Assembly (NCBI RefSeq): GCF_039851975.1
Contig: NZ_CP156660.1
Span: 3,415,035-3,479,034, forward strand
Direction of reading: 5' to 3'
Source: Desulfoscipio sp. XC116
GTDB taxonomy: Bacteria > Bacillota > Desulfotomaculia > Desulfotomaculales > Desulfallaceae
DNA: 64,000 bases
Shown: piece by piece, positions 1 to 64,000 of the stretch
How the letters are laid out: every line of letters starts with the position of its first letter
Numbering within the stretch: position 1 is the stretch's first letter
Program-made: the position numbers and the translations under genes
The notes under the pieces: generated by a model
Database searches by the model: none
Told to the model about the DNA's origin: nothing
Seen by the model: the letters and a program-made list of their open reading frames with translations, nothing else

Positions 1-190
1 CGATGTTATAAATCAGGTTAGTCGGACTAACCGAAGGGCTGGTATAATGGAGCACGCTTACTTGAAAAGGCAGCAGTAAAAACGCGCCGGATACTCCGGC
101 GGAGGCAGTTAACGACGAGACAATAAATGCCACCAGCGGAGGGATCAGCGGGTTAATTTCCACACCGGAAACAGGAAAAAACATTAACAT
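1..190 (-). CDS. Sulfite exporter TauE/SafE family protein, C-terminus beyond the window
   Basis: The N-terminal 63 residues are visible and the gene runs off the left edge. After a start reading MLMFFPVSGVEINP, the segment LVAFIVSSLTASAGVSGAF is the first membrane helix and Gly-rich turn of the TauE/SafE (DUF81) family, and SPSVSPTNLIYNI is the conserved stretch that follows. The family comprises membrane exporters or importers of sulfite, sulfoacetate and other small organosulfur anions; the substrate here cannot be told. The ATG at 188-190 follows AGAGGAGTGT, a good ribosome site. It diverges from a 47-aa membrane peptide about 200 bp away. Assignment to the family is fairly secure; the function is inferred. 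Confidence 0.8.
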   Translation of the reverse strand, partial: MLMFFPVSGVEINPLIPPLVAFIVSSLTASAGVSGAFLLLPFQVSVLHYTSPSVSPTNLIYNI

Positions 191-387
191 ACACTCCTCT
201 TGAAACAACTGAACAAATCCTTTATACGCAAGGTTTCCTGCAACCTATACTTTGCTCAAAATTTCCAGGCTATGACACTAATCAGATTAACAATATTTAA
301 TTATCCCATTAATATTGAAAGTAAGACCTCTTTGCATGTAAAATAAAGATTAAGAGATATATAAAATATTTTCGGGGAGGGGTATTT

Positions 388-531
388 ATGGATCCGCATG
401 CGGCACATGCACATGCCGAACCGGCTCAAGAAGAGTTTAAATCAGATTATTCACAATGGCAGAACGTTAACATTATCCCGGCAATCATATTTCTTGGATT
501 TTTGATTGGCGTAACTACTATCTTTATATAA
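388..531 (+). CDS. Small single-helix membrane protein (47 aa), unknown function
   Basis: A short ORF of 47 codons starts at an ATG seven bases after GGGGAGGGG, a strong ribosome site. The product begins with a His/Ala-rich stretch (MDPHAAHAHAEPAQEEF), then a short polar part with SQWQ, then one hydrophobic helix (IIPAIIFLGFLIGVTTIFI) that ends the protein. I do not recognise the family. It is divergent from the TauE/SafE gene, so a role as a small partner of that transporter is possible, and the N-terminal histidines could bind metal; both ideas are inference. The strong ribosome site and the clean N-polar, C-membrane layout are the reasons for calling it. Confidence 0.6.
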   Translation: MDPHAAHAHAEPAQEEFKSDYSQWQNVNIIPAIIFLGFLIGVTTIFI

Positions 532-548
532 CAATAGCCAAGCAACTA

Positions 549-693
549 AAGGGGCTGTTGCGCAACGGGCTAAATAGTTTATAGTGCGGCAGTTTTTGGT
601 AAAGATACCGGATTATTATCGGAATAACCGGCTGAATCCGGGAAAGGGAGCGTCGCTCACTACTCCAAGAAAGTAATTTTGCGACACTCCCTT
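549..693. repeat. MITE-like interspersed repeat, copy 1 (about 145 bp)
   Basis: The segment starts AAGGGGCTGTTGCGCAAC and ends TTTTGCGACACTCCCTT; the reverse complement of the end (AAGGGAGTGTCGCAAAA) is an imperfect inverted match to the start. A nearly full-length copy lies inverted at 3704-3849 and a shortened one at 57562-57676. There is no ORF inside. An internal near-palindrome GAGCGTCGCTC could form a hairpin. This is what a non-autonomous element mobilised by a transposase elsewhere in the genome looks like. It fills the gap between the 47-aa gene and the downstream end of the MBL-fold gene, where its hairpins might also stop transcription. Confidence 0.75.
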
Positions 694-724
694 TTTTCCT
701 GGTTTTTATTAGCCCACCGTAACG

Positions 725-1543
725 CTAGCTATCTTTAATAATTGACCTGATAATATGCTCTGAAGCCCACTCCTTACCTGATATGTAGGTAAGCGGTACT
801 GTTTTGGGATATATTTTTTTGTTTATGGCGCCAATGCTCATTCCCCGGCGGTGCATTTCCAGCACGTCTTCTTTTAACGCTTCCAGATGATCAAGTTTTT
901 GGGCCAGCAGGTCCCTGCCGTTTTCCACTACCCCGGCGTGACCGCAGTACACAGTGCTAAAATCGTACTGCAACAATAGCCGCAGCGAGCGAATAATCTG
1001 GTGTATATTTTCCGGCCGCATAATAATTTTGGTTTTGGGGGTAACGAAAAGATCACCGGTATATAAGGCCCCCGCACCGGCATCATACAGTGCAATATGG
1101 TCAAAAGAATGTCCGGGCGCCTCCAACACATGCCAATTTTTATGGGATGTCTGCAGCACAGCACCTAGCGGATGAGCTTTAAAAGGCTCCCGCTTGCCCC
1201 AAAAAAAGCGGCGGTAAAGCGGCAAATGGGCTTTTTCCAGGCACACGGATTCTGAAGCGGGATGAATATACACCGGAATACCCTGCTTAACCAGCCAGGG
1301 CGCATTGCCGCTGTGGTCCTCGTGAAAATGAGTCAGAACCACTTGTTCAATAAGCTGCGAACGGAAAAAATTAATGTAGTCCACAGCAAATCGGCTTGGG
1401 CCGGTATCAACCAACAAACCGTCTACTAAGTACACGTAAATATTAAGCCGGGAACCTAACAGTTTAACCGTACCGCCGGCATAAGTTACCCCCTGGTGTT
1501 TATCTATCCTCAAATTACCCAATACGTACAACACCTCTTGCAC
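725..1543 (-). CDS. MBL-fold metallo-hydrolase
   Basis: The signature THFHEDHSGN (residues about 71-80) is the HxHxDH metal site of the metallo-beta-lactamase fold. Later metal ligands are visible in APGHSFDHIALY (about 142-153), in YTGDLFV with its bridging Asp, and in YCGHAG. It is probably a soluble di-zinc or di-iron hydrolase of the glyoxalase II/RNase Z-like group; the substrate is unknown. The ORF opens with GTG at 1541-1543, which has no clear ribosome site. GAGGTG further in is well placed for a TTG six codons downstream, so the true start may be there. It lies 110 bp downstream of the malic enzyme gene and may be cotranscribed with it. A MITE-like repeat follows its stop. Confidence 0.8.
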   Translation of the reverse strand: MQEVLYVLGNLRIDKHQGVTYAGGTVKLLGSRLNIYVYLVDGLLVDTGPSRFAVDYINFFRSQLIEQVVLTHFHEDHSGNAPWLVKQGIPVYIHPASESVCLEKAHLPLYRRFFWGKREPFKAHPLGAVLQTSHKNWHVLEAPGHSFDHIALYDAGAGALYTGDLFVTPKTKIIMRPENIHQIIRSLRLLLQYDFSTVYCGHAGVVENGRDLLAQKLDHLEALKEDVLEMHRRGMSIGAINKKIYPKTVPLTYISGKEWASEHIIRSIIKDS

Positions 1544-1652
1544 TGCCGTAAAACATGGTTTTGGGTTAATACAGCAATTTGTCTTTATACCCTTCTTTAT
1601 GGATTCTTTTTATTACCAGGTAAATCCTTCTTCGTATTACCTTAGCCGGAAC

Positions 1653-3095
1653 TTAAGAGACCGTAAAATTAAGCAGCTTGCTTTGCCCATTTTCTTCGTA
1701 CAAATACCTGCGGGACACACCTGTGCTTTGGGCCGCTTGCCGCACCGCCCGGGCCACCGCCGGGCAAACGTCTTCGTTAAAAACCGATGGGATAATATAC
1801 TCCGGCGAAAGCTGCCCGGGGGCAACCATGTCGGCCAGCACGTGGGCCGCAGCCAGGCACATTTCGTCGTTAATCATGCGGGCATGACAGTCCAGCGCCC
1901 CACGGAAAATGCCTGGAAAAGCCAGCACATTATTGATCTGATTGGGGAAATCGGAACGCCCGGTAGCGATAACTCCGGCAATATCCAGTATCTCTATGGG
2001 ATCTATTTCGGGTTCCGGATTGGCCAAGGCAAATATCACCGGTTTTTCCGCCATGCGCAATACATCTTCCCGGTGCAGCAGCCCCGGTCCGGAAACCCCG
2101 ATAATCACATCGGCCCCTTCAATAACCTCCCGCAGCCCACCGCGTACGCAACGTTCATTGGTATGCAGGGCCAGCCATTTTTTCGAGTCTATATTCGGCA
2201 TATCATCCCTGCCGATGGCCCCCTTACGGTCGCATACCACGATATCACGCGCTCCCGTTGACAGCAGCATTTTAGCAATAGCCACACCGGCCGCGCCCGC
2301 GCCGCTCACCACGATTTTCACCTTGTCAATACGTTTATCCACTACCCGCAGCGCATTAAGCAACCCGGCCACTGTTACAACAGCCGTACCGTGCTGGTCA
2401 TCGTGAAAAACCGGAATATCCAGCCGCCGACTCAGTTCTTCCTCAACAGCAAAGCACTGGGGAGCAGCAATGTCCTCCAGATTAATGCCACCGAAAGCGG
2501 GAGCACAGGCCACTACTGTATCAATAATTTCCTTCGGGCTATGCACGTCCAGGCACAGCGGCAGGGCGTCAATACCGGCAAATTTTTTAAATAATAACGC
2601 TTTGCCTTCCATCACCGGCAGAGCAGCCTGAGGCCCAATGTTGCCCAACCCCAGAACAGCCGTTCCATCGGTTACGATAGCTACCGAATTACCTTTCATA
2701 GTCAGCCGGTAAGCCATTTCAGGATCACCTGCTATAGCTTGGGAAACCCTGGCCACCCCGGGGGTGTAAACGAGCGCCAAATCCTCCCGGCCCTGTATTT
2801 CCCTTTTCGCTTTAATTTCGATCTTGCCGCCCAGATGTTTGGTAAATACCCGGTCGGCCACCTGAACTACCCGCACCCCGGCAATTTCCTCCAGCGCATT
2901 AATCAAACCCGCCAGGTTTTCCCGATCATAAAACCATACCATCAATTCCCTGATCACATAATCCGAGGCAGCGGAAACCAAATCTATGGAACCCAGATTG
3001 CCTCCTTCCTCAGCAATCACAGCTAATACTTTAGCCAACGTGCCGGGCTGATTAAGCAGCTTCAAGCGAATAGTTACATTAAGGGACATAATCAT
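1653..3095 (-). CDS. NAD(P)-dependent malic enzyme with N-terminal ACT domain
   Basis: The enzyme oxidatively decarboxylates malate to pyruvate and CO2 in the cytoplasm. Residues 1-80 form an ACT regulatory domain (RLKLLNQPGTLAKVLAVIAE), which in other proteins binds small effectors such as amino acids. Next comes the malic enzyme N-domain with VYTPGVA and the catalytic Lys region, the acidic metal site in NLEDIAAPQCF and FHDDQHGTA, and a Rossmann NAD-binding domain with GAGAAG. At 480 aa it has the usual length for the ACT-fused bacterial form. The ATG at 3093-3095 follows AAGGGGGG at good spacing. It is probably monocistronic or leads into the MBL-fold gene. A role supplying pyruvate and reduced cofactor is likely; cofactor preference cannot be read here. 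Confidence 0.93.
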   Translation of the reverse strand: MIMSLNVTIRLKLLNQPGTLAKVLAVIAEEGGNLGSIDLVSAASDYVIRELMVWFYDRENLAGLINALEEIAGVRVVQVADRVFTKHLGGKIEIKAKREIQGREDLALVYTPGVARVSQAIAGDPEMAYRLTMKGNSVAIVTDGTAVLGLGNIGPQAALPVMEGKALLFKKFAGIDALPLCLDVHSPKEIIDTVVACAPAFGGINLEDIAAPQCFAVEEELSRRLDIPVFHDDQHGTAVVTVAGLLNALRVVDKRIDKVKIVVSGAGAAGVAIAKMLLSTGARDIVVCDRKGAIGRDDMPNIDSKKWLALHTNERCVRGGLREVIEGADVIIGVSGPGLLHREDVLRMAEKPVIFALANPEPEIDPIEILDIAGVIATGRSDFPNQINNVLAFPGIFRGALDCHARMINDEMCLAAAHVLADMVAPGQLSPEYIIPSVFNEDVCPAVARAVRQAAQSTGVSRRYLYEENGQSKLLNFTVS

Positions 3096-3225
3096 TTAGT
3101 ATACATACCCCCCTTAGCAATTGATTTTTAAGTATTCAACTCAGTCCATACCAATTATTTGCCTGGATTTAGTTCAGGATTGCGGTATTAGTCTGTCCTA
3201 TGCGCTAATTTTACTGTCATTTACT

Positions 3226-3444
3226 TTAGCTTTGCCGCTTCATCCGCCTAACCGCGTCAATATGCCGGCACACAAAGTCAGGCTTAACCCGGGATCTAAA
3301 CCTGTAAGTACAGCATTCACAGCTATTTTCGGTAGCTCGCAATTCCCAACGGCAGTCATAGTCGGTAACGAGCGCCTCCTTTTCATTGATAAAATAAACA
3401 ACCAGATCATCAACGAAATAAGGCTCACGAATTTTTACCGTCAT
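3226..3444 (-). CDS. Small SWIM-type zinc-finger-like protein (72 aa)
   Basis: The start is set at the ATG at 3442-3444 because AAAGGAAGG lies six bases upstream; a longer reading would add 18 residues with no ribosome site. The C-terminal half carries CECC, then about 17 residues, then CRHIDAVRRM. The CxC...CxH spacing is that of the SWIM zinc finger, a small metal-binding module that contacts DNA or protein. No other domain fits in 72 residues. The N-terminal half is beta-rich and acidic. Full SWIM proteins are usually much longer (SNF2 helicase partners, transposases), so this is a stand-alone module of unknown role. Confidence 0.6.
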   Translation of the reverse strand: MTVKIREPYFVDDLVVYFINEKEALVTDYDCRWELRATENSCECCTYRFRSRVKPDFVCRHIDAVRRMKRQS

Positions 3445-3703
3445 AATGATACCTTCCTTTAATAAATAATTTGTCAACATAGCATTGCTGATCCGCATAA
3501 TACTTTTAGTCTCCGTCTAAAAGGCTAACACAGGGGCTTCCCTATGTAAAGAGCTTCCTGATTAAATACTAATCCTGCCGACATATAAGAGTGACCGACA
3601 AGACTTTCCTGTACTGCACAGCTTTTCTGCGTGACAAATTAAATATATACTATCTTGTTATGGGAGGAACTGCCTTGTCCAAAACACCAGCTTTTTAAAT
3701 TAC

Positions 3704-3849
3704 AAGGGAGTGTCGCAAAACTACTTTCTTAGAGTAGTGAGCGACGCTCCCCTTCCCGGATGCAGCCAATTATTCCGATAATAATCCGGTATCTTTGCAA
3801 AAGGCTGCCGCACTATGAACTATTTAGTCCGTTGTGCAACAGCCCCCCT
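3704..3849. repeat. MITE-like interspersed repeat, copy 2 (inverted relative to copy 1)
   Basis: Reverse-complemented, this 146-bp segment matches the copy at 549-693 almost throughout by eye, including the inner stretch ACCGGATTATTATCGGAATA and the terminal AAGGGAGTGTCGCAAAAC. It sits in the 470-bp gap between the SWIM-like gene and the SASP gene. The left part of that gap (3445-3703) holds no convincing gene. Only a seven-codon ORF with a good ribosome site at about 3662-3700 is seen there, and it is too short to call. Confidence 0.75.
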
Positions 3850-3917
3850 ATTTTTACTTCAGACAGGGTAGAATCCATCTGAAGCCCCGCTGTTCAGCTT
3901 TAATCGAACGAGTTCAC
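3850..3917 (-). repeat. Partial copy of the hairpin repeat found twice at 28.8-29.1 kb
   Basis: On the minus strand this reads GTGAACTCGTTCGATTAAAG, then an AGCGGGGCTTCAGATGG-like stretch. It parallels the first 60 bases of the repeats at 28787-28900 and 28980-29092. It contains a clean stem, CTTCAGA...TCTGAAG, and a second one, AACGAGT GA ACTCGTT. The second stem includes the stop codon of the SASP gene. The terminal CCGCTT...AAGCGG hairpin of the full repeats is missing. The stems may act as the SASP terminator, though there is no strong U-tract. Confidence 0.5.
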
Positions 3918-4252
3918 TCGTTAAGCATCTCCGGTGACTTATTCGCTGCTCCATTTAGCATAGTGCGGTTTTTATAGTTCCAAGCCAGCACGGCCTCAGC
4001 AAAAGAGACCATTTTTTTGGTCATCCCACCACCCACTTTACCGTTCAGGCGACTGGGCAGTTCTCCTTTGTCCACATAAGCATAATTGTCCATACCCAAT
4101 TCCGAAGCCATTTCATTTCTAAATTCCTCAAGAGCCGGAGCTACATAATTTTGCAGTTCCCGCGGCACCAAACCGGTGGCGGCTGTTTCGTTCATTAATT
4201 CAGGAAGTACATTTTCAAGTATCATCACATTTTTAGCAGGATCTTTTGCCAA
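3914..4252 (-). CDS. Alpha/beta-type small acid-soluble spore protein (long form)
   Basis: The signature region EMASELGM...ELPSRLNGKVGGGMTKKMV matches the DNA-binding core of alpha/beta-type SASPs, which coat spore DNA in the A-like form and protect it from UV and heat. At 112 aa it is longer than the usual 60-75 aa, with an extra N-terminal segment (DPAKNVMILENVLPELMNE). The TTG at 4250-4252 is taken as the start because GGAGGTGA sits seven to eight bases upstream; an in-frame ATG five codons earlier would place the ribosome site inside the gene. Expression late in the forespore is expected from the family. The last codons lie inside a small repeat. Confidence 0.85.
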   Translation of the reverse strand: MAKDPAKNVMILENVLPELMNETAATGLVPRELQNYVAPALEEFRNEMASELGMDNYAYVDKGELPSRLNGKVGGGMTKKMVSFAEAVLAWNYKNRTMLNGAANKSPEMLNE

Positions 4253-4382
4253 GACCGTCACCTCCATGAAAATTTTAAAAAAATCTTATCATACCCAATA
4301 ATCGTTAATAGCATCCCTTTTATATGATTTTTTATACAATAAAAAAATGCCCAGTTTTAACTGAACATTAATTGTTCAACAA

Positions 4383-4967
4383 TTACTCATCGCCCAAGCT
4401 ATAATCCGGTGCCAGCGGCACAGTGGTATCCATATTGCCGTTTAAAATGCTTTCCTCTTTATCGCCTTCCAACAAAAACTGCACCTTTTCAATGCCCGGC
4501 AGCTTAGCCAGCGAATTTACCACCGAATAAAGGGTCATGGTTTCGCCGGACGAACCGCCCCAATGCTTGGTTTGAAATTCCTTGGAAAAATTGACATAGG
4601 CTACCCCGTCTACCACCGATACGGAAAGCAGCTTGGTTCCCGTAGGAATAGTTTGCTCCAAGTTATCTTTTTGGGGCCCGTTTATCAATTCCCCAATGAT
4701 TACCGCCTCCAGCGCTTCATCCCCCTTGGTTACCGTCCTTTCTTCCGGCACAAGGCGCATAGCCTGATCATCACTGAAATAAAGGGTAACCTTTTGTTGT
4801 GTTTGGGCCGGCTTGGCGCTTATATCGCCATTTTGATTTAAAGCATCATGTCGTGACGAGGTGTCGCTGTCTTTACCGCACCCCGCCAGCGTTAAAGTCA
4901 ATAGAAGCAACACCGCTGCCGTCACTGTTATAAACTTCAGCTTAAATGCTTTCCCTTCTTTTCGCAT
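4383..4967 (-). CDS. GerMN-domain lipoprotein
   Basis: The 194-aa product has a signal peptide with lipobox LTLAGC, a polar linker, and then a GerMN domain (VTLYFSDDQAMRLVPEERTV to PGIEKVQFLLEG). GerM-type domains occur in lipoproteins needed for sporulation and germination and in envelope proteins beside two-component systems. The ATG at 4965-4967 is chosen because AAAGGGG lies nine bases upstream; the longer reading starts at a TTG inside that ribosome site. It follows an OmpR-type regulator/kinase pair on the same strand after a 253-bp gap containing three direct repeats, so it may be a target of that system. A weak hairpin with a run of T follows the stop. Confidence 0.85.
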   Translation of the reverse strand: MRKEGKAFKLKFITVTAAVLLLLTLTLAGCGKDSDTSSRHDALNQNGDISAKPAQTQQKVTLYFSDDQAMRLVPEERTVTKGDEALEAVIIGELINGPQKDNLEQTIPTGTKLLSVSVVDGVAYVNFSKEFQTKHWGGSSGETMTLYSVVNSLAKLPGIEKVQFLLEGDKEESILNGNMDTTVPLAPDYSLGDE

Positions 4968-5132
4968 AAATATAGCCCCTTTCAAATAAAATTAACGTCG
5001 TTCCCCTGATTTCCATTGTAAGGATAAATTATAAGTATCATTAAGCTATCCAAAAGCTATCCAAAACTTAAATGCAATGATCACCATTAAGGTTAGTATA
5101 ACCATGAAATATTTCACCGGTGTAAAAATCTA

Positions 5133-5160
5133 TTACAAATTCATTACAAAATTGTTACAT
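5133..5160. promoter_or_regulatory. Three 11-bp-spaced direct repeats, candidate OmpR/PhoP-type operator
   Basis: TTACAA at 5133, TTACAA at 5144 and TTACAT at 5155 repeat with an exact 11-bp period, one DNA turn. OmpR-family regulators such as PhoP bind head-to-tail to such arrays. It lies about 170 bp upstream of the GerMN lipoprotein start and directly after the histidine kinase stop, so the neighbouring response regulator is the first candidate to bind it. Confidence 0.45.
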
Positions 5161-5220
5161 TATAAAAAGTAAAAAGCCGGCACTTTAACCCGGTTTAACT
5201 TATTCTACAAACAACAGATT

Positions 5221-6678
5221 TCATTGCTGCACATGCTGCTGATAAGGAAACATCAGCTCAAAGACGGTCCCCGCCCCGTACCGGCTAGCCACTTTTACAG
5301 TGCCCCCGTGCCGGCGCATGGCCCGGCGGACAATAGCCAGCCCCAGCCCGGTACCGCCTGTGGCGCGAGAACGGGCTTTATCCACCCTGTAAAAACGATC
5401 GAAAATGCGGGGCAAATCTTCGGCGGGAATACCCTCGCCGGTATCCGCCACCCGCACGGTTAGGTTCTCCTTTTCCGCCCATGCCTCCACTGTCACCCTG
5501 CCGCCTTCGGGAGTATGTCTGACGGCGTTATCCACAAGGTTAAGTATTATGCCGGTAGTCAAATCCGGGTTTAACGGCCAACATAATCCCGAAGCAATAT
5601 TTGTTTGCAAACTAACGCCGCACTCTTTTGCCCGGGGAAACAGCAATGTTATCACATGATCAACCAAATCGCCGATGCTCCTGTCTTCCAAAGGCAGCGG
5701 TGAATCCCCTTCCTCCAGCCTGGTCAGCTGCAGCATGTGATTTACAATCCGAGCCAGGCGGTCCATTTCGGTGTTAATATCCGCCAAATATTCCCGGTAG
5801 ACAGCAATGTCTTGTTCGTTGGTGTCCAAAAGGGACTGAGCCAATGCCTTTACCGAGCTTAAAGGCGATTTTAATTCATGGGAGGCATCAGCTAAAAACC
5901 TGCGTCGCGAGCGGTCAACTTCAGCCAACCGACCGCTCATGTCGTTAAAAGCAACGGCCAGCTGTCCCAGCTCGTCACCGCTGCGAGCCGGGATACGCTG
6001 GGCCAGGCGCCCCGCGGCCACCTGCCGCACCGCCCCGGTCAGCTCCTTTACCGGCCTTGTTAATAGTCCGGCCAGCCACAGACTCAAAAGCACGGCCACC
6101 AGTCCGCTTACCAGGGAAACCAGAACCATCCGCCCTTGAATATCACCCAGCACCGCGTAAACGTCATCCAAGCCAGCCACCAGCATAACCACCCCGGCCA
6201 CGGATTTGTTCCGGAGCATCGGTACCGCTGCGTACAACACCCTTTCACCGCTGCCCAGACGATGCACGCCTGTTTGCCCCGAACCGGCCAGCGCAGTTTG
6301 CACCTCACCGTGGCGCAAGGTACGGTTCAGCACCCATTCCTCCCCATAAGAATCGACTATTACACTGCCCCGCTGATCCAATACCAACACCCGAACCCCC
6401 ATCCGGGCGCCAAAATCATGGGCCAAATAATAAGCGTTGCGATCCGGGCGCAGCAGCGTATCCTGGCCGGTGGTGGCGATAATATTGGCATTGGCCAGGT
6501 GGATAGTTGCCTTTTCCCCAAGATAACTCTGCTCCAGTACCCGCAGCAGGAAAAGATTGGCGGAGCCAAGTATTAATACGATCAGCACAAAATAAGTACC
6601 GGCCATTTTCCAGCGTATGGAGGTTTTTGCTAGAACATTCATCCACATATTAATCCAAGTTTTCACCGGTGTTTTCAT
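5221..6678 (-). CDS. Sensor histidine kinase (HAMP, HisKA, HATPase)
   Basis: The 485-aa membrane kinase has TM1 at about 27-46, an extracytoplasmic sensor of about 130 residues, TM2 at about 180-203 and a HAMP linker. The dimerisation helix carries the phospho-acceptor His in DASHELKSPLSSVKAL. The ATPase domain has the N-box NLVDNAVRHT, the G1 box VADTGEGIPAEDLPRIFDRF and the G2 box GGTGLGLAI. The ATG at 6676-6678 overlaps the last base of the regulator gene's TAA stop and has GGGAGAG upstream; longer in-frame readings run into the regulator gene. It phosphorylates the regulator encoded just before it. The sensor stimulus is unknown; the layout is like PhoR, BaeS or CssS kinases. Confidence 0.93.
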   Translation of the reverse strand: MKTPVKTWINMWMNVLAKTSIRWKMAGTYFVLIVLILGSANLFLLRVLEQSYLGEKATIHLANANIIATTGQDTLLRPDRNAYYLAHDFGARMGVRVLVLDQRGSVIVDSYGEEWVLNRTLRHGEVQTALAGSGQTGVHRLGSGERVLYAAVPMLRNKSVAGVVMLVAGLDDVYAVLGDIQGRMVLVSLVSGLVAVLLSLWLAGLLTRPVKELTGAVRQVAAGRLAQRIPARSGDELGQLAVAFNDMSGRLAEVDRSRRRFLADASHELKSPLSSVKALAQSLLDTNEQDIAVYREYLADINTEMDRLARIVNHMLQLTRLEEGDSPLPLEDRSIGDLVDHVITLLFPRAKECGVSLQTNIASGLCWPLNPDLTTGIILNLVDNAVRHTPEGGRVTVEAWAEKENLTVRVADTGEGIPAEDLPRIFDRFYRVDKARSRATGGTGLGLAIVRRAMRRHGGTVKVASRYGAGTVFELMFPYQQHVQQ

Positions 6679-7550
6679 TAATTCTCTCCCGCAAAGTAGT
6701 ACCCGGCGCCCCAGCGAGTCATAATCCAGCGTGGATTGGCAGTATCCGGTTCTATTTTCTGCCGCAGTCGTCGGATGTAGACATCCACCACCCGTGGTTC
6801 TCCGAAATATCGCGGTCCCCAAACCTGTTCCAGCAGCACTTCCCGGGTAAAAATCCGCCCGGGATGCCGAGCCAGGATCAGCAATAGATCAAATTCCCGG
6901 ACGGTCAGTTCCACCGCCCGACCCGCCCGGCCCACACGCTGCCGCAGCACATCTATCTCCAAACCGCCCGCTTTAATCATCTTTCCCGGTAAAGCAGCGT
7001 CCGGAAACATCCCCACGTCACTATGCGCCAAGCTATCCGGTACGCGGGAACCGTCTTCGGTTCCCGCGCCATCGTCCAACCTTCCCGCATTACCGGCCAA
7101 CCCACTGCCTGATTTAGTCTCATCAGCGGCCCGTTCGGACTCACTTAAACCGTCCGCATGATAGCCAACGGCAGCCTCGGACCGGCCAAACCGCACCCGG
7201 CGCAGTATAGCCCTGATCCGGGCAATTAATTCCCGGGTATTGAAGGGCTTGGCCAAATAATCATCCGCCCCCAGTTCCAACCCAACGATTTTATCCACGT
7301 CATCTCCCCGGGCGGTTAACATTATAATGGGTAAATTACTGAACTGCCGAATGCGGCGGCATACTTCCAGCCCATCCACCCGCGGCAGCATAATATCCAA
7401 CACTACCAAATCCACCGGACCGCCGCGCACCAAAGACAAGGCCTCGGCGCCATCATAAGCCACCCCCACTTCATAGCCCTCATTTTCCAGACTGCGCTTC
7501 AATCCTTTAACCAGTAACCGCTCGTCGTCCACCAGTAAAATTTTAGCCAA
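6678..7550 (-). CDS. OmpR-family response regulator with long linker
   Basis: Residues 1-120 are a receiver domain with acidic pocket VDDE, phospho-acceptor Asp in LVVLDIMLPRVDG, Thr in MLTARGD and Lys in DDYLAKPF. The C-terminal winged helix (VELTVREFDLLLILARHPG to RWIMTRWGAGYYF) is of the OmpR/PhoB type. Between them is a linker of about 65 polar, Gly/Asp/Ser-rich residues, much longer than the usual 15-20, which makes the protein 290 aa against a normal 230. The start is TTG at 7548-7550 with GGGAGAGA eight bases upstream. Its stop overlaps the kinase start by one base, so the two are translationally coupled. Targets may include the 11-bp repeats at 5133-5160. Confidence 0.93.
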   Translation of the reverse strand: MAKILLVDDERLLVKGLKRSLENEGYEVGVAYDGAEALSLVRGGPVDLVVLDIMLPRVDGLEVCRRIRQFSNLPIIMLTARGDDVDKIVGLELGADDYLAKPFNTRELIARIRAILRRVRFGRSEAAVGYHADGLSESERAADETKSGSGLAGNAGRLDDGAGTEDGSRVPDSLAHSDVGMFPDAALPGKMIKAGGLEIDVLRQRVGRAGRAVELTVREFDLLLILARHPGRIFTREVLLEQVWGPRYFGEPRVVDVYIRRLRQKIEPDTANPRWIMTRWGAGYYFAGEN

Positions 7551-7829
7551 GCAGCATCTCTCCCATAGCAGACTTCTCCCTTTAGTGAAGAAACAGTAAG
7601 TTTTATGATTTATAACATGAATACTCTACAACCATATCCAACCCCGGGGCTACCTACGCTTATAACCCGATTTTTCCTACCCCTTTGCTTGGTATAATAA
7701 CCCGGCAGCGCCACATAAGCAACCGCCGCTAAATTAAGCACCCCCAAACCGCTCCTGTCTCCGGTGAAAATTTTACCCTATGGGCAAAACCAACAGATTT
7801 AACTAATGTTAGTCCTCCAAGCATCACAC

Positions 7830-7845
7830 TGTGAGCAAAATCACA
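7830..7845. promoter_or_regulatory. CRP/FNR-type palindrome upstream of hcp
   Basis: TGTGAGCAAAATCACA is a perfect TGTGA-N6-TCACA inverted repeat, the operator architecture of the CRP/FNR superfamily. It is about 190 bp upstream of hcp in a 483-bp gap (7551-8033) in which I see no gene. Hcp genes in anaerobes are commonly under nitrosative-stress regulators of this superfamily (HcpR), so control of hcp is likely. The regulator itself is not in this window. Confidence 0.55.
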
Positions 7846-8033
7846 CCCAACCAATGCTGCATATCATTTTCCGCTAATTTTATAAATGGTATCTTTTTAT
7901 CAACAGCAAATACCGAGACCCGCCGCAAACCAGAAAGCACAAACAAAAAGCAACGCACCTTCAACGGAAATTTTAATTTCCGGCGGGTAAAGTATTAAGG
8001 CCAAATTTACCAATAATCAGAGGAGGTATAAAA

Positions 8034-9668
8034 ATGTTTTGTAATCAATGTGAACAAACGGCAAAAGGTATGGGTTGTTCAGTATCCGGGGTGTGCGGCA
8101 AAAAGCCCGATGTGGCAGCCCTTCAGGACCTGCTGCTGCATGCAGTCAAAGGTTTGTCCCTGTACGCTCATGAAGGGCGCCGGGTTGGAGTAGCAGACCC
8201 GGAAGTCAACAGATTTACCGTCGAAGCTATGTTTTCCACCCTTACCAATGTCAACTTCGACCCCACCCGGTTTCAGGCCTATATCAACCGCTGTGTTGAA
8301 CTAACCGTTCAACTTAAAGAAAAAGTGGCCGCAGCAGGCGGCAGCATTAACTTTTCCGACCCCTCGGCCGGTTTTAAACCCGCCCCGGATCTGGCAGGGC
8401 TGGTTAAGCAGGGAGAAGAAGTGGGTCTGGTAACCAACCATGAAGCTGACCCCGATATCCAATCTTTACAGCAAATAACTGTATATGGACTAAAAGGTGT
8501 CGGCGCTTACGCAGACCACGCAGCTATTCTCGGTCAAGAGGACGATAAGGTATATGCCTTTGTCCATGAAGCAATGGCAGCCCTGACCCAAAAAGAACTA
8601 ACCCTGAACGACTGGGTAGGCATAGCATTAAAATGCGGTGAAATAAACCTTCGGGTGATGGAAATTTTAGATGCGGGCAATACCGGAACTTACGGCCACC
8701 CCGTTCCCACCGAAGTTCCTCTCGGCCACAAAAAGGGCAAGTGTATTCTCATCTCCGGTCATGACCTGAAAGACCTTGAGGAACTATTAAAACAAACCGA
8801 GGGCAAAGGCATCTATATCTACACCCACGGTGAGATGCTGCCCACCCACGGTTACCCGGAACTGAAAAAATACAAACATTTCTATGGTCACTTCGGGACA
8901 GCCTGGCAAAACCAGAAAAAAGAGTTTGCTCAGTTCCCCGGCTCCATTTTAATGACCACCAATTGCATTCAAGAACCTCAAAAGGTTTACGCGGAAAACA
9001 TCTTCACCACCGGCAATGTAGGCTGGCCCGGCGCCAAGCACGTTAAAAACGGTGACTTCGGACCCGTTATAGAAAAAGCACTGGCCCTGCCCGGCTTTGA
9101 GTCGGATGAAGATAAAGGATCGGTTATGGTGGGATTCGGCCGCAACGCCGTTCTGGGTGTGGCAGATAAGGTGATAGATGCAGTCAAGTCCGGCGCCATC
9201 AAACACTTCTTCCTGGTAGGGGGATGCGACGGGGCAAGACCAAGCCGCAGTTATTACGCCGAGTTTGTTGAAAAAACGCCCCAGGACAGTATCGTACTGA
9301 CCCTGGCCTGCGGCAAGTTCAAGTTCTTTGATAAAAAACTGGGTGATATCGGAGGCATCCCCCGGCTGTTGGATATCGGTCAGTGCAACGACGCCTACTC
9401 GGCCATCCAGATTGCCGTAGCTTTAGCCAATGCGTTTAAATGCGGTGTAAACGATCTGCCCTTGTCCATGATAATCTCCTGGTACGAGCAAAAAGCGGTG
9501 GCCATACTGCTCACCCTCCTGCACCTGGGCATCAAGGGCATTCGCTTGGGCCCGAGTCTGCCGGCCTTTATAACTCCAAACGTGCTGGATGTGCTGGTCA
9601 AAAACTTTGATATCAAACCCATCACCACACCGGACCAGGATCTTGCCGCCATCCTGAACAAAGCTTAA
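8034..9668 (+). CDS. hcp: Hybrid cluster protein (hydroxylamine reductase)
   Basis: The protein contains a hybrid 4Fe-2O-2S cluster and an N-terminal [4Fe-4S] cluster, and reduces hydroxylamine or acts as a nitric oxide reductase in nitrosative-stress defence. The N-terminal cysteines C3, C6, C15 and C21 have CX2C-X8-C-X5-C spacing, typical of class I Hcp from strict anaerobes. Hybrid-cluster ligands are visible in TTNCIQEP (Cys) and VGGCDGARPSRSYY. At 544 aa it is full length. The start has AGGAGGTATAAAA upstream. It stands alone, with a CRP/FNR-type palindrome before it and a strong terminator after it. Confidence 0.97.
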   Translation: MFCNQCEQTAKGMGCSVSGVCGKKPDVAALQDLLLHAVKGLSLYAHEGRRVGVADPEVNRFTVEAMFSTLTNVNFDPTRFQAYINRCVELTVQLKEKVAAAGGSINFSDPSAGFKPAPDLAGLVKQGEEVGLVTNHEADPDIQSLQQITVYGLKGVGAYADHAAILGQEDDKVYAFVHEAMAALTQKELTLNDWVGIALKCGEINLRVMEILDAGNTGTYGHPVPTEVPLGHKKGKCILISGHDLKDLEELLKQTEGKGIYIYTHGEMLPTHGYPELKKYKHFYGHFGTAWQNQKKEFAQFPGSILMTTNCIQEPQKVYAENIFTTGNVGWPGAKHVKNGDFGPVIEKALALPGFESDEDKGSVMVGFGRNAVLGVADKVIDAVKSGAIKHFFLVGGCDGARPSRSYYAEFVEKTPQDSIVLTLACGKFKFFDKKLGDIGGIPRLLDIGQCNDAYSAIQIAVALANAFKCGVNDLPLSMIISWYEQKAVAILLTLLHLGIKGIRLGPSLPAFITPNVLDVLVKNFDIKPITTPDQDLAAILNKA

Positions 9669-9685
9669 AATTCACCTCAGGTTGT

Positions 9686-9724
9686 AAAGAGAGAGCCATT
9701 ATGTGCTCTCTCTTTAGTTTTTTT
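9686..9724 (+). terminator. Rho-independent terminator of hcp
   Basis: An 11-bp perfect stem AAAGAGAGAGC / GCTCTCTCTTT with an eight-base loop is followed by AGTTTTTTT. It begins about 17 bp after the hcp stop. Confidence 0.92.
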
Positions 9725-9944
9725 ATTGACTCTGAAGCTTGCGATGGAATAATCATAGCATTTATTTATCTGCGATAGATAGACGTTTATTTTTCCATTC
9801 AGCAAATAAAGCATCGGACCGGATATTAAACGAATATTTAACCGACATTAGACCATGGTAAAAAAACTATGTTAAAATAACAATAATAAATATGTTGTGT
9901 CAGCAATATGGCGAACGCAATCTCTTTCTAAAGGAGCGGTGTTT

Positions 9945-10442
9945 ATGGGCACTATTCGGGAATCGGACCTGCCGGGTATAGGAAGAAAATTTCAAATTGA
10001 TACACGCAGCGGGGACAAAATTATCATCATAGTACATGATGACGGGAAACGTGAAATGCACCATTTTGACTATAACGACCCCGAAGAAAGCATATCCATG
10101 GTTACGCTTGACGATTCCGAGGCCCGTCGGGTGGGTGCTATACTCGGGGGAATGGTTTATATGCCCAAAGCCCTTGAATCAGTGGATGTTGCTTTTGATG
10201 AAATGACCATTGAATGGTTCAAAGTTGAGCCGGAAGCTAAAAGTATTGGGAAAACAATAGGTGAACTACATATCCGCAAGAAAACCGGGGCGGCCATAAT
10301 TGCTGTAATCATGAAAGATCAGGGAAAAGTGATCAACCCCGGCCCCGAACAGGTTATCAATAAAGGGGCTACTCTGGTGGTTCTCGGTGAAAGGGGACAA
10401 GTCAAAGCGTGTAAGCGACTGATAAACGATGGGAGCATGTAA
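9945..10442 (+). CDS. khtT: K+/H+ antiporter regulatory subunit KhtT
   Basis: At 165 aa it has the length of Bacillus KhtT and shares its landmarks: ESDLPGIGRKF near the N-terminus, LDDSEARRVGAILGGMVY in the middle, and a C-terminal TrkA-C (RCK_C) domain ending TLVVLGERGQVKA. KhtT is a cytoplasmic subunit that gates the KhtU antiporter in response to pH, cations and, in Bacillus, c-di-AMP. The ATG at 9945 is chosen because AAAGGAGCGG lies directly upstream; the 16 extra codons of the longer frame lack a ribosome site. It is followed by khtU after four bases. Confidence 0.9.
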   Translation: MGTIRESDLPGIGRKFQIDTRSGDKIIIIVHDDGKREMHHFDYNDPEESISMVTLDDSEARRVGAILGGMVYMPKALESVDVAFDEMTIEWFKVEPEAKSIGKTIGELHIRKKTGAAIIAVIMKDQGKVINPGPEQVINKGATLVVLGERGQVKACKRLINDGSM

Positions 10443-10446
10443 ATAA

Positions 10447-11694
10447 ATGGAGCATGACATCTTATTTGAAATCGGCATAGCAATCGGCATTATTGCCGCC
10501 GCCGGGCTTTTAGCTTCCCGCCTGCGGTTTTCCATAGTCCCATTGTTGATACTGGCCGGATTGGCCGTGGGGCCACACATACCACAATTCTGGATAATAG
10601 ATTTAAGTTTTATTAATAGTACGCCATTAATAGACTTCATGGGCCGGCTCGGTGTTCTTTATCTCATGTTTTACCTCGGCCTGGAATTCTCAGTTGGTCG
10701 GCTGCTAAAAGCAAGCAGTGCAATTTTAAAGACCGGTTTAATATATATGGCCATTAACTTTACAATAGGAGTTCTGTTCCCTTTTCTATTAGGTTGGCCC
10801 ATTAAGGAAATATTAGTGACCGCGGGCATAATGACAATATCATCCAGTGCTATAGTAGCTAAAGTTCTAGTTGAACTAAAACGGGCTGTCAGACCGGAAA
10901 CAGAAATGATTTTGGGACTCATGATGTTTCAGGATGTATTTGTGGCCATATATCTGTCTATAGTGTCCGGGCTCGTTTTAACCGGGTCAACATCGCCGGA
11001 AATGGTTTTAAAGTCCGCATCGGTGGCTTTAGGGTTTATGATCGGAATATTGCTTTTAGGCCGTAAATTAAAGTCCCTGTTAAATCGTCTTCTGGATATT
11101 CCCTCGGATGAAGTGTTTATGCTATGTTTATTTGCCGCATTAATTATGGTAGCCGGATTTTCTGAATCAATCCACGTTGCCGAAGCCATAGGAGCACTAC
11201 TGGTGGGGCTGGTCCTGGCCGAGACTGAACATGTTGAACGTATAGAGCATCTGGTTGTGCCTTTCAGGGATTTCTTCGGCGCTCTCTTTTTCTTTAGTTT
11301 TGGTTTAAGCATCGACCCCCTGGCATTACCCGGCGCCGTATGGCCCGCCGTAATAGCCGTACTCCTTACGATTATCGGCAATTTTGTTTCCGGTATGATC
11401 TCCGGGCGCATATCCGGATATTCACATAGGGCCTCTGTAAATATCGGGTTAACAATCACCTCCAGAGGAGAGTTCTCCATTATTCTGGCCGGCCTTGCCG
11501 AGGCCGGGGCTTTATCGCCCATCTTACAATCCTTTGCCGCCTTATATGTACTTATTCTAGCTGTATTAGGACCGCTGTTAACTAAAGAGTCCAAGTGGAT
11601 TTATGCCCAATTGGGCCGTTTGTTTAAATGGCCCCCATTAGTGGAAAAAAGCCGAAGAAAACAAAAGCCGAACATTGTCGCCGAAAGTCAGTAA
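10447..11694 (+). CDS. khtU: CPA2-family cation/proton antiporter KhtU
   Basis: The 415-aa integral membrane protein has about 12 predicted helices starting at LLFEIGIAIGIIAAAGLLASRL. It has the CPA2 hallmarks: the unwound helix region GRLGVLYLMFYLGLEFS, the SSSAIVAKVL stretch, and the GLMMFQDVFVAIYLS segment carrying the conserved Asp. With KhtT it would export potassium in exchange for protons at alkaline pH or high potassium. No RCK_N domain is attached, as expected when a separate KhtT is present. It starts four bases after khtT, so the two form an operon; a DUF3231 gene follows about 100 bp later. Confidence 0.92.
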   Translation: MEHDILFEIGIAIGIIAAAGLLASRLRFSIVPLLILAGLAVGPHIPQFWIIDLSFINSTPLIDFMGRLGVLYLMFYLGLEFSVGRLLKASSAILKTGLIYMAINFTIGVLFPFLLGWPIKEILVTAGIMTISSSAIVAKVLVELKRAVRPETEMILGLMMFQDVFVAIYLSIVSGLVLTGSTSPEMVLKSASVALGFMIGILLLGRKLKSLLNRLLDIPSDEVFMLCLFAALIMVAGFSESIHVAEAIGALLVGLVLAETEHVERIEHLVVPFRDFFGALFFFSFGLSIDPLALPGAVWPAVIAVLLTIIGNFVSGMISGRISGYSHRASVNIGLTITSRGEFSIILAGLAEAGALSPILQSFAALYVLILAVLGPLLTKESKWIYAQLGRLFKWPPLVEKSRRKQKPNIVAESQ

Positions 11695-11758
11695 AGCTTG
11701 GAGATCAAAGATACAGCCGCCGACCAAACAAAAAAAAAAGCATTTTTTGTTTTAAAAA

Positions 11759-11787
11759 CAGCCATACTATCTTTAAAAATATGGCTG
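11759..11787 (+). promoter_or_regulatory. Hairpin just before the DUF3231 gene
   Basis: CAGCCATA and TATGGCTG form an 8-bp stem around a 13-base loop ending nine bases before the ATG. It would place the weak ribosome site GGTGG at the foot of the stem. It could act as a translational control element or as a weak attenuator after khtU; this is inference from structure alone. Confidence 0.3.
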
Positions 11788-11796
11788 GTGGTAAAT

Positions 11797-12777
11797 ATGT
11801 TAATATCCTTACCCTTCTTAAACCGCAACTCCAAACCATTAATTATCGATACTTCGGAAGCATATAACCTGTGGGACGTATTGAATTCCAAGTATATGCA
11901 AGCCGATAAACTCAAACTTTGGAAAAATTATATCCATGACCGTGACTTATTGGGTATGTTGGAGACGGCAGAACGCGAATTATTAAAATCCATCGAACAA
12001 ATAGAGAGAAATCTTCAGTTATCCGGCATCAAAGGGCCGGATAAGTACAAAAGCGTAATTAAAACATCTGCTAATAGCGAAGTATTGGACGATGAAACAA
12101 TTGCCCAGGATTATTACTTTTTTTTACAGGAAATGATTGAGTTAATGCTAAGGGCTGCCAGAACATCCACCACCAATGACCAGATGCGCAATATGTTCAT
12201 AAAACAATTAAAAAATATGGTAGAGTTTATTGATTTATATGTCAAATACCTTAAACTTAAAGGTTGGCTGGGGGTGCCGCCTTTATATAAACTGGTGCCC
12301 AAAGAAGTAAATGATAAGCTCGATACCGGTGAAGCCTATCATCTTTGGAACCATACCACCTACCGGTACGACAATATGCACCAAACGGATATATATCACG
12401 CCTTTGCTCATGACGTGGATTTTAAAGCCTTGTTAAAAACCGGCATGCAGGTATTGTTAAAAAAGCAAATCAACCTGCTTGAGAAAGAACTTGAACATTT
12501 TGGCATTCCGGTGCCCAAACGCCCCTCCAGTGTATACGTAACTCCATCGGATACAACAATATTGGATGACGACCATATGTATAGAATGATCTTAACCGGT
12601 ATTCAAGGAACTGCCTCACTGCATGCCCAGGCTTATAAACAGTGTTTCACCAATGAACGAATACGGAATATTTTTAAGACATTGCTATACAGCGAAATTG
12701 ATTGCATAGATGACTTAATTAAATTCGGCAAGATTAAAGGCTGGCTGCACCCGGCCCCGCAATACAGGCTTCAGTAA
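11797..12777 (+). CDS. Duplicated DUF3231 protein
   Basis: The 326-aa protein is made of two related helical halves. Each has an EAYxLW motif (SEAYNLWDVLNSKYMQAD near the start, GEAYHLWNHTTYRYDNMHQTD midway), a central ILDDD/VLDDET acidic stretch, and an end of type KGWLGVPPLYK or KGWLHPAPQYR. This matches DUF3231, a family found in spore formers, often in duplicate and perhaps with a ferritin-like or CotF-like four-helix fold. Function is unknown. The ATG at 11797 is preferred, giving a start like that of relatives; the longer frame from a TTG at 11698 has no ribosome site. It is downstream of khtTU on the same strand. Confidence 0.75.
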   Translation: MLISLPFLNRNSKPLIIDTSEAYNLWDVLNSKYMQADKLKLWKNYIHDRDLLGMLETAERELLKSIEQIERNLQLSGIKGPDKYKSVIKTSANSEVLDDETIAQDYYFFLQEMIELMLRAARTSTTNDQMRNMFIKQLKNMVEFIDLYVKYLKLKGWLGVPPLYKLVPKEVNDKLDTGEAYHLWNHTTYRYDNMHQTDIYHAFAHDVDFKALLKTGMQVLLKKQINLLEKELEHFGIPVPKRPSSVYVTPSDTTILDDDHMYRMILTGIQGTASLHAQAYKQCFTNERIRNIFKTLLYSEIDCIDDLIKFGKIKGWLHPAPQYRLQ

Positions 12778-12935
12778 AGCTTATGACTAAACGCAATGTA
12801 TTAACCACCAATTGCGTGGAGGTTATCCCAAATCATCATGCTCCAATGAAATCCACATAATCTACTTTCACCGGCGCAAAATGAACGCCCCTCACATAAA
12901 GCTACTGATGGTCCAGATGTTGGATAAAAGACAGC

Positions 12936-12970
12936 AAAAACACTACTGCCGCAGCGGTAGTGTTTTCTTA
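12936..12970. terminator. Bidirectional terminator
   Basis: An 11-bp stem (AACACTAC... / ...GTAGTGTT with one G-T pair) is flanked by an A-run on the left and TTTTCTTATT on the right. It lies between the plus-strand DUF3231 gene and the convergent minus-strand chemoreceptor. The remainder of 12778-13022 shows no gene. Confidence 0.85.
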
Positions 12971-13022
12971 TTAATTAAGCTCGATAGTTAAACAGACAAT
13001 TAGCCCTCGCTAATCCCAATTC

Positions 13023-14915
13023 TTAATCTTCCACTTTAAATTGTTCCGCGGCCCTTTGTAATTCCATAGCTATTGTGGACAACTCCTGAGCCGTGTTGAT
13101 TATCTGCTGCATTGTGGAAGCAACCTCTTCCTGAGCAGCCGCCAGTTGCTGTGTACCATCATTAACCTGGTTGCTGCCCTGAGCCATGTCCTGAACCATT
13201 TCGGAAATCTTGCGAATAGCCTCAATAATATCACTTAAGGCAGTACCTGCTTTGCCGGCCAGTTCGACCCCCTCGCCAACCACAGCCGTGCCCTGATGCA
13301 TGGAAATAATCGAGTCGTTGACTTTTGTTTGCATTTGCCTAATTAATGCGGTTATTTCATTGGCTGCCCGGCCTGACTTTTCAGCTAAATTACGCACCTC
13401 CTCGGCCACTACCGCAAACCCCCGGCCATGTTCCCCCGCCCTGGCTGCTTCGATAGCGGCGTTCAAAGCCAACAAGTTAGTTTGGTCGGCAATGCCCGTA
13501 ATGGTGTTAATAATTTGACCGATCCGCTCCGATTGATAGCCCAGTTCTTCCACTGCCCGTGCAATAACCTTTGTATTGTCGGCGATCGTGTTGATCTTTT
13601 CCAGCGCCCGCTCAACAGCTTTACTGCCTGCGGCAGCTATTTGGCGCGTATTTTCGGACTGTTCGTCTGCTAAACGGGCGTTTTCAGTAACCTGGGCGGT
13701 TATAGCGGCTACTTCGGTAGTTGTACCGGCCAACTCTTCAACAGTAGCACCCACCTCTTGTCCCGATGCAGCCAGCTGCTGGCTTTGGGATGAGAGTTTT
13801 ACTGAGTTATTCTGTAATTTGCCCACGATTTCCCTGAGACTAATCATCATCTTATTAAATGCACCGGCCAGTTGACCGATTTCATCATTACCACACACAT
13901 TGATATCACGACTTAAGTCACCGTTAGCCATGTAATTTACATTGCCAACTATTAAACTGATCGGTTTGGAAATCCTCCGGGCAAAAACCAGTGCTATTAC
14001 CAGTCCCAAAAGCACCGCAATTACACCTATGGTTATACAGTAACCCCGTAATGCATAAACCGGTTCCAAAAAATCTTTAACCGGTGAAGTAAGAGCGATT
14101 GACCATCCCATGCCCTGATAGTCCTCCCAGCCATCCAAGGGCACATAAGCTACATACTTGTCATCTCCTTCGTAAACATATCGAGTAAACCCGGTTTCCC
14201 CCTTAACCATTTTTTCTCCGGCAGACTTCAGTGCGTCAATACCCTCGTTTAAAATATTATTGTTGAGCACCATATTTAAATCGGGATGAGCCATAATTAC
14301 ACCCTGATCATTAATCACGTAAGCATAGCCATTATTCCCGGCTTCTTTTTGTAATCTGCCGAAACCATCCGCTATAACCCAAATAGTATCCTCCAATGTC
14401 AACCGGGTGGTTAAAACCCCGATTATATTGCCATTCCTGTCCTTAACCGGACCGGCAAAATTAAGAATTGGTTTGCCCAGGTCCAGGGACATGCGCACAT
14501 CGGATATATACATGTTACCTTTAATGGCCGGGGTAAACCATTCGGTATCGTGCTTCATTGTTCCCACATTGCCGTCGCTGTCCGCTATCTGCAGCCCGCT
14601 GACATCGGTAAGCGAAATAGAAGCGTAACAATTGTAATATTGTTTAAACTCGCGCAACATGGCCGATTTTTCTTCCGCAGAAACATCAGGACCGCTAATG
14701 ATCGGGTTTAGAGCCAAAATATTGATATCCTGACTGCGTTCATATATATATTTATCGATCATGTCCGAATATATTTTAGCGTCTGTCAAAAGCTTGTCCC
14801 GCGTAAAGTCCACCAGCATAGCCCGCGACTTGTTATATGAAAGATAGCCTATTGAAGTTACAGAGATAATTACAATTAAAGTTATAATTACAGCCAACCT
14901 AGTTCTAATGTTCAT
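13023..14915 (-). CDS. Methyl-accepting chemotaxis protein (dCache type)
   Basis: The 630-aa receptor has TM1 at about 8-28, an extracellular double-Cache sensor of about 250 residues (with [18 protein letters not shown] and [16 protein letters not shown]), TM2 near 285-305, HAMP, and a long cytoplasmic coiled coil. The hairpin tip reads [20 protein letters not shown], and the signalling domain ends [12 protein letters not shown]...EVASTMQQI. It would sense a small ligand outside the cell and signal to CheA. The ATG at 14913-14915 is used; a TTG two codons earlier is possible, and an in-frame TAA four codons before the ATG limits any longer start. No strong ribosome site is seen. A terminator lies beyond its stop. 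Confidence 0.95.
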
Positions 14916-15100
14916 GGGCAAGGGCTTTTAACGCCCGTTCACCCCCTTCGTATTAATTTTAGGTTTTATCCGGCAAGCTTAGCCCGAGACATCTGTTCAC
15001 CCATTCTTAAAAACTACAGTTTTTCACCTTAAGCCCCTCCTTTCTTAAAAACTAATTCCCATCCTTTTTCACCATTTAAAGTCTTGTTATCACCACATTT

Positions 15101-15116
15101 TGTGATTTAATTCACT
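15101..15116. promoter_or_regulatory. CRP/FNR-like inverted repeat upstream of the chemoreceptor
   Basis: TGTGATTTAATTCACT has TGTGA-N6-TCAC architecture, like the site before hcp. It is about 190 bp upstream of the minus-strand chemoreceptor. The gap 14916-15552 holds no convincing gene. Its minus strand contains two very short ORFs preceded by ribosome-site-like stretches, which may be leader peptides or chance. Confidence 0.4.
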
Positions 15117-15352
15117 TCGTGGGGCACAGACAGACCTTGATAATCTATACTATATTTTAACTTCTAATTATGGCAGCGGCATAAATATCTAGAATGAAAC
15201 AAATTTCACAATTAATAATATTTAACAACACTTCACTTACATTATCAAGTAAAAAATAACCAATTTAGCGTTAAATCACATTATAAAAATTTTATCAAGT
15301 TCCACAGATAGTCCTTCAAAAATGCAGGATTGCGTTTTTCGGACTAATATCG

Positions 15353-15372
15353 CTTGACATATAGAGGTCAAG
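15353..15372. promoter_or_regulatory. Inverted repeat, possible operator
   Basis: CTTGACATATAGAGGTCAAG has perfect six-base arms around eight bases. It contains a -35-like TTGACA on the plus strand. It is 180 bp upstream of the response regulator gene at 15553. Confidence 0.3.
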
Positions 15373-15552
15373 TATTTTATCAAATCCTTCTTCCGCGGTA
15401 CCCAACATTCCCATAATTATAGTATTTATCAGGCTTTGCTTACTCTATATGCCAGAATTAAAAGCTTAAACCCCGGTAACCCGCAAACATGTTAAAAAAA
15501 TAAAACCGGAGTTGTTATATAATTGTAGAGTGGTGATAACATGGAGGCTAAA

Positions 15553-16236
15553 ATGAGAAAAATATTATTAGTTGAAGATGATTTAAGCTTAATTGAAGGC
15601 TTGAAATTCTCACTTTCCAGGCACGACTTTGATATCACGATTGCGAGAACTGTAAAGGAAGCCAAAAAAATTTTAAATCAAAATAATTACAATTTAATTG
15701 TATTAGATTTAATGCTTCCCGATGGCAGCGGTTTTGATATATGTAAAACAGTCAGGCAAACATCAAATATACCTATAATTTTTCTAACAGCTTCCGATGA
15801 GGAAGTAAATATTGTCATGGGTCTGGATATAGGGGGAGACGATTATATAACAAAGCCGTTTAGGTTAAATGAATTTATGTCAAGAATAAATGCTGCATTA
15901 AGGAGGTCAGACCCCCGGAAGCAGCTGTCAACGGAGTTAATTTCCAATGGAATTATAGTAAGGCTCCTGGAAGGAAGAGTAATAAAAAACGGCCTGGAAG
16001 TAGAACTTACAAGTGTCGAATACAGATTGTTATGTTTGTTTATGCAAAATCCAAGGATTATATTATCAAAGAAGCAAATAATGCAAAAGTTATGGGACTG
16101 CCGTGAAAGCTTTATCGACGATAACACTCTAGCTGTTTATATCAGCAGACTGCGAGAAAGAATAGAGGCTAATCCAAAGCATCCCTCCTTTTTAGTTACC
16201 ATAAGGGGCATGGGATATAAATGGAACAATCTGTGA
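15553..16236 (+). CDS. OmpR-family response regulator of an ABC-transporter module
   Basis: The 227-aa regulator has a receiver domain (VEDD, LIVLDLMLPDGSG, LTASDEE, DDYITKPF) and an OmpR-type winged helix (VELTSVEYRLLCLFMQNP to LVTIRGMGYKW). The ATG at 15553 is used because TGGAGG lies five bases upstream; the ATG four codons earlier overlaps that ribosome site. It is followed eight bases later by its kinase and then by an ABC transporter, the layout of BceRS-type systems that detect antimicrobial peptides and switch on the adjacent exporter. Codon use is AT-richer than in the neighbours. Confidence 0.93.
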   Translation: MRKILLVEDDLSLIEGLKFSLSRHDFDITIARTVKEAKKILNQNNYNLIVLDLMLPDGSGFDICKTVRQTSNIPIIFLTASDEEVNIVMGLDIGGDDYITKPFRLNEFMSRINAALRRSDPRKQLSTELISNGIIVRLLEGRVIKNGLEVELTSVEYRLLCLFMQNPRIILSKKQIMQKLWDCRESFIDDNTLAVYISRLRERIEANPKHPSFLVTIRGMGYKWNNL

Positions 16237-16244
16237 GGTCTTAA

Positions 16245-17498
16245 ATGAATTTATTAGTTAATAAAGAAGTAAAAAACTTTTTAATATTACTGGCGCTGGT
16301 ATTTTTTCTCGGCATTATACTCTCTCAGATCATTGCCTACATACATGCCGTCCATTTTAAAAATGAGATAATCGTGCATGACTATGAGGTTGCAGGATAT
16401 TTGAAGCAAAAACACCCGGAACTGGCTTTGGAAATTCAAGAGGCATTCACGGCAGATAAGTTACCCAACCACATTGAAACAGGCAAGGCTCTGCTGGAAC
16501 AATCCGGATACAAAAATAGTATCGAATTGCATTTAATACCCCGAATGGATAAGTTTCACAAAACAATCAAGGCAAACAACTTGATATTTTCCACTGTGTT
16601 TCTTCTTGTAATATTGCTTATTGTTTATATATTTTTAAAAGCCCATTACCAAAAAATAGATCAATATAACTATGACGTCAGCAAAATAATGAATGGGGAA
16701 ATTTCCACCAGACTTGCTGATAATGGAGAAGGAAGCTTGTCTAAATTGGCGACATCAATTAATACATTGACTGCATCACTCTATACCCATATCGAAAAAG
16801 AGAAACAAAACAGGGGTTTTTTAAAGGATATTTTAACTAATGTGTCTCATCAGCTAAAAACCCCCCTGTCTGCCCTTACTATGTATACTGATATCATGAG
16901 AAATGAAAATACGGACAATGAAGTGATAGTAAGATTTTTAAATAAAAGCGAAAAGGAACTTGGACGTATGCAAACCCTGATAGCCAACCTTTTAAAGATG
17001 GCTAAATTAGATGCAGGAATCATAGAGCTTAATAAAAGTACCTATAATGTTAACGATATTATAAAACAGGTGGCGGAAAGTTTTGATACGAGACTGTCCA
17101 AAGAACAAAAAACTTTTACCGTAAAATCGACCGGTAAGGTGTCATATCTCTGCGACAGGGAATGGATGTTGGAAGCTGTAAGTAATTTATTTAAAAACGC
17201 TGTGGAACATACGGAAGCCGGAAACCACATCAGGACCCGGATTGAAGAAACTCCGCTGATAATAAAAATAGCTTTCGAAGATAATGGGGAAGGCATTCAC
17301 CCTGATGATATCAATCATATTTTTAAAAGATTTTATAAAAGTAAGTTTTCGCAAAACAAGCAAGGCACCGGCATAGGGCTTAGTTTAGCGAAAACGATTA
17401 TTGAAATGCATGGCGGGTTTATATCCGTAGAAAGTACGTTTAAAAAGGGAACAAAATTCACTGTACATTTGCCGAACTTACAGAATTGTAAGGTTTAA
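16245..17498 (+). CDS. Sensor histidine kinase of the ABC-transporter module
   Basis: The 417-aa kinase has TM1 at about 11-33, an extracytoplasmic segment of about 75 residues, TM2 at about 111-132, a HAMP-like linker, HisKA with NVSHQLKTPLSALTMY, and HATPase boxes NLFKNAVEHT, FEDNGEGIHPDDINHIFKRF and GTGIGLSLAKT. The extracellular segment sets it apart from true Bce kinases, which lack one and sense through the transporter; it is nearer the kinases that accompany MacB/Ytr-like permeases. The ribosome site GAGGTC overlaps the end of the regulator gene. Confidence 0.92.
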   Translation: MNLLVNKEVKNFLILLALVFFLGIILSQIIAYIHAVHFKNEIIVHDYEVAGYLKQKHPELALEIQEAFTADKLPNHIETGKALLEQSGYKNSIELHLIPRMDKFHKTIKANNLIFSTVFLLVILLIVYIFLKAHYQKIDQYNYDVSKIMNGEISTRLADNGEGSLSKLATSINTLTASLYTHIEKEKQNRGFLKDILTNVSHQLKTPLSALTMYTDIMRNENTDNEVIVRFLNKSEKELGRMQTLIANLLKMAKLDAGIIELNKSTYNVNDIIKQVAESFDTRLSKEQKTFTVKSTGKVSYLCDREWMLEAVSNLFKNAVEHTEAGNHIRTRIEETPLIIKIAFEDNGEGIHPDDINHIFKRFYKSKFSQNKQGTGIGLSLAKTIIEMHGGFISVESTFKKGTKFTVHLPNLQNCKV

Positions 17499-17577
17499 TT
17501 CATATCAGAGTAAGGTTGACAGGTTATTCTATGTTTGTTCTAAATGAACGAATAAAATAATAACCGGGGTGGTAAGC

Positions 17578-18261
17578 TTGGAAATCCTAAAAACTGAAAC
17601 TCTATCAAAAACTTACGGCAAAGGCGAAACAAAGGTGGAAGCTTTAAAGGAGGTGTCCTTTTCTGTTTCCAAGGGTGAATTTGTTTCCATTGTTGGACCG
17701 TCGGGCTCAGGGAAAAGTACGCTCCTAAATCTGCTTGGAGCATTGGACATACCAACATCGGGCAAGGTCTTTATAGACGGCCGAGATATCTTTACGATGC
17801 AGGAAGAGGCTCTGGCGGTTTTTCGCAGACGTAACATAGGATTCGTCTTTCAAGCATACAATCTTGTTCCTGAATTGAATGTTGAGGAAAACATAATCCT
17901 GCCATTACTGTTGGATCATAAAAAACCGGATCAGCAATATATTGACGAATTGCTATTTACCCTGGGATTAACCGAAAGGAGACACCACCTGCCCAGTCAA
18001 CTTTCAGGAGGACAGCAGCAGCGCGTGGCTATTGGACGTGCCCTTGCAACCAAACCCGCGATCATTTTGGCCGATGAACCGACAGGAAACCTGGACAGTA
18101 AAAACAGCAGAGATGTAATTAACCTGATGAAGTTTTCCGTGGACAGGTATAAGCAGACCCTGATTATGATTACGCACAATGAAAACTATGCATCCTTTGC
18201 AGACAGAGTCTTTCAAGTTAAGGATGGAGTAGTTACCGAGCTTGGAGGTGGGCAAAGATGA
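17578..18261 (+). CDS. ABC transporter ATP-binding protein (MacB/LolD type)
   Basis: The 227-aa ATPase has Walker [17 protein letters not shown]-loop [13 protein letters not shown], signature [15 protein letters not shown], Walker [14 protein letters not shown] and the H-loop MITHNE. The DEPTGNLD form is typical of MacB/LolD/FtsE/BceA ATPases, which drive mechanotransmission rather than membrane transport in the classic sense. Start is TTG at 17578 after GGGGTGG; a GTG three codons earlier overlaps that site. TTGACA at about 17517 with TCTAAA 17 bases on could give the transporter its own promoter. Its stop overlaps the permease start by four bases. Confidence 0.94.
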
Positions 18262-20672
18262 AAAATTACCTGGCACTTGCTCCCCAATACCTGTCGGCAC
18301 ATCAAAAAAAGACAAGATTGACCATAGTTAGTGTGGCACTTTCGGTTGCTCTTATCACCGGAATATTCTCTATGCTGGATATTTTTTTGCAGTTTGAAAA
18401 GCTGCAGGTGATTCATGATTATGGAAATTATCATCTTGCCATTATAGATGCGTCCGAAAAGGAGACGTCCACCATTAGAAACCGGATTGACGTTCAAAAT
18501 TCGGGAAGGTGGAAAAACCTTGGAGATGGAAGCATAAACAAGATCTCTTGCAGACTTGGGGCGCTGGATAAAGCTTTTGCCAAAAATATGAATATTAAAA
18601 TAACCCGGGGGAAATATCCAACCGCAGAAAACGAAATAATGATCGAACAATGGGCAACTGAAAAATTATATTTAAATGTAAATATTGGTGATAAAGTTAA
18701 GATCTCTTTTGCTGACAATAACCAAGGAGAATTCATAGTAAGTGGAATCTATAACGATTTGGGTAACATGAAGGCGGCGGGTATACCGGGAGTATTCTTA
18801 TCTATGTCCGGCGCCGATGAGATAGCGTCCGGGAAAATGAATTTATATCTTGTTGAATTTAAGGAAAGAGTAAACATCAACCAGGCGGTCAACGACATTA
18901 AAAGGACACTTAACATTACCGATGATAGAGTGGAACTAAATAATCATTTGTTGGCAGTAATAGGACAAAGTAAACACAAGGCTGCAGTAGGGTTGTATAC
19001 CATAGGCGCAATTTTGTTTTTTATAGTCCTTATTGCGGGCGTAGTGATGATATATAACACCTTCAATATTTCGGTAATGGAAAGGGTGCGGCAGTTCGGG
19101 CTCCTAAGGTGCGTCGGCGCGTCGCAGTCACAGATAAAAAAGCTGGTTAAAAGAGAAGGGCTTATTATAACCCTGCAGGCAATCCCATTGGGAATCAGTG
19201 CAGGCATACTGATGACTTTTGCTTGTTCCGCTATACTTAAGTATTTTAATAATACCCTTTTCGGGGAAATTCCCTTGTTCAGCATAAGTATAACAGGTAT
19301 GGGTGCCGGGATAGTCATCGGTTTTTTGACCGTGTTTATGGCTTCATTATTGCCGGCCCGAAAGGCGGCACAGGTTTCTCCCGTAAATGCTGTAACGGGC
19401 AACGATGATATAATATTCTCCAAAAGAAAGAAACAGAGTTTTCTAACAAAAATTCTTCATGCTGAAATTGCTATGGGTATAAACAATGCTGTGATGAAGA
19501 AGAAAACGCTTTTTTTGATGTCCAGCTCCATTGCGATTAGCATCATCATGTTCCTGGGCTTTAACGTATTTATCAATTTTATGTATGCTTCTCTTAAAAC
19601 TATCAAGCCATACACACCTGATATTTCTCTGGTATCGGAGCAGGGCCTGGATAACGAACTATATAAAAAATTATCGGGTATAAACGGCGTTAAACGGGTT
19701 TATGGAAGAATGACCGGCTATGTTGACGCCACCTTTGATGCCACCAGATTGACTGACACATATAAAGATAATGTAAAAGGAATTACGGTAAAAGACAATG
19801 GTTTATTTGTGCCTCCTGAAAAGTCCTGGCTCATTTCCTATGATAAAAGCCAATTAAATTGGGCTAGAGCTGATTTGATTGCCGGAAAGCTTTCAGAGGC
19901 TGAAATAAATGAAAAAAATGGGATTATAGCAGTTGCCCAAAACATAAGAAAAAATATTTCAATGGAAACCGTTAATTGGCAATTAGGAGATAAGGTTTAC
20001 ATTACAACCCCCAATGGAACGAAAGAGTTAACAATTATAGGAATCTTGCGTTCCGTACCCTTTAGCACTACAGAACCGACATTAGCCGCATTTATTACAA
20101 CAGAAGCGTTATTTAGCAATCTAACCGGCAAATCTACATATAAAGCAGTAGATATTCAACTTAATAATAAAAATGATGAGCAGGCCGTTGATGCGATAAA
20201 AAGTCAAACGGATGATACCATGTCTTTCCTCGATATGCGCCAAAAAAATGCCGAGATTAACCAGATTTATTTAACAATGGCTGTGTTTGTTTACGGTTTT
20301 GTTGTGGTAATAGCTTTAATCAGCTTTTTAAACATCATCAACACAATGAACACAAGCATTGCGTCAAAAACCAAGTATTTAGGGGTTATGCGTGCCGTTG
20401 GCATGTCGGGCACGCAATTAAATAAAATGATTCTGATTGAAGCAGCGACATATAGCCTGACCGGATGCCTTATAGGATGCACTCTCGGAGTTATACTGCA
20501 AAAGGTATTGGTTTTAAATTATCTTTCGAGCCTTCATGTGCCCTGGGTATTTCCTTTAATGGAAATTATCTTGATATTAATACTCACTTTATTGGTAACA
20601 ATGTTTTCCGTTGTTAGTCCTTTAAAACAAATAAAATCAAAAGGCATTTCAGACATTGTCAATTCATTTTAA
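18258..20672 (+). CDS. FtsX/MacB-type ABC transporter permease
   Basis: The 804-aa membrane protein has two copies of the MacB periplasmic-core plus FtsX layout. TM1 is at about 21-43 and the first extracellular domain runs to about 250. Three helices follow (AAVGLYTIGAILFFIVLIAGVV onward), with RQFGLLRCVGAS as the FtsX coupling motif. A further helix lies near 415, then a second extracellular domain, and three C-terminal helices with KYLGVMRAVGMSGTQ. With the ATPase it would form an envelope complex acting on peptides, lipids or lipoproteins. Its ATG overlaps the ATPase stop (ATGA) and has GGAGGTGGG upstream. Confidence 0.92.
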   Translation: MKNYLALAPQYLSAHQKKTRLTIVSVALSVALITGIFSMLDIFLQFEKLQVIHDYGNYHLAIIDASEKETSTIRNRIDVQNSGRWKNLGDGSINKISCRLGALDKAFAKNMNIKITRGKYPTAENEIMIEQWATEKLYLNVNIGDKVKISFADNNQGEFIVSGIYNDLGNMKAAGIPGVFLSMSGADEIASGKMNLYLVEFKERVNINQAVNDIKRTLNITDDRVELNNHLLAVIGQSKHKAAVGLYTIGAILFFIVLIAGVVMIYNTFNISVMERVRQFGLLRCVGASQSQIKKLVKREGLIITLQAIPLGISAGILMTFACSAILKYFNNTLFGEIPLFSISITGMGAGIVIGFLTVFMASLLPARKAAQVSPVNAVTGNDDIIFSKRKKQSFLTKILHAEIAMGINNAVMKKKTLFLMSSSIAISIIMFLGFNVFINFMYASLKTIKPYTPDISLVSEQGLDNELYKKLSGINGVKRVYGRMTGYVDATFDATRLTDTYKDNVKGITVKDNGLFVPPEKSWLISYDKSQLNWARADLIAGKLSEAEINEKNGIIAVAQNIRKNISMETVNWQLGDKVYITTPNGTKELTIIGILRSVPFSTTEPTLAAFITTEALFSNLTGKSTYKAVDIQLNNKNDEQAVDAIKSQTDDTMSFLDMRQKNAEINQIYLTMAVFVYGFVVVIALISFLNIINTMNTSIASKTKYLGVMRAVGMSGTQLNKMILIEAATYSLTGCLIGCTLGVILQKVLVLNYLSSLHVPWVFPLMEIILILILTLLVTMFSVVSPLKQIKSKGISDIVNSF

Positions 20673-20689
20673 ATCTACCTGTAGCTTAA

Positions 20690-20723
20690 AAAGGACTTCC
20701 ATCTTTTGCGATGGAAGTCCTTT
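20690..20723. terminator. Strong terminator after the ABC-transporter module
   Basis: A perfect 14-bp stem AAAGGACTTCCATC / GATGGAAGTCCTTT with a six-base loop. It lies between the permease and a convergent chemoreceptor and could serve both strands. Confidence 0.9.
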
Positions 20724-20775
20724 CTGTGTGCATTTGCAAATTCACTTTTAGCCCGCGATAACGATAACCCATTGT

Positions 20776-22776
20776 TTATAATTTATTTTCTTTATAAGTA
20801 TCTGATTCTGAATCAGGATAATTATCCGACTCTGAATCAAGGTGATCTTGTTCTTCATTTACGTTAAATCTTGCTACCGCTCTTTGCAGCTCTTCAGCAA
20901 TATTGGCTAATACTTGAGCCGCACCGGTTACCTGCTGTATAGAAGCAGCAATTTGTTCATTAGACATGGTAAGCTGCTGTGTGTTTTCCTTGGCTTGCTT
21001 AGCGCCACTAGCAACATCTTGAATTATTTTTGTATTTTTTTCAACGGATGCAATAATTTGTTTCAGTGAAACGCCTGCATTATTAGCGACCTGCACACCC
21101 TCATCAACTTCCCTAACTCCATGTTCTATCGCATTTACAGCCTCTCCCACCCCGGTTTGGATCTCCTTGATTAAATCAGTAATCTTGTTGGCGGCACCGG
21201 CTGATTGTTCGGCTAATTTACGAACCTCCTCCGCCACAACTGCAAAACCACGGCCATGTTCCCCCGCACGTGCAGCTTCAATGGCGGCATTTAAAGCCAA
21301 GAGATTGGTTTGATCTGCAATATTGGTGATAGCATTAATAATTTCTCCAATTTGGTTTGATTGATCTCCAAGTTTTTGTATAGCAATAGCTATATTTTTT
21401 GAAGAAGAGGCAATAGAGTCTATTTTAGCCACTGTCTCTTGTACCGCCTGATTGCCCTCCTGAGCAGCGTTTTGCACCTGCTGTGATTCATTGGCGGCCT
21501 CTTCTGCGTTTTCCGCACCATGGGATGATTTGGCTGCGACTTCATTAGTGGTACCGGCCACCTCTTCAATTATAGCGCTTACCTCTTCGCTGGTAGAAGC
21601 CAGTTCCTGGCTGTTTGATGCTACCTGTTCCGAGATTCCCGCCACATTATTAATGAGATCTTTAAGCTTGGTAACCATCTCGTTAAAGTTTTCCGTTAAG
21701 CGGCCTATTTCATCGGAGCTTTTTGACTTTATCATAACGGCTAAGTTCCCACCGGCTACTTCTTCTATTATTTTATTAAGAGAAACAAGAGGTTTAAATG
21801 AACGGCGCACAATAAACCAAAGGAACGATAGCAAAACAACTACTGAAATGACACCAAGAAGCACGCTTAGGGTTACATGGTGAGAAATCGGTGTTGTTAA
21901 AGCTGCTTCAGGAACAATAACACATAATGACCAACCTGCCAATTTAACGGGATTATAGAAGCTATACTGCATTTCCCCATTGTATTCCGATAATTCCCAC
22001 CCACTTTTTCCGGCTACCATTTGACGGCATACTTCTCCGCTTTTCCCACTTAGTTCGGTGCCGTTAGCTTTCATTATTAAAGTTTCGTCCGGATGTGCTA
22101 CAAAGTTTCCTGCCTGGTCCAATAAAAAAGCATATTCATTATCGTGTGACTTAACTGAAGCAACTATATTCCGAATAGTTCCCACGGATAAATCTATCCC
22201 AATCAACCCCAGAAAGGTACCGTCCTTTTGTACAGGGTATGTAACAGAGACAACAATGTGTCCATCTTCATTGCTTACATCTTCATGGGGCTTTGAAAAA
22301 TACAATTCATTTGCGTTCTTGCCTTCGACATAAAATTCTTGAGCATCAAGCCAGTAATCCTCAGGGGAGTCCCACTCATCCATTGTATAAGCGTTTTGAC
22401 TGACCTCAGAACAATAATATACCTTAAATATGCGTTCATCTTGGGCAGCTACTGCGCGAACTGTAGAGAGAAAATTCTCATATTCCGGCTTTCCCTTGTA
22501 GGCATTCACGCTGCGCTCATTGATAATTTCCGCAAAATCAATAATATCATCTGTATTTGCCAACGATATAGCAAGCCCAGCATATTTATTCAGGTAAGAC
22601 TCGATCTCTGCCGAAGTACGTTTGACGGATTCAGTACTACTTGTTTCTGTCGCGTCCCATCCCAAACGTGCCATCCAAATTGCATTTCCGGTTATCATAA
22701 CTGCAAAGCATATTACAACTAAAATAGCGCATGGAATTAATAATTTTGCAGCCATAGAATTTCGATACCATTTCAT
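20776..22776 (-). CDS. Methyl-accepting chemotaxis protein (dCache type)
   Basis: The 666-aa receptor has TM1 at about 8-30, an extracellular dCache domain (with [19 protein letters not shown] and [20 protein letters not shown]), TM2 near 300-320, HAMP, and the signalling hairpin with [20 protein letters not shown]. The end carries near-repeats [15 protein letters not shown], a short acidic tail. The ATG at 22774-22776 is chosen because GGAGG lies 11 bases upstream; two upstream in-frame ATGs would put that site inside the gene. It and the receptor at 13.0 kb flank the ABC-transporter module. Confidence 0.94.
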
Positions 22777-23029
22777 TCTTCGCACGACCTCCATTTTAAA
22801 TTTAAAAAACACAATACAAAACCAAGCAGTTTAATCTCACTGCTCAATACTTACATAAAATTGTTAGCCCACTTAAACACGCCCCTGTTCTAAATTGTAA
22901 AAATTATAATAATACATATATTTAATATCATTCGACATATTCCTGCCTTATAGGAAAATTTTTTTTATCGAGGAATTTTTGCCCTGGTTTTCTTCCATGC
23001 CCTTCCATGCAATACTTTCGACATTTAAA

Positions 23030-23068
23030 TTGAGCAATAAAATAAACCGCGCCTTTCGAGACGCGGTC
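23030..23068 (-). terminator. Minus-strand terminator
   Basis: ACCGCG and CGCGGT form a six-bp GC stem around ten bases; on the minus strand it is followed by TTTATTTTATT. It could stop readthrough from the RluA gene before the chemoreceptor. The rest of 22777-23334 shows no gene by eye. Confidence 0.55.
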
Positions 23069-23334
23069 ACTCAGATTACTAATCAACTCGATGCCGCTTC
23101 ATAAACAAAAAAACGAAATTCCGCGACAATCCAACAGGTGCCCATATACATACGACACGCCGGAACCGTATGGCAATAAATTACATGGAACAAATCTTTC
23201 TTATAAGCGTCTAATTAAATTAAAAGAGAAAATTCCTTGCTAAGCTTACTATTTTTAAAACTTAATATAAACAACCGTTGGCAATTCGCCGCCCAATAAA
23301 ACGAGCATATTGCTCATTAAAGGAGGCTGACAGT

Positions 23335-23430
23335 ATGTTAACTGCCATTTTTATGGTACTGCTAGGCACGTTCGGTATCCCACTGCTGACAAGAAAGCTA
23401 ACGAATCCCAGAGATTTAACTGATAATTAA
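23335..23430 (+). CDS. Very small membrane protein (31 aa), unknown function
   Basis: Thirty-one codons follow AAAGGAGGCTGACAGT, an almost ideal ribosome site. The product has one hydrophobic helix (LTAIFMVLLGTFGIPLL) and a short charged tail (TRKLTNPRDLTDN). A small palindrome, GAGCATATTGCTC, precedes the ribosome site. I do not recognise it. Such one-helix peptides often regulate a membrane complex. It is not in an obvious operon: the next genes on both sides run on the minus strand. Confidence 0.55.
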   Translation: MLTAIFMVLLGTFGIPLLTRKLTNPRDLTDN

Positions 23431-23509
23431 CCGGTCAACCGGGGACTGGATGCAGTATTTAAGTTTGCTGATCTAACCGGCAGGCTAGCTTACCCTTTTG
23501 TTTATCTCC

Positions 23510-24409
23510 TTATTGATTAATGCTGTGAATTGACTCGTTTATTAAAGATGTTAAATCAGCCGGCAAGGGGGCCACCAATTGCATGTTCTCTCTTGTAACA
23601 GGATGGCTAAACTCCAAACGCCAACTATGTAAAGCCTGACGCCGGATCATATTTAAACTGCCCCCGTATAAGTCATCTCCCATTAAGGGATGGCCTAGAT
23701 GGCTCATATGTACTCTGATCTGGTGGGTACGACCTGTTTCTAACCGCAATCTTATCAAACTGCCGCCGGCGAAACGCTGCAATACGGTAAAATGAGTAAT
23801 CGCTTCTTTGCCCCGAGGTGTTATACCAAAGATAAGAGAGTCCTCATAGGGCCGGCCGATAGGCAAATCAATTATTCCCGAATCCATTACTATCTGGTTA
23901 TGCACCACTGCTAAGTATTCCTTTCGGCATCTGCCGTTTTGCATTTGTTGGGAAAGTTGATGGCAGATGTAACTGCTTTTGGCAATTAAGATAACGCCGG
24001 AAGTGTCTTTATCCAACCGGCTGACCGCTCTGAATTTACTATTATGCCCTTGCAGCTGCCAATGGTGAATAACACCGTTAGCCAAGGTATTCAGGGTATG
24101 ATAGGAAAGCGGATGCACCAGCATGTTGAATGGCTTGTTCACTGCCAGGATATGCTCATCCTCAAAGAGAATATCTAATGGTATGTCCTGGGGTATTACC
24201 GGTTGTTCAAAATCATCCTGAAAGTGCACCCGAATTAAATCGCCTTCTTTTGCCAGCGTATTTAGACGAACCGTTTGACCGTTCACCGTAAGTCCGGCAC
24301 AGCGTTTAACCCTTCGTATTTCACCACGGGAAAATTTCAGATGGTTCTTTAGTATTTGTGAAACTTTTTGGTTATTGTTATCTTTTGTAACCCTATATTC
24401 GATGTGCAT
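23510..24409 (-). CDS. RluA-family pseudouridine synthase
   Basis: The 299-aa enzyme has an N-terminal S4-like RNA-binding region (VSQILKNHLKFSRGEIRRVK) and the pseudouridine synthase core with catalytic Asp in AVSRLDKDTSGVILIAKS. Further motifs are VNKPFNMLVHP and LRLETGRTHQIRVHMSHLGHPLMGDDLYGG. It converts uridine to pseudouridine in rRNA or tRNA; within the family it is nearer RluD/YtzG-like enzymes, and the exact target site cannot be read. The ATG at 24407-24409 is used because GAAGGGTGA lies upstream. It lies 91 bp downstream of the CNB/polyferredoxin gene on the same strand. Confidence 0.93.
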   Translation of the reverse strand: MHIEYRVTKDNNNQKVSQILKNHLKFSRGEIRRVKRCAGLTVNGQTVRLNTLAKEGDLIRVHFQDDFEQPVIPQDIPLDILFEDEHILAVNKPFNMLVHPLSYHTLNTLANGVIHHWQLQGHNSKFRAVSRLDKDTSGVILIAKSSYICHQLSQQMQNGRCRKEYLAVVHNQIVMDSGIIDLPIGRPYEDSLIFGITPRGKEAITHFTVLQRFAGGSLIRLRLETGRTHQIRVHMSHLGHPLMGDDLYGGSLNMIRRQALHSWRLEFSHPVTRENMQLVAPLPADLTSLINESIHSINQ

Positions 24410-24500
24410 GATTGTTTCACCCTTCACATTAACGCAACAGAATGAATTGGAGCACAATCTTTGATATCTCCTATGTTACGAAAGGGTTGCAATTCTGCTC

Positions 24501-26993
24501 CTAATTCTCCTTCAATATTAAGATATCCCAGATAAAGCCTTTTAATTTATGTAGGAATTCCCCAATATTAGCTCCAAAACCATGTTTAACAGTATTTGAT
24601 TTTTCAGGCAATTTTCCTTCTGCATGCAGAATTACCATTACAAATGTAATAATTGTCATTAGCAAGCCGATCGAGAACATGACGGCTGCTCCTATTTCAA
24701 AAGCAGAAACATAAAACGCTTGATCAATCCCCGCGGGAGTATTAAAACCTAGCCCTATAAAAATTGAATTCACACCGGGTATAAAATGAAGATGATAAAT
24801 TATATGCCCGGCTGTAACTAAAGGAATAAAAGCAAAAACCAGCTTAATCCGTGTAGATGTCGCTTTAGTTTTAAAAGGCTTGGCAATAAGCCACGTTATC
24901 AAACCGGCACCAACTGCAATTCCCCAGTAAGCAATACTAAACCATAAGCGCCACACGGAATCCGGCCATGTCGATTGTAGCGGCCCCAAATAATTCAGCG
25001 GGACTAAAATTGCTAAAATTACCCCGATAAAAAGAGCAAAACCTTGGTTAACCCTAACCAGGTGCCATACTTCCCGGCCCGGAATCCGAAGATTTAATTG
25101 CACCGAGCCATTGGGACAATTGCGCACGCAATTGAAACAAAACTTACAAGCAAGATTATTATCGAGGTACGGTAAATGTTGAAACATTGGGCACCCGGGA
25201 ACGCTTCCATTACCGACATAGCACTCATTAGTCGTACATTTATTAAGACAAATCGTGGGGTCCGCTCTTATTTCAAGTATGGAACCGATAGAAGCTATAC
25301 CCACAAATCCCCCCAGGGGGCAAAGGTAGCGACACCATGTATGACGGGTAAAAATAATACCTACAATTATTGCGGCCAGCTGGAAAGCCGATAAAAGCAT
25401 TACAGTATTTTTAGGACTGGTACGCAATCCAAAAATAACTTCTATCCAGAAGATAAATAGAAATAAAAAAGTAATAAACAAATAATCGTACTTTTGCAGC
25501 CAATCCGGAACAGGTTTATTCAGGTGCAGTTTTTTTTGAACTAACTCCATGATAAACGCAAAGGGACAGATAGTACACCATAGCCTTCCAAAAGAAATTG
25601 AGATTATTGCCAGAACAGGCCACCATAAACCCCAAACTAAAATAAAAATAGAGTTAGTCATAGCTATTTGGGGAGCCAATATTAACAATAGAATTATAGA
25701 TAAAAATACAGCTGCAGAAAAACGCCTGATCCAGGAGATAAATAATCCTCTTTTAAATATATTTTCTATTTTAGGCCACAGAAGAAGATTAACCGTTCTT
25801 CCGATTCTCTCCGCAGTCGGACCAAAAAAGATGTGTTCCACCCCGATTAAATTATTTTCGGCCAGGAAAAACGCCCTTTTCATAACTCGAATTAGCTCGG
25901 TTACATTTCCCAGTCGATAATGATGGGAAAGAAGCAGTTTACTTGCTTCTTTAGTGAGAACAGGGCTTGTTTTATGATGGTTACGGGCCAATTTATCTAA
26001 AATACCCTGAGCTATAATTGGAATATCTTTTTTTCGTTCACGTAAAGGTTTAATTGTATAAGTTTGGTTAAAACGCTCCCTTAGCTCCGGTATAATTCCG
26101 GGGGACAATTGCTCCGGGTTCCCTTGTAGACTGGCTATCACAAGACAGTTAAACTTCTTTAGACACTCAGCCAATTTAAACTGGACTCTGGGGGAAATTC
26201 TATTAATTTCCTTGAACAATAATGTTCCATTTTCAACCATTCCAAAAAGATTAAAGAGCGCAGCCAGATCATCTTCACCAGCTTCATACATCATATCGCT
26301 CCACTGCTGATCAAAATAACGCCCGTCAATAACTAAAAAGGCTGCCGATTCCCCGAACCGACGCTTATGTAAATACCAGGCCAGCACTTGCCGGCCTGTA
26401 CCTCGTTCGCCGATTAAAAATAAGTTTTCCTTCGTATTGGCCAACTCAGCAATTTTACCTTCAACTTCCCTGGTCGTTCGGGCACTTCCCCAAACCCCGT
26501 AAAATTTATCCTTATAATGAGTTAGCTGAAAGGTCGAACGTACGGAATCTTTATATTTGGCATCCCATATTTCACTATTGGCGTTATGTAAATTATGGTA
26601 TAGATGTTCAAGATATTTTTGATAAAGCTTAGGCCACCTTACGAGCATTCTCGTAAAATTCTGATGATTTAACACCAAAACACGGCAGTTTTCCAAACAC
26701 CGCACCGTCGTCGGCGCAGGTTTTCCGGTAAAGAGCGAGATTTCACCAAAAGCATCACCGGGGCCAAAAAAACTAACCTTCCAAGAATTAATCCCCTGCT
26801 TTGAAACCAACGCTTCAGCCTTACCTGCAATTAAAACATAATAATTGTGTTCCGTTTGGCCTTGCTTTATGATCACAGTATCTTTTTGATACTCTCGCCA
26901 CTTAAAATCATCCGCCAGTTGACTTAATTCCTGGTTGTTAAGATCGGCAAAGAATCGGACTTTCGATAAGCAATGCACTTTTTCAGTAATCAT
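24501..26993 (-). CDS. Cyclic-nucleotide-binding / degenerate AAA+ / membrane polyferredoxin fusion
   Basis: The 830-aa protein joins three parts. Residues 8-125 are a CRP-type cyclic-nucleotide-binding fold (VIIKQGQTEHNYYVLIAGKA, FGPGDAFGEISLFTG). Residues 165-395 resemble the AAA+ core of sigma-54 activators, but Walker A is GERGTGRQ (Arg for Lys), Walker B is TLLFKEI (Lys for Asp) and the GAFTGA loop is absent, so ATP hydrolysis and sigma-54 contact are unlikely. From 415 on come about eight helices of the NosR/NapH/YccM type, with WCTICP (C473, C476), WCRYLCP (C554, C558) and ferredoxin cysteines C582, C586, C591, C601 and C616, C619, C622, C626. No DNA-binding domain is present. The ATG follows TGGAGGTTCT. 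It is probably a regulated membrane electron-transfer protein; this is inferred. Confidence 0.85.
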   Translation of the reverse strand: MITEKVHCLSKVRFFADLNNQELSQLADDFKWREYQKDTVIIKQGQTEHNYYVLIAGKAEALVSKQGINSWKVSFFGPGDAFGEISLFTGKPAPTTVRCLENCRVLVLNHQNFTRMLVRWPKLYQKYLEHLYHNLHNANSEIWDAKYKDSVRSTFQLTHYKDKFYGVWGSARTTREVEGKIAELANTKENLFLIGERGTGRQVLAWYLHKRRFGESAAFLVIDGRYFDQQWSDMMYEAGEDDLAALFNLFGMVENGTLLFKEINRISPRVQFKLAECLKKFNCLVIASLQGNPEQLSPGIIPELRERFNQTYTIKPLRERKKDIPIIAQGILDKLARNHHKTSPVLTKEASKLLLSHHYRLGNVTELIRVMKRAFFLAENNLIGVEHIFFGPTAERIGRTVNLLLWPKIENIFKRGLFISWIRRFSAAVFLSIILLLILAPQIAMTNSIFILVWGLWWPVLAIISISFGRLWCTICPFAFIMELVQKKLHLNKPVPDWLQKYDYLFITFLFLFIFWIEVIFGLRTSPKNTVMLLSAFQLAAIIVGIIFTRHTWCRYLCPLGGFVGIASIGSILEIRADPTICLNKCTTNECYVGNGSVPGCPMFQHLPYLDNNLACKFCFNCVRNCPNGSVQLNLRIPGREVWHLVRVNQGFALFIGVILAILVPLNYLGPLQSTWPDSVWRLWFSIAYWGIAVGAGLITWLIAKPFKTKATSTRIKLVFAFIPLVTAGHIIYHLHFIPGVNSIFIGLGFNTPAGIDQAFYVSAFEIGAAVMFSIGLLMTIITFVMVILHAEGKLPEKSNTVKHGFGANIGEFLHKLKGFIWDILILKEN

Positions 26994-27137
26994 AGAACCT
27001 CCAACATCCGCAAAAGCGCCGGTTATTAAATTCCTTGGAGCCACTAACGTTTTCTCAATAATATAACAATTAGAATTCCAAAAAAGTCATAAGCCTGACC
27101 ATATAGAGATTCCAAGCATTAAAAATTTAAAAGCCCC

Positions 27138-27153
27138 AACGGAATATTCCGTT
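27138..27153. promoter_or_regulatory. Perfect 16-bp palindrome
   Basis: AACGGAATATTCCGTT is fully palindromic and sits about 145 bp upstream of the CNB/polyferredoxin gene, flanked by partly complementary GCC and GGC. On the minus strand it is followed by CTTTTAAATTTTT, so it is either an operator or a terminator. Nothing else is recognised between 26994 and 27291. Confidence 0.4.
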
Positions 27154-27291
27154 AAGGCCCTAAACTTATTGCGGCAAATACTAAAAATTATAGCAGGAAA
27201 TAATATGTTCGTTCTTAGATGCAAAAGGTAGCGGTATGCCTGTGGGTACGACTCAAAAGGACTTCTGGGATAGGTTTGTCGCAGCGGATGA

Positions 27292-27491
27292 GACTTCTCA
27301 GGCGCGGGAGTATTAGATGAATTGGAACATCTGGATGGAGACCTACTGGATACTCTATCGCAGTATTATATAGAATCAAGGTATACAGAAGATAGAGACG
27401 CTCTATTCGAAAATGCACTAAGGCTTTCACTGAAAATATATTGAAAAAGACGGGGGATGTTTTTGAATGGCTAAAAGACCAATTGAGATAA
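27292..27491 (+). pseudogene. Decayed HEPN-domain gene, C-terminal remnant with frameshift
   Basis: One frame reads GVLDELEHLDGDLLD then LSQYYIESRYTEDRDALFEN, the C-terminal half of a HEPN domain. At about 27415 the reading must move to another frame to continue TKAFTENILKKTGDVFEWL and end KDQLR at 27491. Upstream of 27292 an in-frame TGA and loss of recognisable sequence indicate further damage. The end overlaps the start of the MNT gene by 25 bases, as in working HEPN/MNT pairs. HEPN partners are usually RNase toxins; this copy should be inactive. Confidence 0.65.
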
Positions 27492-27796
27492 GTATAAAGA
27501 AATACCTGGAAAAACTTAGTGCAAATAATATCCGCGTTAAAAAAGCTATTCTTTATGGCTCGTATGCCAACGGAAAGGCTGATAAAGATAGCGATATCGA
27601 CCTAGCCGTCATATCTCCGGATTTCGGGGTTGACAGCTTTAACGAAGCAATACTTCTAAGAAGGTTTAACCGGGGTATTGATCTGGATATTTCACCGCGA
27701 CCATATTCAGAAAATCAGTATAATGCAGCCAAAAAAGGTGATTTTCTATATGATGAAATAATTCAGAAGGGTAAAGTAGTGTACGAAAAGAATTGA
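27467..27796 (+). CDS. MNT-type minimal nucleotidyltransferase (antitoxin-like)
   Basis: The 109-aa protein has the polymerase-beta active site AILYGSYANGKADKDSDIDL, with both metal-binding Asp residues, and a third acidic strand in RGIDLDISPRPYS. Minimal nucleotidyltransferases of this kind (MntA) neutralise a neighbouring HEPN toxin by adding AMP to it. Here the HEPN gene upstream is broken, so the protein is an orphan or acts on another HEPN protein. GGGGGATG 12-20 bases before the ATG is the likely ribosome site. Confidence 0.85.
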   Translation: MAKRPIEISIKKYLEKLSANNIRVKKAILYGSYANGKADKDSDIDLAVISPDFGVDSFNEAILLRRFNRGIDLDISPRPYSENQYNAAKKGDFLYDEIIQKGKVVYEKN

Positions 27797-27873
27797 TCAA
27801 CGATGTTTTTCCCCGACATTTCCATTAGATTTTTGTTTTAACCACAAAAATGTTGGTCCCAGTTGTCTGAGCG

Positions 27874-27915
27874 CAAAAAAGAAAAGGACCATTTTTATGG
27901 TCCCCGTTTTTGCAA
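27874..27915. terminator. Bidirectional terminator
   Basis: GGACCAT-TTTT-ATGGTCC forms a seven-bp stem with an A-rich left flank (AAAAAAGAAAA) and CCGTTTTT on the right. It serves the MNT gene and the convergent SIMPL gene. Confidence 0.8.
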
Positions 27916-27928
27916 GCATTGGGTGCCA

Positions 27929-28654
27929 TTAATTAATTAAATAAACTATCTCCGCACTGGCCCTAATTTCCGCTAACCCCGGGTTAATTGGAGTTGGCAA
28001 GGCACCACCCGCCCTGGCCCCATCAGCCATACTTTCCTTAAAGAGAATAGGTACCGGATCATTATACCAGTTACCATTGGCAGACTTAATACCCACAATT
28101 TTTTTCCCTAATGCTGCGGCAATAATCTCTGCTTTTGCCCGGGCGTCTTCTATTGCTTGGGTTAGAGCTTTAGCTTTTTGCTCCTCGCTGCCCTCAACAT
28201 AAAATTCAATATTTTGGACCTGATTAATCCCGTTCTTCACCGCCAGATCCATAACTTTACCTATCATGGAGATATCCCGCACCGTAACCGTTATCTCGTT
28301 ACGTACCTCATAACCACTGATTTTAGCGGATTTACCTTCCTCATGAATATATTGTGGATTAAGATTATATCCGGACGTATTAATGTCATTAAGAGAAATG
28401 CCACTGTTCTTCAAGGAATTTATTGCCTTATTTACCAGCTCAGTGTTTTTGGCTTGGGCTATTCCCGCCTCATCTGCCTCGGTAATTACAGCAAAATTTA
28501 TATCAGCCACATTGGGGGCCAACTTGACAATCCCATTTCCGCTTACTGAAATAACGTTGGTTAGCTCAGTTTCGGCACTGGCGAAGCAAGTGCCGCCAAA
28601 GAAAAGCAGACATACGGTCGACAGCAATAAAATTAATAAGTATTTGCACTTCAT
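27929..28654 (-). CDS. SIMPL-domain (DUF541) secreted protein
   Basis: The 241-aa protein begins with a signal peptide ending near CFASA and then a SIMPL domain (ISVSGNGIVKLAPNVADINFAV, GYNLNPQYIHEEG, ITVTVRDISMIGKVMD, ARAKAEIIAAALGKKIVGI). SIMPL proteins form oligomeric beta-rich shells outside the cytoplasm; their roles are poorly known and include oxidative-stress phenotypes (YggE) and outer-surface complexes (BP26). The start has GGGAGG eight bases upstream. It is a single gene with a terminator after it. Confidence 0.88.
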   Translation of the reverse strand: MKCKYLLILLLSTVCLLFFGGTCFASAETELTNVISVSGNGIVKLAPNVADINFAVITEADEAGIAQAKNTELVNKAINSLKNSGISLNDINTSGYNLNPQYIHEEGKSAKISGYEVRNEITVTVRDISMIGKVMDLAVKNGINQVQNIEFYVEGSEEQKAKALTQAIEDARAKAEIIAAALGKKIVGIKSANGNWYNDPVPILFKESMADGARAGGALPTPINPGLAEIRASAEIVYLIN

Positions 28655-28786
28655 TTTTTAAACCTCCCTTAATTAAATTTATCAAACTAAATGGGCATGC
28701 GTAAATATCATTCCTCCCTTAATAAACTTTGCTCCTTTTAACTAATCTGCTCAATAATCTGACGTTTTTAACCTATATATTGTTCC

Positions 28787-28900
28787 AGTGAACTCGTTCA
28801 GCTAAAGCTAGACATCGGAGCTTCAGATGGAGATTCCATCCCACCAAAAGTAAGAATAGAAACCCCCGCTTATAGAAGCGGCAGTCTTGAAATTTGATAA
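28787..28900 (+). repeat. Hairpin repeat, copy A (about 114 bp)
   Basis: It starts AGTGAACTCGTTCAGCTAAA and ends GCAGTCTTGAAATTTGATAA. It contains the stem GATGG...CCATC and the stronger stem CCGCTT-ATAG-AAGCGG. It is about 85% identical by eye to copy B 80 bp downstream, and its first half recurs at 3850-3917. Terminal hairpins of this kind resemble ends of IS200/IS605-group elements. The 450-bp gap 28655-29107 holds the two copies, and between them is another stem-loop, AGCCG-GAA-CGGCT. Confidence 0.65.
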
Positions 28901-28979
28901 ACAGCAGCCGGAACGGCTTGTTATCGAACCGCTATTATGAATTGGCAAATACGGACAATGTTACGTGGTATAATTAGTC

Positions 28980-29092
28980 AGTAAACTCGTTCAGATAAAG
29001 CCGAACATCGGAACTTCAGATGGGGATTCCACCTACCGAAAGTAAAGATAGAAACTCCCGCTTATAGAAGCGGCAGTCCTGGAATTCGATAA
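28980..29092 (+). repeat. Hairpin repeat, copy B (about 113 bp)
   Basis: It starts AGTAAACTCGTTCAGATAAA and ends GCAGTCCTGGAATTCGATAA, with the same CCGCTT-ATAG-AAGCGG stem as copy A. It ends 15 bp before the ATG of the poly-gamma-glutamate hydrolase-like gene, so it forms most of that gene's 5' leader. Confidence 0.65.
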
Positions 29093-29107
29093 AAAATAGG
29101 TGATACT

Positions 29108-29707
29108 ATGCCGGACCGTTATGGAAACTTTTATGAACTACAAGCACATGAAGCAGCAAATAGGGATTACCGGATTAAGACCAGAAGCGGCAAATATCCT
29201 ATCCTTATTATGGCGCCGCATGGCGGGGCAATCGAGCCTTATACAGCTGGTATTTCCGAGTGGATTGCGGAAGATGATTTCGCCCTTTATATATTTGAAG
29301 GTATTAGAACAGATAATAACCGGGACTTGCATATCACCAGCCATCACTTTGACGAACCGTTGGCTTTAGCGGCCGCCGCCCAAGCCGATATTATCGTAAC
29401 CATACATGGGCTTCGTAATGGGACTGAGGAATTCATCATGGTGGGCGGTTTGGATGAAGAATTGGGTAATGGAATAAAAACAACGCTAATAAAAGCCGGT
29501 TTTACCATTAAAGCAAGCACAGCCCAATATAGAGGCCAAAGACAGACTAATATCTGCAACCGCAGCCGCAGGAACAAAGGGGTTCAGTTGGAAATCACAT
29601 TCGCCCTGAGAAAACGGCTATCTGAAGATGTTAACCTGAGGCAGTGTTTTATCAGGGCTATGCGTTCATTTTTGTTGGCGAGCGTGAAATCGATTGGCCA
29701 TTGCTAA
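29108..29707 (+). CDS. Poly-gamma-glutamate hydrolase family protein
   Basis: The 199-aa protein has the family's motifs: APHGGAIEPYTAGISEWIA near residues 35-55, the HITSHHFDEP stretch, VTIHGLRNG, and NKGVQLEITFALRKRL near the end. These match the zinc-dependent PghP/YmaC family (DUF867), related to carboxypeptidases, which cleaves gamma-polyglutamate and is common in phages and Bacillus. No signal peptide is seen, so it acts inside the cell or after lysis. GGTGAT lies four bases before the ATG. It lies directly after two tandem hairpin repeats, suggesting past mobile-element activity. No phage genes are nearby. Confidence 0.85.
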   Translation: MPDRYGNFYELQAHEAANRDYRIKTRSGKYPILIMAPHGGAIEPYTAGISEWIAEDDFALYIFEGIRTDNNRDLHITSHHFDEPLALAAAAQADIIVTIHGLRNGTEEFIMVGGLDEELGNGIKTTLIKAGFTIKASTAQYRGQRQTNICNRSRRNKGVQLEITFALRKRLSEDVNLRQCFIRAMRSFLLASVKSIGHC

Positions 29708-29719
29708 GATATGCGCCCT

Positions 29720-30553
29720 TTAGTTGTATATTTTTTCAGCCAATTCGCCAAGTGCTTTTGACATATCTAATATTTCATTTACCGACGCAGAAATCTCCTC
29801 AACGGAAGCGGATTGTTCTTCGGATACGGCTGCGATTTGATACAACTGCTCACTTTGTTCATTAACCAAGCTAGTAATTAACGAAAGGGTTTCAGCAATT
29901 TCCTTTACAGATCCGGCAGTTCTACCGGCAAGCTTGCGTATTTCTTCCGCCACGACATTAAAACCTCTGCCCTGCTCACCGGCCCTGGCAGCTTCAATGG
30001 CGGCATTTAACCCCAGCAGGTGAGTTTGACTGGCAATATCTTTAATTAAATTCAATACCATGTCTGTTTTGTTCACGTTCTCTTTAACGGAGTCTGCTTC
30101 CATGGATAAATTGTTTACGGTAGCCGCCAACTGTTGAGAACCGGCCGATAGATTTGAAATTGTTTGACTCATCACTTCAAGAGAACTTTCCAGCTTATCT
30201 GAATCGTCTTTTAAAGTATCCTGAACGGCCGTCGGTTGAAAAACACCTAAAGTTCCTATTACTTCACCACTTGGCATGACTATTGGCGCCACCATCGCCA
30301 CATAGCCCACTTCATATTTCGATTCTTCCACCGGTACTTTTGCAGAAATCCTGCTGCCGTTTTGTAACACCTGATGAGTTATTGTACCGGTTTTAATTGG
30401 ATCACCGGCTTTCGCCTTATGATCAAGATTAGTCCCGGGCTCATAAAAATAGTATTTTTCGCGATCACTTAAAGCCACCGCCGCTTCCTTGCCAAGGAGC
30501 ATCTTTACTGTTTTAGCCATAGTTACATTTTCTGCCCATTTGTCTTCAGACAT
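29720..30553 (-). CDS. Soluble chemoreceptor-like signalling protein
   Basis: The 277-aa protein lacks membrane helices. Residues 1-120 form a compact sensor ([42 protein letters not shown]), like the small N-terminal sensor of other cytosolic receptors in Clostridia. The signalling part has the hairpin tip [20 protein letters not shown] and is short, with one half of the usual coiled coil. The ATG at 30551-30553 is used because GGAGTGATAG lies upstream. It is probably a cytosolic input to CheA or to another kinase. It converges with the poly-gamma-glutamate hydrolase gene, 12 bp apart. Confidence 0.9.
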
Positions 30554-30725
30554 TTCTATCACTCCATTCCAATAAAAATATTGTTTAAGCATTAGACAAA
30601 AACTTGTATTTTCCTCTAATATTCAACAGTTACTTATAATATTCTGGGCAACCTATCATATTTTGCCTTAAACTGCAAACCGGTCTGCAACCGTGAAACA
30701 CTTAATCAGCAGCCGAAGTGCCCCC

Positions 30726-30752
30726 AAAAAAAGGAAGGCCATTGGCCTTCCC
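30726..30752 (-). terminator. Minus-strand terminator of the kinase gene
   Basis: GGAAGGCC-ATT-GGCCTTCC is an eight-bp perfect stem; on the minus strand it is followed by TTTTTTTT. It lies about 130 bp beyond the kinase stop. Confidence 0.85.
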
Positions 30753-30882
30753 AAAGCATAATCGCACATAATCGGCAAAAGCACATAAAATTCAACTGAT
30801 CATTCATGTACGTTTACCTGCTGCATGCTTATTTTTTTCCTCAATATGTTTAAAATCATTATTCTTTTTCCACTGGCTGTCA

Positions 30883-31698
30883 CTAAACTTCCGGGTCTTG
30901 AGAACACAAATAAGCCAGGGCCTCTGTGCTTGAGGTAAAACCCTCCCGGCTAAGTAATTTTTTAATAAATATTTTAAATGGTTCTGACAGCGGCAGCACT
31001 TCTTCCCAGCTTTCTTTAAAAAGCGCTTCATCCTCCACCCAGTTAGTAAACAGGTCCACAGCCACCACTCCGGCGCCGAAAAGGTCGCTGCGCGGTGATA
31101 TTTCCCGGCGCAGCAGTTGGTAGGTGTAGGGTCCGGGCATATGCCGCAATGGCGGGCTACCGCTTAATGCCATGGATTTTTCTTTGCCTGGAGCAGACCT
31201 GAATTTCGTTTGCAAAGGGTCGGGACATAAAGAGAACTGCTGGGAATCAATAAACCTGGCCAAACCGAAATCAATCAAATAGAGCTTATTGCCGCTTAGC
31301 ATGAGGTTGGAGAGGCGCAAATCGCGGTGAACTACGGCATCATGCTGACATGGAGGATTATGCAATACGTTTAAAATAGCCAGCAGTTGCCGGATAACCT
31401 CCTTGATTTCCGCCTCATTAAAGCGACGACCGGTATATATTAGATGACTCAGCGGCAGTCCTTCGATATACTCCTGCACAAGATAGTGCACATCTGCCAG
31501 TGAGAAAGCATCAACAAATCCCGGTATTTGGCGGTGATTGACCCGCTTGAGGATTTCCGCCTCCAGCCTGAATCTTAGCCTGGTATTTTCCGGTGCTTCA
31601 TTATCCTCATTAATTACGGCCTTAATAGCATAGTTATAGCCCTCACGCACCGCTCTAAGCACTACTCCGTAACTTCCACCGCCAAGAGGCTCCTCAAT
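30883..31698 (-). CDS. Hanks-type Ser/Thr protein kinase, same frame as the upstream zinc-ribbon gene
   Basis: Kinase motifs are all present: Gly loop LGGGSYGVVLRA, Lys in YAIKAV, a helix-C Glu in RLEAEIL, VHRDLRLSNLML and DFGLA. It should be an active cytosolic kinase. An ATG or GTG start would lose the Gly loop (the first GTG is at 31660-31662). The only start keeping the loop with a ribosome site is an ATT at 31696-31698, six bases after AGGGGGT. The frame continues upstream through KEKPCIRGYT to a single TGA at 31729-31731, which is the stop of the zinc-ribbon gene. So this is either an ATT-started second gene, or the rest of a zinc-ribbon-kinase fusion split by a nonsense codon or read through. 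The start is therefore uncertain. Confidence 0.75.
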   Translation of the reverse strand: MEEPLGGGSYGVVLRAVREGYNYAIKAVINEDNEAPENTRLRFRLEAEILKRVNHRQIPGFVDAFSLADVHYLVQEYIEGLPLSHLIYTGRRFNEAEIKEVIRQLLAILNVLHNPPCQHDAVVHRDLRLSNLMLSGNKLYLIDFGLARFIDSQQFSLCPDPLQTKFRSAPGKEKSMALSGSPPLRHMPGPYTYQLLRREISPRSDLFGAGVVAVDLFTNWVEDEALFKESWEEVLPLSEPFKIFIKKLLSREGFTSSTEALAYLCSQDPEV

Positions 31699-31728
31699 TG
31701 TATACCCCCTAATACAAGGCTTTTCTTT

Positions 31729-32049
31729 TCAAGATGAAAAGATACGGCCTAAGAAGCCCTTGCGCTTGCGATAGTGTTTTGCGGAACTGCTGCCGTAGTG
31801 ATGCCCGTGGGCATACGGAGGATGGTGCGGCGGCTGATGCCGTTTTTCCGGCATGTAGACCGGCTGTTCCCGCATAGGCTGCTGAACCGGCGCCTTCAAA
31901 TCGCTGCCACAATAAGGGCAGGAAACCCAGGCCGGATCAACTTGTTTATGACAGGTATGGCAGGTAGTGTTTTTAATTACTTGGGCACCGCAAAAAGGGC
32001 AAAACATAAACTCTCCCTGCAGCATTTTTTGGCAATTAGGACATTGCAT
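31729..32049 (-). CDS. Double zinc-ribbon protein
   Basis: The 106-aa product has four CxxC pairs (CPNC, CPFC, CHTC, CPYC) in the first 50 residues, making two zinc ribbons. A Pro/His-rich low-complexity tail follows (RHQPPHHPPYAHGHHYG), then a basic end (KHYRKRKGFLGRIF). The ATG has AAAGGAGG upstream. It stops at a TGA that is in frame with the kinase downstream. Many bacterial Ser/Thr kinases carry such zinc ribbons at their N-terminus in one polypeptide, so the two are probably functionally one unit. Confidence 0.85.
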   Translation of the reverse strand: MQCPNCQKMLQGEFMFCPFCGAQVIKNTTCHTCHKQVDPAWVSCPYCGSDLKAPVQQPMREQPVYMPEKRHQPPHHPPYAHGHHYGSSSAKHYRKRKGFLGRIFSS

Positions 32050-32194
32050 GTGTTAAGCCTCCTTTGGGCATAAAAAAGATTGTGAATGAATTATCTATAT
32101 AAATATATTACCACAACTCACATATTTATACTAGAATATGCATGCAGAACATAATATATCCCAATATGTCAACAATAATATTATTGGTTTACTT

Positions 32195-32226
32195 TAAAAA
32201 AAGACGAACGCTCATTTGCGTTCGCC
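32195..32226 (-). terminator. Minus-strand terminator of the methyltransferase gene
   Basis: CGAACGC...GCGTTCG forms a seven-bp stem; on the minus strand it is followed by TTTTTTTAAAG, about 70 bp after the stop of the methyltransferase. Confidence 0.75.
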
Positions 32227-32295
32227 AGGTAAGAGAGATGAGAGAGTGGAAATCTAAACTACATAAAAAAGATAATCATCATTTTAAAGACTTAC

Positions 32296-33306
32296 TTACT
32301 TGCGAGCAACTTCCATATCCATGGGCCCCATGGGGAAATCAACGGTAGTGCCGCGTACTGACTTAAAGCCCACCCGTATCATGGCATCAGCGATAAAACC
32401 CTGTTCAAATGCCATATCGCACCCTGTCATGGCTGCAGGCAGCCAACCCAGCACCATAATTTCGGGTTTAGTTTTTTCATGAGTCAAACCATCGGTGACC
32501 ACAATACATACTCCGCCCGGATTAAGCGCATCATAGATCTTCTTCATTATGAAGTCGATATTATCTTTAGCAAAATTGAGCGTCGCTTTAGCCAAGATCA
32601 GATCGTAATTCTCTCCGATAGAGTCGGTAAAGTAGTTTCCCCCCATAACCTCCATCCTGTTTTCCATTTCATATTCCTTGATGAAGGCTTGACTTACCTT
32701 GACTACCTCCGGTTGATCAAAGACAACTCCTCTCATGCCGGGGTGTTTATCTACAATAGCCATACCGATTATCCCCGGTCCTCCGCCCAGATCGAGCATT
32801 CGCTGAAAGTTCTCGAATTCCGGCAACTGGGAGATAATTACAGCCAATTTTTGTGCCACTCCCGCCCTTTCGTAGTTGGCATTGTATACCGCCGCCCGTG
32901 CCCACCTGTCCGCGGAGCCCATGTCATCTTGTGATTGCAATGGAGGCCCCTCTTTTATAAGTCTGGGCAGTTCATGCGCAGCCTCCGACAGGTGAACATT
33001 ATGCATAAAAAATTCTCCCAAATAGGTGGAACGTCCTTCTACCAGAAAAACCTCAGCTTCATAGCTATTTTTATACATACCGTTTCTCTTTTCCAAAAGA
33101 CCACACGCTGCCAGGCCATCCAGGAAAAAACGTGTATTATCCGGCTCCCCACCGATTAAACGGGCCACATCAATGGCCGGTTTTGCTTCAATTAGATAAT
33201 TGAAGACTTTCCACTCAATAGCCGTTAACAGCAGCTTTGATCGCATCCGCCCCATAAGCATGTCATACAGGTTTTTGAAACTGACATTCAGCTTGGGTAA
33301 ATCCAT
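32296..33306 (-). CDS. SAM-dependent O-methyltransferase-like protein, probably iron-regulated
   Basis: The 336-aa protein has an N-terminal winged-helix dimerisation domain (KLLLTAIEWKVFNYL, RFFLDGLAACGLLEKRNG) and a Rossmann SAM domain with motif I MLDLGGGPGIIGMAI and YDLILAKATLNF. This is the layout of plant-type/acetylserotonin O-methyltransferases and bacterial relatives that modify small molecules or cofactors. The substrate is unknown. The promoter carries a Fur-like box, so it is likely induced on iron limitation; a link to a metallophore, heme or corrinoid is possible but no such genes are next to it. AAGGAG lies 11 bases before the ATG. Confidence 0.85.
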   Translation of the reverse strand: MDLPKLNVSFKNLYDMLMGRMRSKLLLTAIEWKVFNYLIEAKPAIDVARLIGGEPDNTRFFLDGLAACGLLEKRNGMYKNSYEAEVFLVEGRSTYLGEFFMHNVHLSEAAHELPRLIKEGPPLQSQDDMGSADRWARAAVYNANYERAGVAQKLAVIISQLPEFENFQRMLDLGGGPGIIGMAIVDKHPGMRGVVFDQPEVVKVSQAFIKEYEMENRMEVMGGNYFTDSIGENYDLILAKATLNFAKDNIDFIMKKIYDALNPGGVCIVVTDGLTHEKTKPEIMVLGWLPAAMTGCDMAFEQGFIADAMIRVGFKSVRGTTVDFPMGPMDMEVARK

Positions 33307-33460
33307 TAAGAGCCCACTCCTTATTTTTCATTCATTTTCCTTTGCTTTACCAATCATTTGATTATACCGCCGTAATTTTTCTCACCAAACCAGCACCCGG
33401 TCGTTTTCCTACTATTTCAACCAACAAGTGCTATGCTAAATATCTTTGCTCATCCGACAA

Positions 33461-33478
33461 TGATTTTCATTATCATTA
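33461..33478. promoter_or_regulatory. Fur-like box
   Basis: On the minus strand TGATAATGAAAATCA resembles the 7-1-7 Fur box (TGATAAT-N-ATTATCA), with two or three mismatches in the second arm. It lies just downstream of the -10 element of the methyltransferase promoter, a position where a repressor would block transcription. Confidence 0.55.
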
Positions 33479-33482
33479 TAAA

Positions 33483-33509
33483 ATTATACCAACCATGAGT
33501 GTTTGTCAA
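33483..33509 (-). promoter_or_regulatory. Sigma-A-type promoter of the methyltransferase gene
   Basis: TTGACA (33504-33509) and TATAAT (33483-33488) on the minus strand are both perfect consensus hexamers, with a short 15-base spacer. The gene starts about 175 bp downstream. Confidence 0.6.
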
Positions 33510-33688
33510 GAACTTTTGTCGCCGTCCTCCTGCCCAATCCCAGGCAATGCTTAGCTGTTGGCTTGTTTTTATATTAAAAAAGCATTTTAAATCTAAGTCC
33601 GAAGTCCTACAACATTTGGGAATAACAGCTCTTACCAATTTACGAGCAAATCTTTATGATAATATTATAAGAATTGGAGGTGTTTTGC

Positions 33689-33904
33689 ATGCTTATTCGA
33701 ATCTTCATTTCTGATAATTTCTTTAAACTCCAGCAAGACTTAAGAGACTGGCTGAATGAGAAGCAGCCCACGATCTCTAACTACGAGCTGGACACTGTAG
33801 ATGATAAATTCATAATGATCGTTTCCTATGTCATATTACCTGAAGAACCTATATACCAAGCTTGGCCAGGTGGTATATCAGCGTCGGCACTTATAGCATC
33901 TTAA
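33689..33904 (+). CDS. Small protein resembling sporulation protein Cse60
   Basis: The 71-aa product starts at an ATG six bases after TTGGAGGTG. The pattern MLIRIFISDNFFKLQQDLRD, then NYELDTVDDKFIMIVSYV, resembles the small Cse60 family of sporulation-associated proteins (charged start, alternating beta/alpha, C-terminal beta strand ending in Tyr). The match is by eye and weak. The last residues (GGISASALIAS) do not fit and may be a read-on. A terminator-like hairpin lies about 150 bp later, and the gap 33905-34109 is otherwise empty. Confidence 0.45.
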   Translation: MLIRIFISDNFFKLQQDLRDWLNEKQPTISNYELDTVDDKFIMIVSYVILPEEPIYQAWPGGISASALIAS

Positions 33905-34049
33905 CCCTTATTCGCAAGCAAATACCGGTATCCATTTATTATCCCGCTGCTTTTCTTACTTACCAGCCCCGGCACTTGATTACCTTCTTGCTAGAAACGG
34001 CACCTCAATTCCACACATAATAATTTAGATAACAATAATTTTCATAAAA

Positions 34050-34092
34050 AATAGCATCAGCAGCTTTTTCAAGATCATGCTGCTGACTTTTT
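34050..34092. terminator. Terminator between the Cse60-like gene and telA
   Basis: TCAGCAGC...GCTGCTGA forms an eight-bp stem around 14 bases. T-runs occur on both strands (CTTTTTC on plus, ATTTTTTATG on minus), so it can serve both convergent genes. Confidence 0.7.
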
Positions 34093-34109
34093 CATGGACC
34101 TGTACACAC

Positions 34110-35219
34110 TTAATTGATCATTTTCTTATTCTCAAACTCCTCCTTAAAAGCCAGTAATTTTTTACTGTCTTCCATCCTCTTCTTGCGCATATCCTCCTGA
34201 ATTTGCTTGGTGTCTTCTATACCTTTAACGATTGTTTCCCATGACTTCTGCAGGGTCTCAATACTGACAAAACTGCCCGAGGCCAAACGTGCGGTCATTT
34301 TGGATTGCAACGCCGTATTTTGGGCATTTCTTAAAAGCAGTTCATTTGTTTTATCATCCAATGCTTGCATAGCCTTGGCTTGCACTGCCTGTCTTTTAAG
34401 CATGATTGATTGGATAAGACATTGCTTAAATATAGGCAACGTAATAATGAAGGCCGAATTTATTTTACGGATTAAATTATAGTTGCCGTTTTGAATGGCC
34501 TTAATGCTGGGCATAGTCTGCATAGCGATATTCTCCGCCAACTTTAAATCATGTACCCGCTGCTCCATCATTTCCAACATCCTGTCGGCATTATTCACCG
34601 CTAATTGGTCAAGCTGATTAGCGCTATTGTCCGCCTTTATTTGCATTTGTGGCAATAAATTATCTTTTACCTCATTGATGGCCAGTTCCCCGGCATAAAT
34701 ATATTGCTCCAGTTGTTCATAATATTCCAGGTTTTTCACAAACATTCCTTCCAGATTGTTATTAGTTCTATTGATTTCAGACTCATACTGCTTTAAGGTA
34801 ACATAAATTTTATCAACCTCATCACCCATGGTGTGATACTTTTTAAACAAGGCCTCAATAGAATCTTTGGCTTTATTAAACAATTTTCCTAGAAATCCTT
34901 GTTTCTTGTCCTCAAAGTCCTTAATATCAAACTTGTCCATTATCCGGTTAAGTTGGATCAGCATATCTCCCGAATCTTCCACTTTGGTGGTTTCCATACT
35001 ATGCAATATTTGATCGGAAAACTTGGCTATTTCCTCTGTAATGTTTGCCCCAAAGGTCATAACCGTATTGGCATTTTCCAGATCAATCTGTGCCAGAATA
35101 TTATCCACCGCCGGAGAGTTTTGCACTTTAATCGCTACTTCCTGCTTTTGCTTCTCCAAATCAAAAGGAGCTGCTTCCACTACCTGTTCGGTTTGCCCTT
35201 GAGGGCGTGTGATCTTCAA
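34110..35219 (-). CDS. telA: Toxic anion resistance protein TelA
   Basis: The 369-aa protein is a long helical TelA/KlaA-family member. Typical segments are QLNRIMDKFDIKDFEDKKQG, FGKLF-like FLGKLFNKAKDSIEALF, YEQLEQYIYAGELAINEV and WETIVKGIEDTKQIQED. The family is linked to tellurite and other toxic-anion resistance and to envelope stress; biochemical function is unclear. In Bacillus (YceH) it sits with YceG and TerD-like proteins. Here a YceG-type gene lies upstream, separated by an IS110 element. The start is TTG at 35217-35219 with GGGAGG eight bases upstream. Confidence 0.92.
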   Translation of the reverse strand: MKITRPQGQTEQVVEAAPFDLEKQKQEVAIKVQNSPAVDNILAQIDLENANTVMTFGANITEEIAKFSDQILHSMETTKVEDSGDMLIQLNRIMDKFDIKDFEDKKQGFLGKLFNKAKDSIEALFKKYHTMGDEVDKIYVTLKQYESEINRTNNNLEGMFVKNLEYYEQLEQYIYAGELAINEVKDNLLPQMQIKADNSANQLDQLAVNNADRMLEMMEQRVHDLKLAENIAMQTMPSIKAIQNGNYNLIRKINSAFIITLPIFKQCLIQSIMLKRQAVQAKAMQALDDKTNELLLRNAQNTALQSKMTARLASGSFVSIETLQKSWETIVKGIEDTKQIQEDMRKKRMEDSKKLLAFKEEFENKKMIN

Positions 35220-35243
35220 TGAAATTTCCTCCCTTAATAATCT

Positions 35244-35426
35244 TCAATTATCTTTAAATACCTTCGTTTTTCTTAGTTTTTCAATTTGTGCTTGGAGAGC
35301 TCGTCTCTTGTTATTTACATCAATGTGTAATTCTGGATGATGGCGTGTGACCTTCACCAAGGCCGCGTGTTTTTTGTATTGTGGCCAGTGGGATTCCACA
35401 CCATCTCCCGGCAGCAAACCTCCCAT
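35244..35426 (-). CDS. Hypothetical fragment between telA and the IS110 element
   Basis: An open frame of 60 codons (extendable upstream to about 35486 without a start) reads ESHWPQYKKHAALVKVTRHH...NKRRALQAQIEKLRKTKVFK. It is charged and helical. There is no clear ribosome site before the ATG. I do not recognise it. It may be the end of a gene that lay between yceG and telA and was cut by the insertion element, or a chance frame. It ends 24 bp before the telA start on the same strand. Confidence 0.3.
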   Translation of the reverse strand: MGGLLPGDGVESHWPQYKKHAALVKVTRHHPELHIDVNNKRRALQAQIEKLRKTKVFKDN

Positions 35427-35429
35427 GTC

Positions 35430-35687
35430 TTCCTGGGTCTCCGCCCGAAATTCCTTCGTCCTGCCTATCCAAGAGGTGGAACGTCAGTCATGCTCCTTAA
35501 CCGGGTCTTTGCCCTAATGGAAAAATTCAACCTGACTGTCCCGGCTCTCCGTTCTCAAGGTGCGTTATAAAGCATGTGGATAATGTTTGGGTCATTCACA
35601 TCATCGTCTGGATGGGCTGCGGCACTCTCCACTCGGCGATGATGTGCTTATGTTGTTTCTATGTTTTGTTAGGATGTCTCTACGTCT
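35430..35687 (-). ncRNA. Candidate location of the IS110 bridge RNA
   Basis: IS110-family elements encode a structured bridge RNA in one non-coding end that guides target and donor choice; in the IS1111 group it lies 3' of the transposase. Here the long non-coding arm is 3', so this is where it is expected. I could not fold it by eye, so the call rests on position only. Confidence 0.3.
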
Positions 35688-36968
35688 TTATGCGGCTGTT
35701 TTCACCGACTGTTGAATATCGCCCATCATCTTCTCCGGATTGTAATCAACGCCCTTGCTGAGAATGGCGTAGAATACACGGATGAGTTTTCCACAGAGGG
35801 CAACAATGGATTGCATCTTGTTTAGCGGGTTCTTTTCCCTGGTCAGGTTGCGGTGGTGCAGTTCCCTAAACTCCGGATTCTTGCCCAGGATGGCGATCAT
35901 GGTCATGAACAGCCCATGTCGTAACCGCTTCCGTCCCCGGTGACTGATGGTGGTCTTTCCTTTGTGCTTGCCGGAACTGTTCTCTACCAGGTTGAAGCCG
36001 GCCAGCTTTTGTATCTGCCGTGGGTCTTCGAACCTGTGGATATCACCGGTTTCACCGACAAAGGTTGTGGCTGTAACCAAACCAACTCCCTTGATGCCCA
36101 AGAGTTTGACTGCGTTCGGAACTTGAAGCAACAGTTCCAATATCAGTTGTTCCAAGCGTTCAAGCTGTACACAGTACAATTCGTACTCAGCAAGCAGGTT
36201 CTGCAAGCTGGCTTCTGAAGCTACATGGCCGTTGGTTCTGCCAATGCTGTTGGTTGCAGCTTTTACCAGCGCTTGTGCTCTTTTTATGCCCACAGAGCGC
36301 TTTACAACTGTCCTCCAGGTGGCCAGTATTTTGTCCGCGCCGGCTTCCAAAACCTTGGCTGGTGTAGAATATATCCGAAGCGTCAGAAGCGCCGTTTTTC
36401 CTGTCCATTTCTTGAATACACCGTCAAACTCTGGAAACCGGATATCCAGCCAGCGAACAACCCTGTTGTGGATAGCAGTTAGCTGCTTTTGCAGCCGCTC
36501 TCTTTCATCCACCGCTTCCCGTAGTTCTTGATAGATCTTGTCCGGGATGTACACCTCCCGGTAACGCCCGTCTTTCACCAGCATGGCGATTGTCTTCGGG
36601 TCCTTGCGGTCATTCTTGGTGGGGCTGTTGTCATCCAGTTCCTTGGTGCGTTTGACATGGAATGGGTTGACTATGGCCAGTTTATGGCCTTGGCGCTTGA
36701 GATGGTCACCCAATGAAAACCAGTAATGTCCAGTGGGCTCAAAGCCGGCGATGATTTCCGACTTTCCTTGCTGCTTGCAAATGTCCTGCATCCATCGGTC
36801 CAGGAGTTTAAATCCTTCCGCCGTGTTGCTGAATTTCAGCAGCTTACCCAGTTCAATCCCTCTGTAATCAAAGGCTCTGGCGTAGTGGGTTTCTTTCCCA
36901 ATGTCGATTCCGACTACCAAGGTTTCAATTCTGATTTGCATAATCTTCTCGTTTTGTGTACGCTTCAT
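35688..36968 (-). CDS. IS110-family transposase
   Basis: The 426-aa protein has the N-terminal DEDD (RuvC-like) domain, starting VVGIDIGKETHYARAFD, with GFEPTGHYWFSL and DRKDPKTIAMLV. The C-terminal transposase_20 domain has LLGIKGVGLVTATTFVGETG and KLAGFNLVENSSGKHKGK. IS110 transposases move a circular intermediate in a bridge-RNA-guided reaction. The ATG at 36966-36968 is used because GAGGAGGCGCC lies upstream. Length is normal and no frameshift is visible, so it may be active. Confidence 0.95.
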   Translation of the reverse strand: MKRTQNEKIMQIRIETLVVGIDIGKETHYARAFDYRGIELGKLLKFSNTAEGFKLLDRWMQDICKQQGKSEIIAGFEPTGHYWFSLGDHLKRQGHKLAIVNPFHVKRTKELDDNSPTKNDRKDPKTIAMLVKDGRYREVYIPDKIYQELREAVDERERLQKQLTAIHNRVVRWLDIRFPEFDGVFKKWTGKTALLTLRIYSTPAKVLEAGADKILATWRTVVKRSVGIKRAQALVKAATNSIGRTNGHVASEASLQNLLAEYELYCVQLERLEQLILELLLQVPNAVKLLGIKGVGLVTATTFVGETGDIHRFEDPRQIQKLAGFNLVENSSGKHKGKTTISHRGRKRLRHGLFMTMIAILGKNPEFRELHHRNLTREKNPLNKMQSIVALCGKLIRVFYAILSKGVDYNPEKMMGDIQQSVKTAA

Positions 36969-37052
36969 GTAGAGGCGCCTCCTCAATTTTGGTTTTGTGC
37001 CTTCTTTTGCGGGATTAGCACATTACCATTGTATTGATGGGCGTCTCTTTTT

Positions 37053-39572
37053 TCAAAGGTCGTTTTTAATGATTACAGGAATGCTCCTTATTCTTTGTGA
37101 GACATTGTTTAGGAAAACACTAAATTTACTTTCATCATTCGGCTTGATATTAAGGTCAGGTACTTCTAAATCAAATTGTACTGATGGCAGCTGGTGGATA
37201 TCCAACAGATTTTCTTTTAGCTTGAGTTCAATATTGTTATAGTTGGTTGGTGTAAAAATAGCTATATCTATACCGACCAGATTTAGAAAGGCTATAATGA
37301 TAGCATCTTCATCGCTGAAAATATCCTTGGCGGCATCATAAATAACCATTTTGGGTATATAGCCGGGGTAATCAAAAACCTCCAACAAGTTTAATATATT
37401 TTCATCCATATTCAAAATAGTCATTAATACTTTTAAATGCAGCTCTTTATCATTATTAATAAATATATCTGCTTTAATTAACTCCTCAACCTTGTTAATG
37501 ATAAATTCTTGCAATGAGTTTCTTAAATAACCGTACTTATAAAAGTCACTTTTATATAATCTTTCTCTATCTATTAAGCCCGAATTATTGAATAAAAATG
37601 CCGATGCGTATAAATCACGCTTGCTGTAACTTATTTTAGTAAAGGGAACACTGGTTATTACGTGAGTATTTTTAGAAGCGCTTAGATCGCTTACGTCATG
37701 CCAGTACCGCCCCAATTCCTTGTGGGTACCCTTAATCTTAGCAAAAAGATTCGGCACATAAACAGTATTGTTGACCACTTTAAATTCGGGCCTCACTCTG
37801 GCTTCCTCCGGCCAGAGAATTTTCAGTTCATCATACGTAGTTCTTAAAGTTATCGGCTTGGTCATACTGTTTTCAAACTGCCAGGGTTTAAACAACCCTA
37901 CATCATCGCTATAAATAACTTGTTCTATTTCCTGGGATGCATTGTAGGCAACGGTAGCTTTACGAACTTTTCGCTCATTCTCAGGAAATTGTTCCGATTC
38001 TTTACTAAGCTCATTTTGTGCAAGTTTCGTATATTCTTCCCTGGGATCAATTTGTTTAAAAACGTCATCTTCTTTTATATCGGAATTAATATATAAAACA
38101 TCACAGCCAATTTTGGAGAAATAAATTAACAGATATACCTCGTGACTTTTAATATCTCCGTAATATACAATTTTAGGGCTATCTTTAAAATCAGATACCT
38201 TATATAAGCTTTTAAAGTATTTGTTAATCCAGCCAATCATTTTTAGTGCGAAATTTTCCAACTTAGATATGTTATTGTTGGGCTCAAGCTCATCAAACAA
38301 GTAAATTATATCCTTAAAAGCTGTGTTTATCGTGTTGTTTAACGGCTGGTTTATGGTAGTGGGCAGGATCTGTGCGTTAATCACTTTATTTATCAAAAAA
38401 TCCTTTTCACTGCCATAAAGCAGTAATACCTTGGCTCGTCCCAATTTATCCTTATAAAAAGCAATTTCATTATTCTCAGGTACAGTTAATTGGTTTGTTA
38501 TTCTTATATATCCATTTCGTCTGCTTCTTAGATCTTTATCCATTTGGTAAAGCCTGTTATAATATTCGTCAACTTCCGTATCCATTGTCCCGCTTACCCC
38601 AATATACCTATAAAAGTATACCGGCCAAACAGGTGCCGGATGGCCAAGGTAGCCGCTTCTTTTATTTAACGGCACCATTATATCTTGCAATATGTTATTG
38701 GTATTTTTCAGCTTGACAACAGCGGAGCAGCCCATGGTTGGCACTACTTGATACAGTTGTTCCATGTTAACCGGCTGTTTCGGTTTACCGCCTGCTTTTA
38801 TAGGCGGGCTTTTAAGTTTAATTTTAATTCTTTCTTCCCGGAGCATCGAAAATCGATTGCTGTTGTCTGCTTTTTGATAACCCAGATCGGAGTGAGGATT
38901 GATATATAGAACATCACAACCGATTTGGGACAACAAAATCAAAAAAAATGCCGCGTGTTTCTTAATGTCTCCGTAATATAGAATTTTTGGGTTCCATGGA
39001 GACTTTACTTTATATAATTCCGGAATATACTCGTGCATCCAAAGGAGCAATTTGGAGATAAAATTTTTTACCTTGCCTATATTTACAGAAGTTTCCTTTT
39101 TTATATACTCTTTAAGAACAATTTTAAAAGCGGCTTTTATTTCTGCAACAATTACGGGAAACAATTTGGCCTTTTCTATGATATCACATAAAATATCCGC
39201 CTGTAGGCCGTATTCAGAAGTGTTTAAAGAGCGGCCGTTCGCAAGCCGGTCTTCATGTGTACCATTATTAAAAAAGCTATCCTCAACTAATGAAGCAAAA
39301 GTTTCATTGATTTTATTATTAAGGTATTCATTATAAGGAATGGGTATATTTTCAATAAAGTATAAATAAAGATCGCCCAAATTAATTAATTTTTGGTGCA
39401 ATAAAGCTGTTTTGTCAATAAATTCTGTTTGGTTGTTAAAACCTATTATTCTGTAAAAATAAACACATCTTTTATCGCTGTGCCGGGAACGTTCTTTTAA
39501 TGGCAGCAGTATATCGTTATATATATCGTCTGATTGTTTTAATACAACATGCTTAGTTCCATAAGTTACCAT
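37053..39572 (-). CDS. YceG-type protein with internal duplication
   Basis: The 839-aa protein contains repeated YceG-family segments: VYFYRIIGFNNQTE and VYFYRYIGVSGTMD, then PKILYYGDIKKHAAFFLILL and PKIVYYGDIKSHEVYLLIYF, each followed by SQIGCDVLYIN or SKIGCDVLYIN. The last third (MVIYDAAKDIFSDEDAIIIA, FTPTNYNNIE, DIHQLPSVQFDLEVP) occurs once. YceG belongs to stress gene sets with TerD and TelA proteins and has been suggested to be part of a biosynthetic module; its reaction is unknown. Bacillus YceG is about 540 aa, so roughly 270-300 residues have been added by duplication. AAAGGTAG lies six bases before the ATG. Coding DNA is AT-rich. An IS110 element follows its stop. Confidence 0.8.
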   Translation of the reverse strand: MVTYGTKHVVLKQSDDIYNDILLPLKERSRHSDKRCVYFYRIIGFNNQTEFIDKTALLHQKLINLGDLYLYFIENIPIPYNEYLNNKINETFASLVEDSFFNNGTHEDRLANGRSLNTSEYGLQADILCDIIEKAKLFPVIVAEIKAAFKIVLKEYIKKETSVNIGKVKNFISKLLLWMHEYIPELYKVKSPWNPKILYYGDIKKHAAFFLILLSQIGCDVLYINPHSDLGYQKADNSNRFSMLREERIKIKLKSPPIKAGGKPKQPVNMEQLYQVVPTMGCSAVVKLKNTNNILQDIMVPLNKRSGYLGHPAPVWPVYFYRYIGVSGTMDTEVDEYYNRLYQMDKDLRSRRNGYIRITNQLTVPENNEIAFYKDKLGRAKVLLLYGSEKDFLINKVINAQILPTTINQPLNNTINTAFKDIIYLFDELEPNNNISKLENFALKMIGWINKYFKSLYKVSDFKDSPKIVYYGDIKSHEVYLLIYFSKIGCDVLYINSDIKEDDVFKQIDPREEYTKLAQNELSKESEQFPENERKVRKATVAYNASQEIEQVIYSDDVGLFKPWQFENSMTKPITLRTTYDELKILWPEEARVRPEFKVVNNTVYVPNLFAKIKGTHKELGRYWHDVSDLSASKNTHVITSVPFTKISYSKRDLYASAFLFNNSGLIDRERLYKSDFYKYGYLRNSLQEFIINKVEELIKADIFINNDKELHLKVLMTILNMDENILNLLEVFDYPGYIPKMVIYDAAKDIFSDEDAIIIAFLNLVGIDIAIFTPTNYNNIELKLKENLLDIHQLPSVQFDLEVPDLNIKPNDESKFSVFLNNVSQRIRSIPVIIKNDL

Positions 39573-39701
39573 TAAGAACTACCTTTCATTATATAATATG
39601 GTCATACAAGTTTATTATAATAGCTCGTATAATATTTGAAAACAAACAACCATATTATTGCAACTTTTGGCAAGAATAAATCGTATTTAGGCAATGATAT
39701 C

Positions 39702-39742
39702 TAAAAATGCCTGTAGCTCATCGTAAACTACAGGCACTTTTA
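39702..39742 (-). terminator. Terminator of the amidase gene
   Basis: TGCCTGTAG...CTACAGGCA is a nine-bp stem followed on the minus strand by TTTTTAGA, right after the amidase stop. Confidence 0.85.
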
Positions 39743-39743
39743 T

Positions 39744-41144
39744 TTAGCGCTGATACTTTATTATCCCTTCCACAATACCCCGCACAATATCCTTTTGGTT
39801 TTCCGGATCCCAAAGAAAATCTTCCTCCTTGGGATTGCTGATAAACCCGGTTTCAATGAGGATAGCGGGCATCAAGGTATTCTTAATCACATAAAACCCC
39901 GCTTCTTTAACTTTTCTATTGACTTGTCCGGTTTGCATAAGTATCGAATCCAGCATATCTTGAGCCAGCTTGGGATCGGAACCATAGTATTTGAAAACTT
40001 CAAGTCCCTCAACCGAAGAATTAGCCGCACTATTCGCATGGATACTGATAAAAGCAAAGGCATTGGTACGGTCGGCTATATCTACCCGTTCTTCCAAGGA
40101 CACAAAACTATCGTCCGACCTGGTTAAAATCACCGTATAACCTTCGTTTTCCAACGCAGTTTTAAGTTGATTGGTTATATCAAATACCAGGTCTTTTTCA
40201 TATTTTCCCGAATATCCAACGGCCCCTACGTCTTTACCTCCATGCCCGGCGTCAAGAATGATTAATTTATCGTCAAGCTCCGGCGCTTGGGGCTGATCAG
40301 CAGGGTCGTTTGTCTCGGTCGGCGTGGTTGCATCATCCGGCCCAGTTGGTTCGGCTGGATCAGTTGCATCGGATGATGATTGGCCGGGGTACTCAAGCCT
40401 AATTATTAATGAATCATTATTTTCTTCCGCCTGATAATCCACTACACCAGTTAAATCTAAAACAACACGAGTGGTGGTATTGTCTAACTGGCCTGTCCTA
40501 ATCGATGAAAGCAATTTATCCTCAAGTCTAATTAATTCATCCGCTTGGTTGGTGGTATTCGGCAAATCAATAACCAGGCGATCAGGATTGCCGAGCTTAA
40601 AAATTCTGTTATCCCCATCTTCAACATCTAGTTCTAACAGCAACTCCAGATCATTTGATTCAGTATTTATTTCTTTTAACGTTCGCAAGTTGTCCGACTG
40701 ACCGGAGTTTATCCAGGTTATATCAACTTTTAAACCTGCCGATGTGCCATGCGCATCCACACGACACCCCAGTGATTCACCAATAAACCGCAACGGTACC
40801 ATAGTGCGGCCATTAACCACCTGGGCCGCCACATCCAGCTGAATTTGACTATTGTTTTTATAAGCTGCTTTTTGATTTATAGGAAGCTTGATAGTAAGGT
40901 CATCCTTCTGGCCAAAAGCGGCATTTATGCCGCTGTCAAACCACACCTTCGCGCCCAAGGCCTCAAATATTTGTCTGAACGGCACAAGAGTCCTGTTGGA
41001 TGAGGCATCTACTATTGGCTGGACATCAAAGTTTACCGGTTCTCCATCTACGCAAACATCAACGCCGGCAAAAGCTTGCGGAACATACAGCACCCAAAAA
41101 GCCACAACTGTTATCAACATTATTAAGTTTTTAGTTCGAAACAT
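39744..41144 (-). CDS. N-acetylmuramoyl-L-alanine amidase with copper-amine-oxidase-like N-domain and AMIN domain
   Basis: The 466-aa secreted enzyme starts with a signal peptide ending near VPQAFAGVD. A copper amine oxidase N-like domain follows (NRTLVPFRQIFEALGAKVWF, GRTMVPLRFIGESLG), then an AMIN domain (RLVIDLPNTT, TTRVVLDLTG), an acidic Pro/Thr linker, and a zinc Amidase_3 domain with LDAGHGGKDVGAVG, SIHANSA and ILIETGFISNPKE. It cuts the bond between muramic acid and the stem peptide, probably in cell separation or sporulation. The ATG at 41142-41144 is chosen; TTG and GTG codons four and three positions earlier lie closer to GGGGG and could also serve. Confidence 0.93.
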   Translation of the reverse strand: MFRTKNLIMLITVVAFWVLYVPQAFAGVDVCVDGEPVNFDVQPIVDASSNRTLVPFRQIFEALGAKVWFDSGINAAFGQKDDLTIKLPINQKAAYKNNSQIQLDVAAQVVNGRTMVPLRFIGESLGCRVDAHGTSAGLKVDITWINSGQSDNLRTLKEINTESNDLELLLELDVEDGDNRIFKLGNPDRLVIDLPNTTNQADELIRLEDKLLSSIRTGQLDNTTTRVVLDLTGVVDYQAEENNDSLIIRLEYPGQSSSDATDPAEPTGPDDATTPTETNDPADQPQAPELDDKLIILDAGHGGKDVGAVGYSGKYEKDLVFDITNQLKTALENEGYTVILTRSDDSFVSLEERVDIADRTNAFAFISIHANSAANSSVEGLEVFKYYGSDPKLAQDMLDSILMQTGQVNRKVKEAGFYVIKNTLMPAILIETGFISNPKEEDFLWDPENQKDIVRGIVEGIIKYQR

Positions 41145-41318
41145 TATCAGCACCAACCCCCAACATAATCACGGCCTTGAATAAAGCCGCATAAACAATA
41201 TAGTCTATAGTTTATACGATACTTATCGTCAATTTGTTCCACTAATTCTTATATTAATTGGTGAATTTGTCAATAGCTCTGCCTACAGGTATATTTATAA
41301 GTTCTGCAGTAAAAAGTT

Positions 41319-41351
41319 AAAATCCCCTTACCAAAAGTAAAAGGATTTTAA
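41319..41351 (-). terminator. Terminator-like hairpin after the PucR-type gene
   Basis: AAAATCC...GGATTTT is a stem of seven pairs, extended by CCTT/AAAGG with a bulge, flanked by T on the minus strand. It lies about 115 bp beyond the stop of the regulator gene. Confidence 0.55.
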
Positions 41352-41467
41352 TCACGGCGCTTAAAGGCAAAGCTTTGTGCCATCCGGCTCGGTAAATACC
41401 GTAGACTATTTATTAATAAGATGCTTTATATTACTATAATGTAATATTCCCCATTATAGGAAGTTAT

Positions 41468-42763
41468 TTAATCCTCCCGGGAATTACCGGTTAAGCATTT
41501 TTGCATTTTATAAATTTTAAGTGCCAACAATATTTCGGCCATGCATTCTAACTTGGACAAGTCTGCTTTAAGTATTTTTTCAATTTTATTAATTCTGTAG
41601 CGCAGAGAATTGACATGAATAAATAATTTTTCAGCAGTCAAAGAGTTATTGCAATTATTATCCACATAAGCAATTAAGGTGTTATATAATTCGGTATTAT
41701 GCTGTTGGTCATAATCAATTAGCTTCCCTATTTTTTGCTCGTAAAAATTATTCAGTTGGCCGCCGATTTCCTTGTTATTACATATATCATACAAAATACC
41801 ATAGATGCCAAGTTCATCAAATAAAATAAAAGCACTCTCTTCCGCCATCATCAATCCGAGCTGTAAAGAATAATGAGCTTCTTTATAACCCTTCCCTAGA
41901 TTATAGTCACATCTGAATATGGACTGACCGGTAAAAAGCAGTTTAGACCCTGCAGGAATTTCATGGCTTATTTTTTTGTAAACTTTTCTCATTAAATCAA
42001 CGGTGCCCAGCTTATCTACATCCTTTAATCGGACTAAAATAATTTGCATATTATTGTATGTCAAGTGCAAAAAGTTTTCACCAATAAATTGTCGCAAATC
42101 ACTTTTTATAATTTGCGTGAAATGCGTATTTTTACCGTTATCATTACCGGAAATATCATATGCAGCGATAAAGACAAGATGCGGCTCGGATAAGTTTCTT
42201 CCCCAGGCACGAGATACCAGGTTCAACTTCTCTTTATCTTGATCTGTATTTAAAAAAAGGTCTATGATAAATTCCGTTTTATATTTCTGTTCCATCAATA
42301 ACAAATGATTTTCACGATCCAACTCCAGGGCTAATACTTGAGCAATTACTTGAAGATACTCGCTAAGCTGGTGATTTAGATAGTTACCTTCGACGACGGC
42401 AAGCAAAAAGGCTATTTTTTTGCCTTTTTTTAAAACCGGAATGACAAAACAATCAGCGTTACTATCATCAATTTGTACATTTATTTGTTCAGGTACCTTT
42501 TCAGCACAACACGTTTTACATTTGTCCATACCTAAAAAGGCAAGGGTCAAGACAACACTGGGAGATCGTTTATAGCCGGTATAATAAATTACCTTTCCGG
42601 CTGAGGAAATCAATAAAATTTTCTGTTCCAGCTTCACGTAAATTGCATCCATGATCCCCCGAATGCCTTTTCCCTCCAATAACATCTCAATTAACTGCCT
42701 ATAAACATCGTTATTAAATTTAGGGGAATTAAAACTTTTATCGCCTAGCGCCGATAAACCCAT
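41468..42763 (-). CDS. PucR/CdaR-type transcriptional regulator
   Basis: The 431-aa regulator ends with the PucR helix-turn-helix (SLTAEKLFIHVNSLRYRINKIEKIL). The middle has a GGDEF-like PucR linker fold and the N-terminal part a GAF-like sensor region with Cys residues (DKCKTCCAEKV) that might bind a metal or cluster. Such regulators respond to organic acids, purines or sugar acids. The ATG at 42761-42763 has no close ribosome site. GGGGAGGG lies 25 bases upstream and is ideally spaced for an in-frame ATT at 42776-42778, so the true start may be that ATT. It lies beside the sigma-54 activator of the hydroxy-acid locus, divergently oriented. Confidence 0.88.
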   Translation of the reverse strand: MGLSALGDKSFNSPKFNNDVYRQLIEMLLEGKGIRGIMDAIYVKLEQKILLISSAGKVIYYTGYKRSPSVVLTLAFLGMDKCKTCCAEKVPEQINVQIDDSNADCFVIPVLKKGKKIAFLLAVVEGNYLNHQLSEYLQVIAQVLALELDRENHLLLMEQKYKTEFIIDLFLNTDQDKEKLNLVSRAWGRNLSEPHLVFIAAYDISGNDNGKNTHFTQIIKSDLRQFIGENFLHLTYNNMQIILVRLKDVDKLGTVDLMRKVYKKISHEIPAGSKLLFTGQSIFRCDYNLGKGYKEAHYSLQLGLMMAEESAFILFDELGIYGILYDICNNKEIGGQLNNFYEQKIGKLIDYDQQHNTELYNTLIAYVDNNCNNSLTAEKLFIHVNSLRYRINKIEKILKADLSKLECMAEILLALKIYKMQKCLTGNSRED

Positions 42764-43028
42764 CTGCCGAGATAAAATGTTAATCCCTCCCCAAACATAT
42801 ATTTAATCAGCCTAAATGGACAAACAAGACAAGTAATGATACATTATAAATAGATGCAAAAGTTATTATGTTCTGACCTTTCTGAATTTCAAAGCAAGAA
42901 ACATACCATTACTTATATGTCAGTATCATCAGGATTTTAATTCATAACCTGAGCTGTATTATAATATTGCTGTGCAGAACGGCACTTCCTTTTGTGCAAT
43001 TCTACACAACGGAAGGGAGGCTAATGAG

Positions 43029-44453
43029 ATGTTATCCGCCGCATGCACTTCTTCAGATAATTTTCCTAAACCCGATGTTTACTTTAACGTTAAAAACAAA
43101 AGAAAAGCCGGTTCTTCCACCGTAAAAAAACAAAATTTCACTCACGGGGAAGATGCTTACGGGTTGTGGATAACCGACGGCAGGGGTTATAATATCGCAG
43201 CCAGTAAAGGGTATGAAACAATAAGCGGCTTGGAAGCAAGAGATTTTATCGGCTTGCATATGAGCGAAATGGTCAAACAAAGGGTACTTGATAATTCGGT
43301 AACCCTTAAGGTGCTTACGGAGAAGAAATCTTTAATTATCCCCCAGACCATTTTAACTAATAAGAGAAAGTTAATCGCATACGGCACACCTATATATGAT
43401 CAAGGCGGTGACATAATTTTTGTAGTTACTACTGTAAAACCCGATGTCAATTTAAACGGCCTAAAGAATAATATCCATACCCAGGTTTACATTGACGGAA
43501 TAGGAAAAATAGTCTCCAAGAGCTCGGCCATGCAAGACGTATTGGCCAAAGCCAGCCGGGCGGCCTGCTATAACTCCACGGTAATTATCACCGGTGAATC
43601 GGGTGTAGGGAAAGAGGTTATAGCCAAATTAATTCACCATTTAAGCCCGCGCGGCAACGGCCCTTTTATTAAGATTAATGCAGGGGCAATCCCACCGGAG
43701 CTGTTTGAATCAGAACTATTCGGGTACAAAGCCGGAGCGTTTACCGGAGCCGCCCGCGGCGGCAAAAAAGGTCTGGCCCAAGCCGCTCATAAGGGCACTC
43801 TTTTTCTCGATGAAATCGGTGAGCTAACAAAATCAATGCAGGTAAAACTATTAAGATTGCTACAGGAGCGAGAATACCTGCCCATAGGGGCGCTACAACC
43901 GGAGAAAGTAAATGTAAGATTCATTGCTGCAACAAATCGTAATCTGCATAAGCTTGTTGACCAGGGTAAATTCCGAGAGGATTTGTTTTACCGGTTAAAT
44001 GTAATTCCCATTAATATACCACCGCTACGCGAAAGGCCCGAAGATATTTGCTCACTGATCAATCACTTTTTCCAAAAGCTAAATATGAATTTTACGGTCG
44101 AAAAGACTTTTACATCCGATGCCATGTCCTCATTGGTTTCTTATAACTGGCCAGGTAATGTTCGGGAATTGGAAAATTTAATTGAGCGGCTTGTTGTATT
44201 TTATCCAAATACAACAGTTAACGGTAGTATTATTCAAGAAGAGTTAGGCCTATTAAATTTAACTCCTGGATTGGATATTAATAAATCAGAGTTTACAAAC
44301 TTACCAAATGCGGTACAGGAATTTGAAAGGAAATTAATCATAAAATTTTTGTCTTTAAGCAATAGTAATTCCTTCGAGGATATAGCCAAAGAACTGGGTA
44401 TTCACCGTACTACATTAATTCGCAAATTGCAAAAATACAATATCAATATATAA
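43029..44453 (+). CDS. Sigma-54-dependent activator (PAS, AAA+, Fis-type HTH)
   Basis: The 474-aa enhancer-binding protein has a PAS-like sensor (DAYGLWITDGRGYNIAASKG) at about 40-150 and an AAA+ domain with Walker A GESGVGKE, the sigma-54 loop GAFTGA, Walker B GTLFLDEIGEL and WPGNVRELENLIERL. A Fis-type HTH ends it (EDIAKELGIHRTTLIRKLQK). All catalytic motifs are intact, unlike in the CNB fusion at 24.5 kb. The ATG at 43029 follows GGGAGG at eight bases. It faces the convergent hydroxy-acid operon and probably activates it or a distant target; I could not find a -24/-12 promoter before the operon. Confidence 0.95.
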   Translation: MLSAACTSSDNFPKPDVYFNVKNKRKAGSSTVKKQNFTHGEDAYGLWITDGRGYNIAASKGYETISGLEARDFIGLHMSEMVKQRVLDNSVTLKVLTEKKSLIIPQTILTNKRKLIAYGTPIYDQGGDIIFVVTTVKPDVNLNGLKNNIHTQVYIDGIGKIVSKSSAMQDVLAKASRAACYNSTVIITGESGVGKEVIAKLIHHLSPRGNGPFIKINAGAIPPELFESELFGYKAGAFTGAARGGKKGLAQAAHKGTLFLDEIGELTKSMQVKLLRLLQEREYLPIGALQPEKVNVRFIAATNRNLHKLVDQGKFREDLFYRLNVIPINIPPLRERPEDICSLINHFFQKLNMNFTVEKTFTSDAMSSLVSYNWPGNVRELENLIERLVVFYPNTTVNGSIIQEELGLLNLTPGLDINKSEFTNLPNAVQEFERKLIIKFLSLSNSNSFEDIAKELGIHRTTLIRKLQKYNINI

Positions 44454-44574
44454 TGAATATAATTAACCTTAAAATATTATCAACTAAAGATTAAGGCTAT
44501 AACAACCTCGGACAAGCTATTGAAAAGTTATTATTATAATTGGTTTTCAATAACATAGTTAGATAATTAAACAA

Positions 44575-44612
44575 AAAAAATAAACCAGCTTATTTTTTAA
44601 ACTGGTTAAAAT
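44575..44612. terminator. Terminator between the sigma-54 activator and the MFS gene
   Basis: AACCAG...CTGGTT is a six-bp stem; on the minus strand it is followed by TTTATTTTTTTT. It is about 200 bp beyond the MFS stop. The AT-rich gap 44454-44813 otherwise shows no gene. Confidence 0.65.
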
Positions 44613-44813
44613 AAAAGTGTCATTTTATCAATTATATCCCACAGAATATTGTTGCTTTATAAATCATTCTCATTGCCATAGATATCATCACAGAGATTCA
44701 TGTATTGAATTAATGCTATCTACTGAATAACATAGATTCAACTAATTATCCCACATCACAGAAAAATATTACTTTACTAAACTAACCACATAGACGGTGT
44801 AAAAATTTGAAAA

Positions 44814-46130
44814 TCATACTTTAATACCAAGGTCCGATGAGGGATCACTAACTCTTTTACCAAAATCATAGGTCCTTTCGCTTAAGAAGAGAGTGAAAAT
44901 TAAACCTACTATAGCAATCCCTGAGAAAAAGGCAAATACCTGAGTGTAAAAAATTCCTTGAGCATTTTGGATAACTAGAAATCCTGCAACCAGCGGGGCA
45001 ATAAAGGACCCAAATTGACCAATACCGTTTGAAATACCCACCGCTGAACCTAATATTTCTTTTGGGTACCTAATCTGTGGGTATCCGTAAATAACTCCAA
45101 ACGACAAGTTGGTAAAAAACCCCAGAAGAATTAGCATTAGGATAAGAAGACTAGTATTACCCTGCGGAACTTTGGCAATTGACAATAAAACAGGTATGCT
45201 ACAAATAAAAGACGCTGCTAAAACAGGTTTTACTCTACCTTTGAATACCTTATCCATCAGCCATCCACCGGTCATCATAGCAAAGAAAGCCGCCACATAG
45301 GGTAGTGATGCAAAAAAGCCCATGGTTTTTATACTAAACTGATACTGCTCATATAAAAACGAGGAAATCCAACTTGTACTGCCCCAATAAATGCCTAACA
45401 CACAAAATAGGACCAGGGAATAGCTCCAGAAGCTTGTATCTTTAAATAGAATGCCAAACGCCTGTTTAGTGCTAATCTTTGCCATGCTTTCTTCCTTACC
45501 CACTTGTATTAAGCCCGCATTAATATAATCGCATTCTTCTTTAGATATCTTTCCTTTTGCCAAAGCATCTTTAGGGCTATCTTGAATAAAATAATACAAC
45601 AAGACTATTCCGATTACACCAAGGACAGCCAAGCAATAAAATACCGGCCTCCAGCCATTTAAGACGGTAGCTAACCAGGTAACCGTTATAGGAATGATTG
45701 CCGGCGCTACAGCCCAGGTAGTTGAGAAAAAGCCCGTGGCCCGTCCCTTTTCCTCTTTGGGAAACCAATTCGCAATTGCTTTATTTGCCGGTGCAAAATG
45801 ATGTCCCTCACCTAATCCAAGACCCAAACGTATAATAATGAATTGGGTAAAGTTTTTTACCAGCCCGGTAACGAAAGTTACCAGCGAAAAAACAATAATA
45901 GCAATGCTCATTACTTTTTTAGGGCCAATCCGATCGGACAACCAGCCAGCAGAAAATTGAGCAAGGGCATACGCAAAGAAAAATACCGATGCAGCCGTAC
46001 CAATCTGACCATGAGTAAAGTTCAGTTCCTCCCTAATAATTGGAAGAAACGTTAAAACGCTTGTCCTGTCAAAATAATTGATAATATAAAGCAACCATAT
46101 AACAATTAATATTGTCCAACGGGCTTTCAT
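44814..46130 (-). CDS. MFS transporter, anion:cation symporter type
   Basis: The 438-aa protein has 12 predicted helices and the MFS loop motif GWLSDRIGPKKVM between helices 2 and 3. NYFDRTSVLTFLPIIREEL at the N-terminus is typical of the ACS family, which imports organic anions such as hexuronates, phthalate or hydroxyaromatic acids. The position at the end of the dehydratase/ligase/dehydrogenase operon suggests that it brings in the acid they process. The second in-frame ATG (46128-46130) is used because AAAGGA lies at workable distance from it and directly abuts the first one. Confidence 0.9.
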   Translation of the reverse strand: MKARWTILIVIWLLYIINYFDRTSVLTFLPIIREELNFTHGQIGTAASVFFFAYALAQFSAGWLSDRIGPKKVMSIAIIVFSLVTFVTGLVKNFTQFIIIRLGLGLGEGHHFAPANKAIANWFPKEEKGRATGFFSTTWAVAPAIIPITVTWLATVLNGWRPVFYCLAVLGVIGIVLLYYFIQDSPKDALAKGKISKEECDYINAGLIQVGKEESMAKISTKQAFGILFKDTSFWSYSLVLFCVLGIYWGSTSWISSFLYEQYQFSIKTMGFFASLPYVAAFFAMMTGGWLMDKVFKGRVKPVLAASFICSIPVLLSIAKVPQGNTSLLILMLILLGFFTNLSFGVIYGYPQIRYPKEILGSAVGISNGIGQFGSFIAPLVAGFLVIQNAQGIFYTQVFAFFSGIAIVGLIFTLFLSERTYDFGKRVSDPSSDLGIKV

Positions 46131-46244
46131 ATTAATAATCATTCCTTTCTTGAAAGAATCTTCTTCACACTATAAAATTTTCGTATGTGAAATATTAATG
46201 TTTTCCAAAAAGTCTGAATATTTTAATTAAAAAATATATAGCTT

Positions 46245-47006
46245 TTAAAGTATAGTCCATCCGCCATCTACATAAATAATGGTTCCAGTAATAAAACTTG
46301 AGGCATCTGAACCTAGAAAAATAGCCGGCCCAATAATTTCTTCAGGCTCTCCTAGCCTTTGCATTGCATTTCTATTTTTAACACTATCATACCATTCCTT
46401 GTTTTCCATTACTTGGCGAACCAAAGGGGTTTTCATATAAGCTGGTGCAATGGCATTGACAGTTACCCCGTAAGGTGCCCATTCCACCGCAAGTACCTTG
46501 GTCATTTGATTAATCCCACCCTTGCTGGTAGCATAAGCAATTTGTTTTTTCATACAGACAGTGCCAAAAATCGATGACATATTAACCATTCTGCCCCTGC
46601 GCTGTTTAATCATTATCCCACCAATGTTTTTTGCACAAAGATAAACCCCTTTTAAATTAATTCTTATGACTCTATCCCATTCTTCTTCAGTTAATTCCAA
46701 AGCCTCTTTCCTAATGTTTATTCCTGGTACATTATAGGCAATATCAATCGAGCCGAACTTATCCAAAGCATAATCAACCATTTGTTTAACTTCAATTGCA
46801 TCGGAAACATCTACTTGTAACCCAGCAGCTATATAGCCCATTTTAGAAATTTGATCAATTGTGTCATCAGCACTATGACGGGGACTTCCCACGGCAATTA
46901 CGTTTGCTCCATAAGCGGCTACACCTAAAGCAATTTGTTGCCCCAAACCGGAAGCCGCCCCTGTTACAATAACTGTTTTACCCGTTAAATCAAATAACTT
47001 TTTCAT
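46245..47006 (-). CDS. Short-chain dehydrogenase/reductase
   Basis: The 253-aa enzyme has the NAD(P)-binding TGAASGLG, an NxxG-type NVPGIN (changed from NNAG), catalytic Ser in VNMSSIFG and the YATSK catalytic pair, and the end FITGTIIYVDGGW. The classical SDR fold oxidises an alcohol or reduces a ketone. In this operon it probably acts on a hydroxy acid or hydroxyacyl-CoA. AGGAGG precedes the ATG. It begins 15 bases after the ligase stop, so the two are cotranscribed. Confidence 0.93.
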   Translation of the reverse strand: MKKLFDLTGKTVIVTGAASGLGQQIALGVAAYGANVIAVGSPRHSADDTIDQISKMGYIAAGLQVDVSDAIEVKQMVDYALDKFGSIDIAYNVPGINIRKEALELTEEEWDRVIRINLKGVYLCAKNIGGIMIKQRRGRMVNMSSIFGTVCMKKQIAYATSKGGINQMTKVLAVEWAPYGVTVNAIAPAYMKTPLVRQVMENKEWYDSVKNRNAMQRLGEPEEIIGPAIFLGSDASSFITGTIIYVDGGWTIL

Positions 47007-47021
47007 TTAACTCTCTTCCTC

Positions 47022-48650
47022 CTAATTTTTAATATGCATTTCCCGCAAAACATTTTTCATTACTTTCCCATTGGGGTTTTTGGGCAGTTCGGTTAAGAAC
47101 TCAACAAGCTTTGGCACTTTATATTTGGCCAACCGCTCTCGTACCCAATCTTGCACCTCTTCAACATCCAGGGAAGCGCCCGGGCGAGAAACAATGAAAG
47201 CTTTCACAACCTCACCGAAAACTTCATCCGGCACGCCCACCACCGCAGCTTCCATAACCTTGTTATGGCTGTAAAGAACATCTTCCACTTCAACGCAAAA
47301 AATTTTTTCACCGCCCCGGTTGATCATGTCCTTGATGCGGTCCATGATATACACATAGCCATCTTCATCAATTTTAGCTATATCACCCGTGTGCAGCCAG
47401 CCATCAACGATAGCCTTTTGGGTAGCCTCAGGGTTTTCCCAGTATCCGGGAGTAAGGTTGGGCGAATTAATCAACAGTTCCCCCTCGGTATTGGGCGGCA
47501 AATCCTCTCCGGTTACCGGATCGGTAATTTTACATTTGTTTACTGGAAACGGCAGGCCAATGGACCCCGGCTTTCTAAGAGCATCCTCCTTGGGCATACA
47601 GGTCCCGGGGGACGCAATTTCAGTAAGACCGTAAGTATTATGCAACTCTATGCCCGGCAACCAATCCTTGAGCATTCTTACCGTCTCGCCGGACATGGGC
47701 GCTCCCCCGAAACCCGCTACCCGTAAATGTGACAAATCATATTTACGATGTTCGGGATGCATTAACATCATCACATAAATAGTAGGTACCACAATCATAC
47801 TGGTGACTTTTTCCCCCGCAAGTATCCGTAACATTTCGTCTGTTTTGTAGATGGGCATGAGAACAATGCCGCAACCCAGATTGATATACGTTAGTAATTG
47901 GGCGTAAAGACCCGTAACGTGGAACAAGGGTACAGCAATAACTGTTCTGTCCTCCGAAGTTAGGTTATAAATTCTTTTATAACTGATCATGGTATGAATA
48001 ACGTTAAAATTAGTGTTCATCGCCCCTTTGGGTAGTCCTGTGGTGCCGGAGGTATACATAATAAACGCTACATCATGTTCGTCAATTTGTTCCGTAACGG
48101 TCTCCGAAGCATCGGTGTCGATCAAACCAACAAAGGGCCTGGTGCCTTCAATTTCCCGGCCGACCACAAAAAATTCCCGACAGCAGATAATAGAATTTAA
48201 CACCGGCTTTATATTCACCCACCAACTGTCATTGAGCACCAACAAGCTGGAACCGGAATTATTAATCATAAATTCCAGTTCAGCACTCTTAAGCCTGGTA
48301 TTCAACGGCACCCCAATGCACCCCAATTGAGCAACGGCATAAAGGCTAATCACAAAGGGAATACCGTTGGTCAATAAAATGGCCACCCGATCGCCTTTTT
48401 TAATGCCATACTCATTGCGCAGGGCATAAGCCATGTTATTGACCCGCTTGTTTAATTCTCCATAAGTAATTCGCTCATCCCCCATGACCAAAGCCACTTT
48501 TTTAGGAAAACGCCGGGCGCTGTTTTGCAATGTTTCGATTACTGTTTCCGGTCGGTCAGCATAAACGTTGACAGTTACCCCGTTGACGGTTTCTTTAACA
48601 ATACCTTCAGTAAAACCCGGCGCCCACAGGTCTTTACCAACTGAAATCAT
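47022..48650 (-). CDS. AMP-forming acyl-CoA synthetase
   Basis: The 542-aa enzyme has the AMP-binding signature MYTSGTTGLPKGAMNT, the LHNTYGLTEIA motif, GWLHTGDIAKIDEDGYVYIMDR and the C-terminal catalytic Lys in PKNPNGKVMKN. It activates a carboxylic acid to its CoA ester through an adenylate. The substrate is probably the hydroxy or unsaturated acid taken up by the MFS protein; this is inferred from the operon. The ATG at 48648-48650 follows AAAGGAGGGATTCT; the longer frame adds 26 basic residues upstream of that ribosome site and is rejected. Confidence 0.94.
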   Translation of the reverse strand: MISVGKDLWAPGFTEGIVKETVNGVTVNVYADRPETVIETLQNSARRFPKKVALVMGDERITYGELNKRVNNMAYALRNEYGIKKGDRVAILLTNGIPFVISLYAVAQLGCIGVPLNTRLKSAELEFMINNSGSSLLVLNDSWWVNIKPVLNSIICCREFFVVGREIEGTRPFVGLIDTDASETVTEQIDEHDVAFIMYTSGTTGLPKGAMNTNFNVIHTMISYKRIYNLTSEDRTVIAVPLFHVTGLYAQLLTYINLGCGIVLMPIYKTDEMLRILAGEKVTSMIVVPTIYVMMLMHPEHRKYDLSHLRVAGFGGAPMSGETVRMLKDWLPGIELHNTYGLTEIASPGTCMPKEDALRKPGSIGLPFPVNKCKITDPVTGEDLPPNTEGELLINSPNLTPGYWENPEATQKAIVDGWLHTGDIAKIDEDGYVYIMDRIKDMINRGGEKIFCVEVEDVLYSHNKVMEAAVVGVPDEVFGEVVKAFIVSRPGASLDVEEVQDWVRERLAKYKVPKLVEFLTELPKNPNGKVMKNVLREMHIKN

Positions 48651-48761
48651 AGAATCCCTCCTTTTGTTGCGAATGCTCATGCGATTTTTTTTATTACCTT
48701 TTGGACTTCTATTCATCTTTGATTTCAACGATTTTATTGTTATTGGGTGAGGGACTAAAAG

Positions 48762-50189
48762 TTAGTATTTTATCCCTGCCAGCTCTTTAGCCAAATTCTT
48801 GCGCAATTCCAGGTTATAGTTCGACAATATAGCTATGGTTTCCATAATTGGAGAGCCTCCGCCATGCACGCCGGCATACTGCCACACAGCCCCAAAAGCA
48901 GAACAATTCAGGTCACTGATGCACCGGAAGCAACGCTGCTGATCCTCCGCTGTTATCCCTTCCTTTCTAACCATATACTTGTCCAACAATGGTTTTGTTT
49001 GCTCACTGAAAAAATCATCTTCATAGGGAAGAGTAGCGGGAAGCCCTCCTGCTATTTCCGTCAGAATCTCGTGTTCATGATAGATGTTTTCTCCGGCATG
49101 CCGTCTGCCCACATTACAATAAATTGGGTCGGGTACAAATGTCCCGGATAAGGATTTAGTCGCATTTATTGAACCCGCAATACCTGCACCGTATACCAGT
49201 TCGGCAACACCCATCAAATCAGCCAATTTTTCCCGGATATGCTGCGCTTTGGCTACACCGTTGTACTCAGCCACCAAAGCCGTCAGTCCCATTATTATAT
49301 CTGTTACAGCCGGCTTACATCCGGTATAGCTATGTCGATGGAAAAGAGCAAATAATAGAGCCAATCTTCCCCCAAACTCGTATTCTCCACACATAAATAC
49401 TCTGTTCCAAGGCACGAAAACATTATCAAAAATGATGAACCCGTCTGAACTGCCGTGTTCCGCCAGAGGACAATTTAAGTGGTTCCGTTTTCTTGGAGAT
49501 GATGCTCTGTTGATGATATAAACCCCTTCACTATCACTCGGTATGCCAAATGCTACCGCATAATCGGCATCTTCTTTCTTTAATGCTCTTGTAGGTACCA
49601 CCACTATTTCCTCGGCAAAGGAAGATGTAGTTATGTGCTGTTTGGCGCCTCTCACAACTATGCCGTCTTTTTTCTTCTCTACTACGCGGACGTAAAGGTC
49701 GGGATCGGGCTGCTGATGGGGCCTAAGTGAGCGATCACCTTTAGCGTCTGTTTGGGCACAGCAGCCGGTTATATCTTTTTCCTGCCAGTACCTCAAATAT
49801 TCTAAAAAGCGCTGGTGATACTCTGTTCCCTTTGCGTCGTCTATTTCTTTTGTTGCTACGGAAAGTGCGTTCATGGCATCTATACCCATGCACCTCTGAA
49901 TACAAAATCCCGATTTTCTAGTTAATAGTCTGGTCATCTCTTGTTTCTTTAAAAGATCCTCTTGACTTTGGTGCATATGTGTAAAACGGTTAATTGCCTT
50001 TCCTGTTATATGGGATGTTGCTGTAAGCGTTTTTTTATAATCTGGATGATTAACTAAATCGTAAGTCAATGCTATTACATTGATGCCCGGCATAATGCGA
50101 GGATCTACTCGTTCTACCAGTTCACCTCCCATGTATATATTTTTTTTCATTGATTTTAATCTTTCGATGTATTCGTGAGATGTAATCAA
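48762..50189 (-). CDS. 4-hydroxybutyryl-CoA dehydratase-like flavo-iron-sulfur enzyme
   Basis: The 475-aa protein belongs to the HpaB/AbfD family. The cluster ligands of the Clostridium dehydratase (two Cys as CxxxC, His and Cys seven apart) are all visible: C96 and C100 in GFCIQRCMG, and H284 and C291 in FHRHSYTGCKP. This favours a dehydratase with [4Fe-4S] and FAD that converts 4-hydroxybutyryl-CoA to crotonyl-CoA by a radical route, rather than an oxygen-using hydroxylase, which fits an anaerobe. The start is TTG at 50187-50189 with AAAGGA upstream. It is first in an operon with ligase, SDR and importer. The true substrate may be a related 4-hydroxyacyl-CoA. Confidence 0.88.
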   Translation of the reverse strand: MITSHEYIERLKSMKKNIYMGGELVERVDPRIMPGINVIALTYDLVNHPDYKKTLTATSHITGKAINRFTHMHQSQEDLLKKQEMTRLLTRKSGFCIQRCMGIDAMNALSVATKEIDDAKGTEYHQRFLEYLRYWQEKDITGCCAQTDAKGDRSLRPHQQPDPDLYVRVVEKKKDGIVVRGAKQHITTSSFAEEIVVVPTRALKKEDADYAVAFGIPSDSEGVYIINRASSPRKRNHLNCPLAEHGSSDGFIIFDNVFVPWNRVFMCGEYEFGGRLALLFALFHRHSYTGCKPAVTDIIMGLTALVAEYNGVAKAQHIREKLADLMGVAELVYGAGIAGSINATKSLSGTFVPDPIYCNVGRRHAGENIYHEHEILTEIAGGLPATLPYEDDFFSEQTKPLLDKYMVRKEGITAEDQQRCFRCISDLNCSAFGAVWQYAGVHGGGSPIMETIAILSNYNLELRKNLAKELAGIKY

Positions 50190-50468
50190 GCTTTATCAAT
50201 CCTTTCTAATCTGATTTTTACCGGATCTTTAAGAATTATATTTCGACCCACCGGAACCTGTTATTCTAAATATTGGGCTTGTTGAGATTAACGTCGGCCA
50301 TATTACATAAGCAACACCTCCACTATGAAGCACCGATTATTAAGTAGAAAAGCGTATGCTTCAGCAATAATTTTCATAAAGTTTCAACATGTAATAGTTT
50401 TGATATAATAGGTCTGAATCATCTTATATATCTTTATAAAAGACTTCTAAACGCTGGCATATTAGGCC

Positions 50469-50486
50469 TTTGTGAGTATACACAAA
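50469..50486. promoter_or_regulatory. Inverted repeat upstream of the hydroxy-acid operon
   Basis: TTTGTGAGTATACACAAA has perfect six-base arms around six bases, close to the TGTGA-N6-TCACA family of CRP/FNR operators. It lies about 280 bp before the dehydratase start in a 480-bp gap (50190-50672) without a recognisable gene. Confidence 0.4.
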
Positions 50487-50631
50487 AACCATCTCATTCT
50501 TTTGTACTTTTTAACAAAGCATTAAAACGAATCAAGCAAAGTGAGGGTTAGGTTAATCATAACTTCAGCCAATAATCATTTAAAAAAACCACAGGGCGCC
50601 AGACAGAAACTTACCGCAAGTGAGCAAAATA

Positions 50632-50657
50632 TAAAGGGGGCCAAGTCGCCCCCTTTA
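50632..50657 (-). terminator. Terminator of the Spy/CpxP-like gene
   Basis: TAAAGGGGGC-CAAGTC-GCCCCCTTTA is a ten-bp perfect stem just after the stop; the tail on the minus strand is TATTTTGC. Confidence 0.85.
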
Positions 50658-50672
50658 CTCTAAAACAAATAA

Positions 50673-51140
50673 TTACTGCGTATTACCGGCTCCCGGACCG
50701 CCCCTGAAACCGGAGCCTTTTTTACCTTTAAGCTCGTTCATCTTGGCCTGCTGCTCCGGAGTGAGTAAAGACCGGCACTGCTCCCTGCTCTGCTGAGCAA
50801 TGCCTTTGATTTTTTCACGCAGATCATTTATTTCCTTGATCTTGGCGTCTACCTGAGTTTTGTCCGGGTTTTTCTGCAGCTGCAGCTGTTTTAATTCATG
50901 CATACTATCCATCAACTTAATGCGCAGCTCACGGGTTTGGGTATAGGTGTTTTGATTAATTTCCCGCATTTTAGCAATTTGCTGGTCGGTAAGATTTAAA
51001 GCTTCCGCAAAGCCGGCCCGGTTACAATTATTCAGCATACGCGGGCCGTCACACCAACCGACACCGGCAGCCGCAGCTACCTGGACAATGCCAAATACCA
51101 AAAGTAATGCAACGGTTAAAAGCAATATTTTCTTCTGCAT
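50673..51140 (-). CDS. Spy/CpxP-type periplasmic (exported) stress protein
   Basis: The 155-aa protein has a signal peptide (ILLLTVALLLVFGIVQVAAA) and a helical body with the two LTxxQ motifs of the Spy/CpxP/ZraP family: LNLTDQQIAKMREI and LLTPEQQAKMNEL. Family members are exported chaperones or metal-stress sensors. The Gly-rich end is low complexity. In a Gram-positive cell it would be released outside or held at the membrane by the uncleaved helix. The ATG at 51138-51140 is used; a GTG two codons earlier is the alternative, and neither has a strong ribosome site. Confidence 0.82.
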   Translation of the reverse strand: MQKKILLLTVALLLVFGIVQVAAAAGVGWCDGPRMLNNCNRAGFAEALNLTDQQIAKMREINQNTYTQTRELRIKLMDSMHELKQLQLQKNPDKTQVDAKIKEINDLREKIKGIAQQSREQCRSLLTPEQQAKMNELKGKKGSGFRGGPGAGNTQ

Positions 51141-51642
51141 AGCCACATCTGTTTTCTTAAAACCTAAACAAATTGTTTATCCAGGTTTTACCCCTGCCAA
51201 CTAATAGCCAAAGGGCCAAAGACAGGAGGCAGTTTCACAGCATGCAACTGTTAAATTATAGCTTTGCCTGTGTTCCGGATAACTTGCCTATAATGCTCAT
51301 CTCCCACATTATCAATCTTGACAGTTGCATTGCTTTATTGCAATTGTGAGACTGCAAAAAACAGGTTGTTTCACCTCCTTCCTTCGTTTATTACGCAATA
51401 GTTTTACCTCTGCTGCGTTAACTTTAGTCTGCCCAATAATTATGGATAAACTGTGCATAAAAAATGGAAAGTCCGCGGAAATAAAGAAGAGCGGGGATAA
51501 CAATATATGGTTTGGTTATGCGTGACAAGCTATTCTCATTAGTCATAAGCATCAGCCGCCCGGTAATCGCCAAATAGATGAGGAACTATCCAAAGAAGGA
51601 GCATTTTTATAAAAAAAAAGTGTATTCGTGAACTATAAAAGG

Positions 51643-51692
51643 TTTACATTAACTTAACTAATTCTTAAATAGTTTAAAATCAAACCTTTACA
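51643..51692 (+). promoter_or_regulatory. PhoP-box-like direct repeats upstream of the PhoP-like gene
   Basis: TTTACA at 51643, TTAACT at 51654, TTAAAT at 51665 and TTTACA at 51687 fall on one 11-bp register (one position, 51676, is degenerate). Firmicute PhoP binds arrays of TT(A/T/C)A(C/T)A with five-base spacers. The array is about 55 bp before the regulator's ATG, so autoregulation is likely. The rest of the 51141-51747 gap shows no gene that I trust. Confidence 0.65.
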
Positions 51693-51747
51693 ACATTGTT
51701 TTATTATTAATATATACAACATTTATTAGTATTGGGAAGGTGCCTGC

Positions 51748-52458
51748 ATGAGCTTGAAAATACTTGTAGTGGATGATGAGAAAAACATACTGGAGCTGAT
51801 CTCATATAATCTAAAACGCGAAGGATATACGGTTTTTACCGCCGAAAACGGTCTTGATGTTTTGCACATATCAGAAGAAGCCAAACCCGACCTGATCATC
51901 CTTGATATCATGCTGCCGGGTAAGGACGGCATTGAAGTATGCAAGCAATTAAGATTTAACGCAAGCACCTCTGATATACCCATTATCATATTAAGCGCCA
52001 AAGATGAAGAAATAGACAAGGTTGTCGCACTGGAAATAGGCGCCGACGATTACGTAACCAAACCATTCAGCATACGGGAACTTCTGGCCAGGATAAAAGC
52101 TAACCTCAGACGAGTAATGCAAAAGGACGAGCAAGTAACGCAGTCTCACAAGGAAACCGACTTGGTTTTTGACAATCTCCGCATCAGACCACAAGCTTAC
52201 GAAGTATACATTGACGAAAAACGAGTGGAACTTTCCCCCAAAGAATTTGAAATACTAAATTTACTGGCTGCCAACCCCGGACGTGTCTTTACCAGAGATG
52301 CGTTATTGGAAAAAGTATGGGGATTTGACAGCGTACGTGAAACCAGAACCGTGGACGTACACATAAGGTACCTGAGGCAAAAAGTTGAGCCTGATCCGGC
52401 GAATCCTCAATTTATTGAAACCATCAGAGGAATTGGCTACCGTTTTAAGGATAGGTAG
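51748..52458 (+). CDS. phoP: PhoP/PhoB-like response regulator
   Basis: The 236-aa regulator has a receiver domain (VVDDEKN, LIILDIMLPGKDG, LSAKDEE, DDYVTKPFSIREL) and a PhoB-type winged helix (VELSPKEFEILNLLAANPG, VWGFDSVRETRTVDVHIRYL). The symbol rests on sequence type, on PhoP-box-like repeats before this gene and before pstS, and on the nearby pst genes. The expected kinase gene phoR does not follow: the next 360 bp to the convergent chemoreceptor hold no kinase. The ribosome site is GGAAGGTG. Confidence 0.85.
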   Translation: MSLKILVVDDEKNILELISYNLKREGYTVFTAENGLDVLHISEEAKPDLIILDIMLPGKDGIEVCKQLRFNASTSDIPIIILSAKDEEIDKVVALEIGADDYVTKPFSIRELLARIKANLRRVMQKDEQVTQSHKETDLVFDNLRIRPQAYEVYIDEKRVELSPKEFEILNLLAANPGRVFTRDALLEKVWGFDSVRETRTVDVHIRYLRQKVEPDPANPQFIETIRGIGYRFKDR

Positions 52459-52767
52459 GGGAACGAGAAATCCTTTTAATCTGTGCAATCCCATGCCGCC
52501 CCTATTCCCGGCAATCCGCACCGCCTTGCCGCCTGCTCCAGTTTCATCCCCGCTGTTTATCGCTATCCCCGGCTGCCCCTGCTATTCCCGCCTGCCCCTT
52601 CATATATCAGTTTCATTATCTAAACAACATTTTCCGCCCTACGGCCTCGAATCGGTCATACTCATTGATCATATTTATTGGCCATGCAAGGCTTGGATAT
52701 ATGGCTTATTGGTATATACACATGCACGTGCGGCAAAATCTAAAGCCGGCATCAAATTACATATTGG

Positions 52768-52803
52768 AAACGGAAGCAAAGGACCGACACTTTGCTTCCG
52801 TTT
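52768..52803. terminator. Strong hairpin, bidirectional
   Basis: AAACGGAAGCAAAG / CTTTGCTTCCGTTT is a 14-bp perfect stem with an eight-base loop between the convergent regulator and chemoreceptor genes. Neither tail has a long T-run. Confidence 0.75.
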
Positions 52804-52818
52804 GTCCTATTCCCCCTA

Positions 52819-54444
52819 TTAAACCGAATTAAATTTACTTAAATGCTCATTTATTTTTTCGGCCAGCTCAGCCAGCTTCCGGGCCAAGTCGGCTATTTGC
52901 CGGGCTGAAAATTCCGATTCGCCAGTTTCACTTCCAACACCGGCCATTTGCTGAATGGTTGCCGCAATCTGGCTAATGCCTGCAGCAACTTCATTAGTTT
53001 GATGTGATATTTCCGCAATATAACCATCTGTAATATTGACCCGGTCAAGAATGCCGTCCAAGGCGTGCTGCGCTTTTACAGTAGCCGTGGATCCTTCCTC
53101 GACCATTTTACCGGCGGCATTTACATGTTCTTGCACTTTTAAGCCTTGCTCACGTATATCCTCAACAATCCGGCCCACTTTTTCTGTCGCTGCGACAGTA
53201 TCGTCGGCCAACCGGCGCACCTCACCTGCAACAACTGCAAATCCCCGCCCCATTTCCCCTGCCCTGGCCGCCTCTATGGAGGCGTTAAAGGACAAAAGCG
53301 TGGTTTGTTGGGAAATATCCTTTATTACAGTTAGTATTTCATTTATTTTATGTATATTATCAACCAATTGCTGCATCGTAATAGCGCCCCTGGATGTGGT
53401 TTCCATATTGTCTCCGATTTTAGCAAATACGGTTTTTAATGCGGACACACTTTGTTCGGCGGAGCTCATCATCTCGCCGCTGGCCTTTTCCGCCCGGGCA
53501 ACTTGACCGGCTACCGAAACCATTACTTCATTAATGGAAACAGCTCGGGATTCCGTCGCGGCAGCGATTTCCAGCTGGCTTTGAGATACCAGCCGCATTT
53601 TTTTGCTGGTACCCAGCAGGCTTAGCTCAGCGTCACGAAACTGGTTGATCATGCCCCCCAACTGCCCCAGCATATTATTAAAGCTTTGCCCCAGCACTTT
53701 AAACTCCAACCCTACCCCTTTCTCCCGCGCCCTGACGGATAAATCGCCCCTGCTGGCCTGAGCCATGACACTGCATAAATCATCCAAAGGCCCGGTAAAT
53801 CTACGTGCTTGCCTAAGGCAAATCAAAAATGCCGCAACCAGTGCCCCCACACCAAGACCCAATATTATATTGCGCAGATATATAACCGGCTGCAAAAAGT
53901 CAGCTTCCGCCAGTTTAATAACATATACCCAGTTGCGGCCCGGTATTTGCTGATAGGCAACCCTGTATTTCCGTCCATTACCCCACATTTCAGCTAAGCC
54001 GCTGCGAGCATTTAATATTTGTTTCAATGTTTTCTCCGGCAAGGAGTTGGTTTTATCGGTTGCCAGTACAGCCTTGCCGTAGTGGTCCAGGATAAAAATC
54101 TGCACGGGAGTGCCCCGAGAGGCAAATGCAGTCAGTTCAGCTTTAACCAAGTAATTGGTTTTACGCATGATTTCCGCGCTATTCACCGCGGAAGAGTAAA
54201 GATCGATTTTTTCGGCTACATTTTTAGCCGAGTTAATTAACATTTCATCGTTATAAAGCTGCAGCAAATCTTTACTCACAAGATATGTTGAAAATCCTTG
54301 CATAAGCAGTACAGCTAACAGTAAGGAAACCATTAGTATAAGTATTCTGTACTGAAATCCTAATTTATCTCCCAGACAATTGACCGGCCGACCGGATTTA
54401 AATCCGGCCAACCCAGCCATGATTCTAGCCGGAATTGCCAGCAT
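52819..54444 (-). CDS. Methyl-accepting chemotaxis protein (single-Cache type)
   Basis: The 541-aa receptor has TM1 at about 33-53, an extracellular domain of about 130 residues (VQIFILDHYGKAVLATDKTN, YRVAYQQIPGRNWVYVIKL), TM2 near 190-208, HAMP, and the signalling hairpin [20 protein letters not shown]. It lies between phoP and pstSCA, so a part in phosphate taxis is possible but unproven. GAGGGAG is 11 bases before the ATG. Confidence 0.93.
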   Translation of the reverse strand: MLAIPARIMAGLAGFKSGRPVNCLGDKLGFQYRILILMVSLLLAVLLMQGFSTYLVSKDLLQLYNDEMLINSAKNVAEKIDLYSSAVNSAEIMRKTNYLVKAELTAFASRGTPVQIFILDHYGKAVLATDKTNSLPEKTLKQILNARSGLAEMWGNGRKYRVAYQQIPGRNWVYVIKLAEADFLQPVIYLRNIILGLGVGALVAAFLICLRQARRFTGPLDDLCSVMAQASRGDLSVRAREKGVGLEFKVLGQSFNNMLGQLGGMINQFRDAELSLLGTSKKMRLVSQSQLEIAAATESRAVSINEVMVSVAGQVARAEKASGEMMSSAEQSVSALKTVFAKIGDNMETTSRGAITMQQLVDNIHKINEILTVIKDISQQTTLLSFNASIEAARAGEMGRGFAVVAGEVRRLADDTVAATEKVGRIVEDIREQGLKVQEHVNAAGKMVEEGSTATVKAQHALDGILDRVNITDGYIAEISHQTNEVAAGISQIAATIQQMAGVGSETGESEFSARQIADLARKLAELAEKINEHLSKFNSV

Positions 54445-54582
54445 GGATGCACATACTCCCTCTCTTTGATATCACTTGTAAATAAACAATAGCAACAATA
54501 TCGTCTCCGGGCTGCGACTTTTCGCATGCGTTGACGCATACTAAAAACGGAACGAATGGAACCGCTTACCAGGGCCTTCTCC

Positions 54583-54616
54583 GATAAAAAAAGGAAGCAG
54601 CGGAACTGTCCCCGTG
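54583..54616 (-). terminator. Terminator of the pst operon
   Basis: GGAAGCA...TGCTTCC with inner pairs forms a stem followed on the minus strand by TTTTTTTATCGG, 17 bp beyond the pstA stop. No pstB lies between this point and the chemoreceptor. Confidence 0.8.
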
Positions 54617-54632
54617 CTTCCCTTCCCATGGA

Positions 54633-55517
54633 TTAAGCGGCTGTCAAACGCCTGTGGATGTAGCGGCCCAGCGAGCGGGCACCGAAATTGAAAGCCAGCA
54701 CCACCATCACCAGCATGGCTGCCGAACCGTCCGCCACGCGCCGCACATCGGGGATGATACCTTCCGAGTTGACCTTCCATATGTGTACCGCCAGTGTTTC
54801 CGCAGGGCGGAAAGGGTTTAGCGGAGATGTGCCGCTAAAAATATTCCAATTCGTAAAATCCAGCGCCGGGCTGCTCATACCGGCGGTATATAATAAGGCC
54901 GCCGCCTCACCGAAGACACGCCCCGAGGTAATAATGATACCTGTTAGTAAAGCGGGAAAGGCACTGGGCATAATAATGCGCCAAATGGTCTGCCAGTGGG
55001 TGGCACCCAGGGCCAGACTGCCCTCGGCCAATTCACGGGATACACCACGAATGGACTCTTCCGAAACCCGTACTAAAAAAGGCAGGTTAAATACCGTTAA
55101 AGCCAGCGCCCCGGACATCAGTGAGTAACCCCAGCCCGTGGCATTGACAAAAAGCAGCAGGCCAAACAGGCCCACAACAATGGAGGGTAGTGAGGTCAAT
55201 GTCTCAATGGCCACCCGCACCGCTTCGGCCAGTGGGCTGCGCCCGGCGTATTCAGCCAGGTAAATCCCGGCCAATAGACCAATGGGCACGGAAATAGCCA
55301 TGGTGAGAAATAAAATATAAAAAGAATTAAAAATCTGCGGGCCAATGCCGCCGCCCGCCCTGATATTTTGCGACGGAGAGGTAATAAACTGCCAATCCAC
55401 GGACTTCAAACCGTGGTAAAAAATATAGCCGATTAATGTGCCCAATATAAGCAAGACCAAGCCGGCGGCCACCCAAAACATGGCCGTAGCCATGCGATCC
55501 TTAGCCAGTGAGTTCAT
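54633..55517 (-). CDS. pstA: Phosphate ABC transporter permease PstA
   Basis: The 294-aa inner-membrane permease has six helices and the conserved PstA segments GGIGPQIFNSFYILFLTMAI, GIYLAEYAG, TLTSLPSIVVGLFGLLLF, EGSLALGATHWQTI (the EAA loop that contacts the ATPase) and SGRVFGEAAALLYTAG. With PstC it forms the phosphate channel. The ATG at 55515-55517 overlaps the pstC stop (ATGA) and has AAAGGGGG upstream; the longer frame lies inside pstC. Confidence 0.96.
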   Translation of the reverse strand: MNSLAKDRMATAMFWVAAGLVLLILGTLIGYIFYHGLKSVDWQFITSPSQNIRAGGGIGPQIFNSFYILFLTMAISVPIGLLAGIYLAEYAGRSPLAEAVRVAIETLTSLPSIVVGLFGLLLFVNATGWGYSLMSGALALTVFNLPFLVRVSEESIRGVSRELAEGSLALGATHWQTIWRIIMPSAFPALLTGIIITSGRVFGEAAALLYTAGMSSPALDFTNWNIFSGTSPLNPFRPAETLAVHIWKVNSEGIIPDVRRVADGSAAMLVMVVLAFNFGARSLGRYIHRRLTAA

Positions 55518-56404
55518 TGGACAGCCCCCTTTCTCACTACAAGCCTGATAATTAATATAAAGAACAGAGACATTAACAACAACAGCAAGCCCATCGACCA
55601 AAGAGCGTTATTCCAGGTGGTACCCATGACGGTGGCTCCCATATCCATAGTAATGGCGCTGGTCATGGTCATCATGGGGCTTAATATGGATGTAGGTATT
55701 TCCCGGGTATTGCCGATGACCATCTGCACTGCCAGCGCCTCACCAAAGGCTCTGGCCATGCCCAGCACCACAGCGGTAATGAGGCTCGAACGGGCCGCCG
55801 GTATTAGTACCATGCGAATAGTCTGCCAGCGTGTGGAACCCAGGGCATAAGAGGCATGCTTGTATTCCAGCGGCAAGGCACGCAGGCTATCCGTGGACAC
55901 ACTGATGATAGTAGGCAATATCATCACCGACAGCACTAAAAAACCGGCCAGCAGGCTAAAACCCCCACCGCCGAAATAAACCCTGATAAAGGGCACCAGC
56001 AAACTGAGTCCGATATAGCCGTACACTACCGACGGAATGCCGGCCAATAATTCAACCGCGGGCTGCAGCACCCGCTGCCCCCAGCCCGGGGCAATTTCCA
56101 CGATAAACACCGCTACAATAATACCCAGCGGAGCGCTGATACCCACCGCCAGCAAAGATACCAGCAGCGAACCGATGATGAAAGCAGCGGCACCCATCTG
56201 CGGTCCGCCCTCACTTAAACTTCGCTCCGGCAGCCACTGATCACTAAATAGAAATTCCCCGGGACTGATTCCATTGACAAAAAAGGTAGCCAATCCTTTG
56301 GAGCTAATAAAGTAAATTATAGAAATGGTTAGTAAAATCACCAATGCCGCACAGAGCAAAGTTAAGCCACGTCCCGCCCTGTCAAAAAACAGTTTCCAGT
56401 TCAT
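55514..56404 (-). CDS. pstC: Phosphate ABC transporter permease PstC
   Basis: The 296-aa permease has six helices with GGPQMGAAAFIIGSLLVSLL, IPSVVYGYIGLSLLVPF, the EAA loop HASYALGSTRWQTI and GMARAFGEALAVQMVIGN, all typical of PstC. It pairs with PstA to import phosphate. It follows pstS after 149 bp; that gap holds a hairpin that may lower downstream expression relative to the binding protein. The ribosome site AAAGGAACGG is 14 bases from the ATG, rather far. Confidence 0.96.
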   Translation of the reverse strand: MNWKLFFDRAGRGLTLLCAALVILLTISIIYFISSKGLATFFVNGISPGEFLFSDQWLPERSLSEGGPQMGAAAFIIGSLLVSLLAVGISAPLGIIVAVFIVEIAPGWGQRVLQPAVELLAGIPSVVYGYIGLSLLVPFIRVYFGGGGFSLLAGFLVLSVMILPTIISVSTDSLRALPLEYKHASYALGSTRWQTIRMVLIPAARSSLITAVVLGMARAFGEALAVQMVIGNTREIPTSILSPMMTMTSAITMDMGATVMGTTWNNALWSMGLLLLLMSLFFILIIRLVVRKGAVQ

Positions 56405-56553
56405 TAAAACATAACCGTTCCTTTCATTTTAGGATGCCAGGGGACAGAAGTATATTTCACTGTTTTGCCGTCCCCAAGTTTCCCCGCGCTCCGAACAGCA
56501 GAACATGGGAAGCAGGAGAACCTTTCCCCCTTGCTTCCCTTGTCCGGCCTGAT

Positions 56554-57465
56554 TTATATATTGCTTACGTTGCCCTGAGCGTCCCGTTCTACCTTCATTT
56601 CAGTAGCCGGGATGTAGCCCAATTCAACAACCAGGTTGTTCTGCACTTCATCGGACAGCATTTGATCAAGAAAGTCCTTGGCCAACCCGGTTGGTTCTCC
56701 CTTGGTATACATGTGCTCGTACGCCCACACCGGGTACTTGCCGGTGCAAATGTTCTCCTGGTTCGCTTCAACGCCGTCCAGCTTAAGCGTTTTCACACTG
56801 TCATCCAGATAGGACAGAGCCAGGTAGCCGATTGCACCGGGGGTTTCATTGATAATCTGACGGACGGTACCTGAGGAATCCTGTTCAATACCTTTAGCTT
56901 CTTCAGCACCTTTCAAGGCAAAAGCTTTGAAGGTGGCCCGGGTGCCGGAACTGCTGGGACGGTTGACCAGCTGAACTTTCACATCGGGTCCGCCCAGTTC
57001 TTTCCAGTTAGTAATTTTACCGGTGAAAATATCAATTAACTGCTGCTGGGTTACATCTTCTACTGTTATATCGGGGTTAACCACCGCGGCCATACCCACT
57101 ACGCAAACCTTATGATCCACCAGCTGAGCCGCTTCTTCAGCAGTTAGCTTTTCTTCCGCAAATACGTCGGAGTTACCGATATTAGCCGCGCCCGAGGCCA
57201 CCTGGCTTAAGCCGGTGCCGCTGCCGCCGCCCTGCACGACAATTTGTGCTTCGGTGTTACCAGCCATGAACTGAGCCGCCGCTTCTTCAACCAACGGCTG
57301 CAGTGCGGATGAGCCCACCGCTGTGATAGAACCCTTTGCACCGCCCTGCTCCTCTTCCTGGCCCTGTTCACCCTGCTGACCGGCCTGTCCGCCACAGCCC
57401 GCCACCACGGCTGCCAACAGTGCCAAACCACATAGTACGCTGATCAATTTTGCTTTCTTAATCAT
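56554..57465 (-). CDS. pstS: Phosphate-binding lipoprotein PstS
   Basis: The 303-aa lipoprotein has a signal peptide with lipobox VVAGC, a Gln/Glu-rich tether, and the PstS fold with ITAVGSSALQPLVEEAAAQF, QGGGSGTGLSQVASGAANIG and NRPSSSGTRATFKAF, the phosphate-binding Ser/Thr/Gly loops. It captures phosphate outside the membrane and passes it to PstCA. The ATG at 57463-57465 is used because GGTGAGGGGG lies upstream. PhoP-type repeats precede it, so phosphate starvation should induce it. Confidence 0.96.
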   Translation of the reverse strand: MIKKAKLISVLCGLALLAAVVAGCGGQAGQQGEQGQEEEQGGAKGSITAVGSSALQPLVEEAAAQFMAGNTEAQIVVQGGGSGTGLSQVASGAANIGNSDVFAEEKLTAEEAAQLVDHKVCVVGMAAVVNPDITVEDVTQQQLIDIFTGKITNWKELGGPDVKVQLVNRPSSSGTRATFKAFALKGAEEAKGIEQDSSGTVRQIINETPGAIGYLALSYLDDSVKTLKLDGVEANQENICTGKYPVWAYEHMYTKGEPTGLAKDFLDQMLSDEVQNNLVVELGYIPATEMKVERDAQGNVSNI

Positions 57466-57513
57466 CTTAATCCCCCTCACCTTTTTTTAACTAAGTATAA
57501 TATAAGGGATGAT

Positions 57514-57552
57514 TGTTAAAAGCCCATTACTGTTGTTTTAGCATTAAGTTAA
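57514..57552 (-). promoter_or_regulatory. PhoP-box-like repeats of the pst operon
   Basis: On the minus strand TTAACT, CTAAAA, GTAATG and TTAACA lie on an exact 11-bp register, the outer two matching the PhoP-box consensus. A -10-like TATTATACT lies downstream, just before the pstS ribosome site. A MITE copy begins 10 bp upstream of the repeats. Confidence 0.55.
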
Positions 57553-57561
57553 AAATAAATT

Positions 57562-57676
57562 AAGGGGCTGTTGCACAACGAATTATTTAGTTCGTTATGC
57601 AATATTTTTTTGTTCTAAAATACAGAGGGAGCGTCGTTCGCTATTCTAAGAAAGTAGTTTTGCGACACTCCCTTAA
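57562..57676. repeat. MITE-like interspersed repeat, copy 3 (shortened, 115 bp)
   Basis: It has the same ends as copies 1 and 2 (AAGGGGCTGTTGCACAAC and TTTTGCGACACTCCCTT), but about 30 bp of the middle is missing or replaced by a T-rich stretch. TTAA-like bases at both edges could be a target duplication. It lies between the uppS-like gene and the pst promoter and may insulate the two. Confidence 0.75.
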
Positions 57677-57822
57677 CTTTATATTGTTTCATTGCCGCGT
57701 TCTTTCCAGGCAGCCATACATCATTTTTCCTTTCATTTTTCCCTTCATTGCGGATTATAAGTTAACTTTAGCCGGATTATTCAAATTTCCTCCGGTTTAA
57801 AAAATCTTAAGCCTTGCCACAC

Positions 57823-58500
57823 TTAGCCACCCAGGGTGATGTCTTGGGTCTCGTACCACTTAAGGGCATCGTAAAAGTGTTCTTTCTGAAAATCAGGCCA
57901 CAGGTCATCCACCACGTAAAAATCCGCGTATATTGACTGAACGGGTAAAAATCCGCTTAACCTTCTCCGCCCCCCCCAGCGTACAATTAAATCAATACGG
58001 GAAACATCCCGGGACGCAATAGACTGTAAAACATTACGTTTTGCACTTGCGCTATCATCCGCCGAGTCTTCACTCAGGAAATGATGCAGGTCCCACTTCC
58101 ACCCGTAGTTAACCAGAAAATTAATTTTAATTAAATCGCGGCCAAAGGTTTTTCTCTGTTTATACTCCAGCAGCTGCGGGGGGAAAAGGGGGGATGCATA
58201 ATCACCGATGACCAATAGCGACGCGTCTCGATGAGCCAGCATATCCACAGCATCTACGCAGGCCTTCTGGAAAGCTCTGGTCTGCACAGCCGGACGTTTG
58301 GTGTTATCCTGCGTGAACCCGTAAAAAGTAAGCTCCGGAATACCCAATTCCACGCATAATTCATACAGCATCATGCCGGGGTCCAACCCTTGCTGATAGC
58401 CATTTTGCTTGGGCAGACCTTTGCCCTGCGCCCACCTTCTGTTCCCGTCCGGAATTACTCCTATATGTTTAGGCAGTCGTTTGAATTTTGATTCGATCAT
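57823..58500 (-). CDS. Divergent UppS-like cis-prenyltransferase
   Basis: The 225-aa protein has the family's IPDGNRRWA with the catalytic Asp, FYGFTQDNTKRP (usually YAFSTENWxRP), VNYGWKWDL, and VRWGGRRRLSGFLPVQSIYADF (usually RTGGExRLSNFLLWQxAYSEF). So the Trp of the ENW motif, the Glu after GG and the Glu of the magnesium-binding YSEF are replaced by Thr, Arg and Asp. Normal UppS makes the C55 lipid carrier and is about 250 aa. This is probably a paralog with a changed product or lower activity rather than the housekeeping enzyme. GGAGGAG precedes the ATG. It is alone, with a MITE copy after it. Confidence 0.85.
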   Translation of the reverse strand: MIESKFKRLPKHIGVIPDGNRRWAQGKGLPKQNGYQQGLDPGMMLYELCVELGIPELTFYGFTQDNTKRPAVQTRAFQKACVDAVDMLAHRDASLLVIGDYASPLFPPQLLEYKQRKTFGRDLIKINFLVNYGWKWDLHHFLSEDSADDSASAKRNVLQSIASRDVSRIDLIVRWGGRRRLSGFLPVQSIYADFYVVDDLWPDFQKEHFYDALKWYETQDITLGG

Positions 58501-58764
58501 GATGCTCCTCCATGTCTTACAAGATACTATATTTTTTAAATATCCCTTTTACCGGGGATTATATCCATTAAACCGAAATGTCGCATATATTACCTGCTCA
58601 CACCATATTATTACATTAAAACATGCGCAAATGTTATTTTAACCGAATTGCCAAAAAACATTCACCCGGGCTCCCCAACTTTTAAATCCTTGGACCTTTC
58701 AATCTTTAGACATTAGATACCCTACCTATTCCGCCTTTTCTCACCTCTTTTAACTTTTATAAAA

Positions 58765-58826
58765 ACCTGCATCTGAAAACCCACGGGCTCGTCCCGGAGG
58801 AGGTTCACCACCTGATACTAAAGAGC
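58765..58826 (+). other. Unassigned structured stretch before a terminator
   Basis: In the 490-bp gap 58501-58993 the only notable stretch has stems CGGG-CTCGT-CCCG and AGGTGG/CCACCT-type pairing, then the terminator at 58827. It could be a small plus-strand RNA or a leftover; no promoter was identified. Confidence 0.2.
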
Positions 58827-58856
58827 AAAAAAACAGCCCTAATTCGGCTGTTTTTT
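58827..58856. terminator. Strong bidirectional terminator
   Basis: AAAAAACAGCC-CTAATTC-GGCTGTTTTTT is a perfect hairpin with T-runs on both strands, about 140 bp beyond the htpG stop. Confidence 0.9.
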
Positions 58857-58993
58857 GCAGTAAACCCCGCAACTGACCGGAGAATAATACCGCTAAATAT
58901 AGTACAACTTTTTAACAGAATCTGTTTGATATTTTTCCCCCAATACGCTTTTAATTCAAGCACCTCTAAAGTTTACATATCTTCGTCGCCCGC

Positions 58994-60874
58994 TTATTCT
59001 TCCAATGCCCGTTCCAGTATACGATACATGCGGTCCACTATGTCACGGGGATCGGTAAGCAATCCCGAAGCAATGAGGGCATTATCATAAATTTGCTCAA
59101 CGGCAAGGGTCGCAAAGTCAGCATCCTTTTGGCGCAGGGACTCCAGTCCCTTGATCAGTTTGTGCCCGGGGTTAATTTCCAGTGCCTTCCGGCCAAGCCC
59201 CGGCCCCCCCATGTCCTTGTGCAGCGCCTGCATCACCCGCTGCATGCTGCTGGTCATGCCATCGTCCATATTGATCAACACCGCGGGGCTATCTACCAAG
59301 CGCTTGGATTCCCGCACCTCGCCAACCTTATCCCCCAGGGCTTGTTTCATAAAAGCCAGTAAATTTTTCAAATCCAGCCCCTCAATTTGAGCTTCATCCG
59401 CCGCCCCCGTCTCCTTTTCTGTTTCCGGCAGCTCCAGCTCGGCCTGATCGGCGGACACCAGCTTCTTGTCCTTATATTGAGCCAGATTGGTAAGCACAAA
59501 ATCATCCACGGGCTCGTGAGTGTAAATAACCTCCAGGTCCCTTATTTTAAAAGCCTCCAGGTACGGCCCGGCTTCGATAATCTCCCGGGTCGGCCCGTTG
59601 ACATAGTAAATGTGCTTTTGCTTTTCCGGCATCCGGGCCAGGTAATCATCCAGAGAAATGTATCTGCCGGGCTCGGATTTAGAAGATTCAAAGCGCAGCA
59701 GCGGCGCAATGTCCTTGCTGTACGCATAATCCGAAGCCGCGCCCTCCTTCAGGAAAATACCGAACTTTTTCCAAAACTCGCTGTATTTATCCGGGTCGGT
59801 CTTGGCCTGTTCGCCCAGGAATTTGAGAAAACGTCCGGTAAGCACTTTGCGCAGCCGGGCCACCAAAGCACTGTCCTGCATGGTCTCCCGGGAAATATTA
59901 ATGGGAATGTCCTCGCTGTCCACCACGCCTTTGACAAACCTCAACCACTCGGGCAACAACCCCTCGGCGTTTTGCTGCAGCATCACCTTGCGGCAGTATA
60001 AGGAAACCCCGGGCTCAATTTTACCAAAGCCAAAGCGCTCCAAGTTCTCCTGCGGCACAAAGAGCAGCGCGTTTATAGCCAGGGGGGCATCGGCTGAAAA
60101 ATGCAGCCGGTAAAAGGGTTCGTCATACCCATTGGCGATAAACTTGTAAAACTCGGTGTATTCCTCGTCCTTGATTTCATTTTTGTTGCGCACCCAGATA
60201 GCCTGTACCGTGTTGACTTTTTCGCCACCCAGGATGATAGGAAAGGACACAAAACTGGAATAGCGTTTAATAATACGTTTAATAGTATCGGGAGAGGCAA
60301 ATTCGGCAGCGTCCTCTTTAAGCTCCAGTATTATTTTAGTACCCCGCGCCAGGTCCGGCATCTCACTGATCGAGTAACTGCCCAGCCCGTCGGAAAGCCA
60401 CTCGCAGCCTTCCTCACCGGGCACAAAAGAGCGCGTCAGCACCCGCACGCGCTTGGCCACCATGAAGGATGAATAAAAGCCCACCCCGAACTGGCCGATC
60501 AAGTTTAAGTCCCTTTGCTCCGCTTCGGCCAGCTGCTGCAAAAAAGCTTTGGAGCCCGACCGGGCGATAGTGCCCAAATTTTCCACCAGTTCGTCCCTGG
60601 TCATACCAATACCCGTGTCACTGATAGCAAGAGTTTTATCCTGTTCGTTTACTTCTATGGTTATCTCCAGCGGCAAATCCGCGTCTGCCACATCTTTATC
60701 GGTAATAGTCCGGTATCTTAATTTTTCCAGCGCGTCAGCGGCATTGGATACCAGTTCACGCAGAAAAATTTCCCGGTCGGTATAAAGTGAATTAATCACA
60801 ATATCCAGCAGTTGTTTTACCTCTGCCCGGAATTCCAGTTTCTTTTGTTGCTTGGCATCAGCTTCAGCAGCCAT
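58994..60874 (-). CDS. htpG: Hsp90-family chaperone HtpG
   Basis: The 626-aa chaperone has the GHKL ATPase N-domain (REIFLRELVSNAADALEKLR, ISDTGIGMTRDEL, IARSGSKAFL, GQFGVGFYSSFMVA), the middle domain with the catalytic Arg region (INISRETMQDSALVARLRKVL), and the C-terminal dimerisation domain. It folds or protects client proteins in an ATP-driven clamp cycle. GGGGGGT precedes the ATG. A CIRCE element about 60 bp upstream places it under the heat-shock repressor HrcA. Confidence 0.97.
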   Translation of the reverse strand: MAAEADAKQQKKLEFRAEVKQLLDIVINSLYTDREIFLRELVSNAADALEKLRYRTITDKDVADADLPLEITIEVNEQDKTLAISDTGIGMTRDELVENLGTIARSGSKAFLQQLAEAEQRDLNLIGQFGVGFYSSFMVAKRVRVLTRSFVPGEEGCEWLSDGLGSYSISEMPDLARGTKIILELKEDAAEFASPDTIKRIIKRYSSFVSFPIILGGEKVNTVQAIWVRNKNEIKDEEYTEFYKFIANGYDEPFYRLHFSADAPLAINALLFVPQENLERFGFGKIEPGVSLYCRKVMLQQNAEGLLPEWLRFVKGVVDSEDIPINISRETMQDSALVARLRKVLTGRFLKFLGEQAKTDPDKYSEFWKKFGIFLKEGAASDYAYSKDIAPLLRFESSKSEPGRYISLDDYLARMPEKQKHIYYVNGPTREIIEAGPYLEAFKIRDLEVIYTHEPVDDFVLTNLAQYKDKKLVSADQAELELPETEKETGAADEAQIEGLDLKNLLAFMKQALGDKVGEVRESKRLVDSPAVLINMDDGMTSSMQRVMQALHKDMGGPGLGRKALEINPGHKLIKGLESLRQKDADFATLAVEQIYDNALIASGLLTDPRDIVDRMYRILERALEE

Positions 60875-60930
60875 ATATTGTACCCCCCTGCCTGTCTTTT
60901 TTAGTTTATTTTATTTTGGTTCAGCCATTG

Positions 60931-60957
60931 TTAGCACTCAATCCTAGCGAGTGCTAA
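60931..60957. promoter_or_regulatory. CIRCE operator (HrcA site) of htpG
   Basis: TTAGCACTC, nine bases, GAGTGCTAA: an exact CIRCE inverted repeat. HrcA binds CIRCE and represses heat-shock genes, usually groESL and dnaK. A TATAAA-like -10 lies just upstream on the minus strand. Confidence 0.95.
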
Positions 60958-61189
60958 TTTATAACCTGATAGTATTCAATCAGTGCACTAAAGGCAAATC
61001 GTGTTAGTGCCCAAAACCCGCGGTAATAACCCTATATTGAGCATTATCTCCACTTTTCTTTGATTTATATACTAAAAGGGCACGGCCGGGACGACCATGC
61101 CCCTGGAATATTTTAAACAGTGTTTCTTGTCTCATTCTGTCAACTATATGAATATAGTAAGAGAAATTCATACTGGCAGGTGGTTGGAT

Positions 61190-61324
61190 ATGACTGAAAT
61201 CATTTGCACGGCACTGGTAACTGCACTGGTGTTTACCATAGCAATTACCCAGCGCATTAAGATTTTTAAGATACTAAAAAATCGTGCGGACTATCGCTTA
61301 GACTATATAGATAAGTTTTTATAA
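61190..61324 (+). CDS. Small single-helix membrane protein (44 aa), unknown function
   Basis: The ATG at 61190 follows AGGTGG at fair spacing. The product has one membrane helix ([18 protein letters not shown]) and then a basic, tyrosine-containing tail ([18 protein letters not shown]). A longer frame from 61097 adds 31 residues without a ribosome site. I do not recognise it. It converges with and overlaps the end of the HepT gene by six bases. Confidence 0.45.
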
Positions 61325-61666
61325 AAAACTACGCATTATTTTCTTAATTTGTTTCTTTAATAAAGGCAAATCATATCGACAAGTTTCCCAAATCTCTTCA
61401 ATATCTACACCAAAATAGTCATGGATTAATACATCCCTCATTCCGGCCATAAGCTTCCATGGCACCTCCGGATAAGATTTCCTGGTTATCGGAGATATTT
61501 TTTTTGTAGCTTCCCCAATAATTTCAATTCGCCTAATTACAGCGTCTTGAGTTTTAACGGTTATTAAAAATTCTTCCAAGTTAATATTACGAATATATTG
61601 CTCAATAAACTCAATACCCTCCAAAATGTGTTTTAGATAAAATAAATCACCTTTTTTCCCTACCAA
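61319..61666 (-). CDS. hepT: HepT-type HEPN ribonuclease toxin (DUF86)
   Basis: The 115-aa helical protein has the RX4HXY active site, RDVLIHDY at about residues 77-84, and the DUF86 pattern [14 protein letters not shown]...[14 protein letters not shown]. HepT toxins cut RNA (tRNA ends in studied cases) and are silenced by the MntA partner, which adds AMP to the active-site Tyr. Start is TTG at 61664-61666 with GAGGGAT upstream, overlapping the end of mntA by seven bases, so the toxin is translationally coupled to its antitoxin. Confidence 0.9.
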
Positions 61667-61950
61667 AGAATATCCCTCTTTTCTTTCATCACGATATCCC
61701 TTAAGTAGGGGGACAATGCTTTTTCCGTAACTAAATCAACGTCTTTTTGAAGAATTTCCATTAATTCGTCCCTAAGTTTGATGCGGGTTAGAAGGGACTT
61801 TCTTACTCTTGGGGAGTATTGTATTAATATATCAATATCACTGTTTGCATTATGTTCCCCTCTGGCATATGAACCAAAAATGGACGCCTTTTCAACCCCA
61901 TATCGCCGCAAAACAGGGGTTATCTTTTTAGCTACCAGATTAATATCCAT
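61660..61950 (-). CDS. mntA: MntA-type nucleotidyltransferase antitoxin
   Basis: The 96-aa minimal nucleotidyltransferase has [20 protein letters not shown], with the GSX10DXD catalytic site, and a third Asp in [13 protein letters not shown]. It neutralises HepT by adding AMP to it. The ATG at 61948-61950 is chosen as the start, matching the usual length; a longer frame begins 15 codons upstream and includes AAAGGA. The mntA-hepT order with overlap is the classic layout. Confidence 0.88.
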
Positions 61951-62241
61951 AATTATTCCCATTCCTTTCGCTTCGCTCAAGGCACAAAACGGCATAAAAG
62001 AATTTCTTTCAGACTTATCACCTAATATTTATTATACTGCACCCATTGACCATTTTCCATCATATGCCATAAATTTTTAAGTCGATACAAAACATAAACC
62101 CATTAGGATAACACGTTAAGCATCACCAATTATCACAGATATTTCTCCTAGAATCAACTCAGCCCAAGCCTTATAGCCAAGCCATAGGGCCCCGGCATAG
62201 ATGGCCTGATAGTCTTTGCCCAACCGTTTATCCCTTCCACA

Positions 62242-63561
62242 TCACTTGCGGCCGGCTTTCCAGCGCAATCCCCAGTTATAAGCACCGTCCATTTCCCGGT
62301 GCCCGGAAAAATAGCGCACCTGGCGTTCCACACTGAAGGTTTCATTGTTCACGTTCTCTATTAGAGCAATGGCGCACATAATTTTGCGCCTGTCATGCTC
62401 GTCCAGCCGCACTTCAATATCGGGGCCGCCCGGCTGTTTAATGGTAACTATACCGTCGGCCTGAGCCCAGTTGGCCACACCCTCGTAAATATAGGCAAAG
62501 ACAAGAATGCGCTTGATATCCGCAATATAATCGCCGTTTATCCTCAAGTTTTCACCACCGGACACCGCCCCCGTCCGGTCATCTCCATCCAGGGCGATAT
62601 AAGGAAAGCTGTGATATGACCCAAAGGATTTACCGAGAGCTTGGATGACGCCCTTTTGACCATCTCGCATATCAATCAGGCAGCCCAGGTCCAGGTCAAC
62701 CCCACCGCCGCCACCGCCAAAGATCGAACCCAATAAACCGGTCGATTGTTTTTGCTGATTCCAGTTCAGATTGATTAATATTTCCCCTAATTTGTTGCCG
62801 GCCTTCTTTTCCAGATTTATTTTGTCGCCCTTTTTCTTTAACTCAATTTTACTAAGGTTAATCCTTTGCCCCGGCTGTCCGGCTGCCTGCGGCCGCGGTG
62901 CGGCTGACATATTAAGCGGCGGCCCGGCCGGCTTTTGGCCCGGTGGATTTCCCGATGGACCAGCCGGAGGGTTGTCCGGCGAGTTGGCCCGCGAATCAGC
63001 CGACCGCTCGGCCACCTCAATGCCGAAACCTCCGCACAGTGCGGCCAGGCCACCGTGGTAGCCCATAGCAACCGGGTTAAACTTCCATTCACCCTGATGA
63101 CGGTACAATTCAGCCACCACTATAGCAGTTTCAGCATTAAAGCCGCTGTCCATATTAAACCTGATCAATTCTTCGTTGCTGTTATTGGTAACCTTTATGT
63201 ACGCGCCGGAAACCTGCCCAAAGGTGTGCCCCCTTTGAGGACCTTCATAAATAGTCAGCGTAAACGCAATTCTGGCTGCATCCGGAGGAACCGCGGGCAA
63301 ATTAACCTTAATGCTTGCTTTGTCCGGCACCCGGGCAGTTTGCACCTTTACGGCACCATTGCGGCCATTGGGGTTGCCGTAAAATATAAAATCTTCGTCT
63401 CCCCGGCATTTGCCGTTACCCTGAAGCATAAAAGCAGCGGCGTCTATTTCAATGGCTCCGGCAGAAGTTGCCCAACCCAAAGCCACTATAATTTCCGAAA
63501 GGCCGGGGTGCTTTTTGGTAATATCCGTTTTCTGTCCCCTCATCACAGTTAGAGACAACAT
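62242..63561 (-). CDS. Double TerD-domain protein
   Basis: The 439-aa protein has two TerD domains joined by a Pro/Gly/Ala-rich linker (about 190-235). The first runs from MRGQKTDITKKHPGLSEII to GFGIEVAE. The second starts KIELKKKGDKINLEKK and contains the calcium-binding core GGVDLDLGCLIDMRDG with SYHSFPYIALDGDDRTGA and GENLRINGDYIADI. TerD-type proteins bind calcium and belong to tellurite, phage and envelope stress gene sets. Two ATGs and a TTG lie close together after GAGGTG; the ATG at 63559-63561 is used. The next gene upstream, 32 bp away, is an AIM24-family gene. The gap 61951-62241 shows nothing clear. Confidence 0.9.
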   Translation of the reverse strand: MLSLTVMRGQKTDITKKHPGLSEIIVALGWATSAGAIEIDAAAFMLQGNGKCRGDEDFIFYGNPNGRNGAVKVQTARVPDKASIKVNLPAVPPDAARIAFTLTIYEGPQRGHTFGQVSGAYIKVTNNSNEELIRFNMDSGFNAETAIVVAELYRHQGEWKFNPVAMGYHGGLAALCGGFGIEVAERSADSRANSPDNPPAGPSGNPPGQKPAGPPLNMSAAPRPQAAGQPGQRINLSKIELKKKGDKINLEKKAGNKLGEILINLNWNQQKQSTGLLGSIFGGGGGGVDLDLGCLIDMRDGQKGVIQALGKSFGSYHSFPYIALDGDDRTGAVSGGENLRINGDYIADIKRILVFAYIYEGVANWAQADGIVTIKQPGGPDIEVRLDEHDRRKIMCAIALIENVNNETFSVERQVRYFSGHREMDGAYNWGLRWKAGRK

Positions 63562-63593
63562 CATCACCTCATTAATTAAATTTTTAACATAGA

Positions 63594-64000
63594 CTAAGAG
63601 CCCTTAGTTGGTATAAACCTGCGTATCCAGCTGCCAAATCCCCGCGGGTTTCTGGTCTGAATAATCACCGGCCCCGGTCCCCTGAACCGGCAAACCGCCA
63701 CTTCACCCGAGGTGAAGGTGGATATCCAGCCGCTGGATGCCTTCTCAATGGTATATTGCATATAATCCGGCCAAGCTACCAGGTGACTGTTATCCACTAT
63801 ATATTCCTGGCCCGGTTCGAGATTTATGATATGGATGCTGCCATAAGTGTTGACAAACACCATCCCTTTGCCGCTAACCTTAACCACAAAGAAACCTTCC
63901 CCGGAAAAGATGCCCTGGGTTAAGTTTTGCATTTTAGTGGACACCTGTAATTCCGCGGCACCGGCCAAAAAGCCGTCCTTCTGCACAAGCAGGCTGTAGG
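63594..64000 (-). CDS. AIM24-family protein, N-terminus beyond the window
   Basis: The visible 134 C-terminal residues read VQKDGFLAGAAELQVSTKMQ, NLTQGIFSGEGFFVVKVSGK, NLEPGQEYIVDNSHLVAWPD and FRGPGPVIIQTRNPRGFGSW. This is the beta-roll of the AIM24/TIGR00266 family, proteins of unclear function often encoded beside TerD proteins. The frame is open to the right edge (YSLLVQKDG). It is directly upstream of the double TerD gene and probably in one operon with it. Confidence 0.88.
   Translation of the reverse strand, partial: YSLLVQKDGFLAGAAELQVSTKMQNLTQGIFSGEGFFVVKVSGKGMVFVNTYGSIHIINLEPGQEYIVDNSHLVAWPDYMQYTIEKASSGWISTFTSGEVAVCRFRGPGPVIIQTRNPRGFGSWIRRFIPTKGS

Follow-up and report, generated by a model that had tools for sequence, protein, structure and literature searches.

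A single 830-residue protein of Desulfoscipio sp. XC116 runs, in the domain order assigned by Pfam, from an N-terminal cyclic-nucleotide-binding (cNMP) fold through a sigma-54-activator-type AAA+ domain to a membrane module resembling NapH and NosR. The AAA+ domain is degenerate, and the same three-part order recurs in other genomes. We lean neither for nor against the reading that best explains these features, in which the protein would transfer electrons at the membrane under the control of a signal, and its AAA+ domain, no longer hydrolysing ATP, would serve as a relay or scaffold.

One reading frame, three domains

The gene occupies positions 24501..26993 on the minus strand of the window, the 64,000-nucleotide stretch of DNA that was analysed, with an ATG start at 26993. 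Its frame is uninterrupted, and a stop-free run of 861 codons spans the whole 830-codon gene. Pfam recognised cNMP_binding (residues 33-117, 6e-18), Sigma54_activ_2 (169-286, 5e-10), AAA_lid_14 (318-388, 1e-12) and two stretches of Fer4_5, the best at 452-493 (7e-9). No helix-turn-helix (HTH) family was among the five Pfam families matched at E<=1, in line with the original prediction of a protein devoid of a DNA-binding domain. Structure prediction of the full-length protein returned a mean pLDDT of 86.0 and a pTM of 0.68. The original prediction had also named an internal frameshift or assembly join of two or three genes as the case against it. We ruled this out and rate its chance as vanishingly small: beyond the uninterrupted frame, relatives with the same layout in two further genomes (L008 and L009; 78% identity) are continuous, and we found no point in favour of a join. 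Frame, Pfam domains and relatives together confirm a single protein with three parts.

Family-wide counts below refer to an alignment of 62 members, which omits 12 loci without a usable frame, members outside 780-950 aa (L050, L060, L063, L096, L107, L108 and L116) and five manually removed near-copies (L040, L042, L051, L069 and L072). An earlier 80-row set retained wrong frames for L057, L076 and L105.

Residues 1-148 (26550..26993, minus strand) comprise the CRP-like cNMP-binding domain (PF00027) and a trailing long helix. In the model they superimpose on Mtb CRP (4a2u; Z 20.1, rmsd 2.3, 146 residues aligned), bearing out the proposed CRP-type sensor. An Arg in the phosphate-binding cassette is a motif of cAMP and cGMP receptors such as CRP and PKA-R. 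The window protein has the pocket residue Glu84 and lacks the phosphate-binding Arg (KPAPTTV); across the alignment the Glu is present in 59/62 members and the Arg in 21/62. Searches of the window genome gave no match to class III cyclases (PF00211) or CYTH (PF01928), and PF00211 was matched in 9 of the 13 carriers searched, being absent from the window genome and three others. Because the Arg is missing and neither type of cyclase was found, the window species probably uses a ligand other than classical cAMP or cGMP, and gating by a nucleotide, as originally proposed, becomes less likely for this protein. A CHASE2-cyclase gene lies directly upstream in 4 of 68 loci, all four anammox-titled (Pfam on each; at L083, a fifth anammox-titled locus, the upstream DNA is too short to tell). 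This adjacency suggests a cyclic-nucleotide link in the anammox-titled loci, and the four adjoining family members likewise lack the phosphate Arg.

The AAA+ domain and its lid span residues 158-390 (25824..26522, minus strand; PF14532, PF00158 and PF25601). The predicted fold is preserved, aligning with NtrC1 (1ny5_A) at Z 23.0 and rmsd 3.4 over 228 residues. Walker A (residues 195-202, 26388..26411, minus strand) reads GERGTGRQ, with Lys replaced by Arg; Walker B (residues 256-263, 26205..26228, minus strand) reads GTLLFKEI, with Asp replaced by Lys; and GAFTGA is absent. The losses called at the outset (Walker A Lys, Walker B Asp and GAFTGA) thus stand, with two refinements: the Walker-B Glu is kept, and degeneracy extends to the phosphate Arg of the cNMP domain.

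These losses extend through the family. GAFTGA is found in 0/62 aligned members. The Walker-A Lys survives in 42/62, with Arg instead in 16; the Walker-B Asp in 2/62; and the Walker-B Glu in 9/62, including the window protein. No member (0/62) combines the Walker-A Lys with the Walker-B Asp-Glu pair. We compared further positions with 19 proteins from the same searches, of which 17-18 keep each residue, a set that includes the patatin-type L025 and whose members are not each proven activators. The residue we take to be the switch Asn occurs in 17/19 comparison proteins versus 0/62 family members, the two presumed arginine fingers in 17/19 versus 0/62 and 5/62, and the presumed sensor-II Arg in 17/19 versus 6/62. 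Retained in the family are Gly256 (62/62), Asn363 (62/62) and Glu366 (61/62). When 34 loci were re-read, 31 had the cysteine pattern of the membrane module and none of these (0/31) had GAFTGA or a Walker-B DE box, while the other three had both and lacked the cysteine pattern; the 31 overlap the 62, sharing the window gene and several other loci. Judged from the model, the AAA+ fold is kept; judged from sequence, the family has lost the residues for ATP hydrolysis and sigma-54 contact.

The membrane polyferredoxin module covers residues 417-793 (24615..25745, minus strand), with about eight helices, assigned manually on the basis of the model and hydropathy. Its Fer4_5 score of 36 bits exceeds the curated cut-off of 22. 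The module carries a CX2CP motif (C473/C476, 25566..25577) in a loop that would lie on the cytoplasmic side, a CX3CP motif (C554/C558, 25320..25334) and a ferredoxin-like segment (C582, C586, C591, C601, C616, C619, C622 and C626; 25116..25250), all on the minus strand. These 12 of the protein's 17 cysteines are invariant in 62/62 aligned members and also throughout an alignment of 29 rows, six of them stand-alone membrane halves, in agreement with the NosR/NapH-like unit with at least 12 conserved cysteines that had been predicted. The eight ferredoxin-segment ligands would be enough for two [4Fe-4S] clusters, and the first four show an unusual spacing, CX3CX4CX9C. Residues 401-830 modelled alone reached a pLDDT of 88.5 and a pTM of 0.85. 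A fold search of this half gave no PDB match at E<=0.001, so cofactor assignment rests on the motifs. Under this manual helix assignment, the loops that share a side with the N terminus and the cysteines hold 26 Lys and Arg in 199 residues, and the opposite loops 1 in 42; therefore, every part with a recognised fold or motif probably lies on the cytoplasmic side. Among the Pfam matches at E<=1 there was no FMN-binding family, a feature of NosR and RdhC. The NapH model of NCBIfam was not in the best 25 of the 32 models matching the window protein, and NapH models scored far below cut-off against all six stand-alone halves.

Distribution, rearranged relatives and neighbours

Searching across genomes recovered the three-part order in records whose titles name several phyla, with identities of 21-78%. 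A set of 60 relatives contained complete three-part proteins from two genomes at 78% identity and from five others at 28-33%; a truncated copy (L010) stood at 73% and a partial match (L016) at 40%. A contig scan with the single window protein as query found no relative, and an alignment query did recover relatives; used on named genomes, the alignment query yielded at least 430 confirmed stretches out of 591, of which the best 80 were kept. Record titles, many of them of metagenome-assembled genomes, include Desulfosporosinus, Thermincola, Desulfotruncus, Desulforamulus, Desulfomonile, Desulfobulbaceae, Scalindua, Brocadiaceae, Nitrospirae, Geobacter, Armatimonadota, Elusimicrobia and Acidobacteria.

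The gene is patchily distributed and accessory. In the window's phylum, 10/299 genomes (the window's own included) had full-span matches to the cNMP and AAA+ module among the matches listed; all 14 such matches sit in frames of 799-861 aa, and the next ones listed, which were not each inspected, begin at module position 111 or later. The phylum of genome G402 had 20 matches at E<=1e-84 in 16/345 genomes; the cysteine pattern is present in 17 of these matches, from 13 genomes, and the other three are intact activators. In the phylum of G409, 6/201 genomes had matches at E<=1e-80, with the membrane module inspected in part of the six.

Both ends of the protein can be exchanged. In L174 and L175 an FHA domain precedes the cNMP domain (Pfam), and in L096 HisKA and a receiver replace it. 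L167 has an N terminus that looked GspE_N-like, for which Pfam gave no confirmation. In L025 a patatin-like phospholipase follows the cNMP and pseudo-AAA+ domains in place of the membrane module. Using L025 as query against 113 genomes of the taxonomic order gave 12 matches. Four of them, three full-length and one starting at residue 141, lie in family f3; the other eight are to the patatin part only. Two further relatives (L173 and L176) join a cNMP domain to an intact AAA+ domain and a Fis HTH (Pfam), and a third (L177) has the cNMP and intact AAA+ domains and is cut by the contig end. Homologues with intact AAA+ motifs and an HTH had been put forward as grounds for rejecting the three-part reading; this case is borne out in part, and L173 and L176 do not refute the reading because they end after the HTH, without a membrane module.

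In a tree of AAA+ domains, ordinary activators formed one group (100/99) with the cNMP-HTH type inside it. Pseudo-AAA+ and patatin rows fell outside this group, the patatin rows beside or within the family. Their place among ordinary activators gives no support to cNMP-HTH activators as the direct ancestor. The AAA+ and membrane halves, compared by eye, gave the same small clades (for example, the window protein with L008, L037, L043 and L046; L174 with L175), and the parts therefore appear, by these sequence comparisons, to have largely stayed together during evolution. Stand-alone halves appeared at two places among fused ones in the membrane-half tree.

Gene neighbourhoods were surveyed at 68 loci, after 12 of 80 were set aside for want of a family frame of at least 590 aa: seven of stand-alone type (L109-L115), three with the wrong frame (L057, L076 and L105) and two with an antisense ORF (L079 and L087). 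Conserved neighbours had been proposed at the outset as a check. With crude longest-ORF gene calls, no family-wide redox partner gene was seen in the 68 loci, and we reject a conserved operon partner, as neighbours are lineage-specific and none is common to the whole family. Desulfobulbaceae-type loci have hisD-, rsmG-, leuB/icd- and prs-like genes (Pfam for L073, clustering for the rest), Desulfomonile- and delta-titled loci a histidine kinase (HK) with an NtrC regulator, and anammox-titled loci CHASE2-cyclase and SLAC1 genes. Downstream of the window gene, 43 bp away, lies an RNA pseudouridylate synthase gene (23510..24457, minus strand); it is probably not a partner, since it was not seen in the short flanks around L008 and L009. 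The protein seems to work by itself or to rely on partners whose genes lie elsewhere.

A candidate mechanism and its alternatives

The proposed route begins with fusion of the sensor-AAA+ chassis of a sigma-54 activator to a NapH/NosR-like membrane module, after which the motor would have been lost; the polyferredoxin would thereby replace the DNA-binding output. With all three parts facing the cytoplasm, the cNMP domain and long helix may assemble subunits and sense a small ligand. The pseudo-AAA+ domain, as a non-hydrolysing scaffold or relay, would pass the ligand state to the membrane module, which may connect a membrane carrier (quinol, for example) with a partner by electron transfer through two [4Fe-4S] clusters and the two CXnCP motifs. 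The N-terminal signal would thus alter electron transfer in the membrane module. The membrane redox protein with an AAA+ scaffold that was first envisaged fits the lost hydrolysis residues, the kept fold, the 12 cysteines, the failure to find an HTH and the swappable inputs, with gating and electron transfer as its conjectural steps. More broadly, and with slightly less than even confidence, we propose that such proteins are multi-phylum one-component regulators in which a pseudo-ATPase sensor-AAA+ chassis would act directly on an enzyme and not on a promoter. In the main family the object of control would be membrane electron transfer, and in the related group a patatin-type lipase.

The main rival, which we judge fairly unlikely, reverses the flow of information. 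The membrane Fe-S module would sense the quinone pool or redox state, and the pseudo-AAA+ domain would co-assemble with or sequester true sigma-54 activators as a membrane-bound dominant negative. A poison subunit would need just such a domain, with its fold kept and its hydrolysis residues and GAFTGA gone. Candidate targets also lie close by in places: an HK and NtrC-type regulator pair directly upstream in L054, L058 and L059 (Pfam check for L058 only), an NtrC-type gene on the opposite strand near L089 and L103, and an activator-like gene within two genes in 7/68 loci (L070 and L096 on weak matches). Sigma-54 itself was detected in 29/30 carriers, of which G070 and G753 are apparently one genome. 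However, its co-occurrence with the family, which we rejected as support for a sigma-54 role, is weak in the window's phylum (10/10 carriers versus 201/299 genomes; p ~0.02, uncorrected for kinship) and absent in the phylum of G409 (4/6 versus 141/201, likewise uncorrected). No sigma-54 was detected in carriers G754, G790 and G842, whose assemblies may be incomplete, and the patatin version has an enzyme output and no evident sigma-54 tie.

Another explanation dispenses with sensing. The protein would be a constitutive membrane oxidoreductase subunit, either a quinol dehydrogenase or a metal reductase, with its N-terminal half an aid to assembly or oligomerisation. The window protein's loss of the ATPase residues as well as the cNMP Arg favours this idea, as do the stand-alone halves and their surroundings: a P-type ATPase gene near two of them (L109 and L115, the latter also with DUF305) and a small His/Met-rich ORF adjoining five (L017, L018 and L020-L022, by eye). 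A P-type ATPase gene also lies near one fused member (L047, divergent), and these neighbours make a metal-handling role possible; for copper reduction of the CcoG type, the one pointer would be the P-type ATPase gene near L109 and L115. Against a subunit that senses nothing stand the widely retained pocket Glu and the Arg in a third of members, and the FHA and HisKA/receiver domains as added or alternative inputs suggest control; we give the constitutive subunit a modest minority share of our belief. We consider it highly improbable that the protein is an ordinary sigma-54 activator located on the membrane. Such an activator would share the sensor-AAA+ order, and genuine cNMP-AAA+-HTH activators exist (L173 and L176), but the absence of GAFTGA, the Walker-B Asp and the arginine fingers, and of any HTH found, contradicts this unless an intact partner is supplied.

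If the preferred reading of a signal-gated electron-transfer protein is true, members of the family would act as post-translational switches for electron flow at the membrane, in bacteria whose record titles name sulfate reducers, metal reducers, anammox bacteria and others. The family would also offer a clear instance of an AAA+ domain, of the sigma-54 activator type, that persists for its shape with ATP hydrolysis and DNA binding both lost. In automatic annotation its members may be mistaken for transcription regulators, since the top NCBIfam matches of the window protein are activators, every one below cut-off.

Relation to known systems

Each part has known counterparts. CRP- and PKA-type cNMP domains share the fold and Glu84 with the window protein, which differs in lacking the phosphate Arg and in having no CRP HTH found. 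The NapH/NosR/RdhC membrane ferredoxins are characterised by CXnCP motifs and C-terminal ferredoxin cysteines (PMC5928378, PMC8238504). Like them, the window protein has Fer4_5, two CXnCP motifs and ferredoxin cysteines; unlike them, it has no detected FMN-binding domain and carries cNMP and pseudo-AAA+ domains in addition. A survey of Clostridiales sigma-54 activators names Fer4 in the legend of its activator-domain figure (PMC6615313), an arrangement that, as far as the passage shows, is a soluble ferredoxin. Within the open-access literature, most subscription papers lying outside the search, we found no recognisable description of the domain combination.

Bacterial enhancer-binding proteins (NtrC1, PspF, FleQ and NtrX) resemble the window family in their AAA+ fold and lid (Z ~21-23) and in a sensor N-terminal to the AAA+ domain. 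The family departs from them in having lost GAFTGA and the Walker-B Asp, along with the arginine fingers and the sensor-II Arg, and no HTH was found. The activators L173, L176 and L177 share the first two domains in the same order and differ by their intact AAA+ motifs and their grouping with ordinary activators. VpsR and FleQ are DNA-binding regulators, unlike the window protein, and VpsR has altered motifs. Both match the AAA+ fold (7v2b, Z 21.9; 5exx, Z 21.3) and, binding c-di-GMP according to their PDB titles, offer a precedent for a second-messenger role.

A shared front end with different outputs

In L025, a locus from another genome, a protein (1432-3279) runs from a cNMP-binding domain through a degenerate AAA+ domain to a patatin-like phospholipase, and the same combination is found at L147-L150. 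This three-part protein is full length in three genomes and partial in one more, with one family holding all four. The patatin-type proteins carry a regulatory front end of the same kind as that of the main gene, with a lipase as output. Joined to an intact sigma-54 AAA+ domain, the cNMP domain forms part of activators (L173, L176 and L177; 3 of 345 genomes, one phylum), and a Fis HTH was confirmed in L173 and L176.

Input domains and gene neighbours

The input side also varies. Two proteins place an FHA domain ahead of the cNMP, pseudo-AAA+ and polyferredoxin series (L174:958-4185 and L175:1-3174), and in a MAG titled Chloroflexi, HisKA and receiver domains replace the cNMP domain (L096:6038-9151). 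At L061, L068, L086 and L101, the immediate upstream neighbour of the family gene encodes a CHASE2-adenylate/guanylate cyclase; a SLAC1-like gene lies one to two genes downstream in three of these four loci.

Partial forms

Membrane halves of ~440-485 aa occur on their own at L017, L018, L020-L022, L109 and L115. A P-type ATPase gene lies close to the last two and DUF305 close to L115. Judged by eye, a small His/Met-rich ORF adjoins the first five. At L010 (contig G011:C17), the copy of the main gene is truncated: the match stops at residue 462, followed by a C-terminal scrap (745-795) in a different frame.

Other features of the window

An imperfect direct repeat of ~115 bp occupies window positions 28786-28901 and 28979-29093, its copies 192-193 bp apart and 79-87% alike across their parts, with no gene call inside it. 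Upstream of the main gene, on the opposite (+) strand, lies a small nucleotidyltransferase gene (NTP_transf_2/Polbeta; window 27467-27796), whose 109-aa product has the usual size for MNT-type antitoxins.
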